Both the position numbers and the translations under genes were made by a program. 54,283 bases of DNA from assembly GCF_021021415.1 (NCBI RefSeq), contig NZ_JAINWJ010000027.1, forward strand, positions 1 through 54,283. Direction: 5' to 3'. The DNA is from Martelella mediterranea. GTDB lineage: Bacteria > Pseudomonadota > Alphaproteobacteria > Rhizobiales > Rhizobiaceae. Below are positions 1 through 54,283 of the stretch, piece by piece (position 1 is the stretch's first letter; the number at the start of each line of letters is the position of its first letter). The notes under the pieces were generated by a model. The model saw nothing but the letters and a program-made list of their open reading frames with translations, searched no databases and was not told where the DNA came from.

Positions 1-78
1 CTCCACTTATCCTAGCTGTGCAGATTTCCCGAGCCACCTCTGAGTACCCATCGCGACATTTCCGGGGACGCGGCTCAC

Positions 79-321
79 GTGAGCATCACCGCCCTCAACC
101 GGCACTATATCGAGCATCCCGAAACCGGCTTGGCAACGCTGACCCTTCATCCGGAGCTCGATGACGACGATTTTCAACGCTCGATGACAGAGCTTGGCAT
201 TTCCATGATAATCGCCACTCTGCTCATCATGAAGATTAAAGCAAAAACCGACGTTTGGGACGAATTTCAGGCGCTACTTCGACGCTACCAGGCCTTGGGA
301 AGTGAGCGACACCGGGCCTAA
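79..321 (+). CDS. Small hypothetical protein (doubtful)
   Basis: This 80-codon frame opens with GTG and is closed upstream by a TAG at 13-15, so it is not the tail of a longer gene. I do not recognise the product. It has an acidic stretch near residues 27-31 (DDDDF is the core) and a short hydrophobic run around residues 41-52, too short and too charged at its end to be a convincing membrane segment. No clear Shine-Dalgarno sequence precedes the GTG. It lies alone in the non-coding, AT-richer DNA on the 3' side of tRNA-Arg, so it may be a remnant of inserted DNA or not a gene at all. Confidence 0.3.
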   Translation: MSITALNRHYIEHPETGLATLTLHPELDDDDFQRSMTELGISMIIATLLIMKIKAKTDVWDEFQALLRRYQALGSERHRA

Positions 322-892
322 CAGTCGTCGCAGCACGATGAGAACGCCTAAAAATTTCAAGTTCGGTCTCTGGGGGGAGTTTAAATGGGAAATCTCATTG
401 CGGCAGTTCACGGCGTTCGACAAGTCCTCGTCGGCCGCATCGTCACGATGGATGGGAACGGTACTATCATACCCTCCCTGACCAACATTTGCGTTGTTCT
501 TATCTCTGTTCAGCGAACGGCAGGTTTCGGGAGCATCAAGTCGTAGATTGAATGACCTAAATGGAAGCGCTAAGCTATCGTTCCCAGATGCCGCGCCTGT
601 AAACTTCCGGGCGCATCGACACGGTAGGTGGTGTTTTCTGGAGGCTTTGCCCCGTACGCTTTTGGTTTCCCCGCCTTCAAGAGAAGGCGGCAAGAGCTGA
701 ACTCTGATTAAAGTCCTAACACGACAGAATCCCGATTTTCATCGTGATCTGATCCAATAAAGCCACAACCATCTGATTTAATTTGATTTTCAAAAGAAAA
801 TTTGCAAATCAAGAGAAATCGCTTGACTCGGGGGTGCACGAGAAATGGCGATTTCGTGCATTCTTATGCTTCATTGTCAACAATTGAAAGAT
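322..892. other. Non-coding stretch with a small hairpin
   Basis: No credible gene was found on either strand; the short open frames here lack ribosome binding sites and recognisable sequence. The part from about 740 to 830 is clearly richer in A and T than the rest of the window. A perfect 8-bp stem with a 4-nt loop lies at 671-690 (CCGCCTTC/GAAGGCGG) without a T-run on either strand. Confidence 0.5.
835..860 (-). terminator. Possible terminator hairpin after tRNA-Arg
   Basis: TGCACG-A and its complement around a GGCG-type loop give a ten-pair stem with one bulged G, 33 nt past the 3' end of the tRNA on its strand. No T-run follows, so this may only be a processing or stability hairpin. Confidence 0.3.
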
Positions 893-969
893 TGGCGACC
901 CCTGCAGGATTCGAACCTGCGACCGTCGGCTTAGAAGGCCGGTGCTCTATCCAGCTGAGCTAAGGGGCC
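893..969 (-). tRNA. tRNA-Arg (anticodon TCT)
   Basis: Read on the minus strand, the 77-nt sequence folds into a full cloverleaf. The acceptor stem GGCCCCT pairs with AGGGGTC (one G-U pair), the anticodon loop CTTCTAA gives anticodon TCT for AGA/AGG codons, the T loop TTCGAAT sits on a GCAGG/CCTGC stem, and the CCA tail is encoded. The anticodon stem has one C-A apposition at its outer end (positions 27-43). Its 3' end faces the start of the window, the side where site-specific integrases would place an island. Confidence 0.97.
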
Positions 970-1055
970 GGGTATCGGCCGCATCAATGCCTGATGAGGA
1001 CGTAAAGGGCAAGTCTGAGGCGGCCGTTGCGCCGCGTTGATGCGGCGGATCGCGA

Positions 1056-1361
1056 TCAGTGTGTCCAGGGCTGGGTGCGGTTGGGGCTGAAGTTCTCCGA
1101 ATAGGAGACCACCTTCACCGTCTTTTCCTTCGGCGGGATGACCCGGTAGGCGATGCCCTTGCGGCGGGCATAGTCCTCGGCGTCCTGCTGCGTCTCGAAG
1201 CGAAGCTTGACCTGCTGCAGCGTGTCGGAGGACGAAGTATAACCGAACAAGGGATCAATCGTGCGCGGCGCCTGCTGATCGAATTCGAGCACCCATTCAT
1301 GGGTCTTGGCATTGCCCTGCTGCATCGCCGTTCTGGCGGGGCGGTAAATCTTCGCCGACAT
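1056..1361 (-). CDS. Complex I NDUFS4-like accessory subunit (ETC complex I family)
   Basis: The 101-residue protein matches the bacterial counterpart of the mitochondrial NDUFS4/18-kDa subunit, an accessory subunit of NADH:ubiquinone oxidoreductase at the peripheral arm on the cytoplasmic side. Visible family features are the N-terminal AKIYRPARTAMQ segment, the KTHEWVLEFD block at residues 19-28, and the C-terminal DAEDYARRKGIAYRV block that forms the last helix and strand. The length is normal for alphaproteobacterial members. The start is an ATG preceded by CGGAG at about 9 nt. It stands alone next to tRNA-Arg, away from a nuo operon, as is usual for this gene. The family assignment is secure; a role in complex I assembly or stability is by analogy. 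Confidence 0.88.
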   Translation of the reverse strand: MSAKIYRPARTAMQQGNAKTHEWVLEFDQQAPRTIDPLFGYTSSSDTLQQVKLRFETQQDAEDYARRKGIAYRVIPPKEKTVKVVSYSENFSPNRTQPWTH

Positions 1362-1864
1362 CGCTTTTGCTCCGCTTTGATTGTCCGGCCGGCGGCGTTG
1401 CGCCAGCCCGTGCCCTTGTTACGCAATTTTTGCCCATGAGCAATAAAAATCAAGCCGAAAAACCGGCGACAACACGCGAATATGTCCACAATGCCTGAAA
1501 TAACGCCGCCCCGCGGGCCAGCGCGGTAAAACGCCTGCGGGCAACGGGGTGCGAAGGGTTGTGGTTTTTATGCAAGTCAAATACATCTGACATGAGAATA
1601 GCATTTGTCGCCCGCCCTGCGTGTCGGGGGAGGCAAGCCGCGTGCGGAACCGGGCCGATCATCATCACGCCGGGAACGAGGCGGAACCCAAAATTACGGG
1701 CGGCAAATTGCGGCAGATAGCCTTATAGTTCCAAGTCGGCAAAAGAGAATACTGAGTCGCGATCAGCGATACGGGCAAAAGAGTGAACCGATGGTTGCGC
1801 TTACATGACATTGCACCTCCGATTCCGTATCGGTCGCCTGACTTTTCGCTGACGGGACGCACGA
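1362..1864. other. Intergenic region, no gene seen
   Basis: This 500-nt stretch separates two divergent genes. I found no credible coding frame, RNA gene or terminator. Promoters for both flanking genes must lie here but I could not assign boxes with confidence. Confidence 0.5.
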
Positions 1865-3334
1865 ATGATGAGCATTAAGTTGGAAAACAGCTCTTTTGAA
1901 CAGATGTTTGAACTCGCGCCCATTGCCATGTGGGTGGAGGATTTCAGTGGCGTCAAATGCCTTTTCGACCGTTGGCGCTCCGCCGGCGTGACGGATATCG
2001 AGGCGTTTCTCAGGGCCGACCGGTCGCGCGTAGCGGCCTGTTCCCGGGCGATCCGGGTGCTACAGGTCAACCGCAAGACGCTTGACCTGTTTGAAGCCAG
2101 CGACATGGAGCAGCTGGTCTCCAGCATCGATCAGGTGTTTCGCGACGACACGCTGGAAAGCCATATCGACGAGTTGGTCCAGCTATTCGAGGGTGCGCAT
2201 TCCTTTTCCAGCAACACCGTCAACTACACGCTCTCCGGCAAGCGGCTCGACATCCAGCTTCGCGGCCAGGTTCTGCCCGGCCATGAGGACACGCTGGACC
2301 GGATCCTGCTCACCACCGAGGACGTCTCCCTGCGCGAGGCGGCGCATCGGCGCGAACGCGCGCAGGCGCTTTATGCGCAGGGCCTGTTCGAGCATTCTCC
2401 GGTCTCGCTGTGGGTCGAGGACTTCTCGCGCATCCGCAACCTGCTGGAGGACCTGCGTTCGCGCCACATCGTCGATCTCAGGGTGTTCATGGACGTGCAC
2501 CCCGATTTCGTGCGCCAATGCCTGAACGAGATCAAGGTGATCGACGTTAACCAGGCCACGCTCGACATGTTCCGCGCCGCCGACCGGCAGGCCCTGTTGC
2601 AGAACCAGCATGCCATCTTCCGCGACGATGTCGAGGAGCATTTCCGCGAACAGCTCATCGATCTCTGGGAAGGCCGGCTGTTCCACAGCCACGAGGTGAT
2701 GAATTACGCCCTCGACGGCTCCGAGCGCTACGTGCTGCTGCATTTCTCGGTGCTGCCGGGCCACGAGCACGACTGGTCGCTGGTGCTGGTGTCGCTGACC
2801 GACATCACCGCGCGCAAGAAGGCGGAGGCCTATCTCGAATATCTCGGCCGTCACGATGTGCTGACCAAGCTCTACAACCGCTCCTACTATACCGAGGAGA
2901 TCAACCGGCTCGAGCGCAAGGACTTCCGGCCGATCGGCGTGCTGATCATCGATCTCAACGGCTTGAAGGAAGCCAATGATTCGCTTGGCCATGACGCCGG
3001 CGACGGCCTGCTGCGCCGGCTCGGCGAGGTGCTGAGCGAAGCCGTCAGCACGCCCCATTGCGCCGCCCGCATCGGCGGCGACGAGTTTGCCGTGCTCATG
3101 CCGGGCGCAAGCGAAGACGACGTCAAGGTCATGGTGGAACAGATCGGCAAGCTTCTGAATATCAACAATCAGTTTTACGCCGACGCGCCGATCAGCATCT
3201 CGGTCGGAGTGGCAATCTGCGAGAAGGGCGAAACCGTCGAATCGGCCGTCCGGCGCGCGGACAAGGAAATGTACCGCCAGAAGCGGGAATACTACGCTTC
3301 GATGCCCGCTCTTGACAGGCGCGGCCGCATGTAA
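1865..3334 (+). CDS. Diguanylate cyclase with two tandem PAS-like sensor modules
   Basis: The 489-residue cytoplasmic protein should make cyclic di-GMP from two GTP. Residues of about 11-150 and 170-315 are two copies of one sensor module: each opens with a P-x-x-x-WVEDFS motif and holds a conserved V-N-x-x-T-L-D-x-F block and an LPGHE motif, the second ending in a D-I-T-x-R-K linker typical of PAS to GGDEF joins. The GGDEF domain covers about 325-480, with intact GGDEF at 404-408 and a preceding D-x-N-x-x-K-x-x-N-D nucleotide region. The usual RxxD inhibitory site five residues before GGDEF is absent (STPH stands there), so product inhibition is probably weak. There is no membrane segment or receiver domain. 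Two ATGs stand in tandem at 1865 and 1868; either could be the start. The ligand of the sensor modules is unknown. Confidence 0.9.
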   Translation: MMSIKLENSSFEQMFELAPIAMWVEDFSGVKCLFDRWRSAGVTDIEAFLRADRSRVAACSRAIRVLQVNRKTLDLFEASDMEQLVSSIDQVFRDDTLESHIDELVQLFEGAHSFSSNTVNYTLSGKRLDIQLRGQVLPGHEDTLDRILLTTEDVSLREAAHRRERAQALYAQGLFEHSPVSLWVEDFSRIRNLLEDLRSRHIVDLRVFMDVHPDFVRQCLNEIKVIDVNQATLDMFRAADRQALLQNQHAIFRDDVEEHFREQLIDLWEGRLFHSHEVMNYALDGSERYVLLHFSVLPGHEHDWSLVLVSLTDITARKKAEAYLEYLGRHDVLTKLYNRSYYTEEINRLERKDFRPIGVLIIDLNGLKEANDSLGHDAGDGLLRRLGEVLSEAVSTPHCAARIGGDEFAVLMPGASEDDVKVMVEQIGKLLNINNQFYADAPISISVGVAICEKGETVESAVRRADKEMYRQKREYYASMPALDRRGRM

Positions 3335-3462
3335 CGCGGGCCACCGCCTGGCGGAGCGGGGTGCTGAGATAGCCCCCTCGCCCGGTTTTGCACTTGGCTC
3401 GTCGGGCCGAGCGGCAACGCGAGGCGACGCCAATGCGAGGCGACGCCCAGCCCTGTAAATGC

Positions 3463-3490
3463 AAAACGCCGGAGCAGAACCCCGGCGTTT
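3463..3490 (-). terminator. Terminator after clpA (may act both ways)
   Basis: A perfect 9-bp stem (AAACGCCGG/CCGGCGTTT, arms 3464-3472 and 3482-3490) lies 54 nt past the clpA stop. On the minus strand the stem ends in TTTTGCATTT. It could also stop transcription coming from the diguanylate cyclase gene. Confidence 0.75.
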
Positions 3491-3543
3491 CATGCGTTCT
3501 TCAAGCGGACCGGTCAGGACGACAACCCGACCTTTACGCGTAT

Positions 3544-5922
3544 TCAGGTATCGGCGGCGGAAGCCGTCTTGCCGGATTTCCCTTTTGGCCCATCGGACTT
3601 CAACTCGCTGGGCTTGATCGGCGTTGCCTCGGGGATCGCCTCCAGCGTCAGTTCCGGCTTGCCATCCTTTTCGGCCACGCCGACGCGGACGACGCCGCCC
3701 TTCTTGAGCTTGCCAAACAGGATCTCGTTGGCGAGCGGCTTCTTGATGTGCTCCTGGATGACCCGCGACAGCGGCCGCGCGCCCATCTTTTCGTCGTAGC
3801 CGCGTTCGGCGAGCCATTCGACGGCCTTGTCCTCCAGTTCGAAGGTGACGTTGCGTTCCGAAAGCTGGCTTTCGAGCTGCATGACGAACTTCTGGACGAC
3901 CTGATGAATGACCTCGGTCGGCAGCGGCGCGAACTGGATGATCGCGTCGAGACGGTTGCGGAACTCCGGCGTGAAGATGCGGTTGAGCGCCTCTTCGTCC
4001 TCGCCGGTGCGCCGGGAGGAGCCGAAGCCGATCGCCGACTTCGACATTTCGGCAGCGCCCGCATTGGTCGTCATGATCAGGATGACGTTGCGGAAGTCGA
4101 TCTTCTTGCCGTTGTGGTCGGTCAGCGAGCCGTGATCCATCACCTGCAACAGGAGGTTGTAAATATCCGGATGCGCCTTCTCGATCTCGTCAAGCAGCAC
4201 CACGCAATGCGGATGCTGGTCGACGCCATCGGTCAGGAGGCCGCCCTGGTCGAAGCCGACATAGCCGGGAGGCGCGCCGAGCAGACGCGAGACCGTGTGC
4301 CGCTCCATATATTCCGACATGTCGAAGCGCAAAAGCTCGACGCCGAGCGAGGAGGCAAGCTGCTTCGACACCTCGGTCTTGCCGACGCCTGTGGGGCCGG
4401 AGAAGATGTAGGAGCCGATCGGCTTGTTGGGCTCGCGAAGCCCGGCACGGGCCAGCTTGATCGAAGTCGACAGTGCGTCGATCGCCTTGTCCTGGCCGTA
4501 GACCACGGAGCGCAGCTCCTGCTCCAGATTGGCAAGCACCTGCTCGTCATCCTTGGAGACGGTCTTCGGCGGAATACGGGCCATGGTCGCGATCGTCGCC
4601 TCGATCTCCCTTTCGGTGATCATCTTGCGGCGGCGCGAAACCGGCACCAGCATCTGCGCCGCACCGCTTTCATCGATCACGTCGATGGCCTTGTCGGGCA
4701 GCTTGCGATCGGTGATGTAGCGCGCGGACAGCTCCACCGCCGCCTTGATGGCGTCGTTGGTGTAGCGCAGGTTGTGATATTCCTCGAAATAGGGCTTCAG
4801 GCCCTTCATGATCGCGATGGCATCGTCCACGGAGGGCTCGTTGACATCGATCTTCTGGAACCGACGCACCAGCGCCCGGTCCTTTTCGAAGAACTGGCGG
4901 TATTCCTTGTAGGTGGTCGAACCGATGCAGCGGATCGCACCCGAAGAGAGCGCCGGCTTCAAGAGGTTCGAAGCGTCCATCGCGCCGCCAGAGGTGGCGC
5001 CTGCCCCGATTACGGTATGGATCTCGTCGATGAAGAGCACGGCGCCCTCATATTCCTCGAGTTCCTTGACCACCTGCTTCAGCCGCTCCTCGAAATCGCC
5101 ACGATAGCGGGTGCCAGCGAGCAGCGTGCCCATGTCGAGCGAGAAGATCGTCGCATCGATCAGCGCTTCAGGCACCTTGCCTTCGACAATCCGCTTGGCG
5201 AGGCCCTCGGCGATCGCCGTCTTGCCGACGCCGGGATCGCCGACATAGAGCGGGTTGTTCTTCGACCGGCGGCACAGGACCTGGATGGTGCGGTTGACCT
5301 CGGAATCGCGGCCGATCAGCGGATCGATCTTGCCGGTCATCGCCTTTTCATTGAGGTTGACGCAATAGGCCTTCAGCGCATCCGGCTGCTTGCGAGCGCT
5401 GTCCTCGCTCTCGCGCTGGCCGCTTGCATCGCTTTCCTCCGGCTCGTTGACGCCGCGCGGCGTACGGGTCTCGGAGGAGCCGGGACGTTTGCCGATGCCA
5501 TGGGAAATGTAGTTCACGGCATCATAGCGCGTCATCTCCTGCTGCTGCAGGAAATAGGCGGCATGGCTCTCGCGCTCGGCAAAGATGGCGACGAGCACGT
5601 TGGCGCCGGTCACTTCTTCGCGACCGGAGGACTGCACATGGATCACCGCGCGCTGAATGACGCGCTGGAAGCCGGAGGTGGGCTTGGAGTCCTCGTCATA
5701 GCCGGTGATCAGGTTTGCGAGTTCGGTATCGACATATTCGGTTACAATCTTGCGCAATGCGTCGAGATCGACATTGCAGGCACCCATGACGGCGGCTGCG
5801 TCACCATCATCGATCAACGCCAGCAGGAGGTGTTCCAGCGTTGCATATTCGTGGTGCCGGTCGTTGGCATAGGTCAGAGCTTGATGCAGCGCCTTTTCAA
5901 GACTGGGGGAGAAAGTTGGCAC
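3544..5922 (-). CDS. clpA: ATP-dependent Clp protease ATP-binding subunit ClpA
   Basis: ClpA is the hexameric AAA+ unfoldase that feeds substrates, including N-degron proteins delivered by ClpS, into the ClpP chamber. The 792-residue product has a Clp-N repeat domain at the start, the D1 AAA domain with Walker A GDPGVGKT near residue 228 and Walker B VLFIDEIH, and the D2 domain with GPTGVGKTE near 508 and VVLLDEIEKAH. The C-terminal tail is rich in K, S and A. I chose the GTG at 5922 because the family's conserved N-terminus (PTFSPSLEKALHQAL) begins right after it and GAGGAA stands 6 nt upstream; an ATG at 5952 would add ten unconserved residues and overlap clpS. The clpS stop overlaps this ribosome site, so the pair is translationally linked. 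Confidence 0.97.
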   Translation of the reverse strand: MPTFSPSLEKALHQALTYANDRHHEYATLEHLLLALIDDGDAAAVMGACNVDLDALRKIVTEYVDTELANLITGYDEDSKPTSGFQRVIQRAVIHVQSSGREEVTGANVLVAIFAERESHAAYFLQQQEMTRYDAVNYISHGIGKRPGSSETRTPRGVNEPEESDASGQRESEDSARKQPDALKAYCVNLNEKAMTGKIDPLIGRDSEVNRTIQVLCRRSKNNPLYVGDPGVGKTAIAEGLAKRIVEGKVPEALIDATIFSLDMGTLLAGTRYRGDFEERLKQVVKELEEYEGAVLFIDEIHTVIGAGATSGGAMDASNLLKPALSSGAIRCIGSTTYKEYRQFFEKDRALVRRFQKIDVNEPSVDDAIAIMKGLKPYFEEYHNLRYTNDAIKAAVELSARYITDRKLPDKAIDVIDESGAAQMLVPVSRRRKMITEREIEATIATMARIPPKTVSKDDEQVLANLEQELRSVVYGQDKAIDALSTSIKLARAGLREPNKPIGSYIFSGPTGVGKTEVSKQLASSLGVELLRFDMSEYMERHTVSRLLGAPPGYVGFDQGGLLTDGVDQHPHCVVLLDEIEKAHPDIYNLLLQVMDHGSLTDHNGKKIDFRNVILIMTTNAGAAEMSKSAIGFGSSRRTGEDEEALNRIFTPEFRNRLDAIIQFAPLPTEVIHQVVQKFVMQLESQLSERNVTFELEDKAVEWLAERGYDEKMGARPLSRVIQEHIKKPLANEILFGKLKKGGVVRVGVAEKDGKPELTLEAIPEATPIKPSELKSDGPKGKSGKTASAADT

Positions 5923-5932
5923 GATCAGTTCC

Positions 5933-6286
5933 TCACTTCTTTTCCATGACACATTGCAATGGATGTTGATGCTGGCGCGCGAAATCCATCACCTGCGTGA
6001 CCTTGGTTTCGGCCACTTCGAAGGTAAAGACCCCGCATTCGCCCACGCCATTGTTATGGACATTGAGCATGATGCGGGTCGCCGCTTCGCGATCCTTCTG
6101 GAAAAAACGCTCCAGAATATGGATGACAAATTCCATTGGTGTGTAGTCATCATTCAACAGGAGAACCCGGTACAGGCTGGGTTTCTTTGTTTTCGGCTTG
6201 GTACGCGCGATGACCGCCGTTCCGCGGCTCGGATTGTCCCCATTCTTGGAGGGATCGTTCTGCATCCGGATCGACATCGCGATCAT
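5933..6286 (-). CDS. clpS: ClpAP adaptor protein ClpS
   Basis: ClpS binds proteins with N-degrons (Leu, Phe, Tyr, Trp ends) and hands them to the N-domain of ClpA. The 117-residue product has a flexible N-terminal arm of about 36 residues, then the core with the recognition residues N45-D46-D47 in [13 protein letters not shown] and H77 in [13 protein letters not shown], which line the N-degron pocket. Start choice: ATG at 6286, with GGAG 9 nt upstream; a GTG or other in-frame start up to 6325 would add 13 residues that look unconserved. It is followed directly by clpA, the usual order. Confidence 0.95.
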
Positions 6287-6600
6287 TCTCACTAACTCCG
6301 TAAGTCTCTCAGGCGTGTTCACCAAGTCTTTTGTTGGTGTTCATATCTGTATCTACCGAGTCCGTTTCAAGCTCCCTTCGACTGATCCGATCTTAATGCC
6401 GATGTTCCGGGCTTGTCATTAACAAAATACCGGCTTTTAAGCATCTCATGGTGGCAGGATCGCCGCTTTTGCCCGCAGAGGACGCGCGTGCGCGGCCCGC
6501 AGACGGTTCCCAAACGAAACCCGCACAGGATGAAGCCGATAAATATAAAGTGAGGATAGCGCGAAGCGAAAATCGCGGCCACGCCGGTGCGGCGAAAGCC
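6287..6600. other. Intergenic region, no gene seen
   Basis: The stretch upstream of clpS and downstream of the extensin-like gene holds no convincing coding frame. The clpS promoter must lie here, but I could not pick hexamers I trust. Confidence 0.45.
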
Positions 6601-7635
6601 CTACTTGCAGTAGCTCCGCCCGGAATTACGCTGCTTCAGGTCGAAATGCAGGTGGTCGTTGTGTTTGGGGTAGCCCGGCCCCAGGACGGTGTTGAAATAG
6701 TCGCAACCGCTGGCGCGGACTGATTTCAGCAGCCCTTTCTCCCGGAAGGCGAAGAAGCCCTTGGGCGAGACATCGATGGTCTTTCCGGTATTGAGCGTGA
6801 AGCCGCCAACGTCGATGGCATTGCCCTTCGAATGCTCGGACCATGTGCGGGAGTTGGTGCCGTTGTTCACGCGCCGGCAGGAATAGCCGCCCATCGTGTT
6901 CACCGATTTGAGCCCGGTGAGATAGCGCACGCGCACGGCGGGCGCGACATCGTTCTGGACCCATTCGGCGAAGGCAAGCGCCGTCTGGCAGTTGACCGTG
7001 ACGCTGGGCGAGATCGCGACATTGCCCGACAGTGATTCCAGCTCGACCGGATAGGCAATGCCGCACTGGCTGCCGTTCGCGATCGCCGCGACATCGGAAA
7101 AGCTGACGCCCATTTCCCTGAGCGAGCTGCGGCACTGCCGCTCGGCCAGCGGCATCAGACCGGGCAGCCGGCCCTTTTGCGGCGAGGCGACGCCGCCAGG
7201 CTCGCTCAGCGGCAGCAACGAGGCGGTCTGGATCGGGTCGATACCGGGATCCGGCGCCGCGACATCGGATGCCGGGCTCTCAGCCTTCGGATTGTCGGGC
7301 GTCAAGGGCGCTGCGGCATTGGTCGCAACAACGGCGGCTTCCTCGTTCGTCGAAACGCCGAGATAGCTGTCGATCGGCACGCCGGCCTCGGTTTCGGTGC
7401 TGGCGATCAGTTGCTCGATGGAAGGCGGCGGCGATGGCGCGGCGGCCGGTGCAGGCGCGGCGGCGGTCTGTTGCGGCTGCGGGTTTTGCGCGGCCTCCTC
7501 GCTGCGGGTGACGATCTGGGGGCCCTTGTCGCTGGTATCCACCGAAAATGACGTCATCAAACCGCCGATGGAACAACCGGTGAGCGTTGCCGCAATGGCT
7601 GCCAATGAAACCGCGCGTCGCAAGGGAAACGTCAT
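6601..7635 (-). CDS. Extensin-like C-terminal domain lipoprotein
   Basis: The 344-residue product begins with a lipoprotein signal: two arginines, a hydrophobic run and the lipobox LTGC with the lipidated cysteine at position 21. Residues of about 60-160 are low-complexity, rich in A, P and Q. The C-terminal part from about 170 is the extensin-like C domain, a fold related to zinc M15/DD-carboxypeptidases. The probable metal-binding residues are in EHSKGNAIDVGGF and HNDHLHFDLK, and four or more cysteines are spread through it. It should face the periplasm and act on or bind the cell wall; the exact reaction is not known for the family. An in-frame start 29 codons upstream was rejected because it would bury the signal peptide. 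Confidence 0.85.
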   Translation of the reverse strand: MTFPLRRAVSLAAIAATLTGCSIGGLMTSFSVDTSDKGPQIVTRSEEAAQNPQPQQTAAAPAPAAAPSPPPSIEQLIASTETEAGVPIDSYLGVSTNEEAAVVATNAAAPLTPDNPKAESPASDVAAPDPGIDPIQTASLLPLSEPGGVASPQKGRLPGLMPLAERQCRSSLREMGVSFSDVAAIANGSQCGIAYPVELESLSGNVAISPSVTVNCQTALAFAEWVQNDVAPAVRVRYLTGLKSVNTMGGYSCRRVNNGTNSRTWSEHSKGNAIDVGGFTLNTGKTIDVSPKGFFAFREKGLLKSVRASGCDYFNTVLGPGYPKHNDHLHFDLKQRNSGRSYCK

Positions 7636-7827
7636 ACTGAACCGAAATCGCGTTGATACTCCGGATGCGAGTAGACCAGACAAGAGTAAACAAATGCTTT
7701 TGCGGCGGTGATGAAAAGACAACCTTGTGTTGCCGGCTGGCCGGATGGCCCGAGTTGCAATTCCGCAGCCGTCGCATATTGTCTGAAACTGACCAGGGTA
7801 CAGCGCCCGTAGCCACAGGAGAGATCG

Positions 7828-8217
7828 ATGAACGACGAGAAATCGCCCACCGGCAACCTGACCATGCGCACGGTCGCCATGCCGGCCAATGCCAATCCGT
7901 CAGGGGATATTTTCGGCGGATGGGTGATGTCGCAGATGGACCTCGCCGCCTATGTCGCCTCCTCCGAGCGCGCCAACAACAGGACGGTCACCGCCGCGGT
8001 CAACTCGATGGCCTTTGCCCAGCCGGTCAAGGTCGGCGACACGCTCTGCGTCTACACCTCGTTCGAGCGGATCGGCCGCACCTCGATGACGATCCATGTC
8101 GAGGCCTGGGTGCACCGCCACCGCATGCCGCACCGCGAACAGGTAACCGAAGCCCAGTTCGTGATGGTGGCGATGGATGAAACCGGCAGGCCGGCCGTCG
8201 TTCCGCAGGAGGCGTGA
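7828..8217 (+). CDS. YciA-type acyl-CoA thioesterase
   Basis: The 129-residue single hotdog-fold protein hydrolyses acyl-CoAs to free acid and CoA in the cytoplasm. It carries the family pattern PSGDIFGGWVMSQMD (residues 24-38), in which the acidic residue near the start of the central helix is catalytic, followed by the strands VTAAVNSMAFAQPVKVGD and ITHVEAWV-like edges. Length and order agree with E. coli YciA. GGAGA lies about 7 nt before the ATG. It converges with the DUF486 gene, leaving only 3 nt between the two stops, so their transcripts may overlap. Substrate range cannot be read from the sequence. Confidence 0.9.
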   Translation: MNDEKSPTGNLTMRTVAMPANANPSGDIFGGWVMSQMDLAAYVASSERANNRTVTAAVNSMAFAQPVKVGDTLCVYTSFERIGRTSMTIHVEAWVHRHRMPHREQVTEAQFVMVAMDETGRPAVVPQEA

Positions 8218-8220
8218 GCG

Positions 8221-8574
8221 TCAGCCCCGAAAAATGAACGCCGCGCCGACCGCGATCAGCGCGAAGCCGATTACGTGATTGAGGGTGATCGCCTCCTTCA
8301 GCCACAGGACCGAAAAGCCCGAAAACACCAGTAGCGTGATCACTTCCTGGATCGTCTTCAACTGCGCGGTCGAATAGACCGACGCGCCGATCCGGTTGGC
8401 CGGAACCGCGAGGCAGTATTCGAAAAACGCGATCCCCCATGCGGTGATGATCACCAGCAGCAGCGGCGCGCTTTTGAACTTCAAATGCCCGTACCAGGCA
8501 AAGGTCATGAAAACATTCGAGCAGACCAGCATAAGAACCGGCCACAGGGCCGCGGGCGAAAACGAAAATGGCAT
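8221..8574 (-). CDS. DUF486 (DMT-like) small membrane protein
   Basis: This 117-residue inner-membrane protein has four predicted transmembrane helices (about residues 8-28, 35-57, 70-92 and 97-115) and the length and motifs of the DUF486 family, for example NVFMTFAWYGHLK in helix one and AQLKTIQEVITL before helix three. It resembles half of a drug/metabolite transporter and would probably act as a dimer, but no substrate is known. It converges on the thioesterase gene. Confidence 0.85.
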   Translation of the reverse strand: MPFSFSPAALWPVLMLVCSNVFMTFAWYGHLKFKSAPLLLVIITAWGIAFFEYCLAVPANRIGASVYSTAQLKTIQEVITLLVFSGFSVLWLKEAITLNHVIGFALIAVGAAFIFRG

Positions 8575-8666
8575 GAATTTTCTCCGGAAACGCCGCCAGC
8601 CCGGCAGCTTCGCGCATTCTTAGCGCAAACTGTTGCGGACAGCATCAGGAATTTGAGCCGCGAAAC

Positions 8667-8701
8667 TTGACCGAATCGCGGCGCAAGTTCTATTTTTGTT
8701 C
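8667..8701 (+). promoter_or_regulatory. uvrB promoter with LexA (SOS) box
   Basis: GTTC-TATTTTT-GTTC at 8687-8701 is an exact match to the alphaproteobacterial LexA site GTTC-N7-GTTC. A TTGACC -35 box at 8667-8672 and a TATTTT -10 box at 8691-8696 (18-nt gap) place the operator on top of the -10 box, so LexA would block the polymerase until DNA damage. The site ends 48 nt before the uvrB ATG. Confidence 0.82.
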
Positions 8702-8749
8702 TGTCGCAACACCCTTTTCTTTTACAGGCTTGTTCCCCATATTCGCCCC

Positions 8750-11503
<2,754 letters not shown>

Positions 11504-11505
11504 GA

Positions 11506-11534
11506 CGGGCGGCGACAATGGTTGTGCCCGCCCG
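11506..11534 (+). terminator. Possible terminator hairpin after uvrB
   Basis: A 7-bp GC stem (CGGGCGG/CCGCCCG) starts 3 nt after the uvrB stop, but no T-run follows. It may only reduce read-through into the next gene. Confidence 0.35.
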
Positions 11535-11581
11535 CCGATGGCGATACGATAACGTTGATCAAACAAGCATATGGTTCAGAA

Positions 11582-12244
11582 ATGACAGATTACGGAAACG
11601 TTCAGGAGCATGTGAAGTCGGCATTCAGGAATGCCCACTCAAATGCCGAGCCCTATCGCCACTGGCTGCTTTCGGACATGTTTCCGACGGAGCTTCTGAA
11701 GGACATTCAGTCGCTGGATTATCCTAAACCGGATCTTGGCGGCGTATCGGGCACGCGCGAGGTTCACAACAAGAGCCGGCATTATTTCGACCAGCCCAAT
11801 ATCGCGAAACATGCATGCTGCGCAGCCGTCGCTGAAGCCTTTCAGTCACCCGAAGTTGCCGCAGTCATCCAGGACACTTTCGGCACCAATATCGAGGGCT
11901 CGAGCCTGCGCATCGAATTCGCGCAGGATATCGACGGCTTCTGGCTGGAGCCGCACACCGATATCGGTGTGAAGCTGTTCACCCTGCTGATCTACCTCTC
12001 CGATGGCCCCGGTCATGACGAGCTTGGAACCGATATCTACGCCTCAAAGGAGGAGCATGTCGGCCGCTCGCCCTTCGCGCCGAACTACGCGATGATCTTC
12101 GTGCCCTCCTCCAACACCTGGCACGGCTTCGAGAAGCGGCCGATCCAGGGCGTGCGCAAATCGCTGATCATCAATTACGTGACGCCGGAATGGCGCGCCC
12201 GCGAACAGCTCGCCTATCCCGACCAGCCGATCAAGGTCGCCTGA
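11582..12244 (+). CDS. 2OG-Fe(II) oxygenase family protein
   Basis: The 220-residue protein looks like a soluble 2-oxoglutarate/Fe(II)-dependent dioxygenase. The iron-binding triad is visible as H125-x-D127 (LEPHTDIGVKLFTLLIYLS) and H181 (NTWHGFEKRP), with R192 placed to bind the 2-oxoglutarate carboxylate. The rest of the double-stranded beta-helix is recognisable (MIFVPSSN, SLIINYVT). The start at 11582 is favoured over one 20 codons upstream because that would begin inside the hairpin that follows uvrB. Substrate unknown. It might be transcribed with uvrB (78 nt gap), which would suggest a stress link, but this is weak. Confidence 0.85.
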   Translation: MTDYGNVQEHVKSAFRNAHSNAEPYRHWLLSDMFPTELLKDIQSLDYPKPDLGGVSGTREVHNKSRHYFDQPNIAKHACCAAVAEAFQSPEVAAVIQDTFGTNIEGSSLRIEFAQDIDGFWLEPHTDIGVKLFTLLIYLSDGPGHDELGTDIYASKEEHVGRSPFAPNYAMIFVPSSNTWHGFEKRPIQGVRKSLIINYVTPEWRAREQLAYPDQPIKVA

Positions 12245-12260
12245 GGACGAGGCGTTTCAG

Positions 12261-12518
12261 CCCCCAATCTCCCCCCTTGAGGGCAGGGCTATCGCATATG
12301 GTGTAGCAGCTTGCTCCCAATACTCTCTCCCGCTGGCGGGAGAGAGGCCCCGAAAGGGACAGTGAGGGTGGAGCAGCCTTTTCCAAACGTGAGAGCTTTC
12401 GCGGGGATAGACTCCCCCCTCACTGTCGCTTTCGCGACATCTCTCCCCTCCGGGGCGAGAAGATTGGGGGCTATGCGACAATGTCATATGCGATAACCCT
12501 GCCCTTGAGGGGCGATTG
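12261..12518. repeat. Outer palindromic intergenic element enclosing copy A
   Basis: Two 20-nt arms, 12281-12300 and 12485-12504, are inverted copies with one mismatch (both contain ATCGCATATG or its complement). Further out, both sides carry a CAATC...TTGAGGGC-like pattern also seen in copy C at the end of the window. A second element (12314-12470) sits inside, so this is a nested, mosaic-type intergenic repeat. Confidence 0.75.
12314..12470 (+). repeat. 157-bp intergenic repeat, copy A
   Basis: The element starts CTCCCAATACTC and ends AGATTGGGGG. Each end is itself a small hairpin (CTCTCCCGC/GCGGGAGAG-type), and the ends are inverted copies of each other. By hand alignment it differs from the inverted copy B at 13672-13828 at 17 of 157 positions, with no gap; most differences are in the middle. 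The form resembles the rhizobial intergenic mosaic elements (RIME/SIME class); which named family it belongs to was not checked. Confidence 0.88.
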
Positions 12519-12586
12519 TTTTTGCCAGTGCCGCCAAGAAACACAACGTTCCGGGCGTGGTTGCAAACGAAGCCGTGCTGCAGCCC

Positions 12587-13537
12587 TCACCGCCCGCGTT
12601 TTGCAAGCCCCCTCCGAATTGCTTGCGCAATCTCTTCCGTCGCATCGACCGGCACATAGTCATAAGGCGCAAGCGCGCCCTCGAACGGCCGCGTCTGGCC
12701 CGCCGCATCCAGCCTGTCGATGAAGCCGGCGAGCTTGGGATTGAGTCGGTAGGGCCGCATTGGAAACACCGGTTTGCCGGTGGAAAGCGCCTCGCTCATC
12801 ATATTGTGCGAATCGGCCGTCACCGCCAGCATGTCGACAGAACCGAGCATCGCGCGATAGGGATTGTCGGTTTCCGGCGACCAGATCCAGTGCGGGAAGC
12901 CGTCGAGCCGCTTGCGCAGAGCCGCCATCACCGGTTCCGGCGTGCGGCGCGACTGGGTCACGATGATGCTGCCGACCTTAGCCTTCGCTTGATCGATCTG
13001 CTGCATGAAGTGATCAAGCGCTGCCGCCTGATCCCGCGTGCCGGAGACCGGGTTGCCGATCAGCACGCCAAGCCGCGGCGACGGAAGTTGGCCCCATTCG
13101 TACGGCCGCGTGGCGACCGCCGCCGCGATTGCCTCGGGCGTCAACGGATGCGGCCCGGTATCGGTGACCAGAACATTGTCTGCGCGAAAACGATCGTGGC
13201 GCGGCATCCAGATCAGATCGGCGGCCGATTTGCCAATCCTCGGATCCTTCAGAAACACCGTGAATGTCCTGCCGCCCGAAGCGGCCTTCACCGCTTTCAG
13301 ATAAGGCACCATGCGCCGGCCGCTCGCAATTGCGACATCGGGGAATGGCGGCGTGATCGGACTGCCCGGCTTGCCGGGGCGGTGTTTCGGCGGCACGGGT
13401 CCGCGCGGCATCAGCCATTCCCACGGCTTGCCCGGCGAAATCACCTTCTCCTCCGCTGCCTCGCCCAGCCGCGAGACCACCCCAAGGCACTGCACCCGAT
13501 CCCCGATCTTGCCGTCCGTGAGTATCCAGATATGCAT
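12587..13537 (-). CDS. Mitochondrial fission ELM1-like family protein (DUF1022)
   Basis: The 316-residue protein belongs to the ELM1/DUF1022 family, found in alphaproteobacteria and in plant mitochondria, with a fold like GT-B glycosyltransferases. Recognisable stretches are the N-terminal WILTDGKIGDRVQCLGV, the central GGRTFTVFLKDPRIG and PRHDRF blocks, IVTQSRRTP and the nucleotide-sugar-binding-like TADSHNMMSEALSTGKPV near residues 245-262. In bacteria the function is not established; a sugar transfer or cell-envelope role is possible. It is a single gene bracketed by two inverted copies of a 157-bp repeat, with no operon partner. Confidence 0.85.
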   Translation of the reverse strand: MHIWILTDGKIGDRVQCLGVVSRLGEAAEEKVISPGKPWEWLMPRGPVPPKHRPGKPGSPITPPFPDVAIASGRRMVPYLKAVKAASGGRTFTVFLKDPRIGKSAADLIWMPRHDRFRADNVLVTDTGPHPLTPEAIAAAVATRPYEWGQLPSPRLGVLIGNPVSGTRDQAAALDHFMQQIDQAKAKVGSIIVTQSRRTPEPVMAALRKRLDGFPHWIWSPETDNPYRAMLGSVDMLAVTADSHNMMSEALSTGKPVFPMRPYRLNPKLAGFIDRLDAAGQTRPFEGALAPYDYVPVDATEEIAQAIRRGLAKRGR

Positions 13538-13671
13538 TGGAGAAGGCCCTTTCCCGCGAGAAGCGACATCCGCTTGTGCCGCGTCGCGACATGGGCGTCA
13601 ACAGCCGGAGGTCCACGAACGCGGTCTGCGGAAAGAAGATACAGCGGCAGCGTTTTCGCCCGCCGCACAGC

Positions 13672-13828
13672 CCCCCAATCTTCTCGCCCCGGAGGGGAGA
13701 GATGTCGCGACAGCGACAGTGAGGGGGGAGTCTATCCTCGCGAACACCTTCACGAAACTGAAAGGCCGCGCCACCCTCACTGCCCCTGTCGGGGCATCTC
13801 TCCCGCCAGCGGGAGAGAGTATTGGGAG
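13672..13828 (-). repeat. 157-bp intergenic repeat, copy B
   Basis: Same length and about 89% identical to copy A at 12314-12470, in the opposite orientation. The two copies flank the ELM1-like gene as a 1.5-kb inverted-repeat unit. The rest of the 349-nt gap around it (13538-13886) holds no gene. Confidence 0.88.
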
Positions 13829-13886
13829 TAACCCGCAGCTCGTCGGCAAAGGGCCCGCGAGCTACTCACTCATATACCAATGACGC

Positions 13887-14459
13887 CTACATCCCCTCGG
13901 GGCCGCGGTTCATCGAGGCGGGGCCGGTGCGGCAGATCTCGACGAGACCGAGCGGCTTCATGATGGCGATGAACTGATCGACCTTCGACACCTTGCCGGT
14001 GATCTCGAACAGGAAATGCTCGACCGTCGCGTCGACCACCTTGGCCTCGAAGGCATCGGCAAGACGGAGCGCTTCCTGGCGCTGCTCACCATTGCCGACG
14101 ACCTTGACCAGCGCGACCTCGCGCTCGACCGGCGGGGCCTGGCCCAGTTCGCGGGCGCGCACCGAAAGATCGACGACCTTGTGAACCGGCACCATCCGGT
14201 CAAGCTGCGCCTTGATCTGCTCCAGCACGTCCGGCGTGCCCTTGGTGACGATGGTGATGCGCGACAGATGCGCCTCGTGCTCCGTCTCCGAAACGGTGAG
14301 GCTTTCGATATTGTAGCCGCGGCCCGAGAACAGGCCGATGACCCGGGCGAGAACGCCCGGCTCGTTGGCGACGACGACCGAAAGCGTGTGGCGTTCGGGC
14401 GCTGCGGTCTGGCTCGAAATGAAATAGGCCGAGCCGGTGGGCTGTAGTTTCGCGTTCAT
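13887..14459 (-). CDS. ilvH: Acetolactate synthase small (regulatory) subunit
   Basis: IlvH activates the catalytic subunit and confers valine feedback inhibition on the first common step of isoleucine, valine and leucine synthesis. The 190-residue product has the N-terminal ACT domain at about 21-100 (HTLSVVVANEPGVLARVIGL, with the ligand-binding GRGYNIESLTV loop) and the C-terminal small-subunit domain at about 105-180. The start at 14459 has GAGG 8 nt upstream; six more codons upstream are not conserved. It follows ilvI by 21 nt and shares its attenuated transcript. Confidence 0.95.
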   Translation of the reverse strand: MNAKLQPTGSAYFISSQTAAPERHTLSVVVANEPGVLARVIGLFSGRGYNIESLTVSETEHEAHLSRITIVTKGTPDVLEQIKAQLDRMVPVHKVVDLSVRARELGQAPPVEREVALVKVVGNGEQRQEALRLADAFEAKVVDATVEHFLFEITGKVSKVDQFIAIMKPLGLVEICRTGPASMNRGPEGM

Positions 14460-14480
14460 TATTCTGACCTCTTTCAAACG

Positions 14481-16253
14481 TTAGACGAGCTGACGGCCCT
14501 TGGCATCAATGGCGGTGGCGACGGCCTCGTCATTGGCCTCGTCCGGCAACAGCATGTCGTTATGCGCCCTGCCCGACGGGATCATCGGGAAGCAGTTGGC
14601 GAGATTGGCGACGCGGCAATCGAAGATCACCGGCCTGGGGCTGTCGATCATCCGCTGGATCGCCTCGTCGAGATCGTTCGGATTGTCGCAATAGATGCCT
14701 TCCGCACCATAGGCCTCCGCCAGCTTGACGAAGTCCGGCATCGCCTCGGTATAGGAATGCGACAGCCGGTTGCCGTGGAGCAGCTGCTGCCACTGGCGCA
14801 CCATGCCCATATACTGGTTGTTCAGGATGAAGATCTTGATCGGCGCATTGTGCTGGATCGCCGCCGCCATTTCCTGAATGCACATCTGGATCGAGGCATC
14901 GCCCGCGACATCGATGACCAGTGCTTCCGGATGGGCGATCTGGACGCCCAGCGCCGCCGGCAGGCCGTAGCCCATCGTGCCCAGCCCGCCCGACGTCATC
15001 CAGCGCTTCGGTTCCTCGAAATGCAGGAACTGCGCGGCCCACATCTGGTGCTGACCGACCTCGGTGGTGATATAGGCGTCACGATCCTTGATCGCCGCAT
15101 TCAGCCGCTCCAGCGCGTATTGCGGCATGATGACGTCCTTGTTCGGCGCATAGGCGAAGCAGTCGCGGCCGCGCCAGCGGTCGATGTTCCGCCACCAGTC
15201 GTCGAGCGACGGCTTTTCGGCCGGCAGCGCCCGCCACAGCCGCACCATGTCTTCCAGAACATGAGCGACATCGCCCAGAATGGGGATATCGACGCGAATG
15301 TTCTTGTTGATCGAGGACGGATCGATATCGATGTGTATCTTTTTCGAATTCGGCGAGAAGGCATCGACCCTGCCGGTAATGCGGTCATCGAAGCGCGCGC
15401 CGATACAGACCATGACGTCACAGTCATGCATCGCCATATTGGCCTCGTAGGAGCCGTGCATGCCCAGCATGCCCAGCCAGTTCTTGCCCGACGCCGGATA
15501 GGCGCCAAGCCCCATCAGCGTCGATGTGATCGGAAAGTCGGTCAGTTCGACCAGCTCGCGCAACAGGCGCGAAGCCTCGTCGCCGGAATTGATGACGCCG
15601 CCGCCGGTGTAGAGAACCGGACGCTTCGCGTGGGCCATCAGTTCGATCGCCGCCTGGATCGCCTCAGCATTGCCCTGGACCTTCGGCTGGTAGCTTTCGC
15701 GGATCATGTGTTCGGCCAGCGGCGTGTAGCGGCCGGTGGCAAACTGGATATCCTTCGGAACATCGACGACGACCGGGCCCGGACGACCGGTCTGGGCGAT
15801 GCGGAAGGCTTCATGAATGACATCAGCCAGCTCGTTTACGTCCTTGACCAACCAGTTATATTTGGTGCAAGGTCGGGTGATGCCGACGGTATCGCATTCC
15901 TGGAAAGCATCCGAGCCGATCAGCGCGGTCGGAACCTGGCCGGAAATGCAGACCAGCGGAATGGAATCCATCAGCGCGTCCTGCAGCGGCGTTACCGCAT
16001 TGGTGGCGCCGGGGCCGGAGGTGACAAGCATGACACCGACCTTGCCGGTGGAGCGGGCATAGCCTTCGGCGGCATGACCGGCGCCCTGCTCATGGCGGAC
16101 AAGCACATGCTCGATTTCGTCCTGCTGAAAGATTTCGTCGTAGATCGGCAGCACGGCGCCGCCGGGGTATCCGAAAATGTGTTCGACCCCGTTTTCCTTC
16201 AACGCCTGCAAAACGATTTCGGCGCCTGTCATCATGTTGTCCGCTGCGGTCAT
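14481..16253 (-). CDS. ilvI: Acetolactate synthase large (catalytic) subunit
   Basis: This ThDP- and FAD-dependent enzyme joins two pyruvates to acetolactate, or pyruvate and 2-oxobutyrate to acetohydroxybutyrate. The 590-residue product has the Pyr domain with the catalytic glutamate E55 in RHEQGAGHAAEGYARSTG, the central FAD domain, and the PP domain with the ThDP/Mg motif starting GDAS near 449 and ending LNNQYMGM. It equals ilvB of other annotations; the partner ilvH follows. Upstream lie a promoter, an 18-codon leader peptide rich in Leu, Ile and Val codons and an intrinsic terminator, so expression is very probably set by attenuation. ATG 16253 lies 41 nt past the terminator T-run. Confidence 0.97.
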   Translation of the reverse strand: MTAADNMMTGAEIVLQALKENGVEHIFGYPGGAVLPIYDEIFQQDEIEHVLVRHEQGAGHAAEGYARSTGKVGVMLVTSGPGATNAVTPLQDALMDSIPLVCISGQVPTALIGSDAFQECDTVGITRPCTKYNWLVKDVNELADVIHEAFRIAQTGRPGPVVVDVPKDIQFATGRYTPLAEHMIRESYQPKVQGNAEAIQAAIELMAHAKRPVLYTGGGVINSGDEASRLLRELVELTDFPITSTLMGLGAYPASGKNWLGMLGMHGSYEANMAMHDCDVMVCIGARFDDRITGRVDAFSPNSKKIHIDIDPSSINKNIRVDIPILGDVAHVLEDMVRLWRALPAEKPSLDDWWRNIDRWRGRDCFAYAPNKDVIMPQYALERLNAAIKDRDAYITTEVGQHQMWAAQFLHFEEPKRWMTSGGLGTMGYGLPAALGVQIAHPEALVIDVAGDASIQMCIQEMAAAIQHNAPIKIFILNNQYMGMVRQWQQLLHGNRLSHSYTEAMPDFVKLAEAYGAEGIYCDNPNDLDEAIQRMIDSPRPVIFDCRVANLANCFPMIPSGRAHNDMLLPDEANDEAVATAIDAKGRQLV

Positions 16254-16293
16254 CTCATTTTTCCGTTTGATGGTCCTGGGTTTCCTCGGGCAT

Positions 16294-16318
16294 AAAAAAA
16301 GGCCCCTTCAAGGAGCCT
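16294..16318 (-). terminator. Attenuator terminator upstream of ilvI
   Basis: On the minus strand an 8-bp stem (AGGCCCCT pairs with AGGAGCCT, one G-U) with a 3-nt loop is followed by seven T. It lies between the leader peptide and ilvI and fits an intrinsic terminator used for attenuation. Confidence 0.9.
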
Positions 16319-16319
16319 G

Positions 16320-16376
16320 TCGTCGCGCATGGGTGGCTGCTGCCGGATGGTTACACCATCCTGCCCATGCGCGATC
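16320..16376 (-). promoter_or_regulatory. Leader RNA hairpins of the ilvIH attenuator
   Basis: Between the leader codons and the terminator, TCGCGCATGGG and CCCATGCGCGA form a perfect 11-bp long-range stem that encloses a 6-bp hairpin (GGATGG/CCATCC) around the leader stop codon. AGCAGCC just before the second arm could pair, with one mismatch, to the 5' arm of the terminator and act as antiterminator; I hold that part loosely. Confidence 0.65.
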
Positions 16377-16407
16377 CCACCACAATAAGAAGTTCTTTCT
16401 TAGCCAT
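16351..16407 (-). CDS. ilvIH leader peptide (branched-chain amino acid sensor)
   Basis: The 18-codon frame encodes MAKKELLIVVGSRMGRMV and then TAA. Codons 6-10 read Leu-Leu-Ile-Val-Val, exactly the end products of the pathway that starts with IlvIH, so a shortage of any of the three charged tRNAs would stall the ribosome here. It starts at or within a nucleotide of the expected transcription start, so it should be translated from a leaderless mRNA, as known for the trp leader of Sinorhizobium meliloti. It ends inside a hairpin and is followed by an intrinsic terminator. If transcription stops there, a small RNA of about 114 nt results. Confidence 0.88.
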   Translation of the reverse strand: MAKKELLIVVGSRMGRMV

Positions 16408-16414
16408 GCTTGGC

Positions 16415-16443
16415 CTGATAGCCCGACTTTCCGCCTCAGTCAA
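16415..16443 (-). promoter_or_regulatory. Promoter of the ilv leader and ilvIH
   Basis: TTGACT (-35, 16438-16443) and TATCAG (-10, 16415-16420) are spaced by exactly 17 nt on the minus strand. Seven nt separate the -10 box from the leader ATG, placing the transcription start on or next to the A of that ATG. Confidence 0.82.
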
Positions 16444-16521
16444 CGCGCAACTGCAAGAAAAATGCCGCGAAGCCCAAGCCCGCGCAATAAAATTAGCCGG
16501 CCTGGATATGCATTCCTCGCC

Positions 16522-17427
16522 CTAACCCTTTGCCGGATCGAGCCTTTTCCACTCCGGCCCCATCTGGTTGCGAAACCATGTCATCTGCCGCTTGGCATAT
16601 TGCCGGGTGGCAGCGCTCGCCTTTTCGATCACCTCGTCCCGACTGATCGCGCCGGAAAGCATGGCCGCGATCTCCTTGACGCCGATGGCGCGCATCACCG
16701 GGGCCGCCGGATCGAGACCGAGCGCCAGCAGCGCCTCGATCTCCTCCACCGCGCCCGCCTCCAGCATCGTCTCGAAGCGGCGGTTGATGCGGTCATGGAG
16801 AACAGACCTTTCCGGCAGCACTACGATCTTGTCGGCGTTCGCCGCGTCGATCAGCGGCGGCGGGTTTTCCGCCTGAAAATCGGCGATCGAGCGGCCGCAG
16901 GCCTCGAATACCTCAAGCGCGCGCACGATCCGCTGGCCATCGGAAGGCTGGAGCCTAGCCGCCATTGCGGGGTCGCATTCGGCAAGCCTGGAATGAAGCG
17001 CGACGGCTCCCTCCTCTGCAAGCGCCTGCCGCCACCGGGCGCGGATATCGGCGGGGACCGGCGGCATTGCGGCAAGACCCTCGGTCAGCGCCTTGAAATA
17101 GAGCCCAGTGCCGCCGACGATCACCGGCATCCGCCCCTCGCCTGCAAACTGCTTGAGCAGTGCTTCCATGTCGCGCAGCCACGCGCCGGTGGAGTACTCG
17201 TCGCCGGCAGGGACATGGCCGTAAAGATAATGCGGTATGCCCTGCATGTCATCCACGGAAGGCCGTGCCGTCAGCACGCGCAGGGTGTCGTAGACCTGCA
17301 TGCTGTCGGCATTGATCACCACGCCGCCGGCCGCTTCGGCCCGCGCGATCGCATAAGCGGACTTGCCGCTCGCCGTCGGCCCCGTTATCAGAACGGCACG
17401 CCAATGTTCACCCGAGGAATTCGCCAT
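16522..17427 (-). CDS. miaA: tRNA dimethylallyltransferase MiaA
   Basis: MiaA transfers a dimethylallyl group to N6 of A37 in tRNAs reading UNN codons, the first step of ms2i6A. The 301-residue product has the P-loop GPTASGKS at 16-23, the DSMQVY substrate motif, the GGTGLYFKAL signature near 105-115 and the C-terminal KQMTWFRNQ segment. The frame stays open far upstream, into serB, but the family's N-terminus (AVLITGPTASGKSA) fixes the start at the ATG 17427-17425. This ATG shares the palindrome CATG with the ATG of the divergent serB. Only a weak GAGAG precedes it, at 2 nt. Confidence 0.95.
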   Translation of the reverse strand: MANSSGEHWRAVLITGPTASGKSAYAIARAEAAGGVVINADSMQVYDTLRVLTARPSVDDMQGIPHYLYGHVPAGDEYSTGAWLRDMEALLKQFAGEGRMPVIVGGTGLYFKALTEGLAAMPPVPADIRARWRQALAEEGAVALHSRLAECDPAMAARLQPSDGQRIVRALEVFEACGRSIADFQAENPPPLIDAANADKIVVLPERSVLHDRINRRFETMLEAGAVEEIEALLALGLDPAAPVMRAIGVKEIAAMLSGAISRDEVIEKASAATRQYAKRQMTWFRNQMGPEWKRLDPAKG

Positions 17428-18313
17428 GGCTCTCGTTGCCACGCTTGTCGCCAATCCGTCAAACCCTGTCGTGACCGAGGACCTCGTTTCCCGGCTTTCC
17501 GACGCCGCGCGGACGGAAAAAGCCAACTGGCTGGCAACCGGCATCGCGGCTGACCTGTTGCTATCCGAAAGCGCGGATGCCGCGGCGGCGGAGAACGCCC
17601 TCAGAACCGCGATCGGCGCGTTGCCGGTCGACGTGGTGGTGCAGGATGCCGCAACGCGCCGCAAGAAGGCGCTGCTGGCGGATATGGACTCCACCATGAT
17701 CGGCCAGGAATGCATCGATGAGCTGGCCGCCGAAGTTGGCCTCAAGGACAAGGTCGCCGCCATCACCGCCCGCGCCATGAATGGCGAGATCGAGTTCGAG
17801 CCGGCGGTGCGCGAGCGGGTCGCATTGCTGAAGGGGCTTTCGATCGGCATCGTCGACGAGATCATCGAAAAGCGCATCACGCTCACGCCGGGCGGCAAGG
17901 CGCTGATCGCGACGATGAAGGCCAATGGCGGCTATGCGGCGCTGGTCTCCGGCGGCTTCACCGTGTTCACCAGCCGGATCGCGGCAATGCTGGGTTTTGA
18001 CGAGAACCGCGCCAATATTCTGCTGGAGGACGGCGGAAAGCTCACGGGCCACGTTGCCGATCCCATCCTCGGGCGCGAGGCCAAGGTCGAGGCGCTGCAT
18101 GATGTCGCGGCCAAGCGCGGCATTTCCGTGGCCGATGTCATGGCCGTCGGCGACGGCGCCAACGATCTCGGCATGATCAAGCTTGCCGGCAGCGGCGTCG
18201 CGCTCCATGCCAAGCCGAAGGTTGCCGCGGAGGCGTCAATCCGCATCGACCATGGCGATCTAACGGCGTTGCTTTACATTCAGGGTTACCGACAGGAGGA
18301 CTTCGCGCCATGA
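17426..18313 (+). CDS. serB: Phosphoserine phosphatase SerB
   Basis: SerB removes phosphate from L-3-phosphoserine in the last step of serine synthesis. The 295-residue HAD-family enzyme has an N-terminal ACT-like region of about 80 residues, then the catalytic motif D86-M-D88-ST (DMDSTMIGQECIDELA), motif II around VSGGFTVFT, and motif IV in VGDGANDLGMI. GAGGAAT lies 7 nt before ATG 17426, a good ribosome site that itself lies within the miaA coding region. The start codon overlaps that of divergent miaA in the palindrome CATG. The stop overlaps the GNAT gene (ATGA), so they form a two-gene operon. Confidence 0.95.
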   Translation: MALVATLVANPSNPVVTEDLVSRLSDAARTEKANWLATGIAADLLLSESADAAAAENALRTAIGALPVDVVVQDAATRRKKALLADMDSTMIGQECIDELAAEVGLKDKVAAITARAMNGEIEFEPAVRERVALLKGLSIGIVDEIIEKRITLTPGGKALIATMKANGGYAALVSGGFTVFTSRIAAMLGFDENRANILLEDGGKLTGHVADPILGREAKVEALHDVAAKRGISVADVMAVGDGANDLGMIKLAGSGVALHAKPKVAAEASIRIDHGDLTALLYIQGYRQEDFAP

Positions 18314-18864
18314 AGCTCGCTGAAACCGAACGCCTGATCATCCGCAACTGGGAAGACCGCGACCGCGATCTTTTCCACGAGATCAATTCCGACGACACCG
18401 TGATGGCGTTCTTCCCGATGCGGAGAAACAGGGCGGAGAGCGACGCACTCTTCGACATGATCCGCGCGAAGATCGCGGAGACCGGCTATGGCTTCCCGGC
18501 CGTTGAACTGAAGGAAAGCGGCGAGGTGATCGGCTTCACGGGCCTGAACAAGGTCTACAGCGCCGACATCAAACCGGACGGCACGCCCGAGATCGGATGG
18601 CGGATGACGACGCGCCACTGGGGCAAGGGCTATGCCACCGAAGCGGCCCGCGCCATGATCGCGCTCGCCTTCGACGAACGCGGCCACGACCAGCTCGTCT
18701 CATTCGCGGTCGCCGATAACCACCGCTCGACGGCGGTCATGGAACGGCTGGGCATGGAGCGGGACCTTGAGGGCGATTTCGACCATCCTTCAATCCCGGA
18801 CAGCCATCCGCACCTGAAACGCCACGTGCTCTATCGTCTCCACAAGACCGACTGGCAGGGCTGA
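18310..18864 (+). CDS. GNAT family acetyltransferase (RimJ/RimL-like)
   Basis: The 184-residue protein resembles the RimJ/RimL branch of GNAT N-acetyltransferases, with the opening ETERLIIRNWEDRD, the acetyl-CoA binding motif near residues 99-118 (RMTTRHWGKGYATEAARAMI) and the late strand-helix NHRSTAVMERLGME. It is translationally coupled to serB through an ATGA overlap, but nothing shows a shared pathway. The acceptor, perhaps a ribosomal protein end or small molecule, is unknown. It converges with degP, 5 nt between stops. Confidence 0.87.
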   Translation: MKLAETERLIIRNWEDRDRDLFHEINSDDTVMAFFPMRRNRAESDALFDMIRAKIAETGYGFPAVELKESGEVIGFTGLNKVYSADIKPDGTPEIGWRMTTRHWGKGYATEAARAMIALAFDERGHDQLVSFAVADNHRSTAVMERLGMERDLEGDFDHPSIPDSHPHLKRHVLYRLHKTDWQG

Positions 18865-18869
18865 GCCCG

Positions 18870-20369
18870 CTATTCCAGCACCAGGCTGACGATGCTGAGC
18901 GCGCCGTCCGGGGCCGCGACCATCAACGACACGCTGCGGCGGCCCTCGGAGATCAGCTTGACGATGCGGGACCGCACCTCTTGCGGGGTGGCAACCGCAT
19001 CCTGCTCGACCTCCACGATCACCATGCCGGGTTCCAGCCCCTCGTCGGCGCCCGCGCTGTCCGGCTCGACCTCGGTGATCAGCACGCCCTCGACATCGCC
19101 GTCGATCTGGTAGAGCGCGCGGCCATTGTCGTCGAGATCGCCAAGCGTCAGCCCGTAGAGCGACACCGGCAGGCCGGGCTGATCGGGCACGCCATCCTCC
19201 GGCAGAGCTTCATCGGTCAATGCCGGCTCGCTTTCCGCCAGTTCGGGTTCTTCCAGCAATTGCGGCGTGACCTGAACCGTCATTCGTTCACCGTCGCGCA
19301 CGATCTCGACATCGGCCGGCTCGCCGATCCGGCTTTCGGCGACAAAGCGCGGCAGATCGCGGGGGCTTTCGATCGGATGGCCGTCGAAACTGAGGATGAT
19401 ATCGCCTTCCTCGAGCGGGCCGCCGGCACTTGGCCCGTCCTCGATAATGGAGCCGACCGCGACGCCTGAGGGATCGTCAGCGCCGAGCGAGGCGGCAAGA
19501 TCATCGCTGACCTCCAGCACGCGAATGCCGATCCAGCCGCGTCGCGTCTGGCCGAACTCGACGAGCTGGTCGACGATATTCTCCGCCAGTTCGCTTGGGA
19601 CGGCAAAACCGATGCCGATCGAGCCGCCCGAGGGCGACAGGATCGCGGTGTTGATGCCGATCACCTCGCCATCCATGTTGAACAGCGGGCCGCCGGAATT
19701 GCCCTTGTTGATCGCCGCATCGGTCTGGATGAAATTGTCATAGGGCCCGTCGAGTTCGCGCCCGCGCGCCGAGACGATGCCGAGCGTCACCGAACCGCCG
19801 AGACCGAAGGGATTGCCGATCGCCACCACCCATTCGCCGATCCTGACGGTGCGCGAATCACCGAACTTCACCGCCGGCAGCGGCGCATCGGGCTCCACCT
19901 TCAGGACCGCGAGATCGGTCTTGTCATCGACGCCGAGCAGCGTCGCGTCCAGCGTTTCGCCGTCGGCGAACGACACGGAAATCGTGTCGGCATTCTCGAT
20001 CACGTGGTTATTTGTGACGATGATGCCATCCGGATCGATGATGAAGCCGGAACCGAGCGACGACACCGGCCGGCTGCCGGGCCCGCCTTCGCCATCGAAG
20101 AAGTCCTCGAAGAATTCCTCGAAGGGCTGGCCTTCGGGCACCTTGGGCACCGGACGATCGCCAGCATCGCCATCGCCTTCCTGCGAGATCGAGATATTGA
20201 CCACGGAGGGCAACAGCCTTTCGGCCATGTCGGCGATCGAGACGTCGGAGAGGGTTTCCGCCTCCGCCCGGCCGGCCGGCCCCGCAAGCGGCGTCGAAGC
20301 GGCCAGAGCGACGGCAAGCCCGAGACCGGCAAGGCGGCGGACAAAGAGGGAATCGACTGTCTTCGACAT
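18870..20369 (-). CDS. degP: Do-family periplasmic serine protease/chaperone
   Basis: This HtrA/Do protease degrades or refolds damaged envelope proteins. The 499-residue precursor has a signal peptide of about 36 residues ending near GRAEAE, the trypsin-like domain with the triad H122 (TNNHVIE), D near 152 (DDKTDLAVLK) and S225 (NKGNSGGPLF), then two PDZ domains at about 275-370 and 400-495. The linker between the PDZ domains is rich in Glu, Pro and Ala. The start ATG at 20369 has GGAGG 5 nt upstream and places the signal peptide at the N-terminus. It lies downstream of hflK-hflC and the DUF2065 gene, the usual rhizobial order, and all may share a transcript. Confidence 0.95.
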   Translation of the reverse strand: MSKTVDSLFVRRLAGLGLAVALAASTPLAGPAGRAEAETLSDVSIADMAERLLPSVVNISISQEGDGDAGDRPVPKVPEGQPFEEFFEDFFDGEGGPGSRPVSSLGSGFIIDPDGIIVTNNHVIENADTISVSFADGETLDATLLGVDDKTDLAVLKVEPDAPLPAVKFGDSRTVRIGEWVVAIGNPFGLGGSVTLGIVSARGRELDGPYDNFIQTDAAINKGNSGGPLFNMDGEVIGINTAILSPSGGSIGIGFAVPSELAENIVDQLVEFGQTRRGWIGIRVLEVSDDLAASLGADDPSGVAVGSIIEDGPSAGGPLEEGDIILSFDGHPIESPRDLPRFVAESRIGEPADVEIVRDGERMTVQVTPQLLEEPELAESEPALTDEALPEDGVPDQPGLPVSLYGLTLGDLDDNGRALYQIDGDVEGVLITEVEPDSAGADEGLEPGMVIVEVEQDAVATPQEVRSRIVKLISEGRRSVSLMVAAPDGALSIVSLVLE

Positions 20370-20457
20370 GAAGCCTCCGTCATTGATGATCAGATCATAG
20401 GGCATTTCCGGCGAAGATCGAGACCGGAGCCTCCGAAAACGCCGGACCACCACCACT

Positions 20458-20649
20458 TCAGCCGTGCACCAGGAACACCAGCAGCACGCCAAGCGCGACG
20501 GCGACAACGCCTGCCAGTCTCAATGCGCCTTCCGAAAAAGTCGGCAGCAGTCTTGCCATGGAGACAAGAAACGAAGGGGCCAGTGCATAGACCAGCCCCT
20601 CGATGATCAGAAAGAAAGCGAATCCGATCAGGATATCCTGCATCAGCAT
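20458..20649 (-). CDS. DUF2065 family small membrane protein
   Basis: The 63-residue protein has two hydrophobic helices (about 5-25 and 40-61) separated by a short polar loop, with the family pattern IEGLVYALAPSFL and LRLAGVVAVALGVLLVFLVHG. It sits 3 nt after the hflC stop, between hflC and degP, where this family is commonly found. The function is unknown; the position suggests a part in membrane protein quality control. An ATG two codons later is an equally good start. Confidence 0.85.
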   Translation of the reverse strand: MLMQDILIGFAFFLIIEGLVYALAPSFLVSMARLLPTFSEGALRLAGVVAVALGVLLVFLVHG

Positions 20650-20652
20650 GGA

Positions 20653-21600
20653 TCAGTTGCTCCCGGCGGGAGCTTCCGTCGTATCCTCTTCCACGTCCGG
20701 CGCGAATGGCGCGGGCGCATTGTCGCTGCCGCTGGAGCCGAAATACTCGAAGAACTCCGAATTCGGCGACAGCACCATCGTCGCATTGTCGTTGATGACG
20801 TCCTTGTAGGCGTTCATCGAACGATAGAAGGCGAAGAAGGCAGGATCGCGGCCATAGGCATCGCCAAGGATGCGGTTGCGTTGGCCATCGCCCTCACCGC
20901 GCAGGATTTCGGCTTCCTTTTCCGCCTGCGAGGTGATCTCGACGACCTGGCGATCGGCCACGGCCCGCCGGGTTTCGGCCTGTTCGCGGCCGTTCGCCCG
21001 GATCGCCTCGGCTTCCGCAAGACGCTCCGACTTCATTCGCGAATAGGTATCTTCCGATACCTCGGGCGTCAGATCGGTGCGCAGCACGCGGACGTCGACG
21101 ATCTTGATGCCGAGCTTTTCGGCGTCGTTGCGCAGCAGTTCCTGCACTTCCTCCATCATCGAAGCGCGTTCGAAGGAAAGCGCCGCCTGGAAGCCGCGCA
21201 GACCATAGACCCGGCGCAGGGCTGAATCGAGCAGCGACCGCAACTGTCCCTCGGCCTCCGTCCGGTCGCCCGAGACGGCCTCGCGGAAGCGTTCCGGATC
21301 GTTGATGTTGTACACCGCGAAAGCGTCGACGATGTAGAACTTGCCGTCGGCGACCTGGATGCGCAGATCGCTGAGGTCGAAGCGGAGATCCTGCTTCGAG
21401 ACATACTGAACGCGGTCGGCATCGATGAAGGAGAAGGGAAGCTTGAAATAGATTCCCGGCTCCGACTCCACGCGCTGGATCTCACCGAAGCGGATGACGA
21501 TCGCCTGCTGGCGCGGATTGACCACGAAAAACGAGCCGTAAAGCACCACGAGAATGACGCCAATGGCGGCAAGGGTAGCGAGAAGACGATTGGATGACAT
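20653..21600 (-). CDS. hflC: FtsH modulator HflC
   Basis: HflC forms with HflK a membrane complex of SPFH/prohibitin type that surrounds and controls the protease FtsH. The 315-residue product has an N-terminal signal anchor (about residues 7-27), the SPFH domain to about 185 and a long coiled, charged region with RRAVADRQVVEITSQAEKEA. The tail is acidic and Pro-rich. Its ATG overlaps the hflK stop by one base, so the two subunits are made together. Confidence 0.95.
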   Translation of the reverse strand: MSSNRLLATLAAIGVILVVLYGSFFVVNPRQQAIVIRFGEIQRVESEPGIYFKLPFSFIDADRVQYVSKQDLRFDLSDLRIQVADGKFYIVDAFAVYNINDPERFREAVSGDRTEAEGQLRSLLDSALRRVYGLRGFQAALSFERASMMEEVQELLRNDAEKLGIKIVDVRVLRTDLTPEVSEDTYSRMKSERLAEAEAIRANGREQAETRRAVADRQVVEITSQAEKEAEILRGEGDGQRNRILGDAYGRDPAFFAFYRSMNAYKDVINDNATMVLSPNSEFFEYFGSSGSDNAPAPFAPDVEEDTTEAPAGSN

Positions 21601-22742
21601 TACTGGCTCGCTCCCTGCGTCAGGTTCTGCGTCGAGGATGATGCGGGAAGCGTCCGTTGCGTCCGCTGGGCCGCATCGCGGTCGATCTGATCGAGCGGCA
21701 GATAGGGAACGACCCCCTGCCCTTCATCGTCGACGATGACGTTCTTGGACTGCGACAGCGCGCCCTGCATGGTCTCGAGATAGAGACGCTTGCGGGTCAC
21801 GTCAGGCGCGGTGCGATAGGAATCATAGATCGAGATGAAGCGCTCGGCCTCACCCTCCGCTTCCTTGACGACGCGATCCTTGTAGGCGGCCGCCGCCTCG
21901 CGGACCACGGCCGCGTTACCGCGGGCAGCACCCAGTTCCTTGTTGGCATACTGGTTGGCTTCCTGCTGGAAGCGGTCCGCATCCTGTCCGGCGCGCTGCA
22001 CCTCGTCAAAGGCATCGGCCACCTGCTGCGGCGGCGACGCATCCTGGAAGGACACCGCGTTTACGGTGATGCCGGAGCCGTATTCATTCATCGTATCCTG
22101 TATGATCGACTTCACGTTGACGGCGATCGCCTCGCGCTGCTCACGATAGACGTCGTTGGCGGGCCTGCGGCCGACAACTTCGCGCATGGCGCTTTCGGAA
22201 ACCTGATTGAGCGTCTCGATGGGCGATTCCACGTCAAACAGGAAGCTCTTCGGATCGGTCACGTTGTAGATCACCGAGAAGCTGAGATCGACGATGTTCT
22301 GATCGCCGGTCAGCATGATGCCGTCGGGGTCTCCGCGGCCGCCGCCAAGGGTCATGCGGCGTTCGGTGATGTCGACCTTTTCGACGGTCTCGAACGGCCA
22401 GAACATGAAGTGCAGACCCGGCTGGGCGACGTCCGTCTTGGGCTTGCCGAAGCGCAGTTCCACGCCGCGCTGGTCGGGCTGGATGGTGTAGACAGACTGC
22501 ATGATCCAGAACACCGCCAACACCAGAACGATGATCGCGATCAAGCCGGCGCTGAAACCGCCGGGGAACATGCCCTTGAACTGATCCTGGCCCTTGCGGA
22601 AGAAGTCCTCGATATCGGGCGGGCCGCCGTTTCCGCTGCCGCCATTGCCGCCGGAGGGGCGCTTCGGCCCCTGCCCCCAGGGTCCCTGATTATCGCCGCC
22701 GCCTCCCCAGGGACCGCCGCCATTCTGATTGCTCCAGGGCAT
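21600..22742 (-). CDS. hflK: FtsH modulator HflK
   Basis: HflK is the partner of HflC in the FtsH-regulating complex. The 380-residue protein has a Gly/Pro/Asn-rich cytoplasmic N-terminus (residues 1-40), one transmembrane helix at about 48-70, the SPFH domain at about 75-260 and a coiled C-terminal part. The ATG at 22742 was preferred to the GTG two codons upstream because GAGGTGTGG precedes it with correct spacing. The gene opens an operon hflK-hflC-DUF2065-degP. Confidence 0.95.
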   Translation of the reverse strand: MPWSNQNGGGPWGGGGDNQGPWGQGPKRPSGGNGGSGNGGPPDIEDFFRKGQDQFKGMFPGGFSAGLIAIIVLVLAVFWIMQSVYTIQPDQRGVELRFGKPKTDVAQPGLHFMFWPFETVEKVDITERRMTLGGGRGDPDGIMLTGDQNIVDLSFSVIYNVTDPKSFLFDVESPIETLNQVSESAMREVVGRRPANDVYREQREAIAVNVKSIIQDTMNEYGSGITVNAVSFQDASPPQQVADAFDEVQRAGQDADRFQQEANQYANKELGAARGNAAVVREAAAAYKDRVVKEAEGEAERFISIYDSYRTAPDVTRKRLYLETMQGALSQSKNVIVDDEGQGVVPYLPLDQIDRDAAQRTQRTLPASSSTQNLTQGASQ

Positions 22743-22886
22743 CCACACCTCTTAACTGTTTGTTTCCTCTGAACCGCAAAGCGCGGCCCCGTTGACGCGC
22801 AAGGCGTTTGACCCGTTATAAGGATGCAGACGACCGCTTTCAACGCGATCCGTGATAACGAAAGAGTTTTCTCGGTAAATTCCTGT

Positions 22887-23402
22887 TCAACGACGCCGCT
22901 CATAGACCCTGTAGCAGGTCGGATAGTCATCCTTCTCGCCGGCGGGAAGCCTTTCCTCCTCGCCAACCTCCCAGAGCGCGGGATCGATGTGCGGAAAAAC
23001 CGTATCGCCTGCAAGCGTGGTCTCGACATGGGTGATGCGCAGGCGGTCGGCCAGCCCTATCGCCTGCCGGTAGATCTCGCCGCCGCCCTGAATGCAGATT
23101 TCATCCACGCCCTTTTCCACGGCGTCCTTTCTGGCGAGCGCCAGCGCATCCTCAAGCGAGGTCGCCGTCAGGCATCCCTCGATCGTAAGGTCCGGGTCCC
23201 GCGAAACGACGATGTTGGTGCGGCCGGGAAGCGGCTTGCCGATGGACGCGAAGGTCTTGCGGCCCATGATCTGCGGCTTGCCTTTGGTGATCGCGCGAAA
23301 GCGTTTGAAATCGGAGCCCAGGTGCCAGGGCATGTCGCCGGCCCGGCCGATCACCCCGTTTTCGGCCACGGCCGCGACCAGCACGATATCGATTTTTTCC
23401 AT
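22887..23402 (-). CDS. folA: Dihydrofolate reductase
   Basis: The enzyme reduces dihydrofolate to tetrahydrofolate with NADPH. The 171-residue product has the folate site (VAENGVIGRAGDMPWHLGSD, with the conserved Trp and an acidic residue after the helix start), the NADPH motifs GRKTFASIGKPLPGR and IQGGGEIYRQAI, and a normal length. ATG 23402 has GAGGAG 7 nt upstream. It lies 144 nt before hflK on the same strand. A thymidylate synthase gene, often close by in related genomes, is not on the upstream side; a divergent gene is there instead. Confidence 0.95.
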   Translation of the reverse strand: MEKIDIVLVAAVAENGVIGRAGDMPWHLGSDFKRFRAITKGKPQIMGRKTFASIGKPLPGRTNIVVSRDPDLTIEGCLTATSLEDALALARKDAVEKGVDEICIQGGGEIYRQAIGLADRLRITHVETTLAGDTVFPHIDPALWEVGEEERLPAGEKDDYPTCYRVYERRR

Positions 23403-23563
23403 GAATGGGCTCCTCAAAAGCGGCTCGCCGCTTCATGCCATACCCTTCTCGCAAGGTGCAATGCCAGAGGGTTGTCTGCACCAGGGCTGGACGGGCGCGT
23501 CGTGACTGCATAATCTGGCCGAAAGCCTTCGGCAGGCGCGACGACCCTTTCAGAGAACCGCCT

Positions 23564-23845
23564 TTGACCCAGATCGACCAGACACAGAAATTCATCATGC
23601 GCGGCCGTTTCGGCGCCGACAGCTTCATCCCGTGGATGGACCGGCATGCCCGCAAGCTTGGACTGGAGAAGCGAATCATCACCGCCTCGCCCGAGCGCAT
23701 CGAAATGGCGGTCAAAGGCCCGCCTGCCCTGATCGACGCGATGGAAATGGCCTGTTCGCTTGGGCCGATCGAGATCTGGGTCGAGGACATCGAATGCCTG
23801 CCGCTCAATGCCATGCCGAAATCCGATGAGCCGGTCAGCCATTGA
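23564..23845 (+). CDS. Acylphosphatase-like protein lacking the catalytic residues
   Basis: The 93-residue product has the size and layout of an acylphosphatase: an opening strand with GRFGADSFIPWMDRHARKLG in place of the usual GRVQGVGFRxW loop, a middle KGPPALIDAMEMACSLGP block and a final WVEDIE strand. The loop arginine that binds phosphate aligns with Ile, and the catalytic Asn position in the next strand reads Thr or Ala, so it is unlikely to hydrolyse acyl phosphates; a binding or structural role is more plausible. No ATG suits the fold: TTG 23564 gives the family length, while the first ATG (23597) would cut the first strand. It is divergent from folA. Confidence 0.7.
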   Translation: MTQIDQTQKFIMRGRFGADSFIPWMDRHARKLGLEKRIITASPERIEMAVKGPPALIDAMEMACSLGPIEIWVEDIECLPLNAMPKSDEPVSH

Positions 23846-23934
23846 CCGGACGGGATATGCCGCAGGACGCCCGGCTTCGGCGACCGCACGCTGAATTACC
23901 TTTGCATCAAATTTGTTCATTCTTGCCAATGCAT

Positions 23935-23949
23935 ATTTGCTGTGCAAAT
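23935..23949. promoter_or_regulatory. Palindrome upstream of the Rieske/BMP operon
   Basis: ATTTGC-TGT-GCAAAT is a perfect 6-3-6 inverted repeat in an AT-rich stretch 76 nt before the operon's first start codon. It looks like an operator for a dimeric regulator. A matching AAATTTG lies about 30 nt further upstream. The regulator is not encoded next to the operon. Confidence 0.5.
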
Positions 23950-24025
23950 TTAGACAGCGTCGACGCGATCGCTTGTTGAAAGGGCGCGCCGGCCGATGAG
24001 AAATCAATGTTTGGAAAGCCCCGAA

Positions 24026-24673
24026 ATGCACCCCCAGACAACAGGCAGATGGACGCCGGCGGCGCTCTCGGCCGACCTGGCCGCGGGCACGGCGATGCCG
24101 GCCAGCCTCACGGACAAGACCATCGCCCTGTGGCGCAGCGCCTCCGGCCGCCTGACCGCCTCCGACGATCGCTGTCCTCACAGGGGCATGCGCCTTTCCC
24201 ACGGCTTCGTGCGCGGCGAGGCGCTGTCCTGCATCTATCATGGCTGGCGCTATGGCCAGGACGGCCAGTGTCTGCGCATCCCGGCTCATCCCGATCTCAC
24301 CCCGCCAAAGACCATCCGCGTTGAAACCTACCCCGTGATCGAACAGGACGGCATCATCTGGATCGCGGACGGCGAGGATGCCGGCGCGCCGCCGCCCCTG
24401 AACGGGCTGATGCCGCTTCGTTCGCTGAACGTGAGCGCCGGCATTGCCGCCATCGAGCTGGCCGCCGATGCAAAAGCGGATGCCGACGGCGTGGTGAGGC
24501 CATCCGATGACGCCTTCTGCCTTCTGCTTGCCCCGCAGGGCAAAACCGCAACGTTGATTCATGTGCTCGTTTTCGCCGACGCAACGCCGCCGCAGCGGAT
24601 CGCCGCCTCGCGACAGGCGGAAACGCTGCGCCGCAAGGCGGAAGCCGCCAGCAACCAGGGAGCCGGATCATGA
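24026..24673 (+). CDS. Stand-alone Rieske [2Fe-2S] protein
   Basis: The 215-residue protein has a complete Rieske centre of the oxygenase type: C50-P-H52 and C69-I-Y-H72 with 16 residues between (CPHRGMRLSHG and CIYHGWRYG). The Rieske fold ends near 120. The rest is not a mononuclear iron domain, a flavin or an NAD domain; it ends in an Arg/Ala-rich helix. It is likely the electron carrier for the next gene product, which has the catalytic iron site but no cluster. In Pseudomonas NdmD an extra Rieske domain serves the cluster-less NdmC in the same way. GGAAAG lies 7 nt before ATG 24026; an ATG ten codons upstream is less well placed. ATGA overlap with the next gene. Confidence 0.85.
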   Translation: MHPQTTGRWTPAALSADLAAGTAMPASLTDKTIALWRSASGRLTASDDRCPHRGMRLSHGFVRGEALSCIYHGWRYGQDGQCLRIPAHPDLTPPKTIRVETYPVIEQDGIIWIADGEDAGAPPPLNGLMPLRSLNVSAGIAAIELAADAKADADGVVRPSDDAFCLLLAPQGKTATLIHVLVFADATPPQRIAASRQAETLRRKAEAASNQGAGS

Positions 24674-25503
24674 ATGCCATGCGAGACGAATGGTATCCGG
24701 TCGCGCTGTTCAGCCAGCTCGATCGCCGCGACACCATGCTGATGGGCGAAAACATCACCGTCGCGCGCGTCGGCGCTGACGAGGCGAAGGTGACCGCCTC
24801 GGATGGCCGCGCGCTCCCCGTGCGCTTACGCTACGGCCACGTCTGGACCTCGCTCGGCACGCCCGACCACGAGCTGTTCGATATCCCGGAGGCCGCCGAT
24901 CCCGAGCGCCGCCTTGTCGAAGTCGGGATCGTCCGGGTTCAGTGCTCGCCGCTGCGGGCCGTGGAGAATTTTCTCGACATCGCCCATTTCCCCTTCGTCC
25001 ATACCGATATTCTCGGCGCCGAGCCGCATACCGAGGTGGCAAATTACAAAGTCGAAATCCGCGAGGAAGGGGACGAGGTCTGGGCGACCCAGGTGAAGTT
25101 CTACCAGCCGCAGGCGGCCAAATCGGCAAGCGGCGGCATCGATACCGACTATATGTACCGCGTCCCCGCCCCCACCTGCTCGGTGCTCTACAAATCCTGT
25201 CCGCCGCGCCCCGGCGAGTGGGATGTGATCGCGCTGTTCGTTCAGCCGCTGACGGAGGAAGTGTGTGAGGTGTGGCCATGGATGGCGCTGTTCGACGACA
25301 CCTCCTCGATGACCGACCTGATCCAGTTCCAGCAGATGATCTTCCTGCAGGATCGTTCGATCCTCGAAAACCAGATCCCCGCGCGCCTGCCGCTTGACCC
25401 CGGCAAGGAAATCCCGACGCGGGCCGACATGACATCCATCGCCTACAGACGCTGGCTGAAGCGCCACAACTATACCTATGGCGCGCAATTGGTGGCCCAA
25501 TGA
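24670..25503 (+). CDS. Rieske-type oxygenase catalytic subunit without Fe-S cluster (NdmC-like)
   Basis: The 277-residue protein is a ring-hydroxylating oxygenase alpha subunit whose mononuclear iron domain is intact: N100-x2-D103-x2-H106-x4-H111 (ENFLDIAHFPFVH) supplies the electron-bridging Asp and two His ligands, and the Asp of LQDRSILENQ is the third. The N-terminal 60 residues keep the outer strands of a Rieske fold (EWYPVA, GENITVARV, GHVWTSLG), but the two cluster-binding loops are replaced by about ten residues. The same state is known for NdmC, the 7-methylxanthine N7-demethylase. The likely reaction is O2-dependent N- or O-demethylation or hydroxylation using electrons from the Rieske protein encoded just before it. 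It overlaps both neighbours by ATGA. Confidence 0.85.
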   Translation: MNAMRDEWYPVALFSQLDRRDTMLMGENITVARVGADEAKVTASDGRALPVRLRYGHVWTSLGTPDHELFDIPEAADPERRLVEVGIVRVQCSPLRAVENFLDIAHFPFVHTDILGAEPHTEVANYKVEIREEGDEVWATQVKFYQPQAAKSASGGIDTDYMYRVPAPTCSVLYKSCPPRPGEWDVIALFVQPLTEEVCEVWPWMALFDDTSSMTDLIQFQQMIFLQDRSILENQIPARLPLDPGKEIPTRADMTSIAYRRWLKRHNYTYGAQLVAQ

Positions 25504-26162
25504 AACTCTACGACTACATCCTTTCTCCAAGCTGTTACAAGGTCCGGCTGATGGCGGCGCTGGCCGGCGTCACGCTCGAGACCCGCGCGGTTGACTTTCA
25601 CCCCGGCAAGGAACATCGCGGCCCGGAAATGCGGCAGCTCAATCCGGCGGGAACGCTCCCGATCCTGACGGATGGCGATCTCGTCCTGACCGAATCCTCG
25701 GCCATGCTCGCCTATATCGCGGCCGGTTCGGCGCCCGCCTGGCTTGGCCGGGCCGATAATTCCGTCGAGATTGCCCTCGTGCAGCAATGGCTTGCCTTCT
25801 CGCCCAGGCTGACGGCGAGCCTCGGCGGCGCCAGGCTTCATCAGATGCTCAACATGCCGGGCGATATCGATGCCATGTCCGCCGCGGGCGTCGCGGCCCT
25901 CAGGGAACTGGAGATGGGTCTTTTCGAGCAACGCGAACGCGGCATGCGCTATCTTGCCGCCGACCGGCCGACGATAGCCGATATCGCCTGCTTCCCCTAT
26001 GTGGCGCTCGCTCCCGACGGCAATATCCTGCTCGATCCCTACCCGACGATCCGCATGTGGCTGCGCGCCATCCGCTCGCTCGACGGCTTCATCGAGATGC
26101 CGGGCATCCACCGGCTGCATGAACTGAAGCCTGAACCGGAACACACTGCGGAGGAAAGCTGA
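25500..26162 (+). CDS. Glutathione S-transferase-like protein (NdmE-like by context)
   Basis: The 220-residue protein has the GST layout: a thioredoxin-like domain to about 80 (LYDYILSPSCYKVRLMAALAG, NPAGTLPILTDGD, LTESSAMLAYI) and an all-helical domain with the DRPTIADIACFPY motif near 160-172. A Ser/Cys near residues 9-12 could contact glutathione. Its position directly after a cluster-less oxygenase subunit matches ndmE, whose GST-like product holds the NdmC-NdmD complex together without a known catalytic role. So a scaffold role is as likely as conjugation. It starts inside the stop of the previous gene (ATGA). Confidence 0.85.
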   Translation: MKLYDYILSPSCYKVRLMAALAGVTLETRAVDFHPGKEHRGPEMRQLNPAGTLPILTDGDLVLTESSAMLAYIAAGSAPAWLGRADNSVEIALVQQWLAFSPRLTASLGGARLHQMLNMPGDIDAMSAAGVAALRELEMGLFEQRERGMRYLAADRPTIADIACFPYVALAPDGNILLDPYPTIRMWLRAIRSLDGFIEMPGIHRLHELKPEPEHTAEES

Positions 26163-27542
26163 GTGGCCGGTCATCTGCTCAAGAACTGCGCGGCCGTTGT
26201 TGTCGATGAAGGCAACGGTCCGACCGTGCTGCGCAATGTCGATCTTCTCACCGAGGGCCCGGCGATCAAAGCCATCGGCATTGGTCTTGCGGACCGGGAG
26301 ATGCCGGAGGGCACGACAGAAATCGATGCGGATGGATGGTTTGTCTATCCCGGCCTCGTCAACACGCATCATCACTTCTTCCAGTGCTTCGTGCGCAACC
26401 GGGCCGATCTGGACTGGACCAAACTGTCGGTCATCGAATGGCTCGACCGGATCTATCCGGTGTTTGCGTGCCTCAATGAAGACTGTTTCTACCATTCCTC
26501 GGTCACGGCAATGGCCGAACTGATCAAGCATGGCTGCACCACCGCCTTCGACCACCAGTACAATTTCCCGCGCCATGCCGGCAAACGGCTGATCGACCGC
26601 CAGTTCGAGGCCGCGGACCTGTTCGGCATGCGGTTTCACGCCGGGCGCGGCGGCAACAGCCTGCCGAAATCCGAAGGCTCGACCATACCCGACGAGATGC
26701 TGGAGACCACCGACGAATTCATCGGCGACTGCGCGCGGCTGATCGACGCCTATCACGATGCCAACCCCTTCAGCATGCGCCAAGTCGTGGTCTCGCCCTG
26801 CCAGCCGGTCAACAGCTATCGCGAGACCTTCGTGGAATCGGTTCGCCTGGCGCGCGATCGGGGCGTGTTGCTGCACACCCATGTCGGCGAGGGTGAAAGC
26901 CCGGTGATGGAGGCCCGCCACGGCAAGCGCACCGTCGACTATCTGGAAGAGATGGGCTTTGCCGGCCCCGACACCTTCTATGCCCATTGCTGGGAACTGA
27001 CCCATGACGAGCTTCGCCGGATGGCGGCAAGCGGCACCGGCGTTTCCCACTGCCCAGAGCCGGTCTATCTCGTCGGCGCCGAGGTGACCGACATTCCGGC
27101 GATGGCCGCCTTCGGCCTGCGTGTCGGGCTGGGCTGCGATGGTGCTGCCTCCAACGACAATTCCAACCTGATGCACTGCCTGCATTCGGGCTACATGCTG
27201 CAATGCCTCGTCTCATCGACCCGCGAGCACCTAGTGCCGCCGCCAGCCGATTTCCTGGCCTATGGCACGACCGGCGGCGCAAGCCTGCTCGGGCGCAGCG
27301 ATATTGGCCGGCTCGCGCCCGGCATGGCGGCCGACCTGTTCGCGATCGACACGCGCCGCATGGACTATGTCGGCACCCGACACGATCCGCTGAGCCTGAT
27401 CCCACGCGTCGGCATCGGCAGCACGACCGACATGACCATGATCAACGGACGGATCATCTGGCAGGATGGCGAGTTCGCCGGTCTCGATGAACAGAAACTC
27501 TTCGCGGACGCCGAACAGGCGCTCGCCGGCATTGCAATGTGA
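26163..27542 (+). CDS. Amidohydrolase, 8-oxoguanine/guanine deaminase-like
   Basis: The 459-residue enzyme belongs to the metal-dependent cytosine/guanine/8-oxoguanine deaminase branch (AtzB/TrzN-like). The metal ligands are visible: H69-x-H71 in VNTHHHFFQC, the His of LLHTHVGEGESP (with the catalytic Glu), the His of FYAHCWEL, and the Asp of LGCDGAASND. The GASLLGRSDIGRLAPGMAADL segment closing the barrel is typical. It would deaminate an aminopurine, perhaps 8-oxoguanine or a methylated guanine; the substrate is not proven. The start is GTG immediately after the stop of the GST-like gene (TGAGTG), with GGAGG about 8 nt upstream. Confidence 0.88.
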   Translation: MAGHLLKNCAAVVVDEGNGPTVLRNVDLLTEGPAIKAIGIGLADREMPEGTTEIDADGWFVYPGLVNTHHHFFQCFVRNRADLDWTKLSVIEWLDRIYPVFACLNEDCFYHSSVTAMAELIKHGCTTAFDHQYNFPRHAGKRLIDRQFEAADLFGMRFHAGRGGNSLPKSEGSTIPDEMLETTDEFIGDCARLIDAYHDANPFSMRQVVVSPCQPVNSYRETFVESVRLARDRGVLLHTHVGEGESPVMEARHGKRTVDYLEEMGFAGPDTFYAHCWELTHDELRRMAASGTGVSHCPEPVYLVGAEVTDIPAMAAFGLRVGLGCDGAASNDNSNLMHCLHSGYMLQCLVSSTREHLVPPPADFLAYGTTGGASLLGRSDIGRLAPGMAADLFAIDTRRMDYVGTRHDPLSLIPRVGIGSTTDMTMINGRIIWQDGEFAGLDEQKLFADAEQALAGIAM

Positions 27543-27568
27543 AGACCAACCTCCAGGGAACCGATAAC

Positions 27569-28666
27569 ATGACCAAGATTACCCGCAGAACCTTGATCCA
27601 GGCCGCAGCCGCCACCGGCCTCGCCGGCGCGATGGGCGCACAGCGCGCCTTTGCCGCCGACGAACCGCTCGGCATCACCCTCGTCGTGCCGTCGCCGATC
27701 GGCGATGTCGGCTGGGGCCATGCGCTGGCCGCCGGCCTTGAACCGGTCAAGGAAGCCTATGGCGACAAGGTCAAGGTCACCGTGCTTGAAAATATCATGG
27801 AAGGCCCCGACGCCGACCGGATCATGAACAAGACCGTCGCCGATGGGAATAATTTCCTGATCGCCGGCTCGTTCGGCTATCAGAACGGCGCGTTCCAGAT
27901 CGCGCGGCGCAATCCGAAGATCAGCGTGTTGCATGCCTCGGGCTACATGGTCGGGCCGAATTTCTCGCCGTTTGCCGCCAAATATTTCCAGGGCACCTAT
28001 CTGCTCGGCATGGCCGCTGCCGCGGTTTCAAAATCCGGCAAGCTCGGCTCTGTCTCGGCCTTCGCCATTCCCGAACTGATCACCTCGATCAATGCCTTCA
28101 CGCTCGGCGCGCAGGCGGTCAATCCGGATATCGAGGTCTCGGTGGTCTGGGTCAATTCCTGGTTCGATCCGGCACAGGAACAGGATGCCGCCAAGGCGCT
28201 GATCGCGCAGGGCTGCGACGTGATCTTCTCCAACGCCCAGGACACGCCCTCGGTGATCTCGGCCTGCGAGGAAGCCGGCGTCTATGCCTTCAACCTCAAT
28301 TCCTCGATGCAGAAATACGCGCCGGAGAAATATCTCGGCTGCGTGGCCACCGACTGGTCGCCCTATTTCAAGGCGCAGGTCGAGGCGCATATGAACGGAA
28401 CATTCAAGGGTGCCAATGCCTTCCTCGGCATGGCTGACAATGTGGTCGAAGTCGTTGACCTCAACAGCGACATCCCTGCCGACATCATGGAGAAGATCAA
28501 GTCGACCGAAGCCCAGATCGCCGACGGCAGCTTCTCGCCGTTCACCGGGCCGATCGCCAAGGCTGACGGTAGCGAGGGCGTGGCCGCGGGCGAGATCATG
28601 ACCGACGAGCAGATCGTCGCCATGGACTGGCACGTCAAGGGCGTCACCACGCCGCTGCCGCAATAA
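27569..28666 (+). CDS. BMP-family ABC transporter substrate-binding protein
   Basis: The 365-residue precursor belongs to the BmpA/Med family, whose members bind nucleosides, purines or related compounds. The N-terminus is a Tat-type signal (TRRTLIQAAAATG then cleavage after AQRAFA), so it folds before export to the periplasm. Family stretches include SPIGDVGWGHAL, the AGSFGYQNGA and NSWFDPAQEQDAAKALI blocks and CVATDWSPY. ATG 27569 has AGGGAA upstream; an earlier in-frame ATG would bury the signal. It is followed by its ATPase and two permeases, and preceded by the deaminase gene, which supports a purine-type ligand. Confidence 0.92.
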   Translation: MTKITRRTLIQAAAATGLAGAMGAQRAFAADEPLGITLVVPSPIGDVGWGHALAAGLEPVKEAYGDKVKVTVLENIMEGPDADRIMNKTVADGNNFLIAGSFGYQNGAFQIARRNPKISVLHASGYMVGPNFSPFAAKYFQGTYLLGMAAAAVSKSGKLGSVSAFAIPELITSINAFTLGAQAVNPDIEVSVVWVNSWFDPAQEQDAAKALIAQGCDVIFSNAQDTPSVISACEEAGVYAFNLNSSMQKYAPEKYLGCVATDWSPYFKAQVEAHMNGTFKGANAFLGMADNVVEVVDLNSDIPADIMEKIKSTEAQIADGSFSPFTGPIAKADGSEGVAAGEIMTDEQIVAMDWHVKGVTTPLPQ

Positions 28667-28678
28667 GGCCCGCAGGGA

Positions 28679-30190
28679 ATGGAGACACCACTCCTTTCGC
28701 TCAAGGGCATTTCGAAGAGCTACGGACAGGTCCAGGCCAACCAGGACATCGACCTCGCCGTCGCTCCGCGATCGATCCACGCGATCCTCGGTGAAAACGG
28801 CGCGGGCAAATCCACGCTGATGAAGCTGATCTACGGCGTGGAGCAGCCCGACGCCGGCAGCATGGCGTGGAATGGCGCGCCGATCGCGCTCGCCTCTCCC
28901 GCCGCCGCCCGCCGCCAGGGCATCGGAATGGTGTTCCAGCATTTCTCCCTGTTCGAGACGCTGACCGTCGTCGAGAACATCCAGCTCGTCATGCCCGGAA
29001 CCAAGGCCGCGCTTGCCGAGCGCATGCGCGCGCTCGGCCGCGATTTCGGGCTGGAGGTCGATCCCTTCGCCCATGTCCACGCGCTTTCGGTAGGCGAGCG
29101 TCAGCGGGTCGAGATCATCCGCTGCCTGATGACCGACCCCAAGCTTCTGATCCTCGACGAGCCGACATCGGTGCTCCCGCCGCAAGCGGTCACCCTTCTG
29201 TTCGAAACGCTGCAGCGCCTGCGCGATGGCGGCGTGTCGATCCTGCTGATCTCGCACAAGCTGGAGGAAATCCAGGCGATCTGCGACCGGGCGACAATCC
29301 TGCGCGCCGGTCGCGTCACCGGCCATCTCGACCCGCGCGCGCATGACGAGCACACGCTCGCGAAGATGATGATCGGCCGCGACATACCCGAACCAATGCC
29401 AGCCGAACCTGTGGAACAGGGCGACAAGCAGCTCGAGATCGTCGGTCTCGACTACAAGCCCGAAGACCCGTTCGGCGTGTCCCTCGAAGGCATCACACTC
29501 ACCGTTCGCGGCGGCGAAATCCTCGGCATCGCCGGCATTTCCGGCAATGGCCAGAGCGAGCTGACCGCGCTGATTTCCGGCGAGACCCGGCTTGCCACCG
29601 CTGACCGCATCTTCATGATGGGCAAGGATGTCGGCCCCATGGGTGCCGCCGCCCGCCGCAAGCTCGGCTTCGCCTTCGTTCCGGAAGAACGGCTTGGCCG
29701 GGGCGCGGTTCCGGAAATGTCGCTGGCGATGAACGCCATTCTGACCGCCCATGGCCGCAACGTGGTCCGCAACGGCGTGATCGACAGGAAAGCGGCGGAG
29801 GCCTTCGCCCTTGAGTGCATCAGCGAATACGATGTCCGCACGCCGGGGCCGCAGGCCGAAGCCGGCGCGCTTTCCGGCGGCAATCTGCAGAAATTCATCG
29901 TCGGGCGCGAGATCATGCTCGCGCCGAAACTGCTGTTCGTCGCCCAGCCGACATGGGGCGTGGATATCGGAGCCGCGACCGCGATCCGCCAGCGACTGAT
30001 CGCGCTGCGTAATGCCGGCATGGCGATCCTAGTGATTTCCGAGGAGCTTGAGGAACTGTTCGAGCTTTCCGACCATATCCAGGTGCTCCACCACGGAAAG
30101 CTCAGCCCGCCGCTCGTCACCCGCGACACCCGACCCGAGGAAATCGGTCGCTACATGATCGGCTCCGAAACAGGAAAACGCGCCTCATGA
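28679..30190 (+). CDS. ABC transporter ATP-binding protein (double-domain, BMP system)
   Basis: The 503-residue protein fuses two ABC domains, as in nucleoside and sugar importers. The first has Walker A GENGAGKST at 38-46, a signature LSVGERQRVEI and Walker B LLILDEPTSVL. The second, after about residue 250, is the usual degenerate half with GISGNGQSELT for Walker A, signature LSGGNLQKF near 398 and FVAQPTWGVD instead of a normal Walker B. It powers uptake with the two permeases that follow, and starts 12 nt after the BMP gene stop. Confidence 0.93.
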   Translation: METPLLSLKGISKSYGQVQANQDIDLAVAPRSIHAILGENGAGKSTLMKLIYGVEQPDAGSMAWNGAPIALASPAAARRQGIGMVFQHFSLFETLTVVENIQLVMPGTKAALAERMRALGRDFGLEVDPFAHVHALSVGERQRVEIIRCLMTDPKLLILDEPTSVLPPQAVTLLFETLQRLRDGGVSILLISHKLEEIQAICDRATILRAGRVTGHLDPRAHDEHTLAKMMIGRDIPEPMPAEPVEQGDKQLEIVGLDYKPEDPFGVSLEGITLTVRGGEILGIAGISGNGQSELTALISGETRLATADRIFMMGKDVGPMGAAARRKLGFAFVPEERLGRGAVPEMSLAMNAILTAHGRNVVRNGVIDRKAAEAFALECISEYDVRTPGPQAEAGALSGGNLQKFIVGREIMLAPKLLFVAQPTWGVDIGAATAIRQRLIALRNAGMAILVISEELEELFELSDHIQVLHHGKLSPPLVTRDTRPEEIGRYMIGSETGKRAS

Positions 30191-31281
30191 CCGCCCTGTC
30201 GTTCCTGCCCAATCTGGTGAAGCGAGAACAGGCCTCGCTGAAGGCGACCCTGCTCGCGCCGCTGTTGGCGCTGCTGGCGGCGGTCATCCTCAATGTCGGC
30301 CTCTATGTGCTGATGGGCCGCAGCCCGACGGCGGTCGTCTATGCCATGCTGCTCGAACCGTTCATCTCGTGGACCTCGTTTTCGGAGGTGCTGCTGAAGA
30401 CCGGACCTTTATTGCTGATCGCGCAGGGTCTCGCCATCGGGTTCCGGGCGAAGGTGTTCAATATCGGCGCGGAGGGACAGTTCATACTCGGCGCGATCTT
30501 CGCCTCTGCGATACCGGTCTGGTTCCCGATGGCGACGGGGTTCTGGATCTGGCCGCTGATGCTTCTGCTCGGCGCCGTCGGCGGCGCGCTCTGGGCCGCG
30601 ATCACGGCGTTCTGGCGCGCGCGCCTCAACGCCAGTGAAATTCTCGTTTCGCTGATGCTGAGCCTCGTCGCCCTGCAACTGCTCTACTACCTGCTGCTCG
30701 GGCCGTGGAAGGACCCGAACGGCTTCAATTTCCCGCAATCGGTGATGTTCCAGTATGACGCGATGGTGCCGACGCTGATCCCCGGCACCCGCGTCAATGT
30801 CTCGCTGCTGATCGCCCTCGTCTTCTCGGCGGCCGCCTTCGTGTTCATGCAGAAGAGCTTCATGGGCTACAAGCTACAGGTCGGCGGGCTTGCGCCGAAG
30901 GCGGCGGGCTATGCCGGTTTCAGCGACAAGAGCGCGATCTGGCTTTCGCTGCTGATCGGCGGCTTTGCGGCCGGCCTCGCGGGCGCTGCCGAAGTGGCCG
31001 GCCCCGTCGGCCAGCTCCAGCGCTCGATTGCGACCGGCTATGGCTATGCCGCGATCATCGTCGCCTATCTCGGCGGCCTGCATCCGATCGGCATCATCTT
31101 CTCCTCGCTGTTCATGGCAGCGCTCTATATCGGCGGCGACAACGCCATGGTCTCCGCCAACCTGCCGGTCGCGGCGGTTCGGGTCTTCCAGGGCAGCCTG
31201 CTTCTGGCCTATCTCGTCGCCATCGCCTTCACGCGCTATCGGCTGGAGTGGCCGGCCACCCATCGGCGGAGCACGGCATGA
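30187..31281 (+). CDS. ABC transporter permease (BMP system, first subunit)
   Basis: The 364-residue integral membrane protein has about nine or ten hydrophobic helices and the BPD_transp_2 features of nucleoside-type importers, including the FRAKVFNIGAEGQFILGA segment that contacts the ATPase and the GGFAAGLAGAAEVAGPVGQL region near 258-277. It overlaps the ATPase gene (ATGA) and the second permease gene (ATGA), so the subunits are made in step. Confidence 0.92.
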   Translation: MTALSFLPNLVKREQASLKATLLAPLLALLAAVILNVGLYVLMGRSPTAVVYAMLLEPFISWTSFSEVLLKTGPLLLIAQGLAIGFRAKVFNIGAEGQFILGAIFASAIPVWFPMATGFWIWPLMLLLGAVGGALWAAITAFWRARLNASEILVSLMLSLVALQLLYYLLLGPWKDPNGFNFPQSVMFQYDAMVPTLIPGTRVNVSLLIALVFSAAAFVFMQKSFMGYKLQVGGLAPKAAGYAGFSDKSAIWLSLLIGGFAAGLAGAAEVAGPVGQLQRSIATGYGYAAIIVAYLGGLHPIGIIFSSLFMAALYIGGDNAMVSANLPVAAVRVFQGSLLLAYLVAIAFTRYRLEWPATHRRSTA

Positions 31282-32189
31282 ACGCAGTCGAATTCATTAT
31301 CGCCGGCATGCTGGCCGCCGCAACGCCGTTCCTGCTGGCGGCCCTCGGCGAGCTCGTGGTCGAGCGCTCCGGCGTGATCAATCTCGGCCTGGAGGGGCTG
31401 ATGGCACTGGGCGCGGCGATCGCCTTCATCGTCGTCTATCAAAGCGGAAGCCATATTCTCGGTTTTATCGCCGCAGGCATCGTCAGCGCGCTGCTTGCGT
31501 TGATCTTTGCCTTCGTGGTGCTGGGATTTCGCGCCAATCAGGTCGCGGCCGGGCTTGCGATCGGCATTCTCGGACAGGGGCTTTCGGCGCTGTTCGGCAA
31601 GACCTATGAGAGCCTGACGATCAAGGGCCTGCCGAAGCTCGCGATCCCCGGCCTTTCCGATATCCCCGTTGTGGGCGGGCTGTTCAGCCAGGATATCGTC
31701 GTCTGGCTATCGCTGGCGGCAACCTTCGGCGTCTGGTTCATGCTCAATCGCACCAAGACCGGTCTCGTCATACGGGCCGTCGGCGAAAACCCCAAGGCCG
31801 CGCATGCGATCGGCTTTCCCGTTATCGCCGTGCGTCTGGCGGCAATCGTCTTCGGCGGTGCGATGGCAGGCTTTGCCGGCGCCTATGCGGCGACGGTCTA
31901 CACCCCGCTCTGGGCCGACGGCATGATCGCCGGGCGCGGCTGGATCGCCATCGCCCTCGTCGTCTTCGGCACGTGGCTGACGGGCCGGGTCTTTCTCGGC
32001 GCCTGCATGTTCGGACTGGTTTCGCTCCTGAGCCTTGCCGCCCAGGCCTCCGGCGTCGGCCTGCCCTCGCAACTGCTCTCCGCCCTGCCCTACATCGTCA
32101 CCATCATCGTGCTGGGCATCATCTCCGCCGACCGACGCCTGCTGAAGCTGAACGGCATCGCCTCGCTCGGCGAGCCGTATGAACGGTAG
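31278..32189 (+). CDS. ABC transporter permease (BMP system, second subunit)
   Basis: The 303-residue protein pairs with the previous one to form the channel. It opens with a helix, then the ERSGVINLGLEGLMALGA coupling segment, and shows about eight hydrophobic helices with FGGAMAGFAGAYAATVYTPL near 195-214. ATG 31278 overlaps the upstream stop (ATGA); a possible start ten codons earlier lies inside the preceding gene and is less likely. It is the last gene of the operon. Confidence 0.92.
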   Translation: MNAVEFIIAGMLAAATPFLLAALGELVVERSGVINLGLEGLMALGAAIAFIVVYQSGSHILGFIAAGIVSALLALIFAFVVLGFRANQVAAGLAIGILGQGLSALFGKTYESLTIKGLPKLAIPGLSDIPVVGGLFSQDIVVWLSLAATFGVWFMLNRTKTGLVIRAVGENPKAAHAIGFPVIAVRLAAIVFGGAMAGFAGAYAATVYTPLWADGMIAGRGWIAIALVVFGTWLTGRVFLGACMFGLVSLLSLAAQASGVGLPSQLLSALPYIVTIIVLGIISADRRLLKLNGIASLGEPYER

Positions 32190-32248
32190 AGCCCCGGCGC
32201 TACTGGCCTGCGACGGCGAGCCTTCGACCCGAAAAGATATCGCATCAT

Positions 32249-32289
32249 CCCTCAGGTCGACAGGCGCTGACAAGCATCGACCTTGAGGG
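32249..32289. terminator. Hairpin after the BMP operon
   Basis: CCCTCAGGTCGA (32249-32260) and TCGACCTTGAGGG (32277-32289) form a 12-bp stem with one bulge, 59 nt after the last operon stop. No T-run follows, so if it ends transcription it may need Rho or only protect the RNA end. The rest of the gap up to 32481 holds nothing I recognise. Confidence 0.45.
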
Positions 32290-32481
32290 AAAGGCCAAAC
32301 CCCGGAGCCCATCATCGCGGAGTTTCATCGCTCCGGTCGCCGCTCACCCCCTCTCAGGCAGCCGTGACTTTGGAACACGTCGTGGTTACGTCGCTTGCGC
32401 AGAAGCCCATGTTGGGCCTTAACGGCGGCAAACATCTCGGCTAGACCTGTCGCACCGCGTTTGAAAGTGGAATGTGTTGAA

Positions 32482-35220
32482 ATGACTTCGTTCTTTGGAC
32501 TTCTGTTTTTGCTTCTGATTCTGGCCGCGCTGGCGGTTTCGAACAAGGAGCTGAAGCGTCGACTGAACAGGCTGGAGGATGAACATCGAACGATTCGCAG
32601 CCGGGTGGAGGCGCTGGAGCGCGGCGGCGATGGCGCGGCGAAAGGCGCCGCGGCCTCCGACGTCGAGGAGCCGCAAAAGGTTGCGATCGAGCCGATCGGC
32701 GCCAGAACCGATATGACTAAAACTGCAAACGCCGCGCCGCCGCAGCAAAGAGAAACGACAGAAGCCCCTCGACCGGCGGCCGCGTCAAGTGGTCCCCCCC
32801 GCGCCTTCGTCTTTACCGGAACGCTGCTGCGGCAGTTCGGCGGCTGGCTTCGCGGCAACTGGACGATCGCCCTTGCGGCGCTGTCGCTGGCGCTCGGCGG
32901 AATCTTCATGGTGCAGTACGGCGTCGAAAACGGGCTTCTGACGCCGGTCTGGAGGGTTATCGGAGCGCTGATCCTGGGCGCGCTGCTGGTGGGCGTCGGC
33001 GAGAGGCTTCGCCGCCGCTATGGCGATGAGGAGACGCCGGCCACCCGATCCCTGCCCTCCGTCTTCGCCGGCGCGGGTCTGATAACGCTTTTTTCCGCCG
33101 TGCTTGCCGCGCGTCTGCTTTATGGTCTTGTTTCCGCGGAGACGACGCTCGCCGGGCTTGTTCTGGTCAGCGTTCTGGCAGTGGCGCTCGGCTGGCTTTA
33201 TGGCTCCGTACTCAGCGCCGTTGGTATTATCGGCGCCACAGCCGCCCCGTTTCTCGTCGGCGGCGAATCGGACAGCGGCTGGCTGTTCTTCTACTATTTT
33301 GCACTGATCGCGATAGCCGGCCTTGCGGTCGACTGTGTGAAGCGTTGGGCATGGGTCTCCGCACTCGTGCTGATCGCCACCACCGCCGCCGCAACAGTGC
33401 TTTATGCCGCGACGGGCGGCCTCATCCACTACACGGCCTTCCTTGCCCTATCCTGGCTGGCAGCCGTTATAATTCCAGTGCAGAGCCTCGTGCCGAACCA
33501 TGTAGGCCAGACGATAGTGGCGACTTTCGCGGGCAAAACGCCGCGCGCCGACTTCCCCGCCCGGATCGTTGCGGCGATGACGGCCTTCGTCTGCGGCGCG
33601 GGCATAGTTCTTTCCCTTGAAGCGCAGTCAATCGCGGAGGCCAACATCGCCTTCGTGCTCATCGCCCTTGTTCTTGGCGCGACGTTGATTTGGATGCACC
33701 GGGCGGAAGCGCTGACGGATATGCCGCTCCTGCCCGCCGCCGCGTTTCTGGCGGTGCCTGTGCTGCAGGCCGTCGAATATGGACCGCTGTTCAGCCATTT
33801 CGTTGCTGCGCTGCAGGTCGAGACCGATGGAGCCCCGGCGTCATCCTTCATCACCCTTTCCCTTGTCCTGTCGGCGATCGCGTCTGTGATGAGCTTCTGG
33901 CGGATGACGCATTGCGCAGACGAAGAAAAGACGGCGCTGGGATTTGCCCTTGGCGCCGCGGTATTCGCGCCGGCCTGCGCCTTCATCTTCCAGTTTCTGT
34001 GGTCGCCGGCGGCGGCCTTCGGGGATTATCTCTGGAGCCTGCATATTCTCGCCATCGCCGCGGTGATGGCGTTTATGACGGACCGGGTGCTGCGCGGAGA
34101 AAATCACGGAAGGCGGCAACTGCAGGCGGCGCTATTCGCCATTTCCGCACTCTCGATGCTGGCGCTGGCGCTATTCGTTGTACTCACCCAAACGGCGCTC
34201 ACATTGGCGCTGGGCGTCGTGGTCATTCTCACGATCTGGCTCGATCGCCGGTTCGATCTCGCGCTGGTTGGCATCTTCACCAAGATTGCGCTGGCGATCA
34301 TCGCCTACCGGCTGGTGATTAGCCCCGGCTTTTTCTGGGCGATGCGCAGCAACACATCCTGGCTTATGTTTTTCGAGGCCTATGTCGGCACGCTGGCGCT
34401 GCTTTATGTCGGATGGCGCCTGACCGTGGAGCGCGCGCGCGCGTCGGTGCAGGCGGCCATCGAAACCACCACCTGGACGATTGCCGCCGTATTCGCCTGC
34501 GCGCTGCTGCAACGGTTGGTTCCTGAAGAGCCGGGCTTGCTTGCCGCCGTGACGGCCATCGCCATGCTGGGGCAGATCAGCCGTCTGTCGACTTCGAACA
34601 GATGGCTGTGGCATCTTCGGGTCGCCCTGGCAGTCGTCTTCGGCCTGATCACCCTGACGCTGATCGCCGTGCCACTGACACTCACTAACCCGCTTCTCTT
34701 CCGATCCAACCTGGTAACCGGCCCGCCGATATTCGACAGTCTGGCGCTCGCCTATCTGCCGCTTTCGGTGGTCCTCGCGATCGGCGCCTGGAAGATCGGC
34801 ACTCTCGGGCGATGGTTGCGAATCGGCTTTATCGGGGTCGCGGGCCTGCTGGCCAGCTATTATGTGGTGTGCGAGATCCGGCGGTTCTGGCGCGGCAACG
34901 ACCTTTCGGTTCCGGGCGTCACCCAACCAGAGCTCTACAGCTACACGATCGCGCTGGTGATCGTCTGCGCGGTCCTGCTGCTGGTGAGCTTCGCAAGACG
35001 CTCCAATGCGCTGCGCAAGGTCGCCATGGCAGCAACCGGCCTCACCATAGCGAAGGTCTTCCTGGTCGATATATCCGGCCTGGAAGGCCTGTTGCGCGTC
35101 GTCTCCTTCATCGGCCTCGGTTTGGCGCTGGCCGGCCTCGGCTGGCTCGACCGCACGATGAACCTGCGCTGGAACAGCGCCTCGGCTCCGCCTGATACGG
35201 CGGATGAAGACGGAGAGTAA
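32482..35220 (+). CDS. DUF2339 multi-pass membrane protein
   Basis: The 912-residue protein is almost wholly membrane: an N-terminal helix (residues 1-20), a charged coiled-coil-like stretch (KELKRRLNRLEDEHRTIRSR begins it), a disordered Ala/Pro-rich link to about 115, then some 25 or more hydrophobic helices. It fits the large DUF2339 family, found widely in Proteobacteria and not assigned a function. Start ATG 32482 places the first helix at the terminus; an upstream TTG-started extension lacks hydrophobicity or a ribosome site. It follows the transporter operon by about 290 nt and seems a separate unit. Confidence 0.85.
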   Translation: MTSFFGLLFLLLILAALAVSNKELKRRLNRLEDEHRTIRSRVEALERGGDGAAKGAAASDVEEPQKVAIEPIGARTDMTKTANAAPPQQRETTEAPRPAAASSGPPRAFVFTGTLLRQFGGWLRGNWTIALAALSLALGGIFMVQYGVENGLLTPVWRVIGALILGALLVGVGERLRRRYGDEETPATRSLPSVFAGAGLITLFSAVLAARLLYGLVSAETTLAGLVLVSVLAVALGWLYGSVLSAVGIIGATAAPFLVGGESDSGWLFFYYFALIAIAGLAVDCVKRWAWVSALVLIATTAAATVLYAATGGLIHYTAFLALSWLAAVIIPVQSLVPNHVGQTIVATFAGKTPRADFPARIVAAMTAFVCGAGIVLSLEAQSIAEANIAFVLIALVLGATLIWMHRAEALTDMPLLPAAAFLAVPVLQAVEYGPLFSHFVAALQVETDGAPASSFITLSLVLSAIASVMSFWRMTHCADEEKTALGFALGAAVFAPACAFIFQFLWSPAAAFGDYLWSLHILAIAAVMAFMTDRVLRGENHGRRQLQAALFAISALSMLALALFVVLTQTALTLALGVVVILTIWLDRRFDLALVGIFTKIALAIIAYRLVISPGFFWAMRSNTSWLMFFEAYVGTLALLYVGWRLTVERARASVQAAIETTTWTIAAVFACALLQRLVPEEPGLLAAVTAIAMLGQISRLSTSNRWLWHLRVALAVVFGLITLTLIAVPLTLTNPLLFRSNLVTGPPIFDSLALAYLPLSVVLAIGAWKIGTLGRWLRIGFIGVAGLLASYYVVCEIRRFWRGNDLSVPGVTQPELYSYTIALVIVCAVLLLVSFARRSNALRKVAMAATGLTIAKVFLVDISGLEGLLRVVSFIGLGLALAGLGWLDRTMNLRWNSASAPPDTADEDGE

Positions 35221-35438
35221 GAGCGAACAATCCCATAGATTCGCGCGAGGTTGGTTGAGGGTGTTTCAGAACACTTTCAACCAATCTCACGAAGACCAGC
35301 GAGGTTCACACCAGACGAATTGAGCGCTGGAAACTCGCCTCAGACGCCATGCGCCGCCTCGAAGTGCTCCACACATGGCTCCAACGTGGGGCACAATACG
35401 GCATAAACGATTGTTTTTACTGAATGAAATTCAAAAAA

Positions 35439-35523
35439 TGGTGCGGTCGAGAAGACTCGAACTTCCACGGGTTGCCCCACAGCGACCTCAACGCTGCGCG
35501 TCTACCAATTCCGCCACGACCGC
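35439..35523 (-). tRNA. tRNA-Leu (anticodon GAG)
   Basis: The 85-nt minus-strand sequence starts GCGGTCG and ends CGACCGC-ACCA with the CCA encoded. The anticodon loop TTGAGGT gives GAG, reading CTC/CTT. A long variable arm (class II) follows the anticodon stem, as in all tRNA-Leu, and the T loop is TTCGAGT. Confidence 0.97.
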
Positions 35524-35717
35524 ATCGTGGTAGATGCCGGTTTGTGCCGGCGCCGCAGCATGTAGCAAAAGCAAACTCGCCACACAAGCGCCATTGATCG
35601 TTTTTTTTCATTTCTGCACGCGAAGTGTGAAACCGCGCTCTCCGCCCGCCGCGACAGGCCTTGCGGCGCTTGCCGTCCCGCCCCAAATCTGCGAGGAGAA
35701 GGCCGAAGGATCCGCAC

Positions 35718-36434
35718 ATGCAAAGAAGCGACATCGAGACCCTGATGCAGCCCGAGCCCGGCAGCCCGCCGGTGCGCTGGCGGGTGAGCGAGGGACTGAC
35801 GGAATACCCTGCGGCGCTTGCCGAAATGGAGCGTGAGGTCGACCTGATCGCGTCCGGCGAAGCGGACGAGCTCGTCTGGCTGGTCGAGCATCCGCCGCTC
35901 TATACAGCCGGCACCAGCGCCAATGCCGGCGACCTGCTGATCGCCGATCGATTCCCGGTCTATGAAACCGGACGCGGCGGCGAATATACCTATCACGGCC
36001 CCGGCCAGCGGGTCGCCTATCTGATGCTCGACCTGAAGCGCCGCCGCCGCGATGTGCGCGCCTTCGTCGCCGCGATCGAGGAGACCATCATCAAGACGCT
36101 CGATTCGATGAATGTGCGCGGCGAGCGGCGCGAGGACCGGGTTGGCGTCTGGGTCCGGCGGCCCGAACGCCCGCCGCTGCCGGACGGCTCCATGGCCGAG
36201 GACAAGATCGCCGCGATCGGGATCAGGCTCCGGCGCTGGGTCAGCTTTCACGGCCTGTCGATCAATGTCGAGCCGGAACTCGAGCATTTCGGCGGCATCG
36301 TGCCCTGCGGCATTTCAGGCTATGGCGTCACCAGTCTCGTGGATCTCGGCCTGCCGGTGACCATGGGCGATGTCGACATCGCGCTGCGCAAGGCCTTCGA
36401 GGATGTATTCGGAGAAACGGAAATCGAGGGCTGA
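35718..36434 (+). CDS. lipB: Octanoyltransferase LipB
   Basis: LipB moves octanoate from octanoyl-ACP to the lipoyl domains of the 2-oxoacid dehydrogenases and GcvH. The 238-residue product has the [12 protein letters not shown] opening, the [20 protein letters not shown] motif near 90-110, the catalytic lysine in [18 protein letters not shown] and the catalytic cysteine in [18 protein letters not shown] 35718 has AAGGA 7 nt upstream; the frame continues upstream without conserved sequence. It stands between tRNA-Leu and an XRE regulator on the opposite strand. Confidence 0.95.
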
Positions 36435-36439
36435 CCCTG

Positions 36440-36817
36440 CTATTGCAGCGTTCGGTTGCCGGTCGCAAAGCCTGAAAGACGCGCGCGCGATGCGCTGCCT
36501 TTGGCATCGCCGTCGCGACGGCCGGTTTTTCCCACGCGGTTGATGCCCATCACCATGTCGGTGTGTTTCATCCCGGCCTCGCCGCAATCGTCTTCCCAGT
36601 CGCCGGAAATCAGCCAGAACGGCCGCACGCCGAGGATCGCGGCGATCTTCACCAGGCGCTCTACGGTCGGTTCGGCGCGGTCGCATTCCCAGTTCCTGAG
36701 CGTCAGTGGCGCAACGCCAAGCCGCGCGGCCGCGGTATCGAGGCTCAATCCTGCGCTTTCGCGCGCGGCAAGCAGCCTGCCGCCGAGCGTGTCGTCGGCG
36801 TAGAATTTCTCGTCCAT
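36440..36817 (-). CDS. XRE-family helix-turn-helix regulator
   Basis: The 125-residue protein has a Cro/CI-type helix-turn-helix at about residues 12-66 ([36 protein letters not shown]) followed by a [18 protein letters not shown] segment typical of alphaproteobacterial members and a basic tail. No ligand domain is present. GGAAGG lies 6 nt before ATG 36817. It converges on lipB with 5 nt between the stops. Targets unknown. Confidence 0.87.
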
Positions 36818-37009
36818 TGCGCTTCCTTCCCGAAAACCGCGCCGGTTTGCCCGGTCTTGATCCTTCATAGCCAATCGCGGGCAAAACCGCCACCCACACC
36901 CGCTGCTTTCCGCAAATCAACTGAAATTGGTCGCTTGCATACTTGCCGACGACGGAGCGCGCATGCGAAACTCGGTGCACGAAAACAAGAGAATCCGGGA
37001 GTAACGCCG

Positions 37010-38136
<1,127 letters not shown>

Positions 38137-38137
<1 letters not shown>

Positions 38138-38601
38138 TGGCATTGACCGTCGATATCGCCCGGCTGGATGCGCTCACGCCGGGCGAATTGCATGACCTGT
38201 TCCGGCTGAGGATCGACGTGTTCGTGGTCGAGCAGAACTGCCCCTATCCCGAGATCGACGGCAAGGACCCCGAGGCGCTGCATCTGCGCCTTCTGGACGA
38301 GGGCCGGCTTGCCGCCTATGCCCGTATCTTCGCAGCCAACGCGACCACGAGCGAGGCGCGAATCGGCCGCGTCGTCGTCGCGCCCGATTATCGCGGCCGG
38401 CGTCTCGGCGAGCGCATCATGCGGGAGGCGATCGCCGCCTGTGAAAAACGCGCGCCGGGCGCTGCGATCGCGATTTCGGCGCAGGCGCACCTGCAGCGCT
38501 TCTATGGCGGTCTCGGCTTCAGCGTGACCTCGGCGGAATATCTTGAGGACGGCATCCCGCATGTGGACATGATCCGCCCCGCCGAGAGGATCGCCTCATG
38601 A
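38137..38601 (+). CDS. ElaA-like GNAT acetyltransferase
   Basis: The 154-residue protein matches the ElaA type of GNAT proteins: LHDLFRLRIDVFVVEQNCPYPEIDG at the start (given here in two parts, LHDLFRLRIDVFVVEQ and NCPYPEIDG), the acetyl-CoA loop VVVAPDYRGRRLGERIM near 87-103 and the late YGGLGFSVTSAEYLEDGIPH motif. Its ATG overlaps the adhC stop (TGATG), so it is co-translated with the formaldehyde pathway although no role there is known. Confidence 0.9.
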
Positions 38602-39047
38602 TCTATGTCGATGCCGATGCCTGTCCGGTGAAGCCGGAGGTGATCAAGGTGGCGGAGCGTCACGGGATGCGCGTCACCTTCGTGGCCAATACCGGCCTGC
38701 GCCCATCGCGCGATCCGATGATCTCCAATGTCATCGTCTCCGGCGCATTCGATGCCGCCGATGACTGGATTGCCGAACGCGCCGGCGCGGGCGATATCGT
38801 CGTGACCGCCGATGTGCCGCTTGCCGAGCGTTGCGTTCAAGCCGGCGCGCTGGTCACCGGCCCGACCGGCAGGGTCTTCGACGACAAGAATATCGGCATG
38901 GCCCGCGCCATGCGCGATCTCGGCCAGCATCTGCGCGAGACCGGCGAGAGCAAGGGCTACAACGCGCCGTTTTCGGCCCGCGACCGATCGGCTTTTCTAC
39001 AAACCATGGAACAGCTTTGCCGCAAGGCGAAGTCGTCCGGTGAATGA
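38598..39047 (+). CDS. YaiI/YqxD family protein (DUF188)
   Basis: The 149-residue protein has the family opening MIYVDADACPVKPEV with a PIN-like acidic motif, the NTGLRPSRDPMI and DIVVTADVPLAERC blocks, and the GRVFDDKNIGMARAMRDL segment. A nuclease-like role is suspected for the family but not shown. It overlaps the ElaA-like gene by ATGA and leads into fghA, giving a four-gene operon. Confidence 0.9.
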   Translation: MIYVDADACPVKPEVIKVAERHGMRVTFVANTGLRPSRDPMISNVIVSGAFDAADDWIAERAGAGDIVVTADVPLAERCVQAGALVTGPTGRVFDDKNIGMARAMRDLGQHLRETGESKGYNAPFSARDRSAFLQTMEQLCRKAKSSGE

Positions 39048-39061
39048 CGAAGGAAATCACG

Positions 39062-39892
39062 ATGAACATTATTTCCGAAAACACTGCCTTCGGCGGCATG
39101 CAGGGCGTTTTCTCGTACGAATCGGAAGCCTGCGGATGCGAGATGACCTTCGCCGTCTTCCTTCCGCCCCAGGCGACCGAGCGACCCTGCCCTGTGCTTT
39201 GGTATCTCTCCGGCCTTACCTGCACCCATGCCAATGTCATGGAAAAGGGCGAGTACCGGCGCATGGCCGCCGAGCTCGGCCTGATCATCGTCTGCCCGGA
39301 TACCAGCCCGCGCGGCACTGACGTTCCCGATGCGCTCACCGACTGGCAGATCGGCAAGGGGGCAGGCTTCTATGTCGATGCCACCGAGGAGCCGTGGTCG
39401 CGGAACTACAGGATGGAAAGCTACATCACGGAGGAGTTGCCGGCGCTGATCGCCAAGAGCTTCCGCGTCGACATGGATCGCCAGGGCATTTTCGGCCATT
39501 CCATGGGCGGCCACGGCGCGATGACGCTGGCGTTGAAAAATCCCGGCCGCTACAAGAGCTGCTCGGCCTTCGCGCCGATCGTCTCGCCCTCGACATCGGC
39601 TTGGGCGCAGGGCGCGTTCACGAAATATCTGGGCTCCGACCAGTCTATCTGGCGCAAGCACGATGCCTGCGCGCTGGTGGAGGATGGCGCGCGCTTTCCC
39701 GCCTTCCTGATCGACCAGGGCAAGGCCGACAATTTCCTGGAGGACGGGCTGAAGCCGTGGCTGTTCGAGGAGGCCGTCAAGGGCACCGATATCGAACTCA
39801 CGCTGCGCATGCACGAGCGCTACGACCACTCCTACTACTTCATCTCGACCTTCATGGACGATCACCTGCGCTGGCACGCCGAACGGGTGTAA
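39062..39892 (+). CDS. fghA: S-formylglutathione hydrolase
   Basis: FghA splits S-formylglutathione into formate and glutathione, the second step after AdhC. The 276-residue alpha/beta hydrolase has the nucleophile serine in FGHSMGGHGAM near 147-150, the oxyanion region LWYLSGLTCTHANV near 48-61, and the late Asp and His in LIDQGKADNFL and YDHSYYFI. ATG 39062 has AAGGA 8 nt upstream and matches the family start; an ATG at 39044 that overlaps the DUF188 stop would add six residues. A strong hairpin terminator follows. Confidence 0.95.
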   Translation: MNIISENTAFGGMQGVFSYESEACGCEMTFAVFLPPQATERPCPVLWYLSGLTCTHANVMEKGEYRRMAAELGLIIVCPDTSPRGTDVPDALTDWQIGKGAGFYVDATEEPWSRNYRMESYITEELPALIAKSFRVDMDRQGIFGHSMGGHGAMTLALKNPGRYKSCSAFAPIVSPSTSAWAQGAFTKYLGSDQSIWRKHDACALVEDGARFPAFLIDQGKADNFLEDGLKPWLFEEAVKGTDIELTLRMHERYDHSYYFISTFMDDHLRWHAERV

Positions 39893-39995
39893 GAGACCTG
39901 CCGGCTGCAAACCGACCATTGTCGGCTCGTCCGGAAAGCTTCGCGAGCGTCAGGGGAATGTGACGTCTTCGCATGCGATCGTTGAACAACGCAAA

Positions 39996-40030
39996 GAGGC
40001 CGGGCATTGACGCCCGGCCTCCTTGTTTTC
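39996..40030. terminator. Bidirectional terminator between fghA and the phytase-like gene
   Basis: A perfect 10-bp stem (GAGGCCGGGC/GCCCGGCCTC) with a 6-nt loop at 39996-40021 is followed by CTTGTTTT on the plus strand and preceded by AAAG on the minus side. It can serve both convergent genes. Confidence 0.82.
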
Positions 40031-40044
40031 GAATACAGTAACGA

Positions 40045-42240
40045 TCAGTTCAGCGAAACCGTGAAGAACAGCGTCTCGCCGGAGGAATCGTCGACGCCGT
40101 CATTGTCGGTGACCGCATAGGCCGTGCCGTCGGCGGCGATGGTGAAGCCTTCGATCTTGTCGACGACGAAGCCGTTGGAGGCCGACTTCATCAGCGGCAT
40201 CAGATCGGCGGCTTCCTGCTTCTCTACAACCGGCAGATCGGAGCCGATCGGCGCCGGCTGCATGTCGGAAAGGGCGACCTTGTAGAGCTTCTTCAGCTTG
40301 GCGGCCTCGCCGATCTGGTTGTCGCGCTCGACGATGTAGACGCTGTCGCCGTTCGCCGTGATCTCGGAAAGACCGATCCAGCCCTTTTCCGGCGTTTCCA
40401 GCGGATAGGCGACCGCGCCCCATTCCTTGGTGGCGGGCTTGTAGGCGAGCAGCTTGACGAAGCCCTTCTCGTCGTCTGCCCATTCGCGCTGCACCGCCAT
40501 CCACAGCGTCAGGTCATCGCCCTCGCCGACCGTGGTGATGCCTTCCATGCCGAAGCGGGTCTGGTTGGCGAGCAGAGCCTCCGGGAGGTCGATCGTCTCG
40601 GTGATCGCGCCGGTGCCGTCGACATGATAGACCGCATGCGGCACTTCCTTGTCGGGATTGCCTTCCGAGGCGAGCCAGAAGCCGCCATTGCCGTCGGTCG
40701 CAACGCCTTCGAGGTCGAGCTTTTCGGCCGGGGCGCCATCGCGGGTGACGCGGATGACATCGGTGATCATCGCCGGCTTCTGCGAGGCGTCGATGATGAA
40801 AATTGACGGCTGGGCGGAATAGAAGCTGTCATTGACGGCATAGAGCTTCGAAGCATCGCCCGGATCGGCGGCGAGGCCCGAAAGCGCACCGAAGCCGATC
40901 AGCTCATCGCGCGAGACATCGGAGAGTATCTGCGGATAGTTCGGCTCGGCGTCTTCGTAGGCATAAAGCATCACATGGGCGCGCACGCCGCCATCGGGGC
41001 CGAGATCGGTCTCGTTGGCGGTGACCAGCAGGTTGCGGGCGGGAATGGCAACGCCGCTTTCCGGCGACAGACCGGACGGCAGGAGCTGAACCAGCTCGGG
41101 CGCGTCGGCGGCGCTGTCATCATAGACGCCGACGACGGAGGCGCGCTCGGAGAGCACGAACAGATAGTTGGTGTCGCCGAAGGTGCCCTTGATCATGCCC
41201 TCGGGCTCGACGCCCTTCTTGTCGGCGCGCTTGTCCGGGAAATGGCCGATCGAGGCGACGGCGCGCTCGAACGAGCTGCCGGAATCATAGAGCAGTTCGC
41301 CGGCATCGGAGAAGATCGAGAAGCCGCGCGAGCCGCCCTTGTAGTCGCCCTCATTGGCGATGGCGAAGCGGTCATTGTCGAGCCATTTAACGGTGTCGGG
41401 CTCGCGCGCGATGCCGGACAGCGAACCGGTGAAGTCGAGCTTGCCGTCCTTTTCGATGTCGACGCCGCTGATATCGACGGAGCCTGCGGAGAAGTGGTTC
41501 TTCACCTCGCCGGTATTGCCGTCGATGATCGCGATGCCGTTGTTTTCCTGCAGCGTCACGACGATTTCATTGTCGTCGTTGATGTCGACGAATTCCGGTT
41601 CGGGATCGGTGGGCGCGACCATTTCGGAGAAACCGGCGAGCGCAACGTGCTTGATCGTGGCGCAATCGGCAACACCGTCATTGAGCGAAATGATCACCAG
41701 ATCGCCGGCCGGCATCTGCGGGATTTCGCCGTCGTTCAACTCTTCGTCGCGCTCGTTTTCGATCGCGATGGCAACGATCGAGCCGTCCGGAGACACGGCG
41801 ACGGAATCAGGCTGGCCGCCGAGATCGCACTGGCTTTCCAGCGTGCGCGAGGCGATATCGACAACGCCGAGGAAGCCGGACGGATCGGTATAGCTTTCCG
41901 ACGTATTGACGCCGACCAGCGCCTTTGCGCCGGAAACGGCAACCGAAGTCGGCTCACCTTCAAGCGTGGTGATGCCGAGCGCGGCCGGGACCTTCATGTC
42001 GGTGATGTCGAAGAAGCCGAGCGCGCCGAGCGGGCTGTCGGAATAAATCAGCGTGTTGCCGTCTTCGCTGGCCGCGATGATCTCGGCCGAGGTCTCGGTC
42101 GCGGGGTCCATGTCGGCGGGCAGGTTTTCGGCAACGGAGAAAACCGCGATGCGGTTGAAGACGGGATCGGCGGCGGCGGGGAAAGCGGCGGAAGCCAGAA
42201 GCGCAGCGCTCAAGGCCGCGCCGGTGAGACGGAATCGCAT
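40045..42240 (-). CDS. Secreted esterase/phytase-like family protein
   Basis: The 731-residue precursor has a Sec signal peptide (basic start, hydrophobic core, AFPAAADP end). The N-terminal half is a beta-propeller-like repeat region with ETSAEIIAAS, EPTSVAVSG, QPDSVAVSPDGS and VEPEGM blocks, and the C-terminal part from about 440 matches the 'esterase-like activity of phytase' domain (DLEGVATDGNGGFWLASEG, RFGMEGITTV, GLSEITANGDSVYIVERDN). It should sit in the periplasm or outside and hydrolyse an organic phosphate or ester. Cys is nearly absent. GGAGGG stands before ATG 42240. A PHO box 71 nt upstream suggests induction by phosphate starvation, which agrees with the predicted activity. Confidence 0.85.
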   Translation of the reverse strand: MRFRLTGAALSAALLASAAFPAAADPVFNRIAVFSVAENLPADMDPATETSAEIIAASEDGNTLIYSDSPLGALGFFDITDMKVPAALGITTLEGEPTSVAVSGAKALVGVNTSESYTDPSGFLGVVDIASRTLESQCDLGGQPDSVAVSPDGSIVAIAIENERDEELNDGEIPQMPAGDLVIISLNDGVADCATIKHVALAGFSEMVAPTDPEPEFVDINDDNEIVVTLQENNGIAIIDGNTGEVKNHFSAGSVDISGVDIEKDGKLDFTGSLSGIAREPDTVKWLDNDRFAIANEGDYKGGSRGFSIFSDAGELLYDSGSSFERAVASIGHFPDKRADKKGVEPEGMIKGTFGDTNYLFVLSERASVVGVYDDSAADAPELVQLLPSGLSPESGVAIPARNLLVTANETDLGPDGGVRAHVMLYAYEDAEPNYPQILSDVSRDELIGFGALSGLAADPGDASKLYAVNDSFYSAQPSIFIIDASQKPAMITDVIRVTRDGAPAEKLDLEGVATDGNGGFWLASEGNPDKEVPHAVYHVDGTGAITETIDLPEALLANQTRFGMEGITTVGEGDDLTLWMAVQREWADDEKGFVKLLAYKPATKEWGAVAYPLETPEKGWIGLSEITANGDSVYIVERDNQIGEAAKLKKLYKVALSDMQPAPIGSDLPVVEKQEAADLMPLMKSASNGFVVDKIEGFTIAADGTAYAVTDNDGVDDSSGETLFFTVSLN

Positions 42241-42289
42241 GAATATACCCTCCAAGGTGATGATGTCCGGAGGGTTCTGCGCGCGCGGT

Positions 42290-42329
42290 GTGACAGCAGG
42301 ATTACGCCGTGATGACACGACGATGACAA
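42290..42329 (-). promoter_or_regulatory. PHO box (PhoB site) before the phytase-like gene
   Basis: On the minus strand TTGTCAT-CGTC-GTGTCAT (42312-42329) is a 7-4-7 direct repeat that fits the PHO box pattern CTGTCAT-N4-CTGTCAT closely. A third half-site, CTGTCAC (42290-42296), lies exactly 22 bp, two helical turns, downstream. Confidence 0.75.
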
Positions 42330-42335
42330 CCCCGC

Positions 42336-43217
42336 CTACTTTTCCCGCCGGCGCTCGATCAGCATGATCGAAAGCGAGGCGCAGAGGATCATCACGCCGC
42401 CAATCCAGAACAGCGTGTCCGGCGCATAGCCGAACACCAGCCAGCCGCCGAGCACGTTGAGCGGCAGTTTCAGGTCGTCAAAGGGCTGGACATAGGCCGC
42501 GTCCGCGCTCGAATAGGCAAGCGTCAGAAAATACTGCGCCAGCGCCGTCAGCAGGCCGAGCGCCAGCATGATCCAGATGATATCGCCGGTCGGCACGGCA
42601 AAGCCGCCGCCGATGGCGACCAGCGCGTTGATCGGGGTCAGCAGCATCAGGAGCCAGACGGTGATCGATTCGGGGCGTTCATGGGCCGTCAGCCGCTTGG
42701 TGATCAGCGAGGTTCCGCCCCACAGAAGCGCGGAGGCAACCGGCAGAAGCGCCGCCCAGGTAAAGCTTTCCGACCATGGCTGAAGGATCAGCAGCGCGCC
42801 GGTGAAACCGACCGCCGTCGCGATCCAGCGCGAGGGGCCGACCGTCTCGCCCAGGAACAGTTTCGCCCCGACGATGATGAAGAAGGGCGAGGTCATGACC
42901 AGCGCGATCGCCTGGCTGATCGGAACCGAGGCAAGGCCGATGGCCCACGCCTGTACCCCGAGCGCGGAAAGCGCGACCCGGAAAACATGCTGCCAGGGAT
43001 GGTTTGTGCGCATCACCGAAAGGCCGGTGCGCCAGAGATAGGGCACGGCAAAGACCAGCGCGATGCCATATTGCCAGAAGGCGACCGACGAGGCGGCGAA
43101 CCCCATATTCATCGTCACCTGCTGAAGCGCCACATTACCGGCCGCGTAAACCACGCCGGCCATCACCATCCAGAAGGCCCCGGTCAGCGCCGGAGAGCGA
43201 TAGATTGCCTTAGCCAT
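42336..43217 (-). CDS. EamA/DMT family transporter
   Basis: The 293-residue membrane protein has ten predicted helices as two EamA repeats (about 12-145 and 155-288), with SPFFIIVGAKLFLGE closing the first and AYVQPFDDLKLPLNVLGGWL in the second. It belongs to the drug/metabolite exporter superfamily; the substrate is not known. It lies upstream of the phytase-like gene on the same strand, but the PHO box in between points to separate expression. Confidence 0.9.
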   Translation of the reverse strand: MAKAIYRSPALTGAFWMVMAGVVYAAGNVALQQVTMNMGFAASSVAFWQYGIALVFAVPYLWRTGLSVMRTNHPWQHVFRVALSALGVQAWAIGLASVPISQAIALVMTSPFFIIVGAKLFLGETVGPSRWIATAVGFTGALLILQPWSESFTWAALLPVASALLWGGTSLITKRLTAHERPESITVWLLMLLTPINALVAIGGGFAVPTGDIIWIMLALGLLTALAQYFLTLAYSSADAAYVQPFDDLKLPLNVLGGWLVFGYAPDTLFWIGGVMILCASLSIMLIERRREK

Positions 43218-43307
43218 ATGTACGACAGACCTTTCAGCACGAGCGTGAAACGATGCCAGAGGTAAAGAAGTTGCGCCTTTCGGGCAAGCGCGTTTGCGCG
43301 CCGCGCG

Positions 43308-44207
43308 TCACAGCGGCCGGACGCGGGTGACATAGGCCTCGAAGAAATCCGAAAACCGAGCAACCCGGATCGGCAGCCTCTCATAGGGCGGATAGTAAAG
43401 CGTCAACCAGAGTTCCGGCGGTGACCAGTCGGAAAGCACCTGCTTCAGCCGTCCCTCTCCCAGCGCTTCCTCAACAATGAAATGCGGCAGCAGCGCCACG
43501 CCCTCGCCATTCTCGGCAAGCCGCGCCAGCAATTCGCCGTTGTTGCCGGCGAGATTCGTTCCCGCCCTCACCCGCCGCTTTTTCCCGGCGCTCGTCAGCT
43601 CCCAGGTTTCACCCGTCGCCTCGGCGTCGAAGGCGAGGCAGGCGGCGGCGGCGAGATCGTCGGGCGTTTGCGGCGTTCCGTTTGCGGCGAGAAAGCCGGG
43701 CGAGGCCACCAGCACCCGACGGACCGGGCACAACTTGCGCCAGATCGTCGACTTGTCGTCCGGCGGGCCGGAAATGCGGATCGCCAGATCGAACGGCGCG
43801 CCGACGATATCGACGAAGCTGTCCTCCAGCGTCACCGAAAGGCTGATCGCCGGATGCTCCGAGCGGAAGCCTGAAAGCACGTCCGGCAATATCTGCTGGC
43901 CAAGCGACAGCGGCGCGTTCAGTCGGATATGGCCGCTGACGGCGCTTTCACGCTCGCGCACCTCCTCGCTGGCATCGTCGAAGGCCTTCAGCAGCGGCCG
44001 CATCCGCGCCGCATAGATCGCGCCCGCCGCGGTGAGCGACACCTGGCGCGTGGTGCGCACGAAGAGCTGCACACCGAGCCGATCCTCCAGCGCGCCGACC
44101 GCCCGCGTCACGCTCGGCGCGGTCATCGCAAGCGTGCGCGCCGCCGCGGCGAAACTACCCAGTTCGGCGACGCTCAGGAAAACCCGAATGTCGTTCATGT
44201 CCTTCAT
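43308..44207 (-). CDS. LysR-family transcriptional regulator
   Basis: The 299-residue protein has a LysR winged helix at residues 1-62 (DIRVFLSVAELGSFAAAARTL, APSVTRAVGALEDRLG) and a co-inducer binding domain from about 90 to 295. It is divergent from the ring-cleaving dioxygenase gene and probably controls it; a T-N11-A-like palindrome lies in the shared promoter region. An ATG three codons later is a second possible start. Confidence 0.93.
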   Translation of the reverse strand: MKDMNDIRVFLSVAELGSFAAAARTLAMTAPSVTRAVGALEDRLGVQLFVRTTRQVSLTAAGAIYAARMRPLLKAFDDASEEVRERESAVSGHIRLNAPLSLGQQILPDVLSGFRSEHPAISLSVTLEDSFVDIVGAPFDLAIRISGPPDDKSTIWRKLCPVRRVLVASPGFLAANGTPQTPDDLAAAACLAFDAEATGETWELTSAGKKRRVRAGTNLAGNNGELLARLAENGEGVALLPHFIVEEALGEGRLKQVLSDWSPPELWLTLYYPPYERLPIRVARFSDFFEAYVTRVRPL

Positions 44208-44213
44208 CGGAAG

Positions 44214-44236
44214 ATTATTACGTTTTTCGCAATAAT
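44214..44236. promoter_or_regulatory. Candidate LysR operator
   Basis: ATTATTACG-TTTTT-CGCAATAAT is an inverted repeat with one mismatch and the ATT...AAT form of LysR sites, 7 nt before the regulator's own start and about 100 nt before the divergent gene. The position favours autoregulation. Confidence 0.6.
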
Positions 44237-44336
44237 AATGTCAATTTTATTGCACTACACGCGTAGACCCATAATTGCCATCTTATGGCCAGAAGCGCGG
44301 CGCGGCAGATGCGCCCGCACAGCAAGGAACAGTTTG

Positions 44337-45269
44337 ATGTTACAGCAGATCAAGGGCCTGCATCACATCACCTCGATGGCGGCGGATGCCCAGGCCAATA
44401 ACGACTTCTTCACCGGCGCGCTCGGGCTAAGGCGCGTCAAGAAGACGGTGAACTTCGACGCGCCCGATGTCTATCACCTCTATTACGGCGACGAGATCGG
44501 CACGCCCGGCTCGGTGATGACCTACTTCCCCTTCCCGCACATAGCGGCGGGAAAACCCGGAACGGGCGAGGTCGGCGAAACGCTGTTTGCGGTCCCGCGC
44601 GGTTCGCTCGGCTTCTGGAAGGAGCGTCTCGGCAAGCTTGGGGTCGGAAACATCACGGAAAGCGAAGTCTTCGGCGAAAAGCGGCTGCATTTCGCGGGGC
44701 CGGACCGGGATGCCTTCGCGCTGGTCGAGGTGGACAATGATCACCGCGCCGGCTGGCTCAAGGGCGATATCGCCGAAGCCGAAGCAATCCGGGGCTTCCA
44801 TGGCGCAAGCCTGCGGCTCGCTGACAGCGGCGCGACGGCGGAACTGCTCGGCTTCATGGGCTATGAAAAGGTCGACAGCAAGGACGACTGGACCCGTTTT
44901 GCGATCGGCCACGGCAATGGCGCCGATGTCATCGACATCCAGACCCTGCCCTCGGCCAACGCCGCCCGTCAGGGCGCCGGCTCGGTCCATCACATCGCGT
45001 TCGCGGTGGAAGATCGCGCCGCCCAGTTCGAAGTCCGCAAGGCGCTGATGGATACCGGCTATCAGGTGACCCCGGTGATCGACCGGAACTATTTCTGGGC
45101 GATCTATTTCCGCACGCCCGGCGGCGTGCTGTTCGAAATCGCCACCAACGAACCGGGCTTTGACGCCGACGAGGACACCGCCCATCTCGGCGAGGCGCTG
45201 AAACTGCCGCCGCAATATGAGCAGCATCGTGCGCAGATCGAGCAGATCCTGACGCCGCTCAGGGACTAG
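44337..45269 (+). CDS. Ring-cleaving dioxygenase of the VOC family (MhqO-like)
   Basis: The 310-residue protein has two glyoxalase/VOC halves. Probable metal ligands are the first His pair (KGLHHITSMAA), the His of GSVHHIAFAVED near 220 and the Glu of VLFEIATNEP near 265. It is close to MhqO-type hydroquinone/catechol dioxygenases, Fe(II)-dependent enzymes that open the ring of quinone-derived substrates and protect against quinones. AGGAAC precedes the ATG. The esterase gene 124 nt downstream is its usual partner, and the LysR gene is divergent. Confidence 0.88.
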   Translation: MLQQIKGLHHITSMAADAQANNDFFTGALGLRRVKKTVNFDAPDVYHLYYGDEIGTPGSVMTYFPFPHIAAGKPGTGEVGETLFAVPRGSLGFWKERLGKLGVGNITESEVFGEKRLHFAGPDRDAFALVEVDNDHRAGWLKGDIAEAEAIRGFHGASLRLADSGATAELLGFMGYEKVDSKDDWTRFAIGHGNGADVIDIQTLPSANAARQGAGSVHHIAFAVEDRAAQFEVRKALMDTGYQVTPVIDRNYFWAIYFRTPGGVLFEIATNEPGFDADEDTAHLGEALKLPPQYEQHRAQIEQILTPLRD

Positions 45270-45393
45270 CATCGGCCCTGCCCAACCGTTCGGCTGAGCA
45301 GGGATCTCACACATATCAAGGTCCGGTCCGGTTCGGCTGGGCCACCTGACGCCGGTCGATCGCGGATGCGCGGCCGGTTGGAGCACGAAGATC

Positions 45394-45999
45394 ATGACCA
45401 ATGATACATATCAGGCATTCACTCGCGCCGGCGCGGCTGGCGAACCGCTGGTTTTCAGCTTCCACGGCACGGGCGGCAACGAGCATCAGTTCGTGCCCCT
45501 GGTGGACCAGCTTCTGCCGGAGGCGGCGATTGTCTCGCCGCGTGGCGATGTATCCGAGCATGGCGCCCTGCGCTTTTTCCGCCGCACCGGCGAAGGCGTC
45601 TACGACATGGACGATCTCGCCCGCCGCACGGAGAAGATGACCCGCTTCATAGAGATGCACAGGGCGGCCAATCCCGGTCGCCCCGTCTATGGCATCGGCT
45701 ATTCCAACGGCGCGAACATTCTCGCCTCGGTGCTTCTCGAAAGACCGGAGCTCTTTGACCGCGCCGTGCTGCTCCACCCGCTGATCCCCTGGACACCCAG
45801 GGACAATGCCGGCCTCGCCGGCAAGCAAATCCTGGTGACGGCGGGCGAGCGCGACCCGATCTGCCCGCCATCGCTGACCCGGGCCCTGATCGGCTATTTC
45901 GAAGCGCAGAAAGCGGGGCTTCGCTCACTCTTCCATCCCGGCGGCCACGAAATCCGCCCGGAGGAGATTGACGCCGTCGCCACCTTCCTCAAGGCCTGA
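45394..45999 (+). CDS. Phospholipase/carboxylesterase-type alpha/beta hydrolase (MhqD-like)
   Basis: The 201-residue cytosolic hydrolase has the oxyanion loop FSFHGTGGNEHQF, the nucleophile serine in GIGYSNGANILAS near 107, the acid Asp in TAGERDPICPP and the His in FHPGGHEIRPEE. It belongs to the same family as MhqD/YodD, found next to ring-cleaving dioxygenases in quinone-resistance loci. Substrate not known. Confidence 0.88.
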   Translation: MTNDTYQAFTRAGAAGEPLVFSFHGTGGNEHQFVPLVDQLLPEAAIVSPRGDVSEHGALRFFRRTGEGVYDMDDLARRTEKMTRFIEMHRAANPGRPVYGIGYSNGANILASVLLERPELFDRAVLLHPLIPWTPRDNAGLAGKQILVTAGERDPICPPSLTRALIGYFEAQKAGLRSLFHPGGHEIRPEEIDAVATFLKA

Positions 46000-46046
46000 C
46001 GAAGGCGATCAGGCCGCATCCGGCAACGCGCCGGATGCGGCAGGCC

Positions 46047-46685
46047 CTATTGGCCCAGCAGGCTTTCGACGTGACGCGGGATTGCCGTTTCGCGCTCGCG
46101 TTTAGCGCGTTCGGCGCGCAGGATTGAGCGGACGAGGTCGTAGGCATCGTCGAGGTCGTCGTTGATGACGACATATTCGTAGTCCCGCCAGTGCGAGATT
46201 TCACCGGTGGCGTTCTTGAGGCGCACTTCCATGGCGGCCTTGCTGTCTTCCGCGCGCGCCAGCAGCCGGGCCCTCAGCGCCTCCATCGAGGGCGGCAGCA
46301 CGAAGATGCCGACGACATCGCCGGGCATGGCCTGTTTCAACTGCTCGGCGCCCTGCACGTCGATATCGAACAGCACGTCGCGGCCGGCGGCAAGCGATTG
46401 CTCGACGGCGGCCTTCGGCGTGGCATAGTAATTGCCGTGCACTTCCGCCCACTCCAGAAACGCGCCCTCGTCGCGCTTCTTCATGAAGCCTTCCGGGTCC
46501 ATGAAGAAATAATGCACGCCCTCGCGCTCGCTCGGGCGGATCTGCCGCGTGGTGGCGCTGATCGACAGATCGATCATCGGGTCCTCGGCCAGAAGCCGCC
46601 GCGCGATCGTCGATTTGCCAGCGCCCGAAGGCGCCGCCAGCACCAGCATCACGCCCCGCCGTCTCACCGTTTCGCTCACGTCCAT
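46047..46685 (-). CDS. gmk: Guanylate kinase
   Basis: Gmk phosphorylates GMP to GDP with ATP. The 212-residue product has the P-loop APSGAGKST at 18-26, the GMP-binding stretch SISATTRQIRPSEREGVHYFF and DIDVQGAEQLK, and a normal length. ATG 46685 has GGAG 6 nt upstream; a GTG two codons earlier overlaps the yicC stop. It ends a run mltG-yicC-gmk on the minus strand. Confidence 0.95.
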   Translation of the reverse strand: MDVSETVRRRGVMLVLAAPSGAGKSTIARRLLAEDPMIDLSISATTRQIRPSEREGVHYFFMDPEGFMKKRDEGAFLEWAEVHGNYYATPKAAVEQSLAAGRDVLFDIDVQGAEQLKQAMPGDVVGIFVLPPSMEALRARLLARAEDSKAAMEVRLKNATGEISHWRDYEYVVINDDLDDAYDLVRSILRAERAKRERETAIPRHVESLLGQ

Positions 46686-46687
46686 GC

Positions 46688-47575
46688 TCACTCCAGATTC
46701 TGCAATTGCTCGCGAAATTGATCGATCACCGTTTTCAATTCAAGCCCGGCAGCCGTCACCCCCACCGAATTGGATTTGGAACAGATCGTATTGGTTTCGC
46801 GGTTGAATTCCTGCGCGAGAAAGTCGAGCCGTCGCCCGCACGGCCCGGGCTCGGCCAGCAGCGCGCGGGCGGCCGTCACATGGGCGCGCAGCCGGTCGAT
46901 TTCCTCGCGAATATCGGCTTTGGTGGCCAGCAGCACCGCCTCGGCATAGAGCCGGTCGCTTTCGAGCGAGGGGGCGGCTTCAAGAAGCCGCTGCACCTGT
47001 TCGGAGAGCTTCGCCGCAATCACCGCGGGCTGGCGCGAAGGGTCTGCCTCGATATCGTCCGTCAGCGCCTCGATCGCGTCGACCTGCCCTTGCAGCACGG
47101 CGACGATCTTCTCGCCCTCCTCCGTCCGCATGGCCGCGAGCCGATCGATCGCGAGTTCAAGATCGCGCAGGATCAGGGCTTCGCGCTTTTGAAGGGTCTC
47201 GCCGCGCTCCTCCGCCTCGCGCAGCTCGGCGATGCCGCGAATCGCCAGCAATCCTTCAAGCGACAGGCGCGAATCATCCAGCCTGGAAGCAAGTCGGGTC
47301 TTGAGATTGAGTACCGCCTCGAGCGCGCTGTCATTGACGGCCAGTTCGAGCTTGCTGTCGGCAACGCTGAGGTTGAGCGCAACCTGCACATTGCCGCGCG
47401 TCAGCCTTGCGGCGGCAAGCTTTCTGACAGCGCTTTCCAGATGGTCAAAACCCTGCGGCAGTCGAAGACGCAGATCTAGGCCCTTGCCGTTGACGGAACG
47501 CAGCTCCCAGGTCCAGCGATAGCGATCAAACTGCCCCTGACTGCGGGCAAAACCTGTCATCGATTGCTGTGTCAT
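46688..47575 (-). CDS. yicC: YicC family endoribonuclease
   Basis: The 295-residue protein has the N-terminal YicC domain (MTGFARSQG, WELRSVNGKGLDLRLRLP) and the C-terminal DUF1732 part (RPCGRRLDFLAQEFNRETNTICSKS region near 255-280, given in order CGRRLDFLAQEFNRE then TNTICSKS). The family cleaves some small RNAs in E. coli. It sits directly before gmk, an arrangement shared by many bacteria. Start ATG 47575 gives the family N-terminus. Confidence 0.92.
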   Translation of the reverse strand: MTQQSMTGFARSQGQFDRYRWTWELRSVNGKGLDLRLRLPQGFDHLESAVRKLAAARLTRGNVQVALNLSVADSKLELAVNDSALEAVLNLKTRLASRLDDSRLSLEGLLAIRGIAELREAEERGETLQKREALILRDLELAIDRLAAMRTEEGEKIVAVLQGQVDAIEALTDDIEADPSRQPAVIAAKLSEQVQRLLEAAPSLESDRLYAEAVLLATKADIREEIDRLRAHVTAARALLAEPGPCGRRLDFLAQEFNRETNTICSKSNSVGVTAAGLELKTVIDQFREQLQNLE

Positions 47576-47670
47576 GGTCCCTCGCTAACGCTCGCTTGGC
47601 GGCACACTACAGGATTTGACACAACGTCGGAACGCAATAGACAGGCAAACGCACGGTTTTATACCGAGGA

Positions 47671-48822
<1,152 letters not shown>

Positions 48823-48983
48823 GTTCCTCGACGACTTTTAAAAAGCCGCCTGACCCAAATGAATTGCCGGTGTTGTTATCAATGTCCGACATTGCCGGCG
48901 AACCGGATGAAAACGGCCAGTCGAAGCTTAACCGGTTGAGCCGCCGATTCGTCGTTAACGGCTGCCAAAGCCTGCTCTTCAAT

Positions 48984-49013
48984 AAAAAAACGGCTGCAAA
49001 ATGTCAGCCGTTT
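48984..49013 (-). terminator. Terminator after fabF
   Basis: AAACGGCTG and CAGCCGTTT form a 9-bp stem with an 8-nt loop, followed by seven T on the minus strand, 28 nt past the fabF stop. It separates fabF from mltG. Confidence 0.92.
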
Positions 49014-49041
49014 CTTTTCCATGTCCACAATGGCGGTCGGC

Positions 49042-50304
49042 TCAATCCGCGTAGCGTCGTAGCACCAGCGAGGCATTGGTGCCGCCGAAACCGAAGGAAT
49101 TCGACAGCGCGACATCGATATTGCGCTTGCGGGCCGCCTTCGGCACCAGATCGATCGCCGTCTCGCGCTCGGGATTATCGAGGTTGAGCGTCGGCGGCGC
49201 TATGTTGTCTCGGATCGCCAGCGTCGAAAAGATCGCCTCGATCGCGCCCGCCGCGCCCAGAAGATGGCCGGTTGCGGACTTGGTGGAGGACATTGAGACC
49301 TTGCCGGCGGCATCGCCCAGCAGCCGCTCGACGGCGCCAAGCTCGATCGTGTCGGCCATGGTCGACGTGCCATGGGCATTGATGTAGTCGACCTCGGACG
49401 GCGCGACGCCGGCGCGCTTCAGCGCTGAGGTCATGCAACGGAACGCACCCTCACCGTCCTCGCTCGGCGCGGTGATGTGGAAGGCATCGCCGCTCATGCC
49501 GTAGCCGACCACCTCGGCATAGATCTTGGCGCCGCGCGCCTTGGCGTGTTCCAGCTCCTCGAGCACCACGATACCGGAGCCCTCGCCCATCACGAACCCG
49601 TCGCGGTCGACATCATAGGGGCGCGAAGCGCGCTGGGGATCATCGTTGAAATTGGTGGAGAGCGCCTTGCAGGCGGCAAAGCCGGCAAGCGCGATGCGGC
49701 AGATCGGCGATTCCGTGCCGCCGGCGACCATCACATCGGCATCGCCGTAACCGATGATCCGGCTGGCGTCGCCGATCGCATGCGCGCCCGTGGAGCACGC
49801 CGTGACCACGGAGTGGTTGGGGCCGCGCAGCTTGTGGCGGATCGATACCTGGCCGGAAGCGAGATTGATCAGACGGCCGGGAATGAAGAACGGGGAAACG
49901 CGGCGGGGGCCGCGATCGCGCAGCGTGTAGCCGGCTTCGACGATGCCTTCGAGCCCGCCGATGCCGGAGCCGATCAGCACGCCGGTCGAGATCTGGTCGT
50001 CATCGCTTTCGGGATGCCAGCCGGCATCGTCAAGCGCCATGTCAGCGGCAGCGATCGCGTAGGTGATGAACGGATCGACCTTGCGCTGCTCCTTCGGCTC
50101 CAGCCACTGATCGGCGTTGAAGGTGCCATCGCTGCCGTCGCCGACCGGGATCATGCATGCAATCCGGGCTGCAAGGTCTTCGGTCTCGAACGCGGTGACC
50201 TTCCCTGCTCCGCTGACGCCGTCAAGCAGACGCGACCAGGTTGTCTCGGTTCCTGAGCCCAGCGGCGTTACCATGCCCAGACCGGTGATTACGACACGCC
50301 TCAT
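49042..50304 (-). CDS. fabF: 3-oxoacyl-ACP synthase II
   Basis: FabF elongates acyl-ACP with malonyl-ACP. The 420-residue thiolase-fold enzyme has the catalytic Cys in VTACSTGAHAIG near 170, the His residues in NAHGTSTM near 310 and ATGHLLGAAG near 345, and the terminal GFGGTNASLV motif. It starts after an intrinsic terminator that follows acpP, so it probably has its own promoter between 50305 and 50460. Confidence 0.96.
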   Translation of the reverse strand: MRRVVITGLGMVTPLGSGTETTWSRLLDGVSGAGKVTAFETEDLAARIACMIPVGDGSDGTFNADQWLEPKEQRKVDPFITYAIAAADMALDDAGWHPESDDDQISTGVLIGSGIGGLEGIVEAGYTLRDRGPRRVSPFFIPGRLINLASGQVSIRHKLRGPNHSVVTACSTGAHAIGDASRIIGYGDADVMVAGGTESPICRIALAGFAACKALSTNFNDDPQRASRPYDVDRDGFVMGEGSGIVVLEELEHAKARGAKIYAEVVGYGMSGDAFHITAPSEDGEGAFRCMTSALKRAGVAPSEVDYINAHGTSTMADTIELGAVERLLGDAAGKVSMSSTKSATGHLLGAAGAIEAIFSTLAIRDNIAPPTLNLDNPERETAIDLVPKAARKRNIDVALSNSFGFGGTNASLVLRRYAD

Positions 50305-50460
50305 TGGTGGATCGCCCCCATTTTTCTCAAGTTTCTTGCCATCATGACCAGTGTTTCATGCCGGCCAATGCCGAGTGGAATCGACATTCGCCCGACTATA
50401 AACGCTCTCGTCACAAGCGCAAAACCGTCCTTGATGCGTTCCCGTCCCGGAACGCCGGAC

Positions 50461-50486
50461 AAAAAAATGGCCCGTATTACCGGGCC
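50461..50486 (-). terminator. Terminator after acpP
   Basis: GGCCCG and CGGGCC form a 6-bp stem with a 6-nt loop, followed on the minus strand by A and seven T, 54 nt past the acpP stop. Partial read-through could couple acpP to fabF. Confidence 0.9.
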
Positions 50487-50539
50487 GTTCGAGGCGGGTT
50501 GCAGGTATGACCCGAACGCCGCCCTGAATTTTCAGTCGA

Positions 50540-50776
50540 TCAGGCCTGAGCCTTTTCGATGAACTTGATGGCATCGCCGACCGTGAGGATCGAATCAGCG
50601 GCATCGTCGGGGATTTCCACACCGAACTCTTCTTCGAAGGCCATGACCAGCTCGACGGTATCGAGCGAGTCGGCGCCGAGATCGTCGATGAAGCTTGCGC
50701 TTTCGACAACCTTGTCGGCATCCACGCCCAGGTGGTCAACTACAATTTTCTTAACGCGTTCTGCGATATCGCTCAT
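50540..50776 (-). CDS. acpP: Acyl carrier protein AcpP
   Basis: The 78-residue acidic four-helix protein carries the growing acyl chain on a phosphopantetheine attached to S37 in [15 protein letters not shown] 50776 gives the family start (SDIAERVKK) and has GAGGAA upstream; an earlier in-frame ATG adds eight unconserved residues. It lies between fabG and fabF. Confidence 0.97.
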
Positions 50777-51053
50777 GTCGGTTTCCTCGACCTGTCTCAA
50801 GTTCTACCGGATGCCTTGACATCCGCTATGTGAAAGCCGCCGGCCCTCCAAAAGGAAACACGCCGCGGCAGATATGTGAACCAAAGCCCACTTAAACCGA
50901 AATCCCGGCCGATGGACCGGGCTTCGTTCATTGGACTGTTCTTGGCAGTCCCGGCCCGCTTACCATGCTTTGTTCTGAGCGCAAAGCCCAAAAAACACCG
51001 CGTTGCCGGTCTCTCCAGCATTTTCGACGACCCGCGTGGAGCGGACCGCGATG

Positions 51054-51791
51054 TCAGATCATGGCCATGCCGCCATTGATATGCAAGGTCTGGCCCGTGA
51101 CATAGCCGGCCTCGTTGGAGGCAAGATAGGTGACGGCGGCGGCGATGTCATCCCCGCTGCCCATCCGCTTCATCGGCACCGCGCCAAGGATCGCTTCTTT
51201 CTGCTTGTCGTTCAGCTTGTCGGTCATTGCGGTTTCGATGAAGCCGGGGGCGACGCAATTGACCGTGACGTTGCGCGGCGCGACCTCCTGCGCCAGCGAT
51301 TTCGAAAAGCCGATCATGCCGGCCTTGGCGGCGCAATAGTTCGCCTGCCCCGGATTGCCGGTGACGCCGACGATCGAGGTGATGTTGATGACCCGGCCGA
51401 AACGGCGGCGCATCATCGGATGCATGATGGTGCGGGTCAGCACGAAGGCGGCGGTGAGGTTGACCTCCAGCACGCTTTCCCAGTCCGCGTCGCTCATGCG
51501 CACGAACAGGCCGTCCTTGGTGATGCCGGCATTGTTGACCAGGATGTCGATGCCGCCGAGATCCGCCTCGGCCTTTTCGCCAAGCGCCTTGACGGCATCG
51601 CGATCGGAAAGATTGGCGGGGAACACATGGGTGCGCTCGCCCAGCTCGCCGGCGAGCGCCTCGAGCTTTTCCGCGCGGGTACCGTGGAGTGCCACGGTCG
51701 CGCCCTGGGCGTGAAGCATGCGGGCGATCGCCTCGCCGATGCCGCCGCTGGCGCCGGTAACGAGCGCCTTTCGGCCAGTCAGATCCAACAT
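51054..51791 (-). CDS. fabG: 3-oxoacyl-ACP reductase
   Basis: FabG reduces 3-oxoacyl-ACP with NADPH. The 245-residue short-chain dehydrogenase has the cofactor motif TGASGGIG at 12-19, NNAG near 86-89, and the triad Ser (NITSIVG), Tyr and Lys (ANYCAAKAG) near 138, 151 and 155. It follows fabD by 49 nt. Confidence 0.97.
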   Translation of the reverse strand: MLDLTGRKALVTGASGGIGEAIARMLHAQGATVALHGTRAEKLEALAGELGERTHVFPANLSDRDAVKALGEKAEADLGGIDILVNNAGITKDGLFVRMSDADWESVLEVNLTAAFVLTRTIMHPMMRRRFGRVINITSIVGVTGNPGQANYCAAKAGMIGFSKSLAQEVAPRNVTVNCVAPGFIETAMTDKLNDKQKEAILGAVPMKRMGSGDDIAAAVTYLASNEAGYVTGQTLHINGGMAMI

Positions 51792-51840
51792 GTCATAACC
51801 TCGTCAGATGTTTGCCCGCCAATCGCGGGCCGTTTCGGTT

Positions 51841-52785
51841 TCAGCCCTTGATCGCCTTCAGCGCCGCGTCGATATCGCCCGGCGCGTTGATCGCGACGCC
51901 GGAGAGCGAACGCTCGATGCGCCGCGCAAGACCGGTCAGCACCTTGCCGGCGCCGACTTCATAGAGCGTTTCGATTTCATTTGCCGCAAACCAGCTTACC
52001 GTCTCGCGCCAGCGCACCCGGCCCGTGACCTGCTCCACCAGCAGCTTCGTGATCTCATCGGGATCGGAAACGGGGGCGGCGCGGACATTGGCGATAACGG
52101 GCACGACCGGTTCGCCGCGACGGACTTCGGCAAGCGCCTCCTCCATCGCATCGGCGGCCGGCGCCATCAGCGCGCAATGGAAGGGTGCGGAGACCGGCAG
52201 CAGCAGCGCGCGCTTGGCGCCCTTCTCCGTCGCGATCCCGACCGCCTTTTCGACAGCGTCCTTGCTGCCGGAGATCACCACCTGGCCACCGCCATTATCG
52301 TTTGCGATCTGGCAGACGCCGGTCGCCGAGGCGTCTTCGCACACCGCTTCAACATCCTCGAACTCAAGCCCGATGATCGCTGCCATCGCGCCCTTGCCGA
52401 CGGGGACCGCGCGCTGCATGGCATTGCCGCGGATGCGCAACAGCCGGGCGGTATCGGCCAGCGAGAAGGTGCCTGCAGCGCACAGCGCCGAATATTCGCC
52501 GAGCGAGTGACCGGCGACATAGGATATGTCTTTTGCCAGATCGAGGCCTTCGGCCTCCAGCACCCTGACGGTTGCAAGCGAGACCGCCATCAGCGCCGGC
52601 TGGGCGTTGGCGGTGAGCTGCAACTGATCCTCAGGCCCTTCCCAGATCGTGGCGGAGAGCTTTTCGTCGAGCGCATCGTCGACTTCCTCGAACACCAGCC
52701 GGGCGGCGGTAAACTCATCCGCCAGCGCCTTGCCCATGCCGACGGTCTGGCTTCCCTGACCGGGAAAGGTGAATGCAACGCTCAT
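51841..52785 (-). CDS. fabD: Malonyl-CoA:ACP transacylase
   Basis: FabD loads malonyl groups onto AcpP. The 314-residue product opens with FTFPGQGSQTVGMG, has the nucleophile Ser in AGHSLGEYSAL near 92, the Arg of the malonate site in LLRIRGNAMQ and the His of SAPFHCALM near 203. It is the first of the fabD-fabG-acpP run on the minus strand. Confidence 0.96.
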   Translation of the reverse strand: MSVAFTFPGQGSQTVGMGKALADEFTAARLVFEEVDDALDEKLSATIWEGPEDQLQLTANAQPALMAVSLATVRVLEAEGLDLAKDISYVAGHSLGEYSALCAAGTFSLADTARLLRIRGNAMQRAVPVGKGAMAAIIGLEFEDVEAVCEDASATGVCQIANDNGGGQVVISGSKDAVEKAVGIATEKGAKRALLLPVSAPFHCALMAPAADAMEEALAEVRRGEPVVPVIANVRAAPVSDPDEITKLLVEQVTGRVRWRETVSWFAANEIETLYEVGAGKVLTGLARRIERSLSGVAINAPGDIDAALKAIKG

Positions 52786-53008
52786 TTCAATCAGCCTCTT
52801 TGCCGTGAAACCTCCCGCGCGTTCCTTATACTACCGGATCGCGTCGGTTTTCGTTCTCCAATTGACGTTTCGTTCGCCCAAGTCAAGGGCGCGCCACGAC
52901 GCGCCGCGACAAGTCGGTACCGAAAAAAACCTGCATGCGCTTGCGCCCGGGGCGGTTCCGGCTAAAGTCGCCTCACCGATCACACCAGCCGTTTTTCAAG
53001 GTAAACTT

Positions 53009-54055
53009 ATGAAAATCAAAAGTTTGGGCCGCACCGGCATCAGGGTTTCGCAAATCTGTCTCGGCACCATGACATGGGGCACGCAGAACACGCTGGAGGA
53101 AGCTTCCGCCCAGATGGACTATGCCGTGGAAAACGGCGTCAACTTCTTCGACACCGCCGAGATGTATCCGGTGACCCCAATCGGCCCGGAAACCTACGGC
53201 CGCACCGAGGAATTCATCGGCGAATGGCTGAGCGCGCGCAAGAAGCGCGACGATATCGTGCTCGCCAGCAAGGTGGCGGGCCCCGGCCGCCCATGGGTGC
53301 GCAATGGCGGCCCGCTGACGCCGGAGGGCATCCGCACGGCGCTCGATGACAGCCTGAAGCGGCTGAAGACCGATTACATCGACCTCTACCAGGTGCACTG
53401 GCCGAACCGGAACCATTTCCATTTCCGCAATTCCTGGTCCTACTCCCCCTTCGGGCAGGACCGGTTCCAGGCGCGCATCGATATCGCCGAGACGCTCGAC
53501 ACGCTGGACGATCTGGTGAAAGCCGGCAAGATCCGCGCCATCGGCCTTTCCAACGAGACCTGCTGGGGCGCGATGAAATATCTGGAACGCGCCGAGGCCA
53601 AGGACCGGGCGCGGATCGCGACCGTTCAGAACGAGTACAATCTGCTCTACCGCCACCACGACCTCGACATGGCCGAGCTTGCCTATCACGAGGATGTCGG
53701 CCTTCTGGCGTTCTCGCCGCTCGCCGCCGGGCTTCTGACCGGCAAATACCGCAATGGCAAGCTGCCGGAAGGCTCGCGCGCGGCGGTCTCGTCCGCCGAT
53801 CTCGGCGGGCGACTGCAGGAGCACCAGGAACCGGCGGTCGACGCCTATTGCAAGCTTGCCGAAACCCACGGGCTGGACCCGGCGCAGATGGCGCTCGGCT
53901 TCGTGCTGTCCCGCCCCTTCGTGACCGCCGCCATCATCGGCGCGACCACAATGGAGCAGCTCAAGACCAACATCGCCGCAGCAGACGTCGCCATGACCGA
54001 CGATATTCTCGGCGATATCGCAAGGGTGCACCGGACCTTCCCTGCGCCCATCTGA
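53009..54055 (+). CDS. Aldo/keto reductase (Tas-like)
   Basis: The 348-residue NADP-dependent reductase has the AKR tetrad: Asp in NFFDTAEMYP, the Tyr four residues later, Lys in VLASKVAG and His in LYQVHWPNRN. The cofactor end is AIIGATTMEQLKTNI. The long loop HFHFRNSWSYSPFG matches E. coli Tas and related proteins. AAGGT lies 7 nt before ATG 53009; upstream in-frame ATGs lie in unconserved sequence. Substrate not known. Confidence 0.9.
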   Translation: MKIKSLGRTGIRVSQICLGTMTWGTQNTLEEASAQMDYAVENGVNFFDTAEMYPVTPIGPETYGRTEEFIGEWLSARKKRDDIVLASKVAGPGRPWVRNGGPLTPEGIRTALDDSLKRLKTDYIDLYQVHWPNRNHFHFRNSWSYSPFGQDRFQARIDIAETLDTLDDLVKAGKIRAIGLSNETCWGAMKYLERAEAKDRARIATVQNEYNLLYRHHDLDMAELAYHEDVGLLAFSPLAAGLLTGKYRNGKLPEGSRAAVSSADLGGRLQEHQEPAVDAYCKLAETHGLDPAQMALGFVLSRPFVTAAIIGATTMEQLKTNIAAADVAMTDDILGDIARVHRTFPAPI

Positions 54056-54078
54056 GGCCCAGCCGCAGAGCCCCCCAA

Positions 54079-54227
54079 CAATCTCCCCCCTTGAGGGGGA
54101 GATGCCCCGACAGGGGCAGAGAGGGGTGAAACTTATCCGAGAGCACGGAGACTGCGGTTTCTAGGGCTTGCGCCCTTTACCCCTCTCTGTCGCTTTCGCG
54201 ACATCTCCCCCTCAAGGGGGGAGATTG
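54079..54227. repeat. Palindromic intergenic repeat, copy C
   Basis: The ends, 54079-54104 and 54202-54227, are perfect 26-nt inverted copies; each is itself a small CTCCCCC...GGGGGAG hairpin. Inside, GGCAGAGAGGGGT and its near-complement ACCCCTCTCTGTCGC pair as well, so almost all 149 nt can fold into one long stem. It shares the TGTCGCTTTCGCGACATCTC-like core with copies A and B and its arms with the outer element around copy A. It begins 23 nt past the aldo/keto reductase stop and may end transcription. Confidence 0.85.
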
Positions 54228-54283
54228 ATGGCTGCGACGCGGTGCGCAGCAATTTCGCCCAGATCGCGGCACTTCTCCCGCCC

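Follow-up and report, generated by a model that had tools for sequence, protein, structure and literature searches.

We believe that the co-directional gene run at 24026-32189 of a 54,283-nucleotide stretch of Martelella mediterranea DNA (contig NZ_JAINWJ010000027.1; the window) is probably a catabolic or salvage operon, through which methylated guanine is taken up, demethylated by a split Rieske pair and turned into xanthine. Judging from homology and pocket residues, the binding protein P0005 and its ABC importer would take up a guanine-like base. The amidohydrolase P0004, as predicted from a published active-site signature, would hydrolyse the C2 substituent to give xanthine or N-methylxanthine, with dimethylamine, and probably methylamine or ammonia too, as the leaving group. 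The phylogeny suggests that P0001, which would carry the [2Fe-2S] cluster, and P0002, which would carry the mononuclear iron, form one Rieske oxygenase that the GST-like P0003 may help to hold together. This pair would release formaldehyde from a methyl group on a ring nitrogen, N7 being by analogy the likeliest position because it is the one known for NdmCDE, described in the accessible text of PMC4408171 as the system for N7-demethylation of 7-methylxanthine. The xanthine would then enter normal purine breakdown, and a xanthine dehydrogenase is present on contig C41. The putative substrates are guanine bases that carry methyl groups, for instance bases set free from RNA, and the 7-methylguanine named in the sequence-only reading is a candidate among them. 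Since NdmH, the enzyme type proposed for P0004, already takes N2-methyls hydrolytically, a demethylase would be called for by putative ring-methylated substrates.

Gene organization

The sequence-only reading had proposed an eight-gene operon, and all eight open frames were found at their place and strand (Table 1). At the gene borders, ATGA was found at 24670 and 25500, TGAGTG at 26160-26165, an overlapping GTGA at 27539, a spacing of 12 bases ahead of 28679 and ATGA at 30187; a further ATGA junction lies at 31278 if the last permease begins at ATG 31278 and not at GTG 31248. The domain search returned an amidohydrolase for P0004 and Bmp for P0005, followed by the ATPase and two permeases. 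No RNA element was detected at gathering scores, and promoter and terminator scans were no clearer than those of shuffled sequence.

Table 1. Genes of the locus, with window coordinates.
Product	Position	Strand	Remarks
Acylphosphatase-like small protein	23564..23845	+	93 aa from TTG; alternative ATG 23597; ninth, accessory member
P0001, lone Rieske [2Fe-2S] protein	24026..24673	+	C-terminal extension of ~95 residues; counterpart of the NdmD N-terminal half
P0002, NdmC-family catalytic subunit of a Rieske oxygenase, cluster-less	24670..25503	+	
P0003, GST-like protein, NdmE counterpart	25500..26162	+	GST domain; caffeine-region homologue
P0004, amidohydrolase, predicted N2,N2-dimethylguanine hydrolase (NdmH) type	26163..27542	+	13/13 published residues
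P0005, periplasmic binding protein of the BMP family, putative purine-type pocket	27539..28666	+	
ABC transporter ATPase	28679..30190	+	Two ATP-binding domains
ABC permease 1	30187..31281	+	
ABC permease 2	31248..32189	+	Likelier start ATG 31278 (ATGA overlap)

Conservation of the locus

Kin of the locus were surveyed by a scan of GTDB genomes, and the tally was made on the best 80 of 528 confirmed loci; close kin are therefore over-represented, and two of the 80 duplicate earlier contigs (L082 = G003/L045; L105 = G023/L046). The thresholds were 60% identity over 40% of the length for NdmH, 40% for the BMP protein and 50% for the ATPase. The lone Rieske, the P0002 homologue and the GST occurred together in 80/80 of these best loci, so the association of the three genes is not due to chance. 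Among the same best 80 of 528, NdmH was found in 70 and GuaD in its place in four, and six had neither in the available stretch (L106, L113, L127, L133, L158 and L160), which a contig end explains in L133 at least. In a set of 151 related genomes, P0004 was matched at E <= 1e-200 in eight, always one gene from a P0002 homologue, and the other 143 gave no match at that level. The hosts of the kin loci include Rhodobacteraceae, probably marine going by their names. A counterpart of the operon lies on pRL10 of Rhizobium johnstonii 3841 (RL_RS29070-RL_RS29105).

The count of eight genes stood, but a ninth conserved gene, which codes for the acylphosphatase-like protein and lies upstream, had been missed. 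It was matched by tblastn in 78 of the best 80 of 528 loci (the misses being L105 and L115). Within L043-L070 it was present in 15 of 17 split loci (absent from L046 and L057) and in 0 of the remaining 11. The Pfam Acylphosphatase score of its product was 14.2 bits, below the cut-off of 22.5, and this accessory may perhaps act in complex assembly.

The proposed split Rieske oxygenase

P0002 was matched by the oxygenase C-terminal domain alone (PF19112, E 1e-22), with no Rieske domain found in the domain search. Its D/H/H/D residues D103, H106, H111 and D228, which we take from the family to be the 2-His-1-Asp iron site and a bridging Asp, were invariant in 43/43 catalytic rows. In the catalytic tree, from which the P0002 homologue of L065 was excluded for a frame short at the N-terminus, 43 cluster-less subunits, including NdmC of Paraburkholderia caffeinilytica, separated from 14 full-length oxygenases with a support of 100/100. 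P0002 is thus a relative of NdmC, as had been supposed, and does not group with any of these 14, a sample outside which phthalate- and carnitine-type rows lie. SxtT/GxtA and NdmA/NdmB outranked phthalate dioxygenase in both the sequence and the fold searches. An HpxD- or NdmA/NdmB-type assignment was excluded by the clade test, P0002 standing on the NdmC side of the 100/100 branch. The branches by which the split group would nest among the fused ones had low support (93/64 and 81/44). P0002 was 48% identical to NdmC of the caffeine region of P. caffeinilytica CF1, a protein that we presume to be NdmC from the genes that its region contains and not from its deposited label. Over 206 residues, P0003 shared 38% identity with the GST-like protein encoded in the same region, which agrees with its proposed role as the NdmE counterpart.

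P0001 gave a Pfam Rieske match with an E value of 2.7e-21 and ends after 215 aa. The four Rieske ligands were invariant in 55/55 aligned Rieske rows, and in the Rieske tree 22 lone Rieskes and 12 NdmD N-termini split from 16 full-length proteins with a support of 98/89; the supposed likeness of P0001 to the Rieske domain of NdmD was borne out by this shared clade. By hhalign, the extension of P0001 is homologous to the middle region of NdmD (96.9%, E 2e-10), and that middle region matched the NdmC profile (89.7%, E 2e-6), with all five control families below 1%. Directly compared with catalytic domains, the extension gave 7% with NdmC and 1.2% with full-length oxygenases, neither significant, and the NdmD middle region gave only 6% with full-length oxygenases.

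The Rieske domain makes up only ~55% of P0001, yet the model of the whole protein (pLDDT 94.4) matched full-length oxygenases at a TMq that reached 0.77, with an rmsd of 4-8 A. This suggests that the C-terminal part of P0001, as modelled, is a shrunken catalytic domain, and we read the extension as a probable catalytic remnant because of the homology between NdmD and NdmC and this fold match. The idea of an ordinary Rieske ferredoxin was rejected, the best structure and sequence matches of P0001 being oxygenase subunits. The N-terminus of P0002 was modelled as six strands without cluster loops, which suggests a Rieske domain that has no cluster. In alignments with one SxtT/SxtDIOX chain, P0001 and P0002 cover parts that complement each other, and together they look like a duplicated full-length subunit that underwent complementary decay, as the two models suggest.

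A more far-reaching reading, which we regard as rather doubtful, holds that duplication and complementary decay produced an obligate hetero-oligomer, with a dead catalytic domain in P0001 and a dead Rieske domain in P0002. Together with NdmH, it would strip guanines derived from RNA of two chemically distinct types of methyl mark, for example the 2,2,7-trimethylguanine of snRNA caps, which would pass through 7-methylxanthine to xanthine. If this were true, the bacterial catabolism of epitranscriptomic marks would be a dedicated pathway, and the context of NdmH would be supplied.

The amidohydrolase P0004

P0004 had been taken for a deaminase of the guanine/8-oxoguanine type, and this is not the best reading. 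It scored 362.8 bits against the 8-oxoguanine deaminase model NF006055 (NCBIfam equivalog cut-off 532) and 109.9 bits against the guanine deaminase model TIGR02967 (cut-off 375.4); both assignments were rejected on these curated cut-offs and on the complete NdmH signature. All 13 published active-site and second-shell residues of NdmH were matched at identical numbering (offset 0), namely the catalytic Q74, E243, H275 and D326, the substrate-flanking W85, W93, Y98, Y133 and P300, and the CQNN set of C213, Q214, N217 and N165. Because of these 13 residues and because a separate canonical guanine deaminase is encoded elsewhere in the genome (TIGR02967, 554.9 bits), P0004 is better read as NdmH, a predicted N2,N2-dimethylguanine hydrolase. 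In the 78 proteins at least 66.9% identical, that of the window included, the signature was complete in 77 and scored 12/13 in one; shuffling one member 2000 times gave a score of 6 at best, and 11 of the 89 amidohydrolase rows, of other types, had 3-5 of the 13 residues. Twelve GuaD rows scored 2-3 of 13 in a gapless test that is unfair to them given possible indels, so they do not serve as a control. The orthology of P0004 to poNdmH is argued from these residues and from a relative in Pleomorphomonas (L126, 78% identity).

Our literature search on NdmH led to PMC13054789, whose accessible text describes it in 2026 as an N2,N2-dimethylguanine hydrolase, known from Pleomorphomonas oryzae, Haliea and a Rhodobacteraceae bacterium, with a kcat/KM of about 1e5-1e6 per M per s on this substrate and a physiological context that its authors are still investigating. 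That work treats single enzymes, and its main text does not contain the words operon, transporter or Rieske; P0004 shares all 13 residues with the published enzyme but stands in an operon.

That NdmH belongs to the operon is a pointer to guanines methylated at N2, and we considered whether the Rieske pair demethylates the exocyclic N2 of N2-methyl- or N2,N2-dimethylguanine, with NdmH or GuaD finishing guanine or running a parallel route. The replacement of NdmH by GuaD in 4/80 loci (best 80 of 528) would fit a demethylase that yields guanine. However, such a step would duplicate the direct hydrolysis by NdmH, and the nearest characterised system, NdmCDE, acts on the N7-methyl of 7-methylxanthine according to the accessible part of PMC4408171; we hold this reading to be unlikely.

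The importer

The importer had been thought to be of the purine type, and it does look so. Residues 38-375 of P0005 aligned end to end with AtzT and Brucella 3s99, which are purine-binding BMP proteins (PMC6834077), and six of the nine residues of the AtzT guanine pocket (Y45, S97, F98, T139, E165, N169, W194, N218 and N220) were identical. These six favour a guanine-like ligand, and the three differences from AtzT, Y45W, N169S and N220D, tell against it. W45 and D220 were found in 80/80 binding proteins of the window type and S169 in 76/80; of the other 32 binding proteins, 27 had W45 and 21 had D220.

AtzT also binds 2-hydroxyatrazine, the family of P0004 includes AtzB and 8-oxoguanine deaminase, and the distant matches included entries that bear the annotation HpxD, a subunit of xanthine hydroxylase. 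These would suit an HpxD-like Rieske pair that acts by hydroxylating or opening the ring of a purine, pterin or triazine, in an operon that clears an oxidised or foreign heterocycle. Such an activity appears most improbable: P0002 lies in the NdmC clade, away from the HpxD-like rows, and the CQNN residues are kept in P0004 where AtzB has SSII.

The ATPase of the operon was 57% identical to an ATPase of the P. caffeinilytica caffeine region, and the ABC importer as a whole is homologous to the importer there. As P0001, P0002 and P0003 also have homologues in that region, the operon might serve a plant methylxanthine pathway for caffeine, theobromine or 7-methylxanthine, the amidohydrolase being incidental. 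We consider this very unlikely, since the operon has no full-length NdmA- or NdmB-like gene, NdmH (in 70/80 loci, best 80 of 528) needs a C2 amine that xanthines lack, and some hosts are Rhodobacteraceae that are probably marine by name. Where split kin carry NdmH, caffeine is a poorer guess at the substrate than methylated guanines.

Electron supply

It had been noted that no reductase is encoded at the locus, and this was confirmed on the contig of the window: the PF00175 and PF00970 matches in the genome were all on other contigs, so the window has no reductase of such type. As the operon itself has none, the electrons must come from an unlinked reductase. At 1e-40, no dedicated reductase of the NdmD kind was matched in the rest of the genome. 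A reductase on C23 adjoins another Rieske gene and is the most like the reductases of related systems; we presume this pair to be of the betaine-monooxygenase kind. By length and domains alone, a ferredoxin-NADP reductase would fit a 294-aa frame on C45, and the other reductase-domain matches were an NqrF-like protein on C41 and a long flavoprotein frame on C64. An NdmD- or reductase-like frame was seen in only 2/80 kin loci (best 80 of 528), and one linked reductase was found in a relative (G079/L065).

Comparison with known systems

The sequence-only reading knew of no description of this gene combination. In part this has to be corrected, because the accessible text of a 2015 review lists clusters homologous to ndmCDE, chiefly from Sinorhizobium and Mesorhizobium, as having no known function (PMC4408171); for the form with a separate Rieske protein, no description was found. 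Our literature search, which mostly fell short of subscription papers, found no link from methylguanine or NdmCDE to a rhizobial Rieske operon.

With its importer, NdmH and NdmC-type demethylase, the operon is a concrete and widely conserved candidate for the physiological context of NdmH. The locus offers a way to test how a Rieske oxygenase functions when its two metal centres sit on different polypeptides, and it illustrates a plausible evolutionary route to such an enzyme. If methylated guanine salvage is true, soil and probably marine Alphaproteobacteria would have a dedicated route for the nitrogen of modified RNA bases.

NdmCDE of Pseudomonas putida CBB5 converts 7-methylxanthine to xanthine. 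The operon shares with it a cluster-less catalytic subunit, a Rieske domain on another polypeptide and a GST-like partner, and each oxygenase half falls into one clade with its counterpart. In contrast to NdmCDE, P0001 is a free Rieske protein with no reductase fused to it and none in the operon, and there are three additions: NdmH, an importer encoded in the same run of genes, and the acylphosphatase-like protein. In SxtT/GxtA, NdmA and dicamba monooxygenase, whose full-length fold is matched by the models of both P0001 and P0002, cluster and iron are in one polypeptide, whereas here they are on two.

Organisation of the operon

The eight-gene operon proposed in the sequence-only reading was recovered by open frames and domain matches on contig C27 (the window) of a 5.4-Mb genome, and its junctions are mostly four-base overlaps or abutting ends. 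On plasmid pRL10 of Rhizobium johnstonii 3841, the same eight genes follow one another in the same order, with an annotated acylphosphatase in front of them.

Genes of the operon and its neighbourhood in the window
Feature	Protein or position	Strand	Basis
Eight-gene operon	24026-32189	+	open frames, domain matches
Lone Rieske protein	P0001	+	domain match
Oxygenase catalytic subunit without Rieske match	P0002	+	domain match
GST-like protein	P0003	+	domain match
Amidohydrolase	P0004	+	domain match
BMP-type binding protein	P0005	+	domain match
ABC ATPase and two permeases	end of gene run	+	domain match
Ninth gene, small acylphosphatase-like protein	23564-23845, directly upstream of operon
Glutathione-dependent formaldehyde dehydrogenase	37016-38134, about 5 kb downstream of operon	+	TIGR02818, 587 bits (cut-off 544)

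The small upstream protein scored 14.2 bits with Pfam Acylphosphatase, below the cut-off, and its LGP motif was kept in >90% of 96 aligned rows. Acylphosphatases have a catalytic Arg and a catalytic Asn, and both seem absent here. The protein was found in 15/17 split loci (Rieske as a separate protein) among the compared loci L043-L070 and in 0/11 of the others, and we regard it as having an accessory role or one in assembly.

A split NdmC-type oxygenase

The locus very probably codes for a Rieske enzyme of the NdmC type in split form. P0001 and P0002 matched complementary parts of SxtT/SxtDIOX, residues 11-124 and 104-333, respectively. The caffeine reference was plasmid p1 of Paraburkholderia caffeinilytica CF1, where two full-length oxygenases, an NdmC-like protein, a Rieske-reductase fusion in a whole frame, a GST, a formaldehyde dehydrogenase and an S-formylglutathione hydrolase are clustered, matching the gene set given for CBB5 (PMC4408171); the names NdmA-E were assigned by gene content. 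The identities of CF1 NdmC to P0002, NdmE to P0003 and NdmD to P0001 were 48%, 38% and 33% (the last over 193 residues), respectively. In a tree of 57 rows, 43 cluster-less subunits were separated from 14 full-length oxygenases (branch support 100/100); subunits with a separate Rieske (27) came out as a single group (100/99), and those with fused NdmD (16) did not. In the Rieske-domain tree (50 rows), 22 lone Rieskes and 12 NdmD N-termini were separated from 16 full-length proteins (98/89). The kinship of P0001, P0002 and P0003 with the NdmD N-terminus, NdmC and NdmE, as first proposed, was thus borne out. From the two groupings, split and fused forms most likely share one origin; the deep branches, on which the order of the two forms depends, are weakly supported.

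The full-length oxygenases of two compared loci (L066 9874-10887, L073 11671-12747) branched nearest the cluster-less clade; that of L066 adjoins a BMP importer, an arrangement that may resemble the ancestral state. Tandem NdmC-like pairs with one NdmD and one GST common to both were found in L039/L072, L058, L060, L061, L062 and L063, as if two regiospecificities shared one electron chain. On plasmid pPp1290 of P. putida 1290 (L038 12844-14599), the NdmD-like gene is annotated in three pieces and is whole in close relatives.

Probable complementary loss in P0001 and P0002

P0001 extends about 95 residues beyond its Rieske domain. In profile comparison, this extension matched the NdmD region between Rieske and reductase (96.9%, E 1.9e-10), and that region matched the NdmC profile (89.7%, E 1.9e-6); all controls (GST, amidohydrolase, BMP, GuaD and reductase profiles) were <1%. 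Full-length oxygenases matched the NdmD region at only 6%, and the extension itself, compared directly, gave no significant match to NdmC (7%) or to full-length oxygenases (1.2%). The best matches of the P0001 AlphaFold model (48 sequences, mean pLDDT 94.4) were full-length oxygenases, with a query-normalised TM of 0.58-0.77 among the 50 matches listed, 247-307 alignment columns and an rmsd of 4-8 A. Because the Rieske domain alone is about 0.55 of the chain, the best of these matches must include the extension as well. The P0002 model (pLDDT 90.0) has six N-terminal strands, which we read as the Rieske base without cluster loops, and matched SxtT/GxtA with a query-normalised TM of up to 0.88. 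The simplest reading is that an alpha subunit was duplicated and each copy lost the metal centre kept by the other. Trimeric oxygenases hold the cluster of each subunit about 12 A away from the iron of the next one, and NdmA/NdmB is listed as a hetero-hexamer (PMC12445004), which makes such a division of labour mechanically plausible; P0001 and P0002 may assemble in this way.

Electron supply

As the sequence-only reading had it, no reductase is encoded at the operon: domain search found none of NdmD type on its contig, and the genome had no NdmD-like match at 1e-40. The survey of relatives did reveal a linked one. Genome G079 (locus L065) carries the split set with a separate Rieske-less reductase between the GST and ABC genes, which shares 43% identity with the reductase half of NdmD, in an imperfect locus (BMP frame in two pieces, NdmC frame short at its N-terminus). 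A second possible case is L130, where a frame resembling a reductase (29% identity) lies upstream at a distance of about 1.3 kb, in the same orientation. In the window's genome, one such reductase, 27.6% identical to that of G079, adjoins another Rieske oxygenase on contig C23, and there are a few others. The split enzyme may use one of these unlinked reductases.

The amidohydrolase and the importer

P0004 had been taken as an amidohydrolase of the guanine/8-oxoguanine type; it fell below the curated cut-offs for both deaminases, and this assignment was rejected. A canonical guanine deaminase is encoded elsewhere in the genome, near xanthine dehydrogenase on contig C41. Drexler and colleagues described N2,N2-dimethylguanine hydrolases (NdmH; model poNdmH of Pleomorphomonas oryzae) with catalytic residues Q74, E243, H275 and D326, flanking W85, W93, Y98, Y133 and P300, and second-shell C213, Q214, N217 and N165 (PMC13054789). 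P0004 has 13/13 of these at identical positions; when one family member was shuffled 2000 times and scored at 180 offsets, the highest count was 6/13. Of the 78 proteins with 66.9% or more identity to P0004 (P0004 counted among them), 77 had 13/13 and one 12/13; they include a Pleomorphomonas relative (78% identity) encoded in the same operon type (L126). By its residues, P0004 is very probably NdmH. The physiological context of NdmH is under investigation according to its authors, and a word search of the main text found none of "operon", "transporter" and "Rieske" (PMC13054789).

A second module (L040 1462-8996, L056 1-7233, L064 5961-13548; its edge in L071 1-3811) has another NdmC-like subunit and a different amidohydrolase with 3/13 NdmH residues. 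L040, L056 and L064 also encode a GMC oxidoreductase and a molybdopterin hydroxylase, and a TPP-type protein is present in L040, L056 and L071; the module is possibly for a different methylated heterocycle.

P0005 aligned from residue 38 to its end with AtzT, crystallised with guanine, and Brucella 3s99, modelled with adenine (PMC6834077). Six of nine AtzT pocket residues are kept (S97, F98, T139, E165, W194, N218), and the changes are Y45 to W, N169 to S and N220 to D. The W and D were fixed in 80/80 window-type binding proteins (best 80 of 528 loci) and were the commonest letters at those sites in 32 others. The ligand is likely purine-like, and the pocket residues do not tell whether it is methylated.

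Co-occurrence and comparison with known systems

P0002 had matches at 1e-10 in 29/151 related genomes, the weakest being full-length oxygenases, and P0004 at 1e-80 in 10/151. All eight close P0004 matches (at least 67% identity, window included) lie one gene from a P0002 homologue; the other two (37-39%) are in G123, with a fused-type NdmC, and G131, with no P0002 match. In the best 80 of 528 GTDB loci, lone Rieske and GST were present in 80, the small upstream protein in 78, BMP in 75, the ATPase in 72, NdmH in 70, GuaD in its stead in 4 and a reductase-like frame of any kind in 2. The replacement of NdmH by GuaD suggests an exchangeable C2 hydrolase beside a retained set of Rieske, NdmC, GST and importer. 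Plasmid records matching P0002 at 1e-5 numbered 313, full-length oxygenases included, most from Rhizobium (128) and Sinorhizobium (66).

The unit as a whole probably takes up methylated guanines and breaks them down, and we only tentatively propose that the Rieske pair removes the N7-methyl. The searchable literature yielded no description of the separation, combination or likely substrate class of these parts; the parts themselves are already known. Sinorhizobium, Mesorhizobium and Pseudomonas have fused-NdmD systems that adjoin BMP importers or other purine genes. The caffeine region of P. caffeinilytica has a glutathione-dependent formaldehyde dehydrogenase directly behind the GST gene, and its ABC ATPase and permeases (L174 24286-28071) are 47-57% identical to the window's, so that transporters of this family may carry methylated purines in general.
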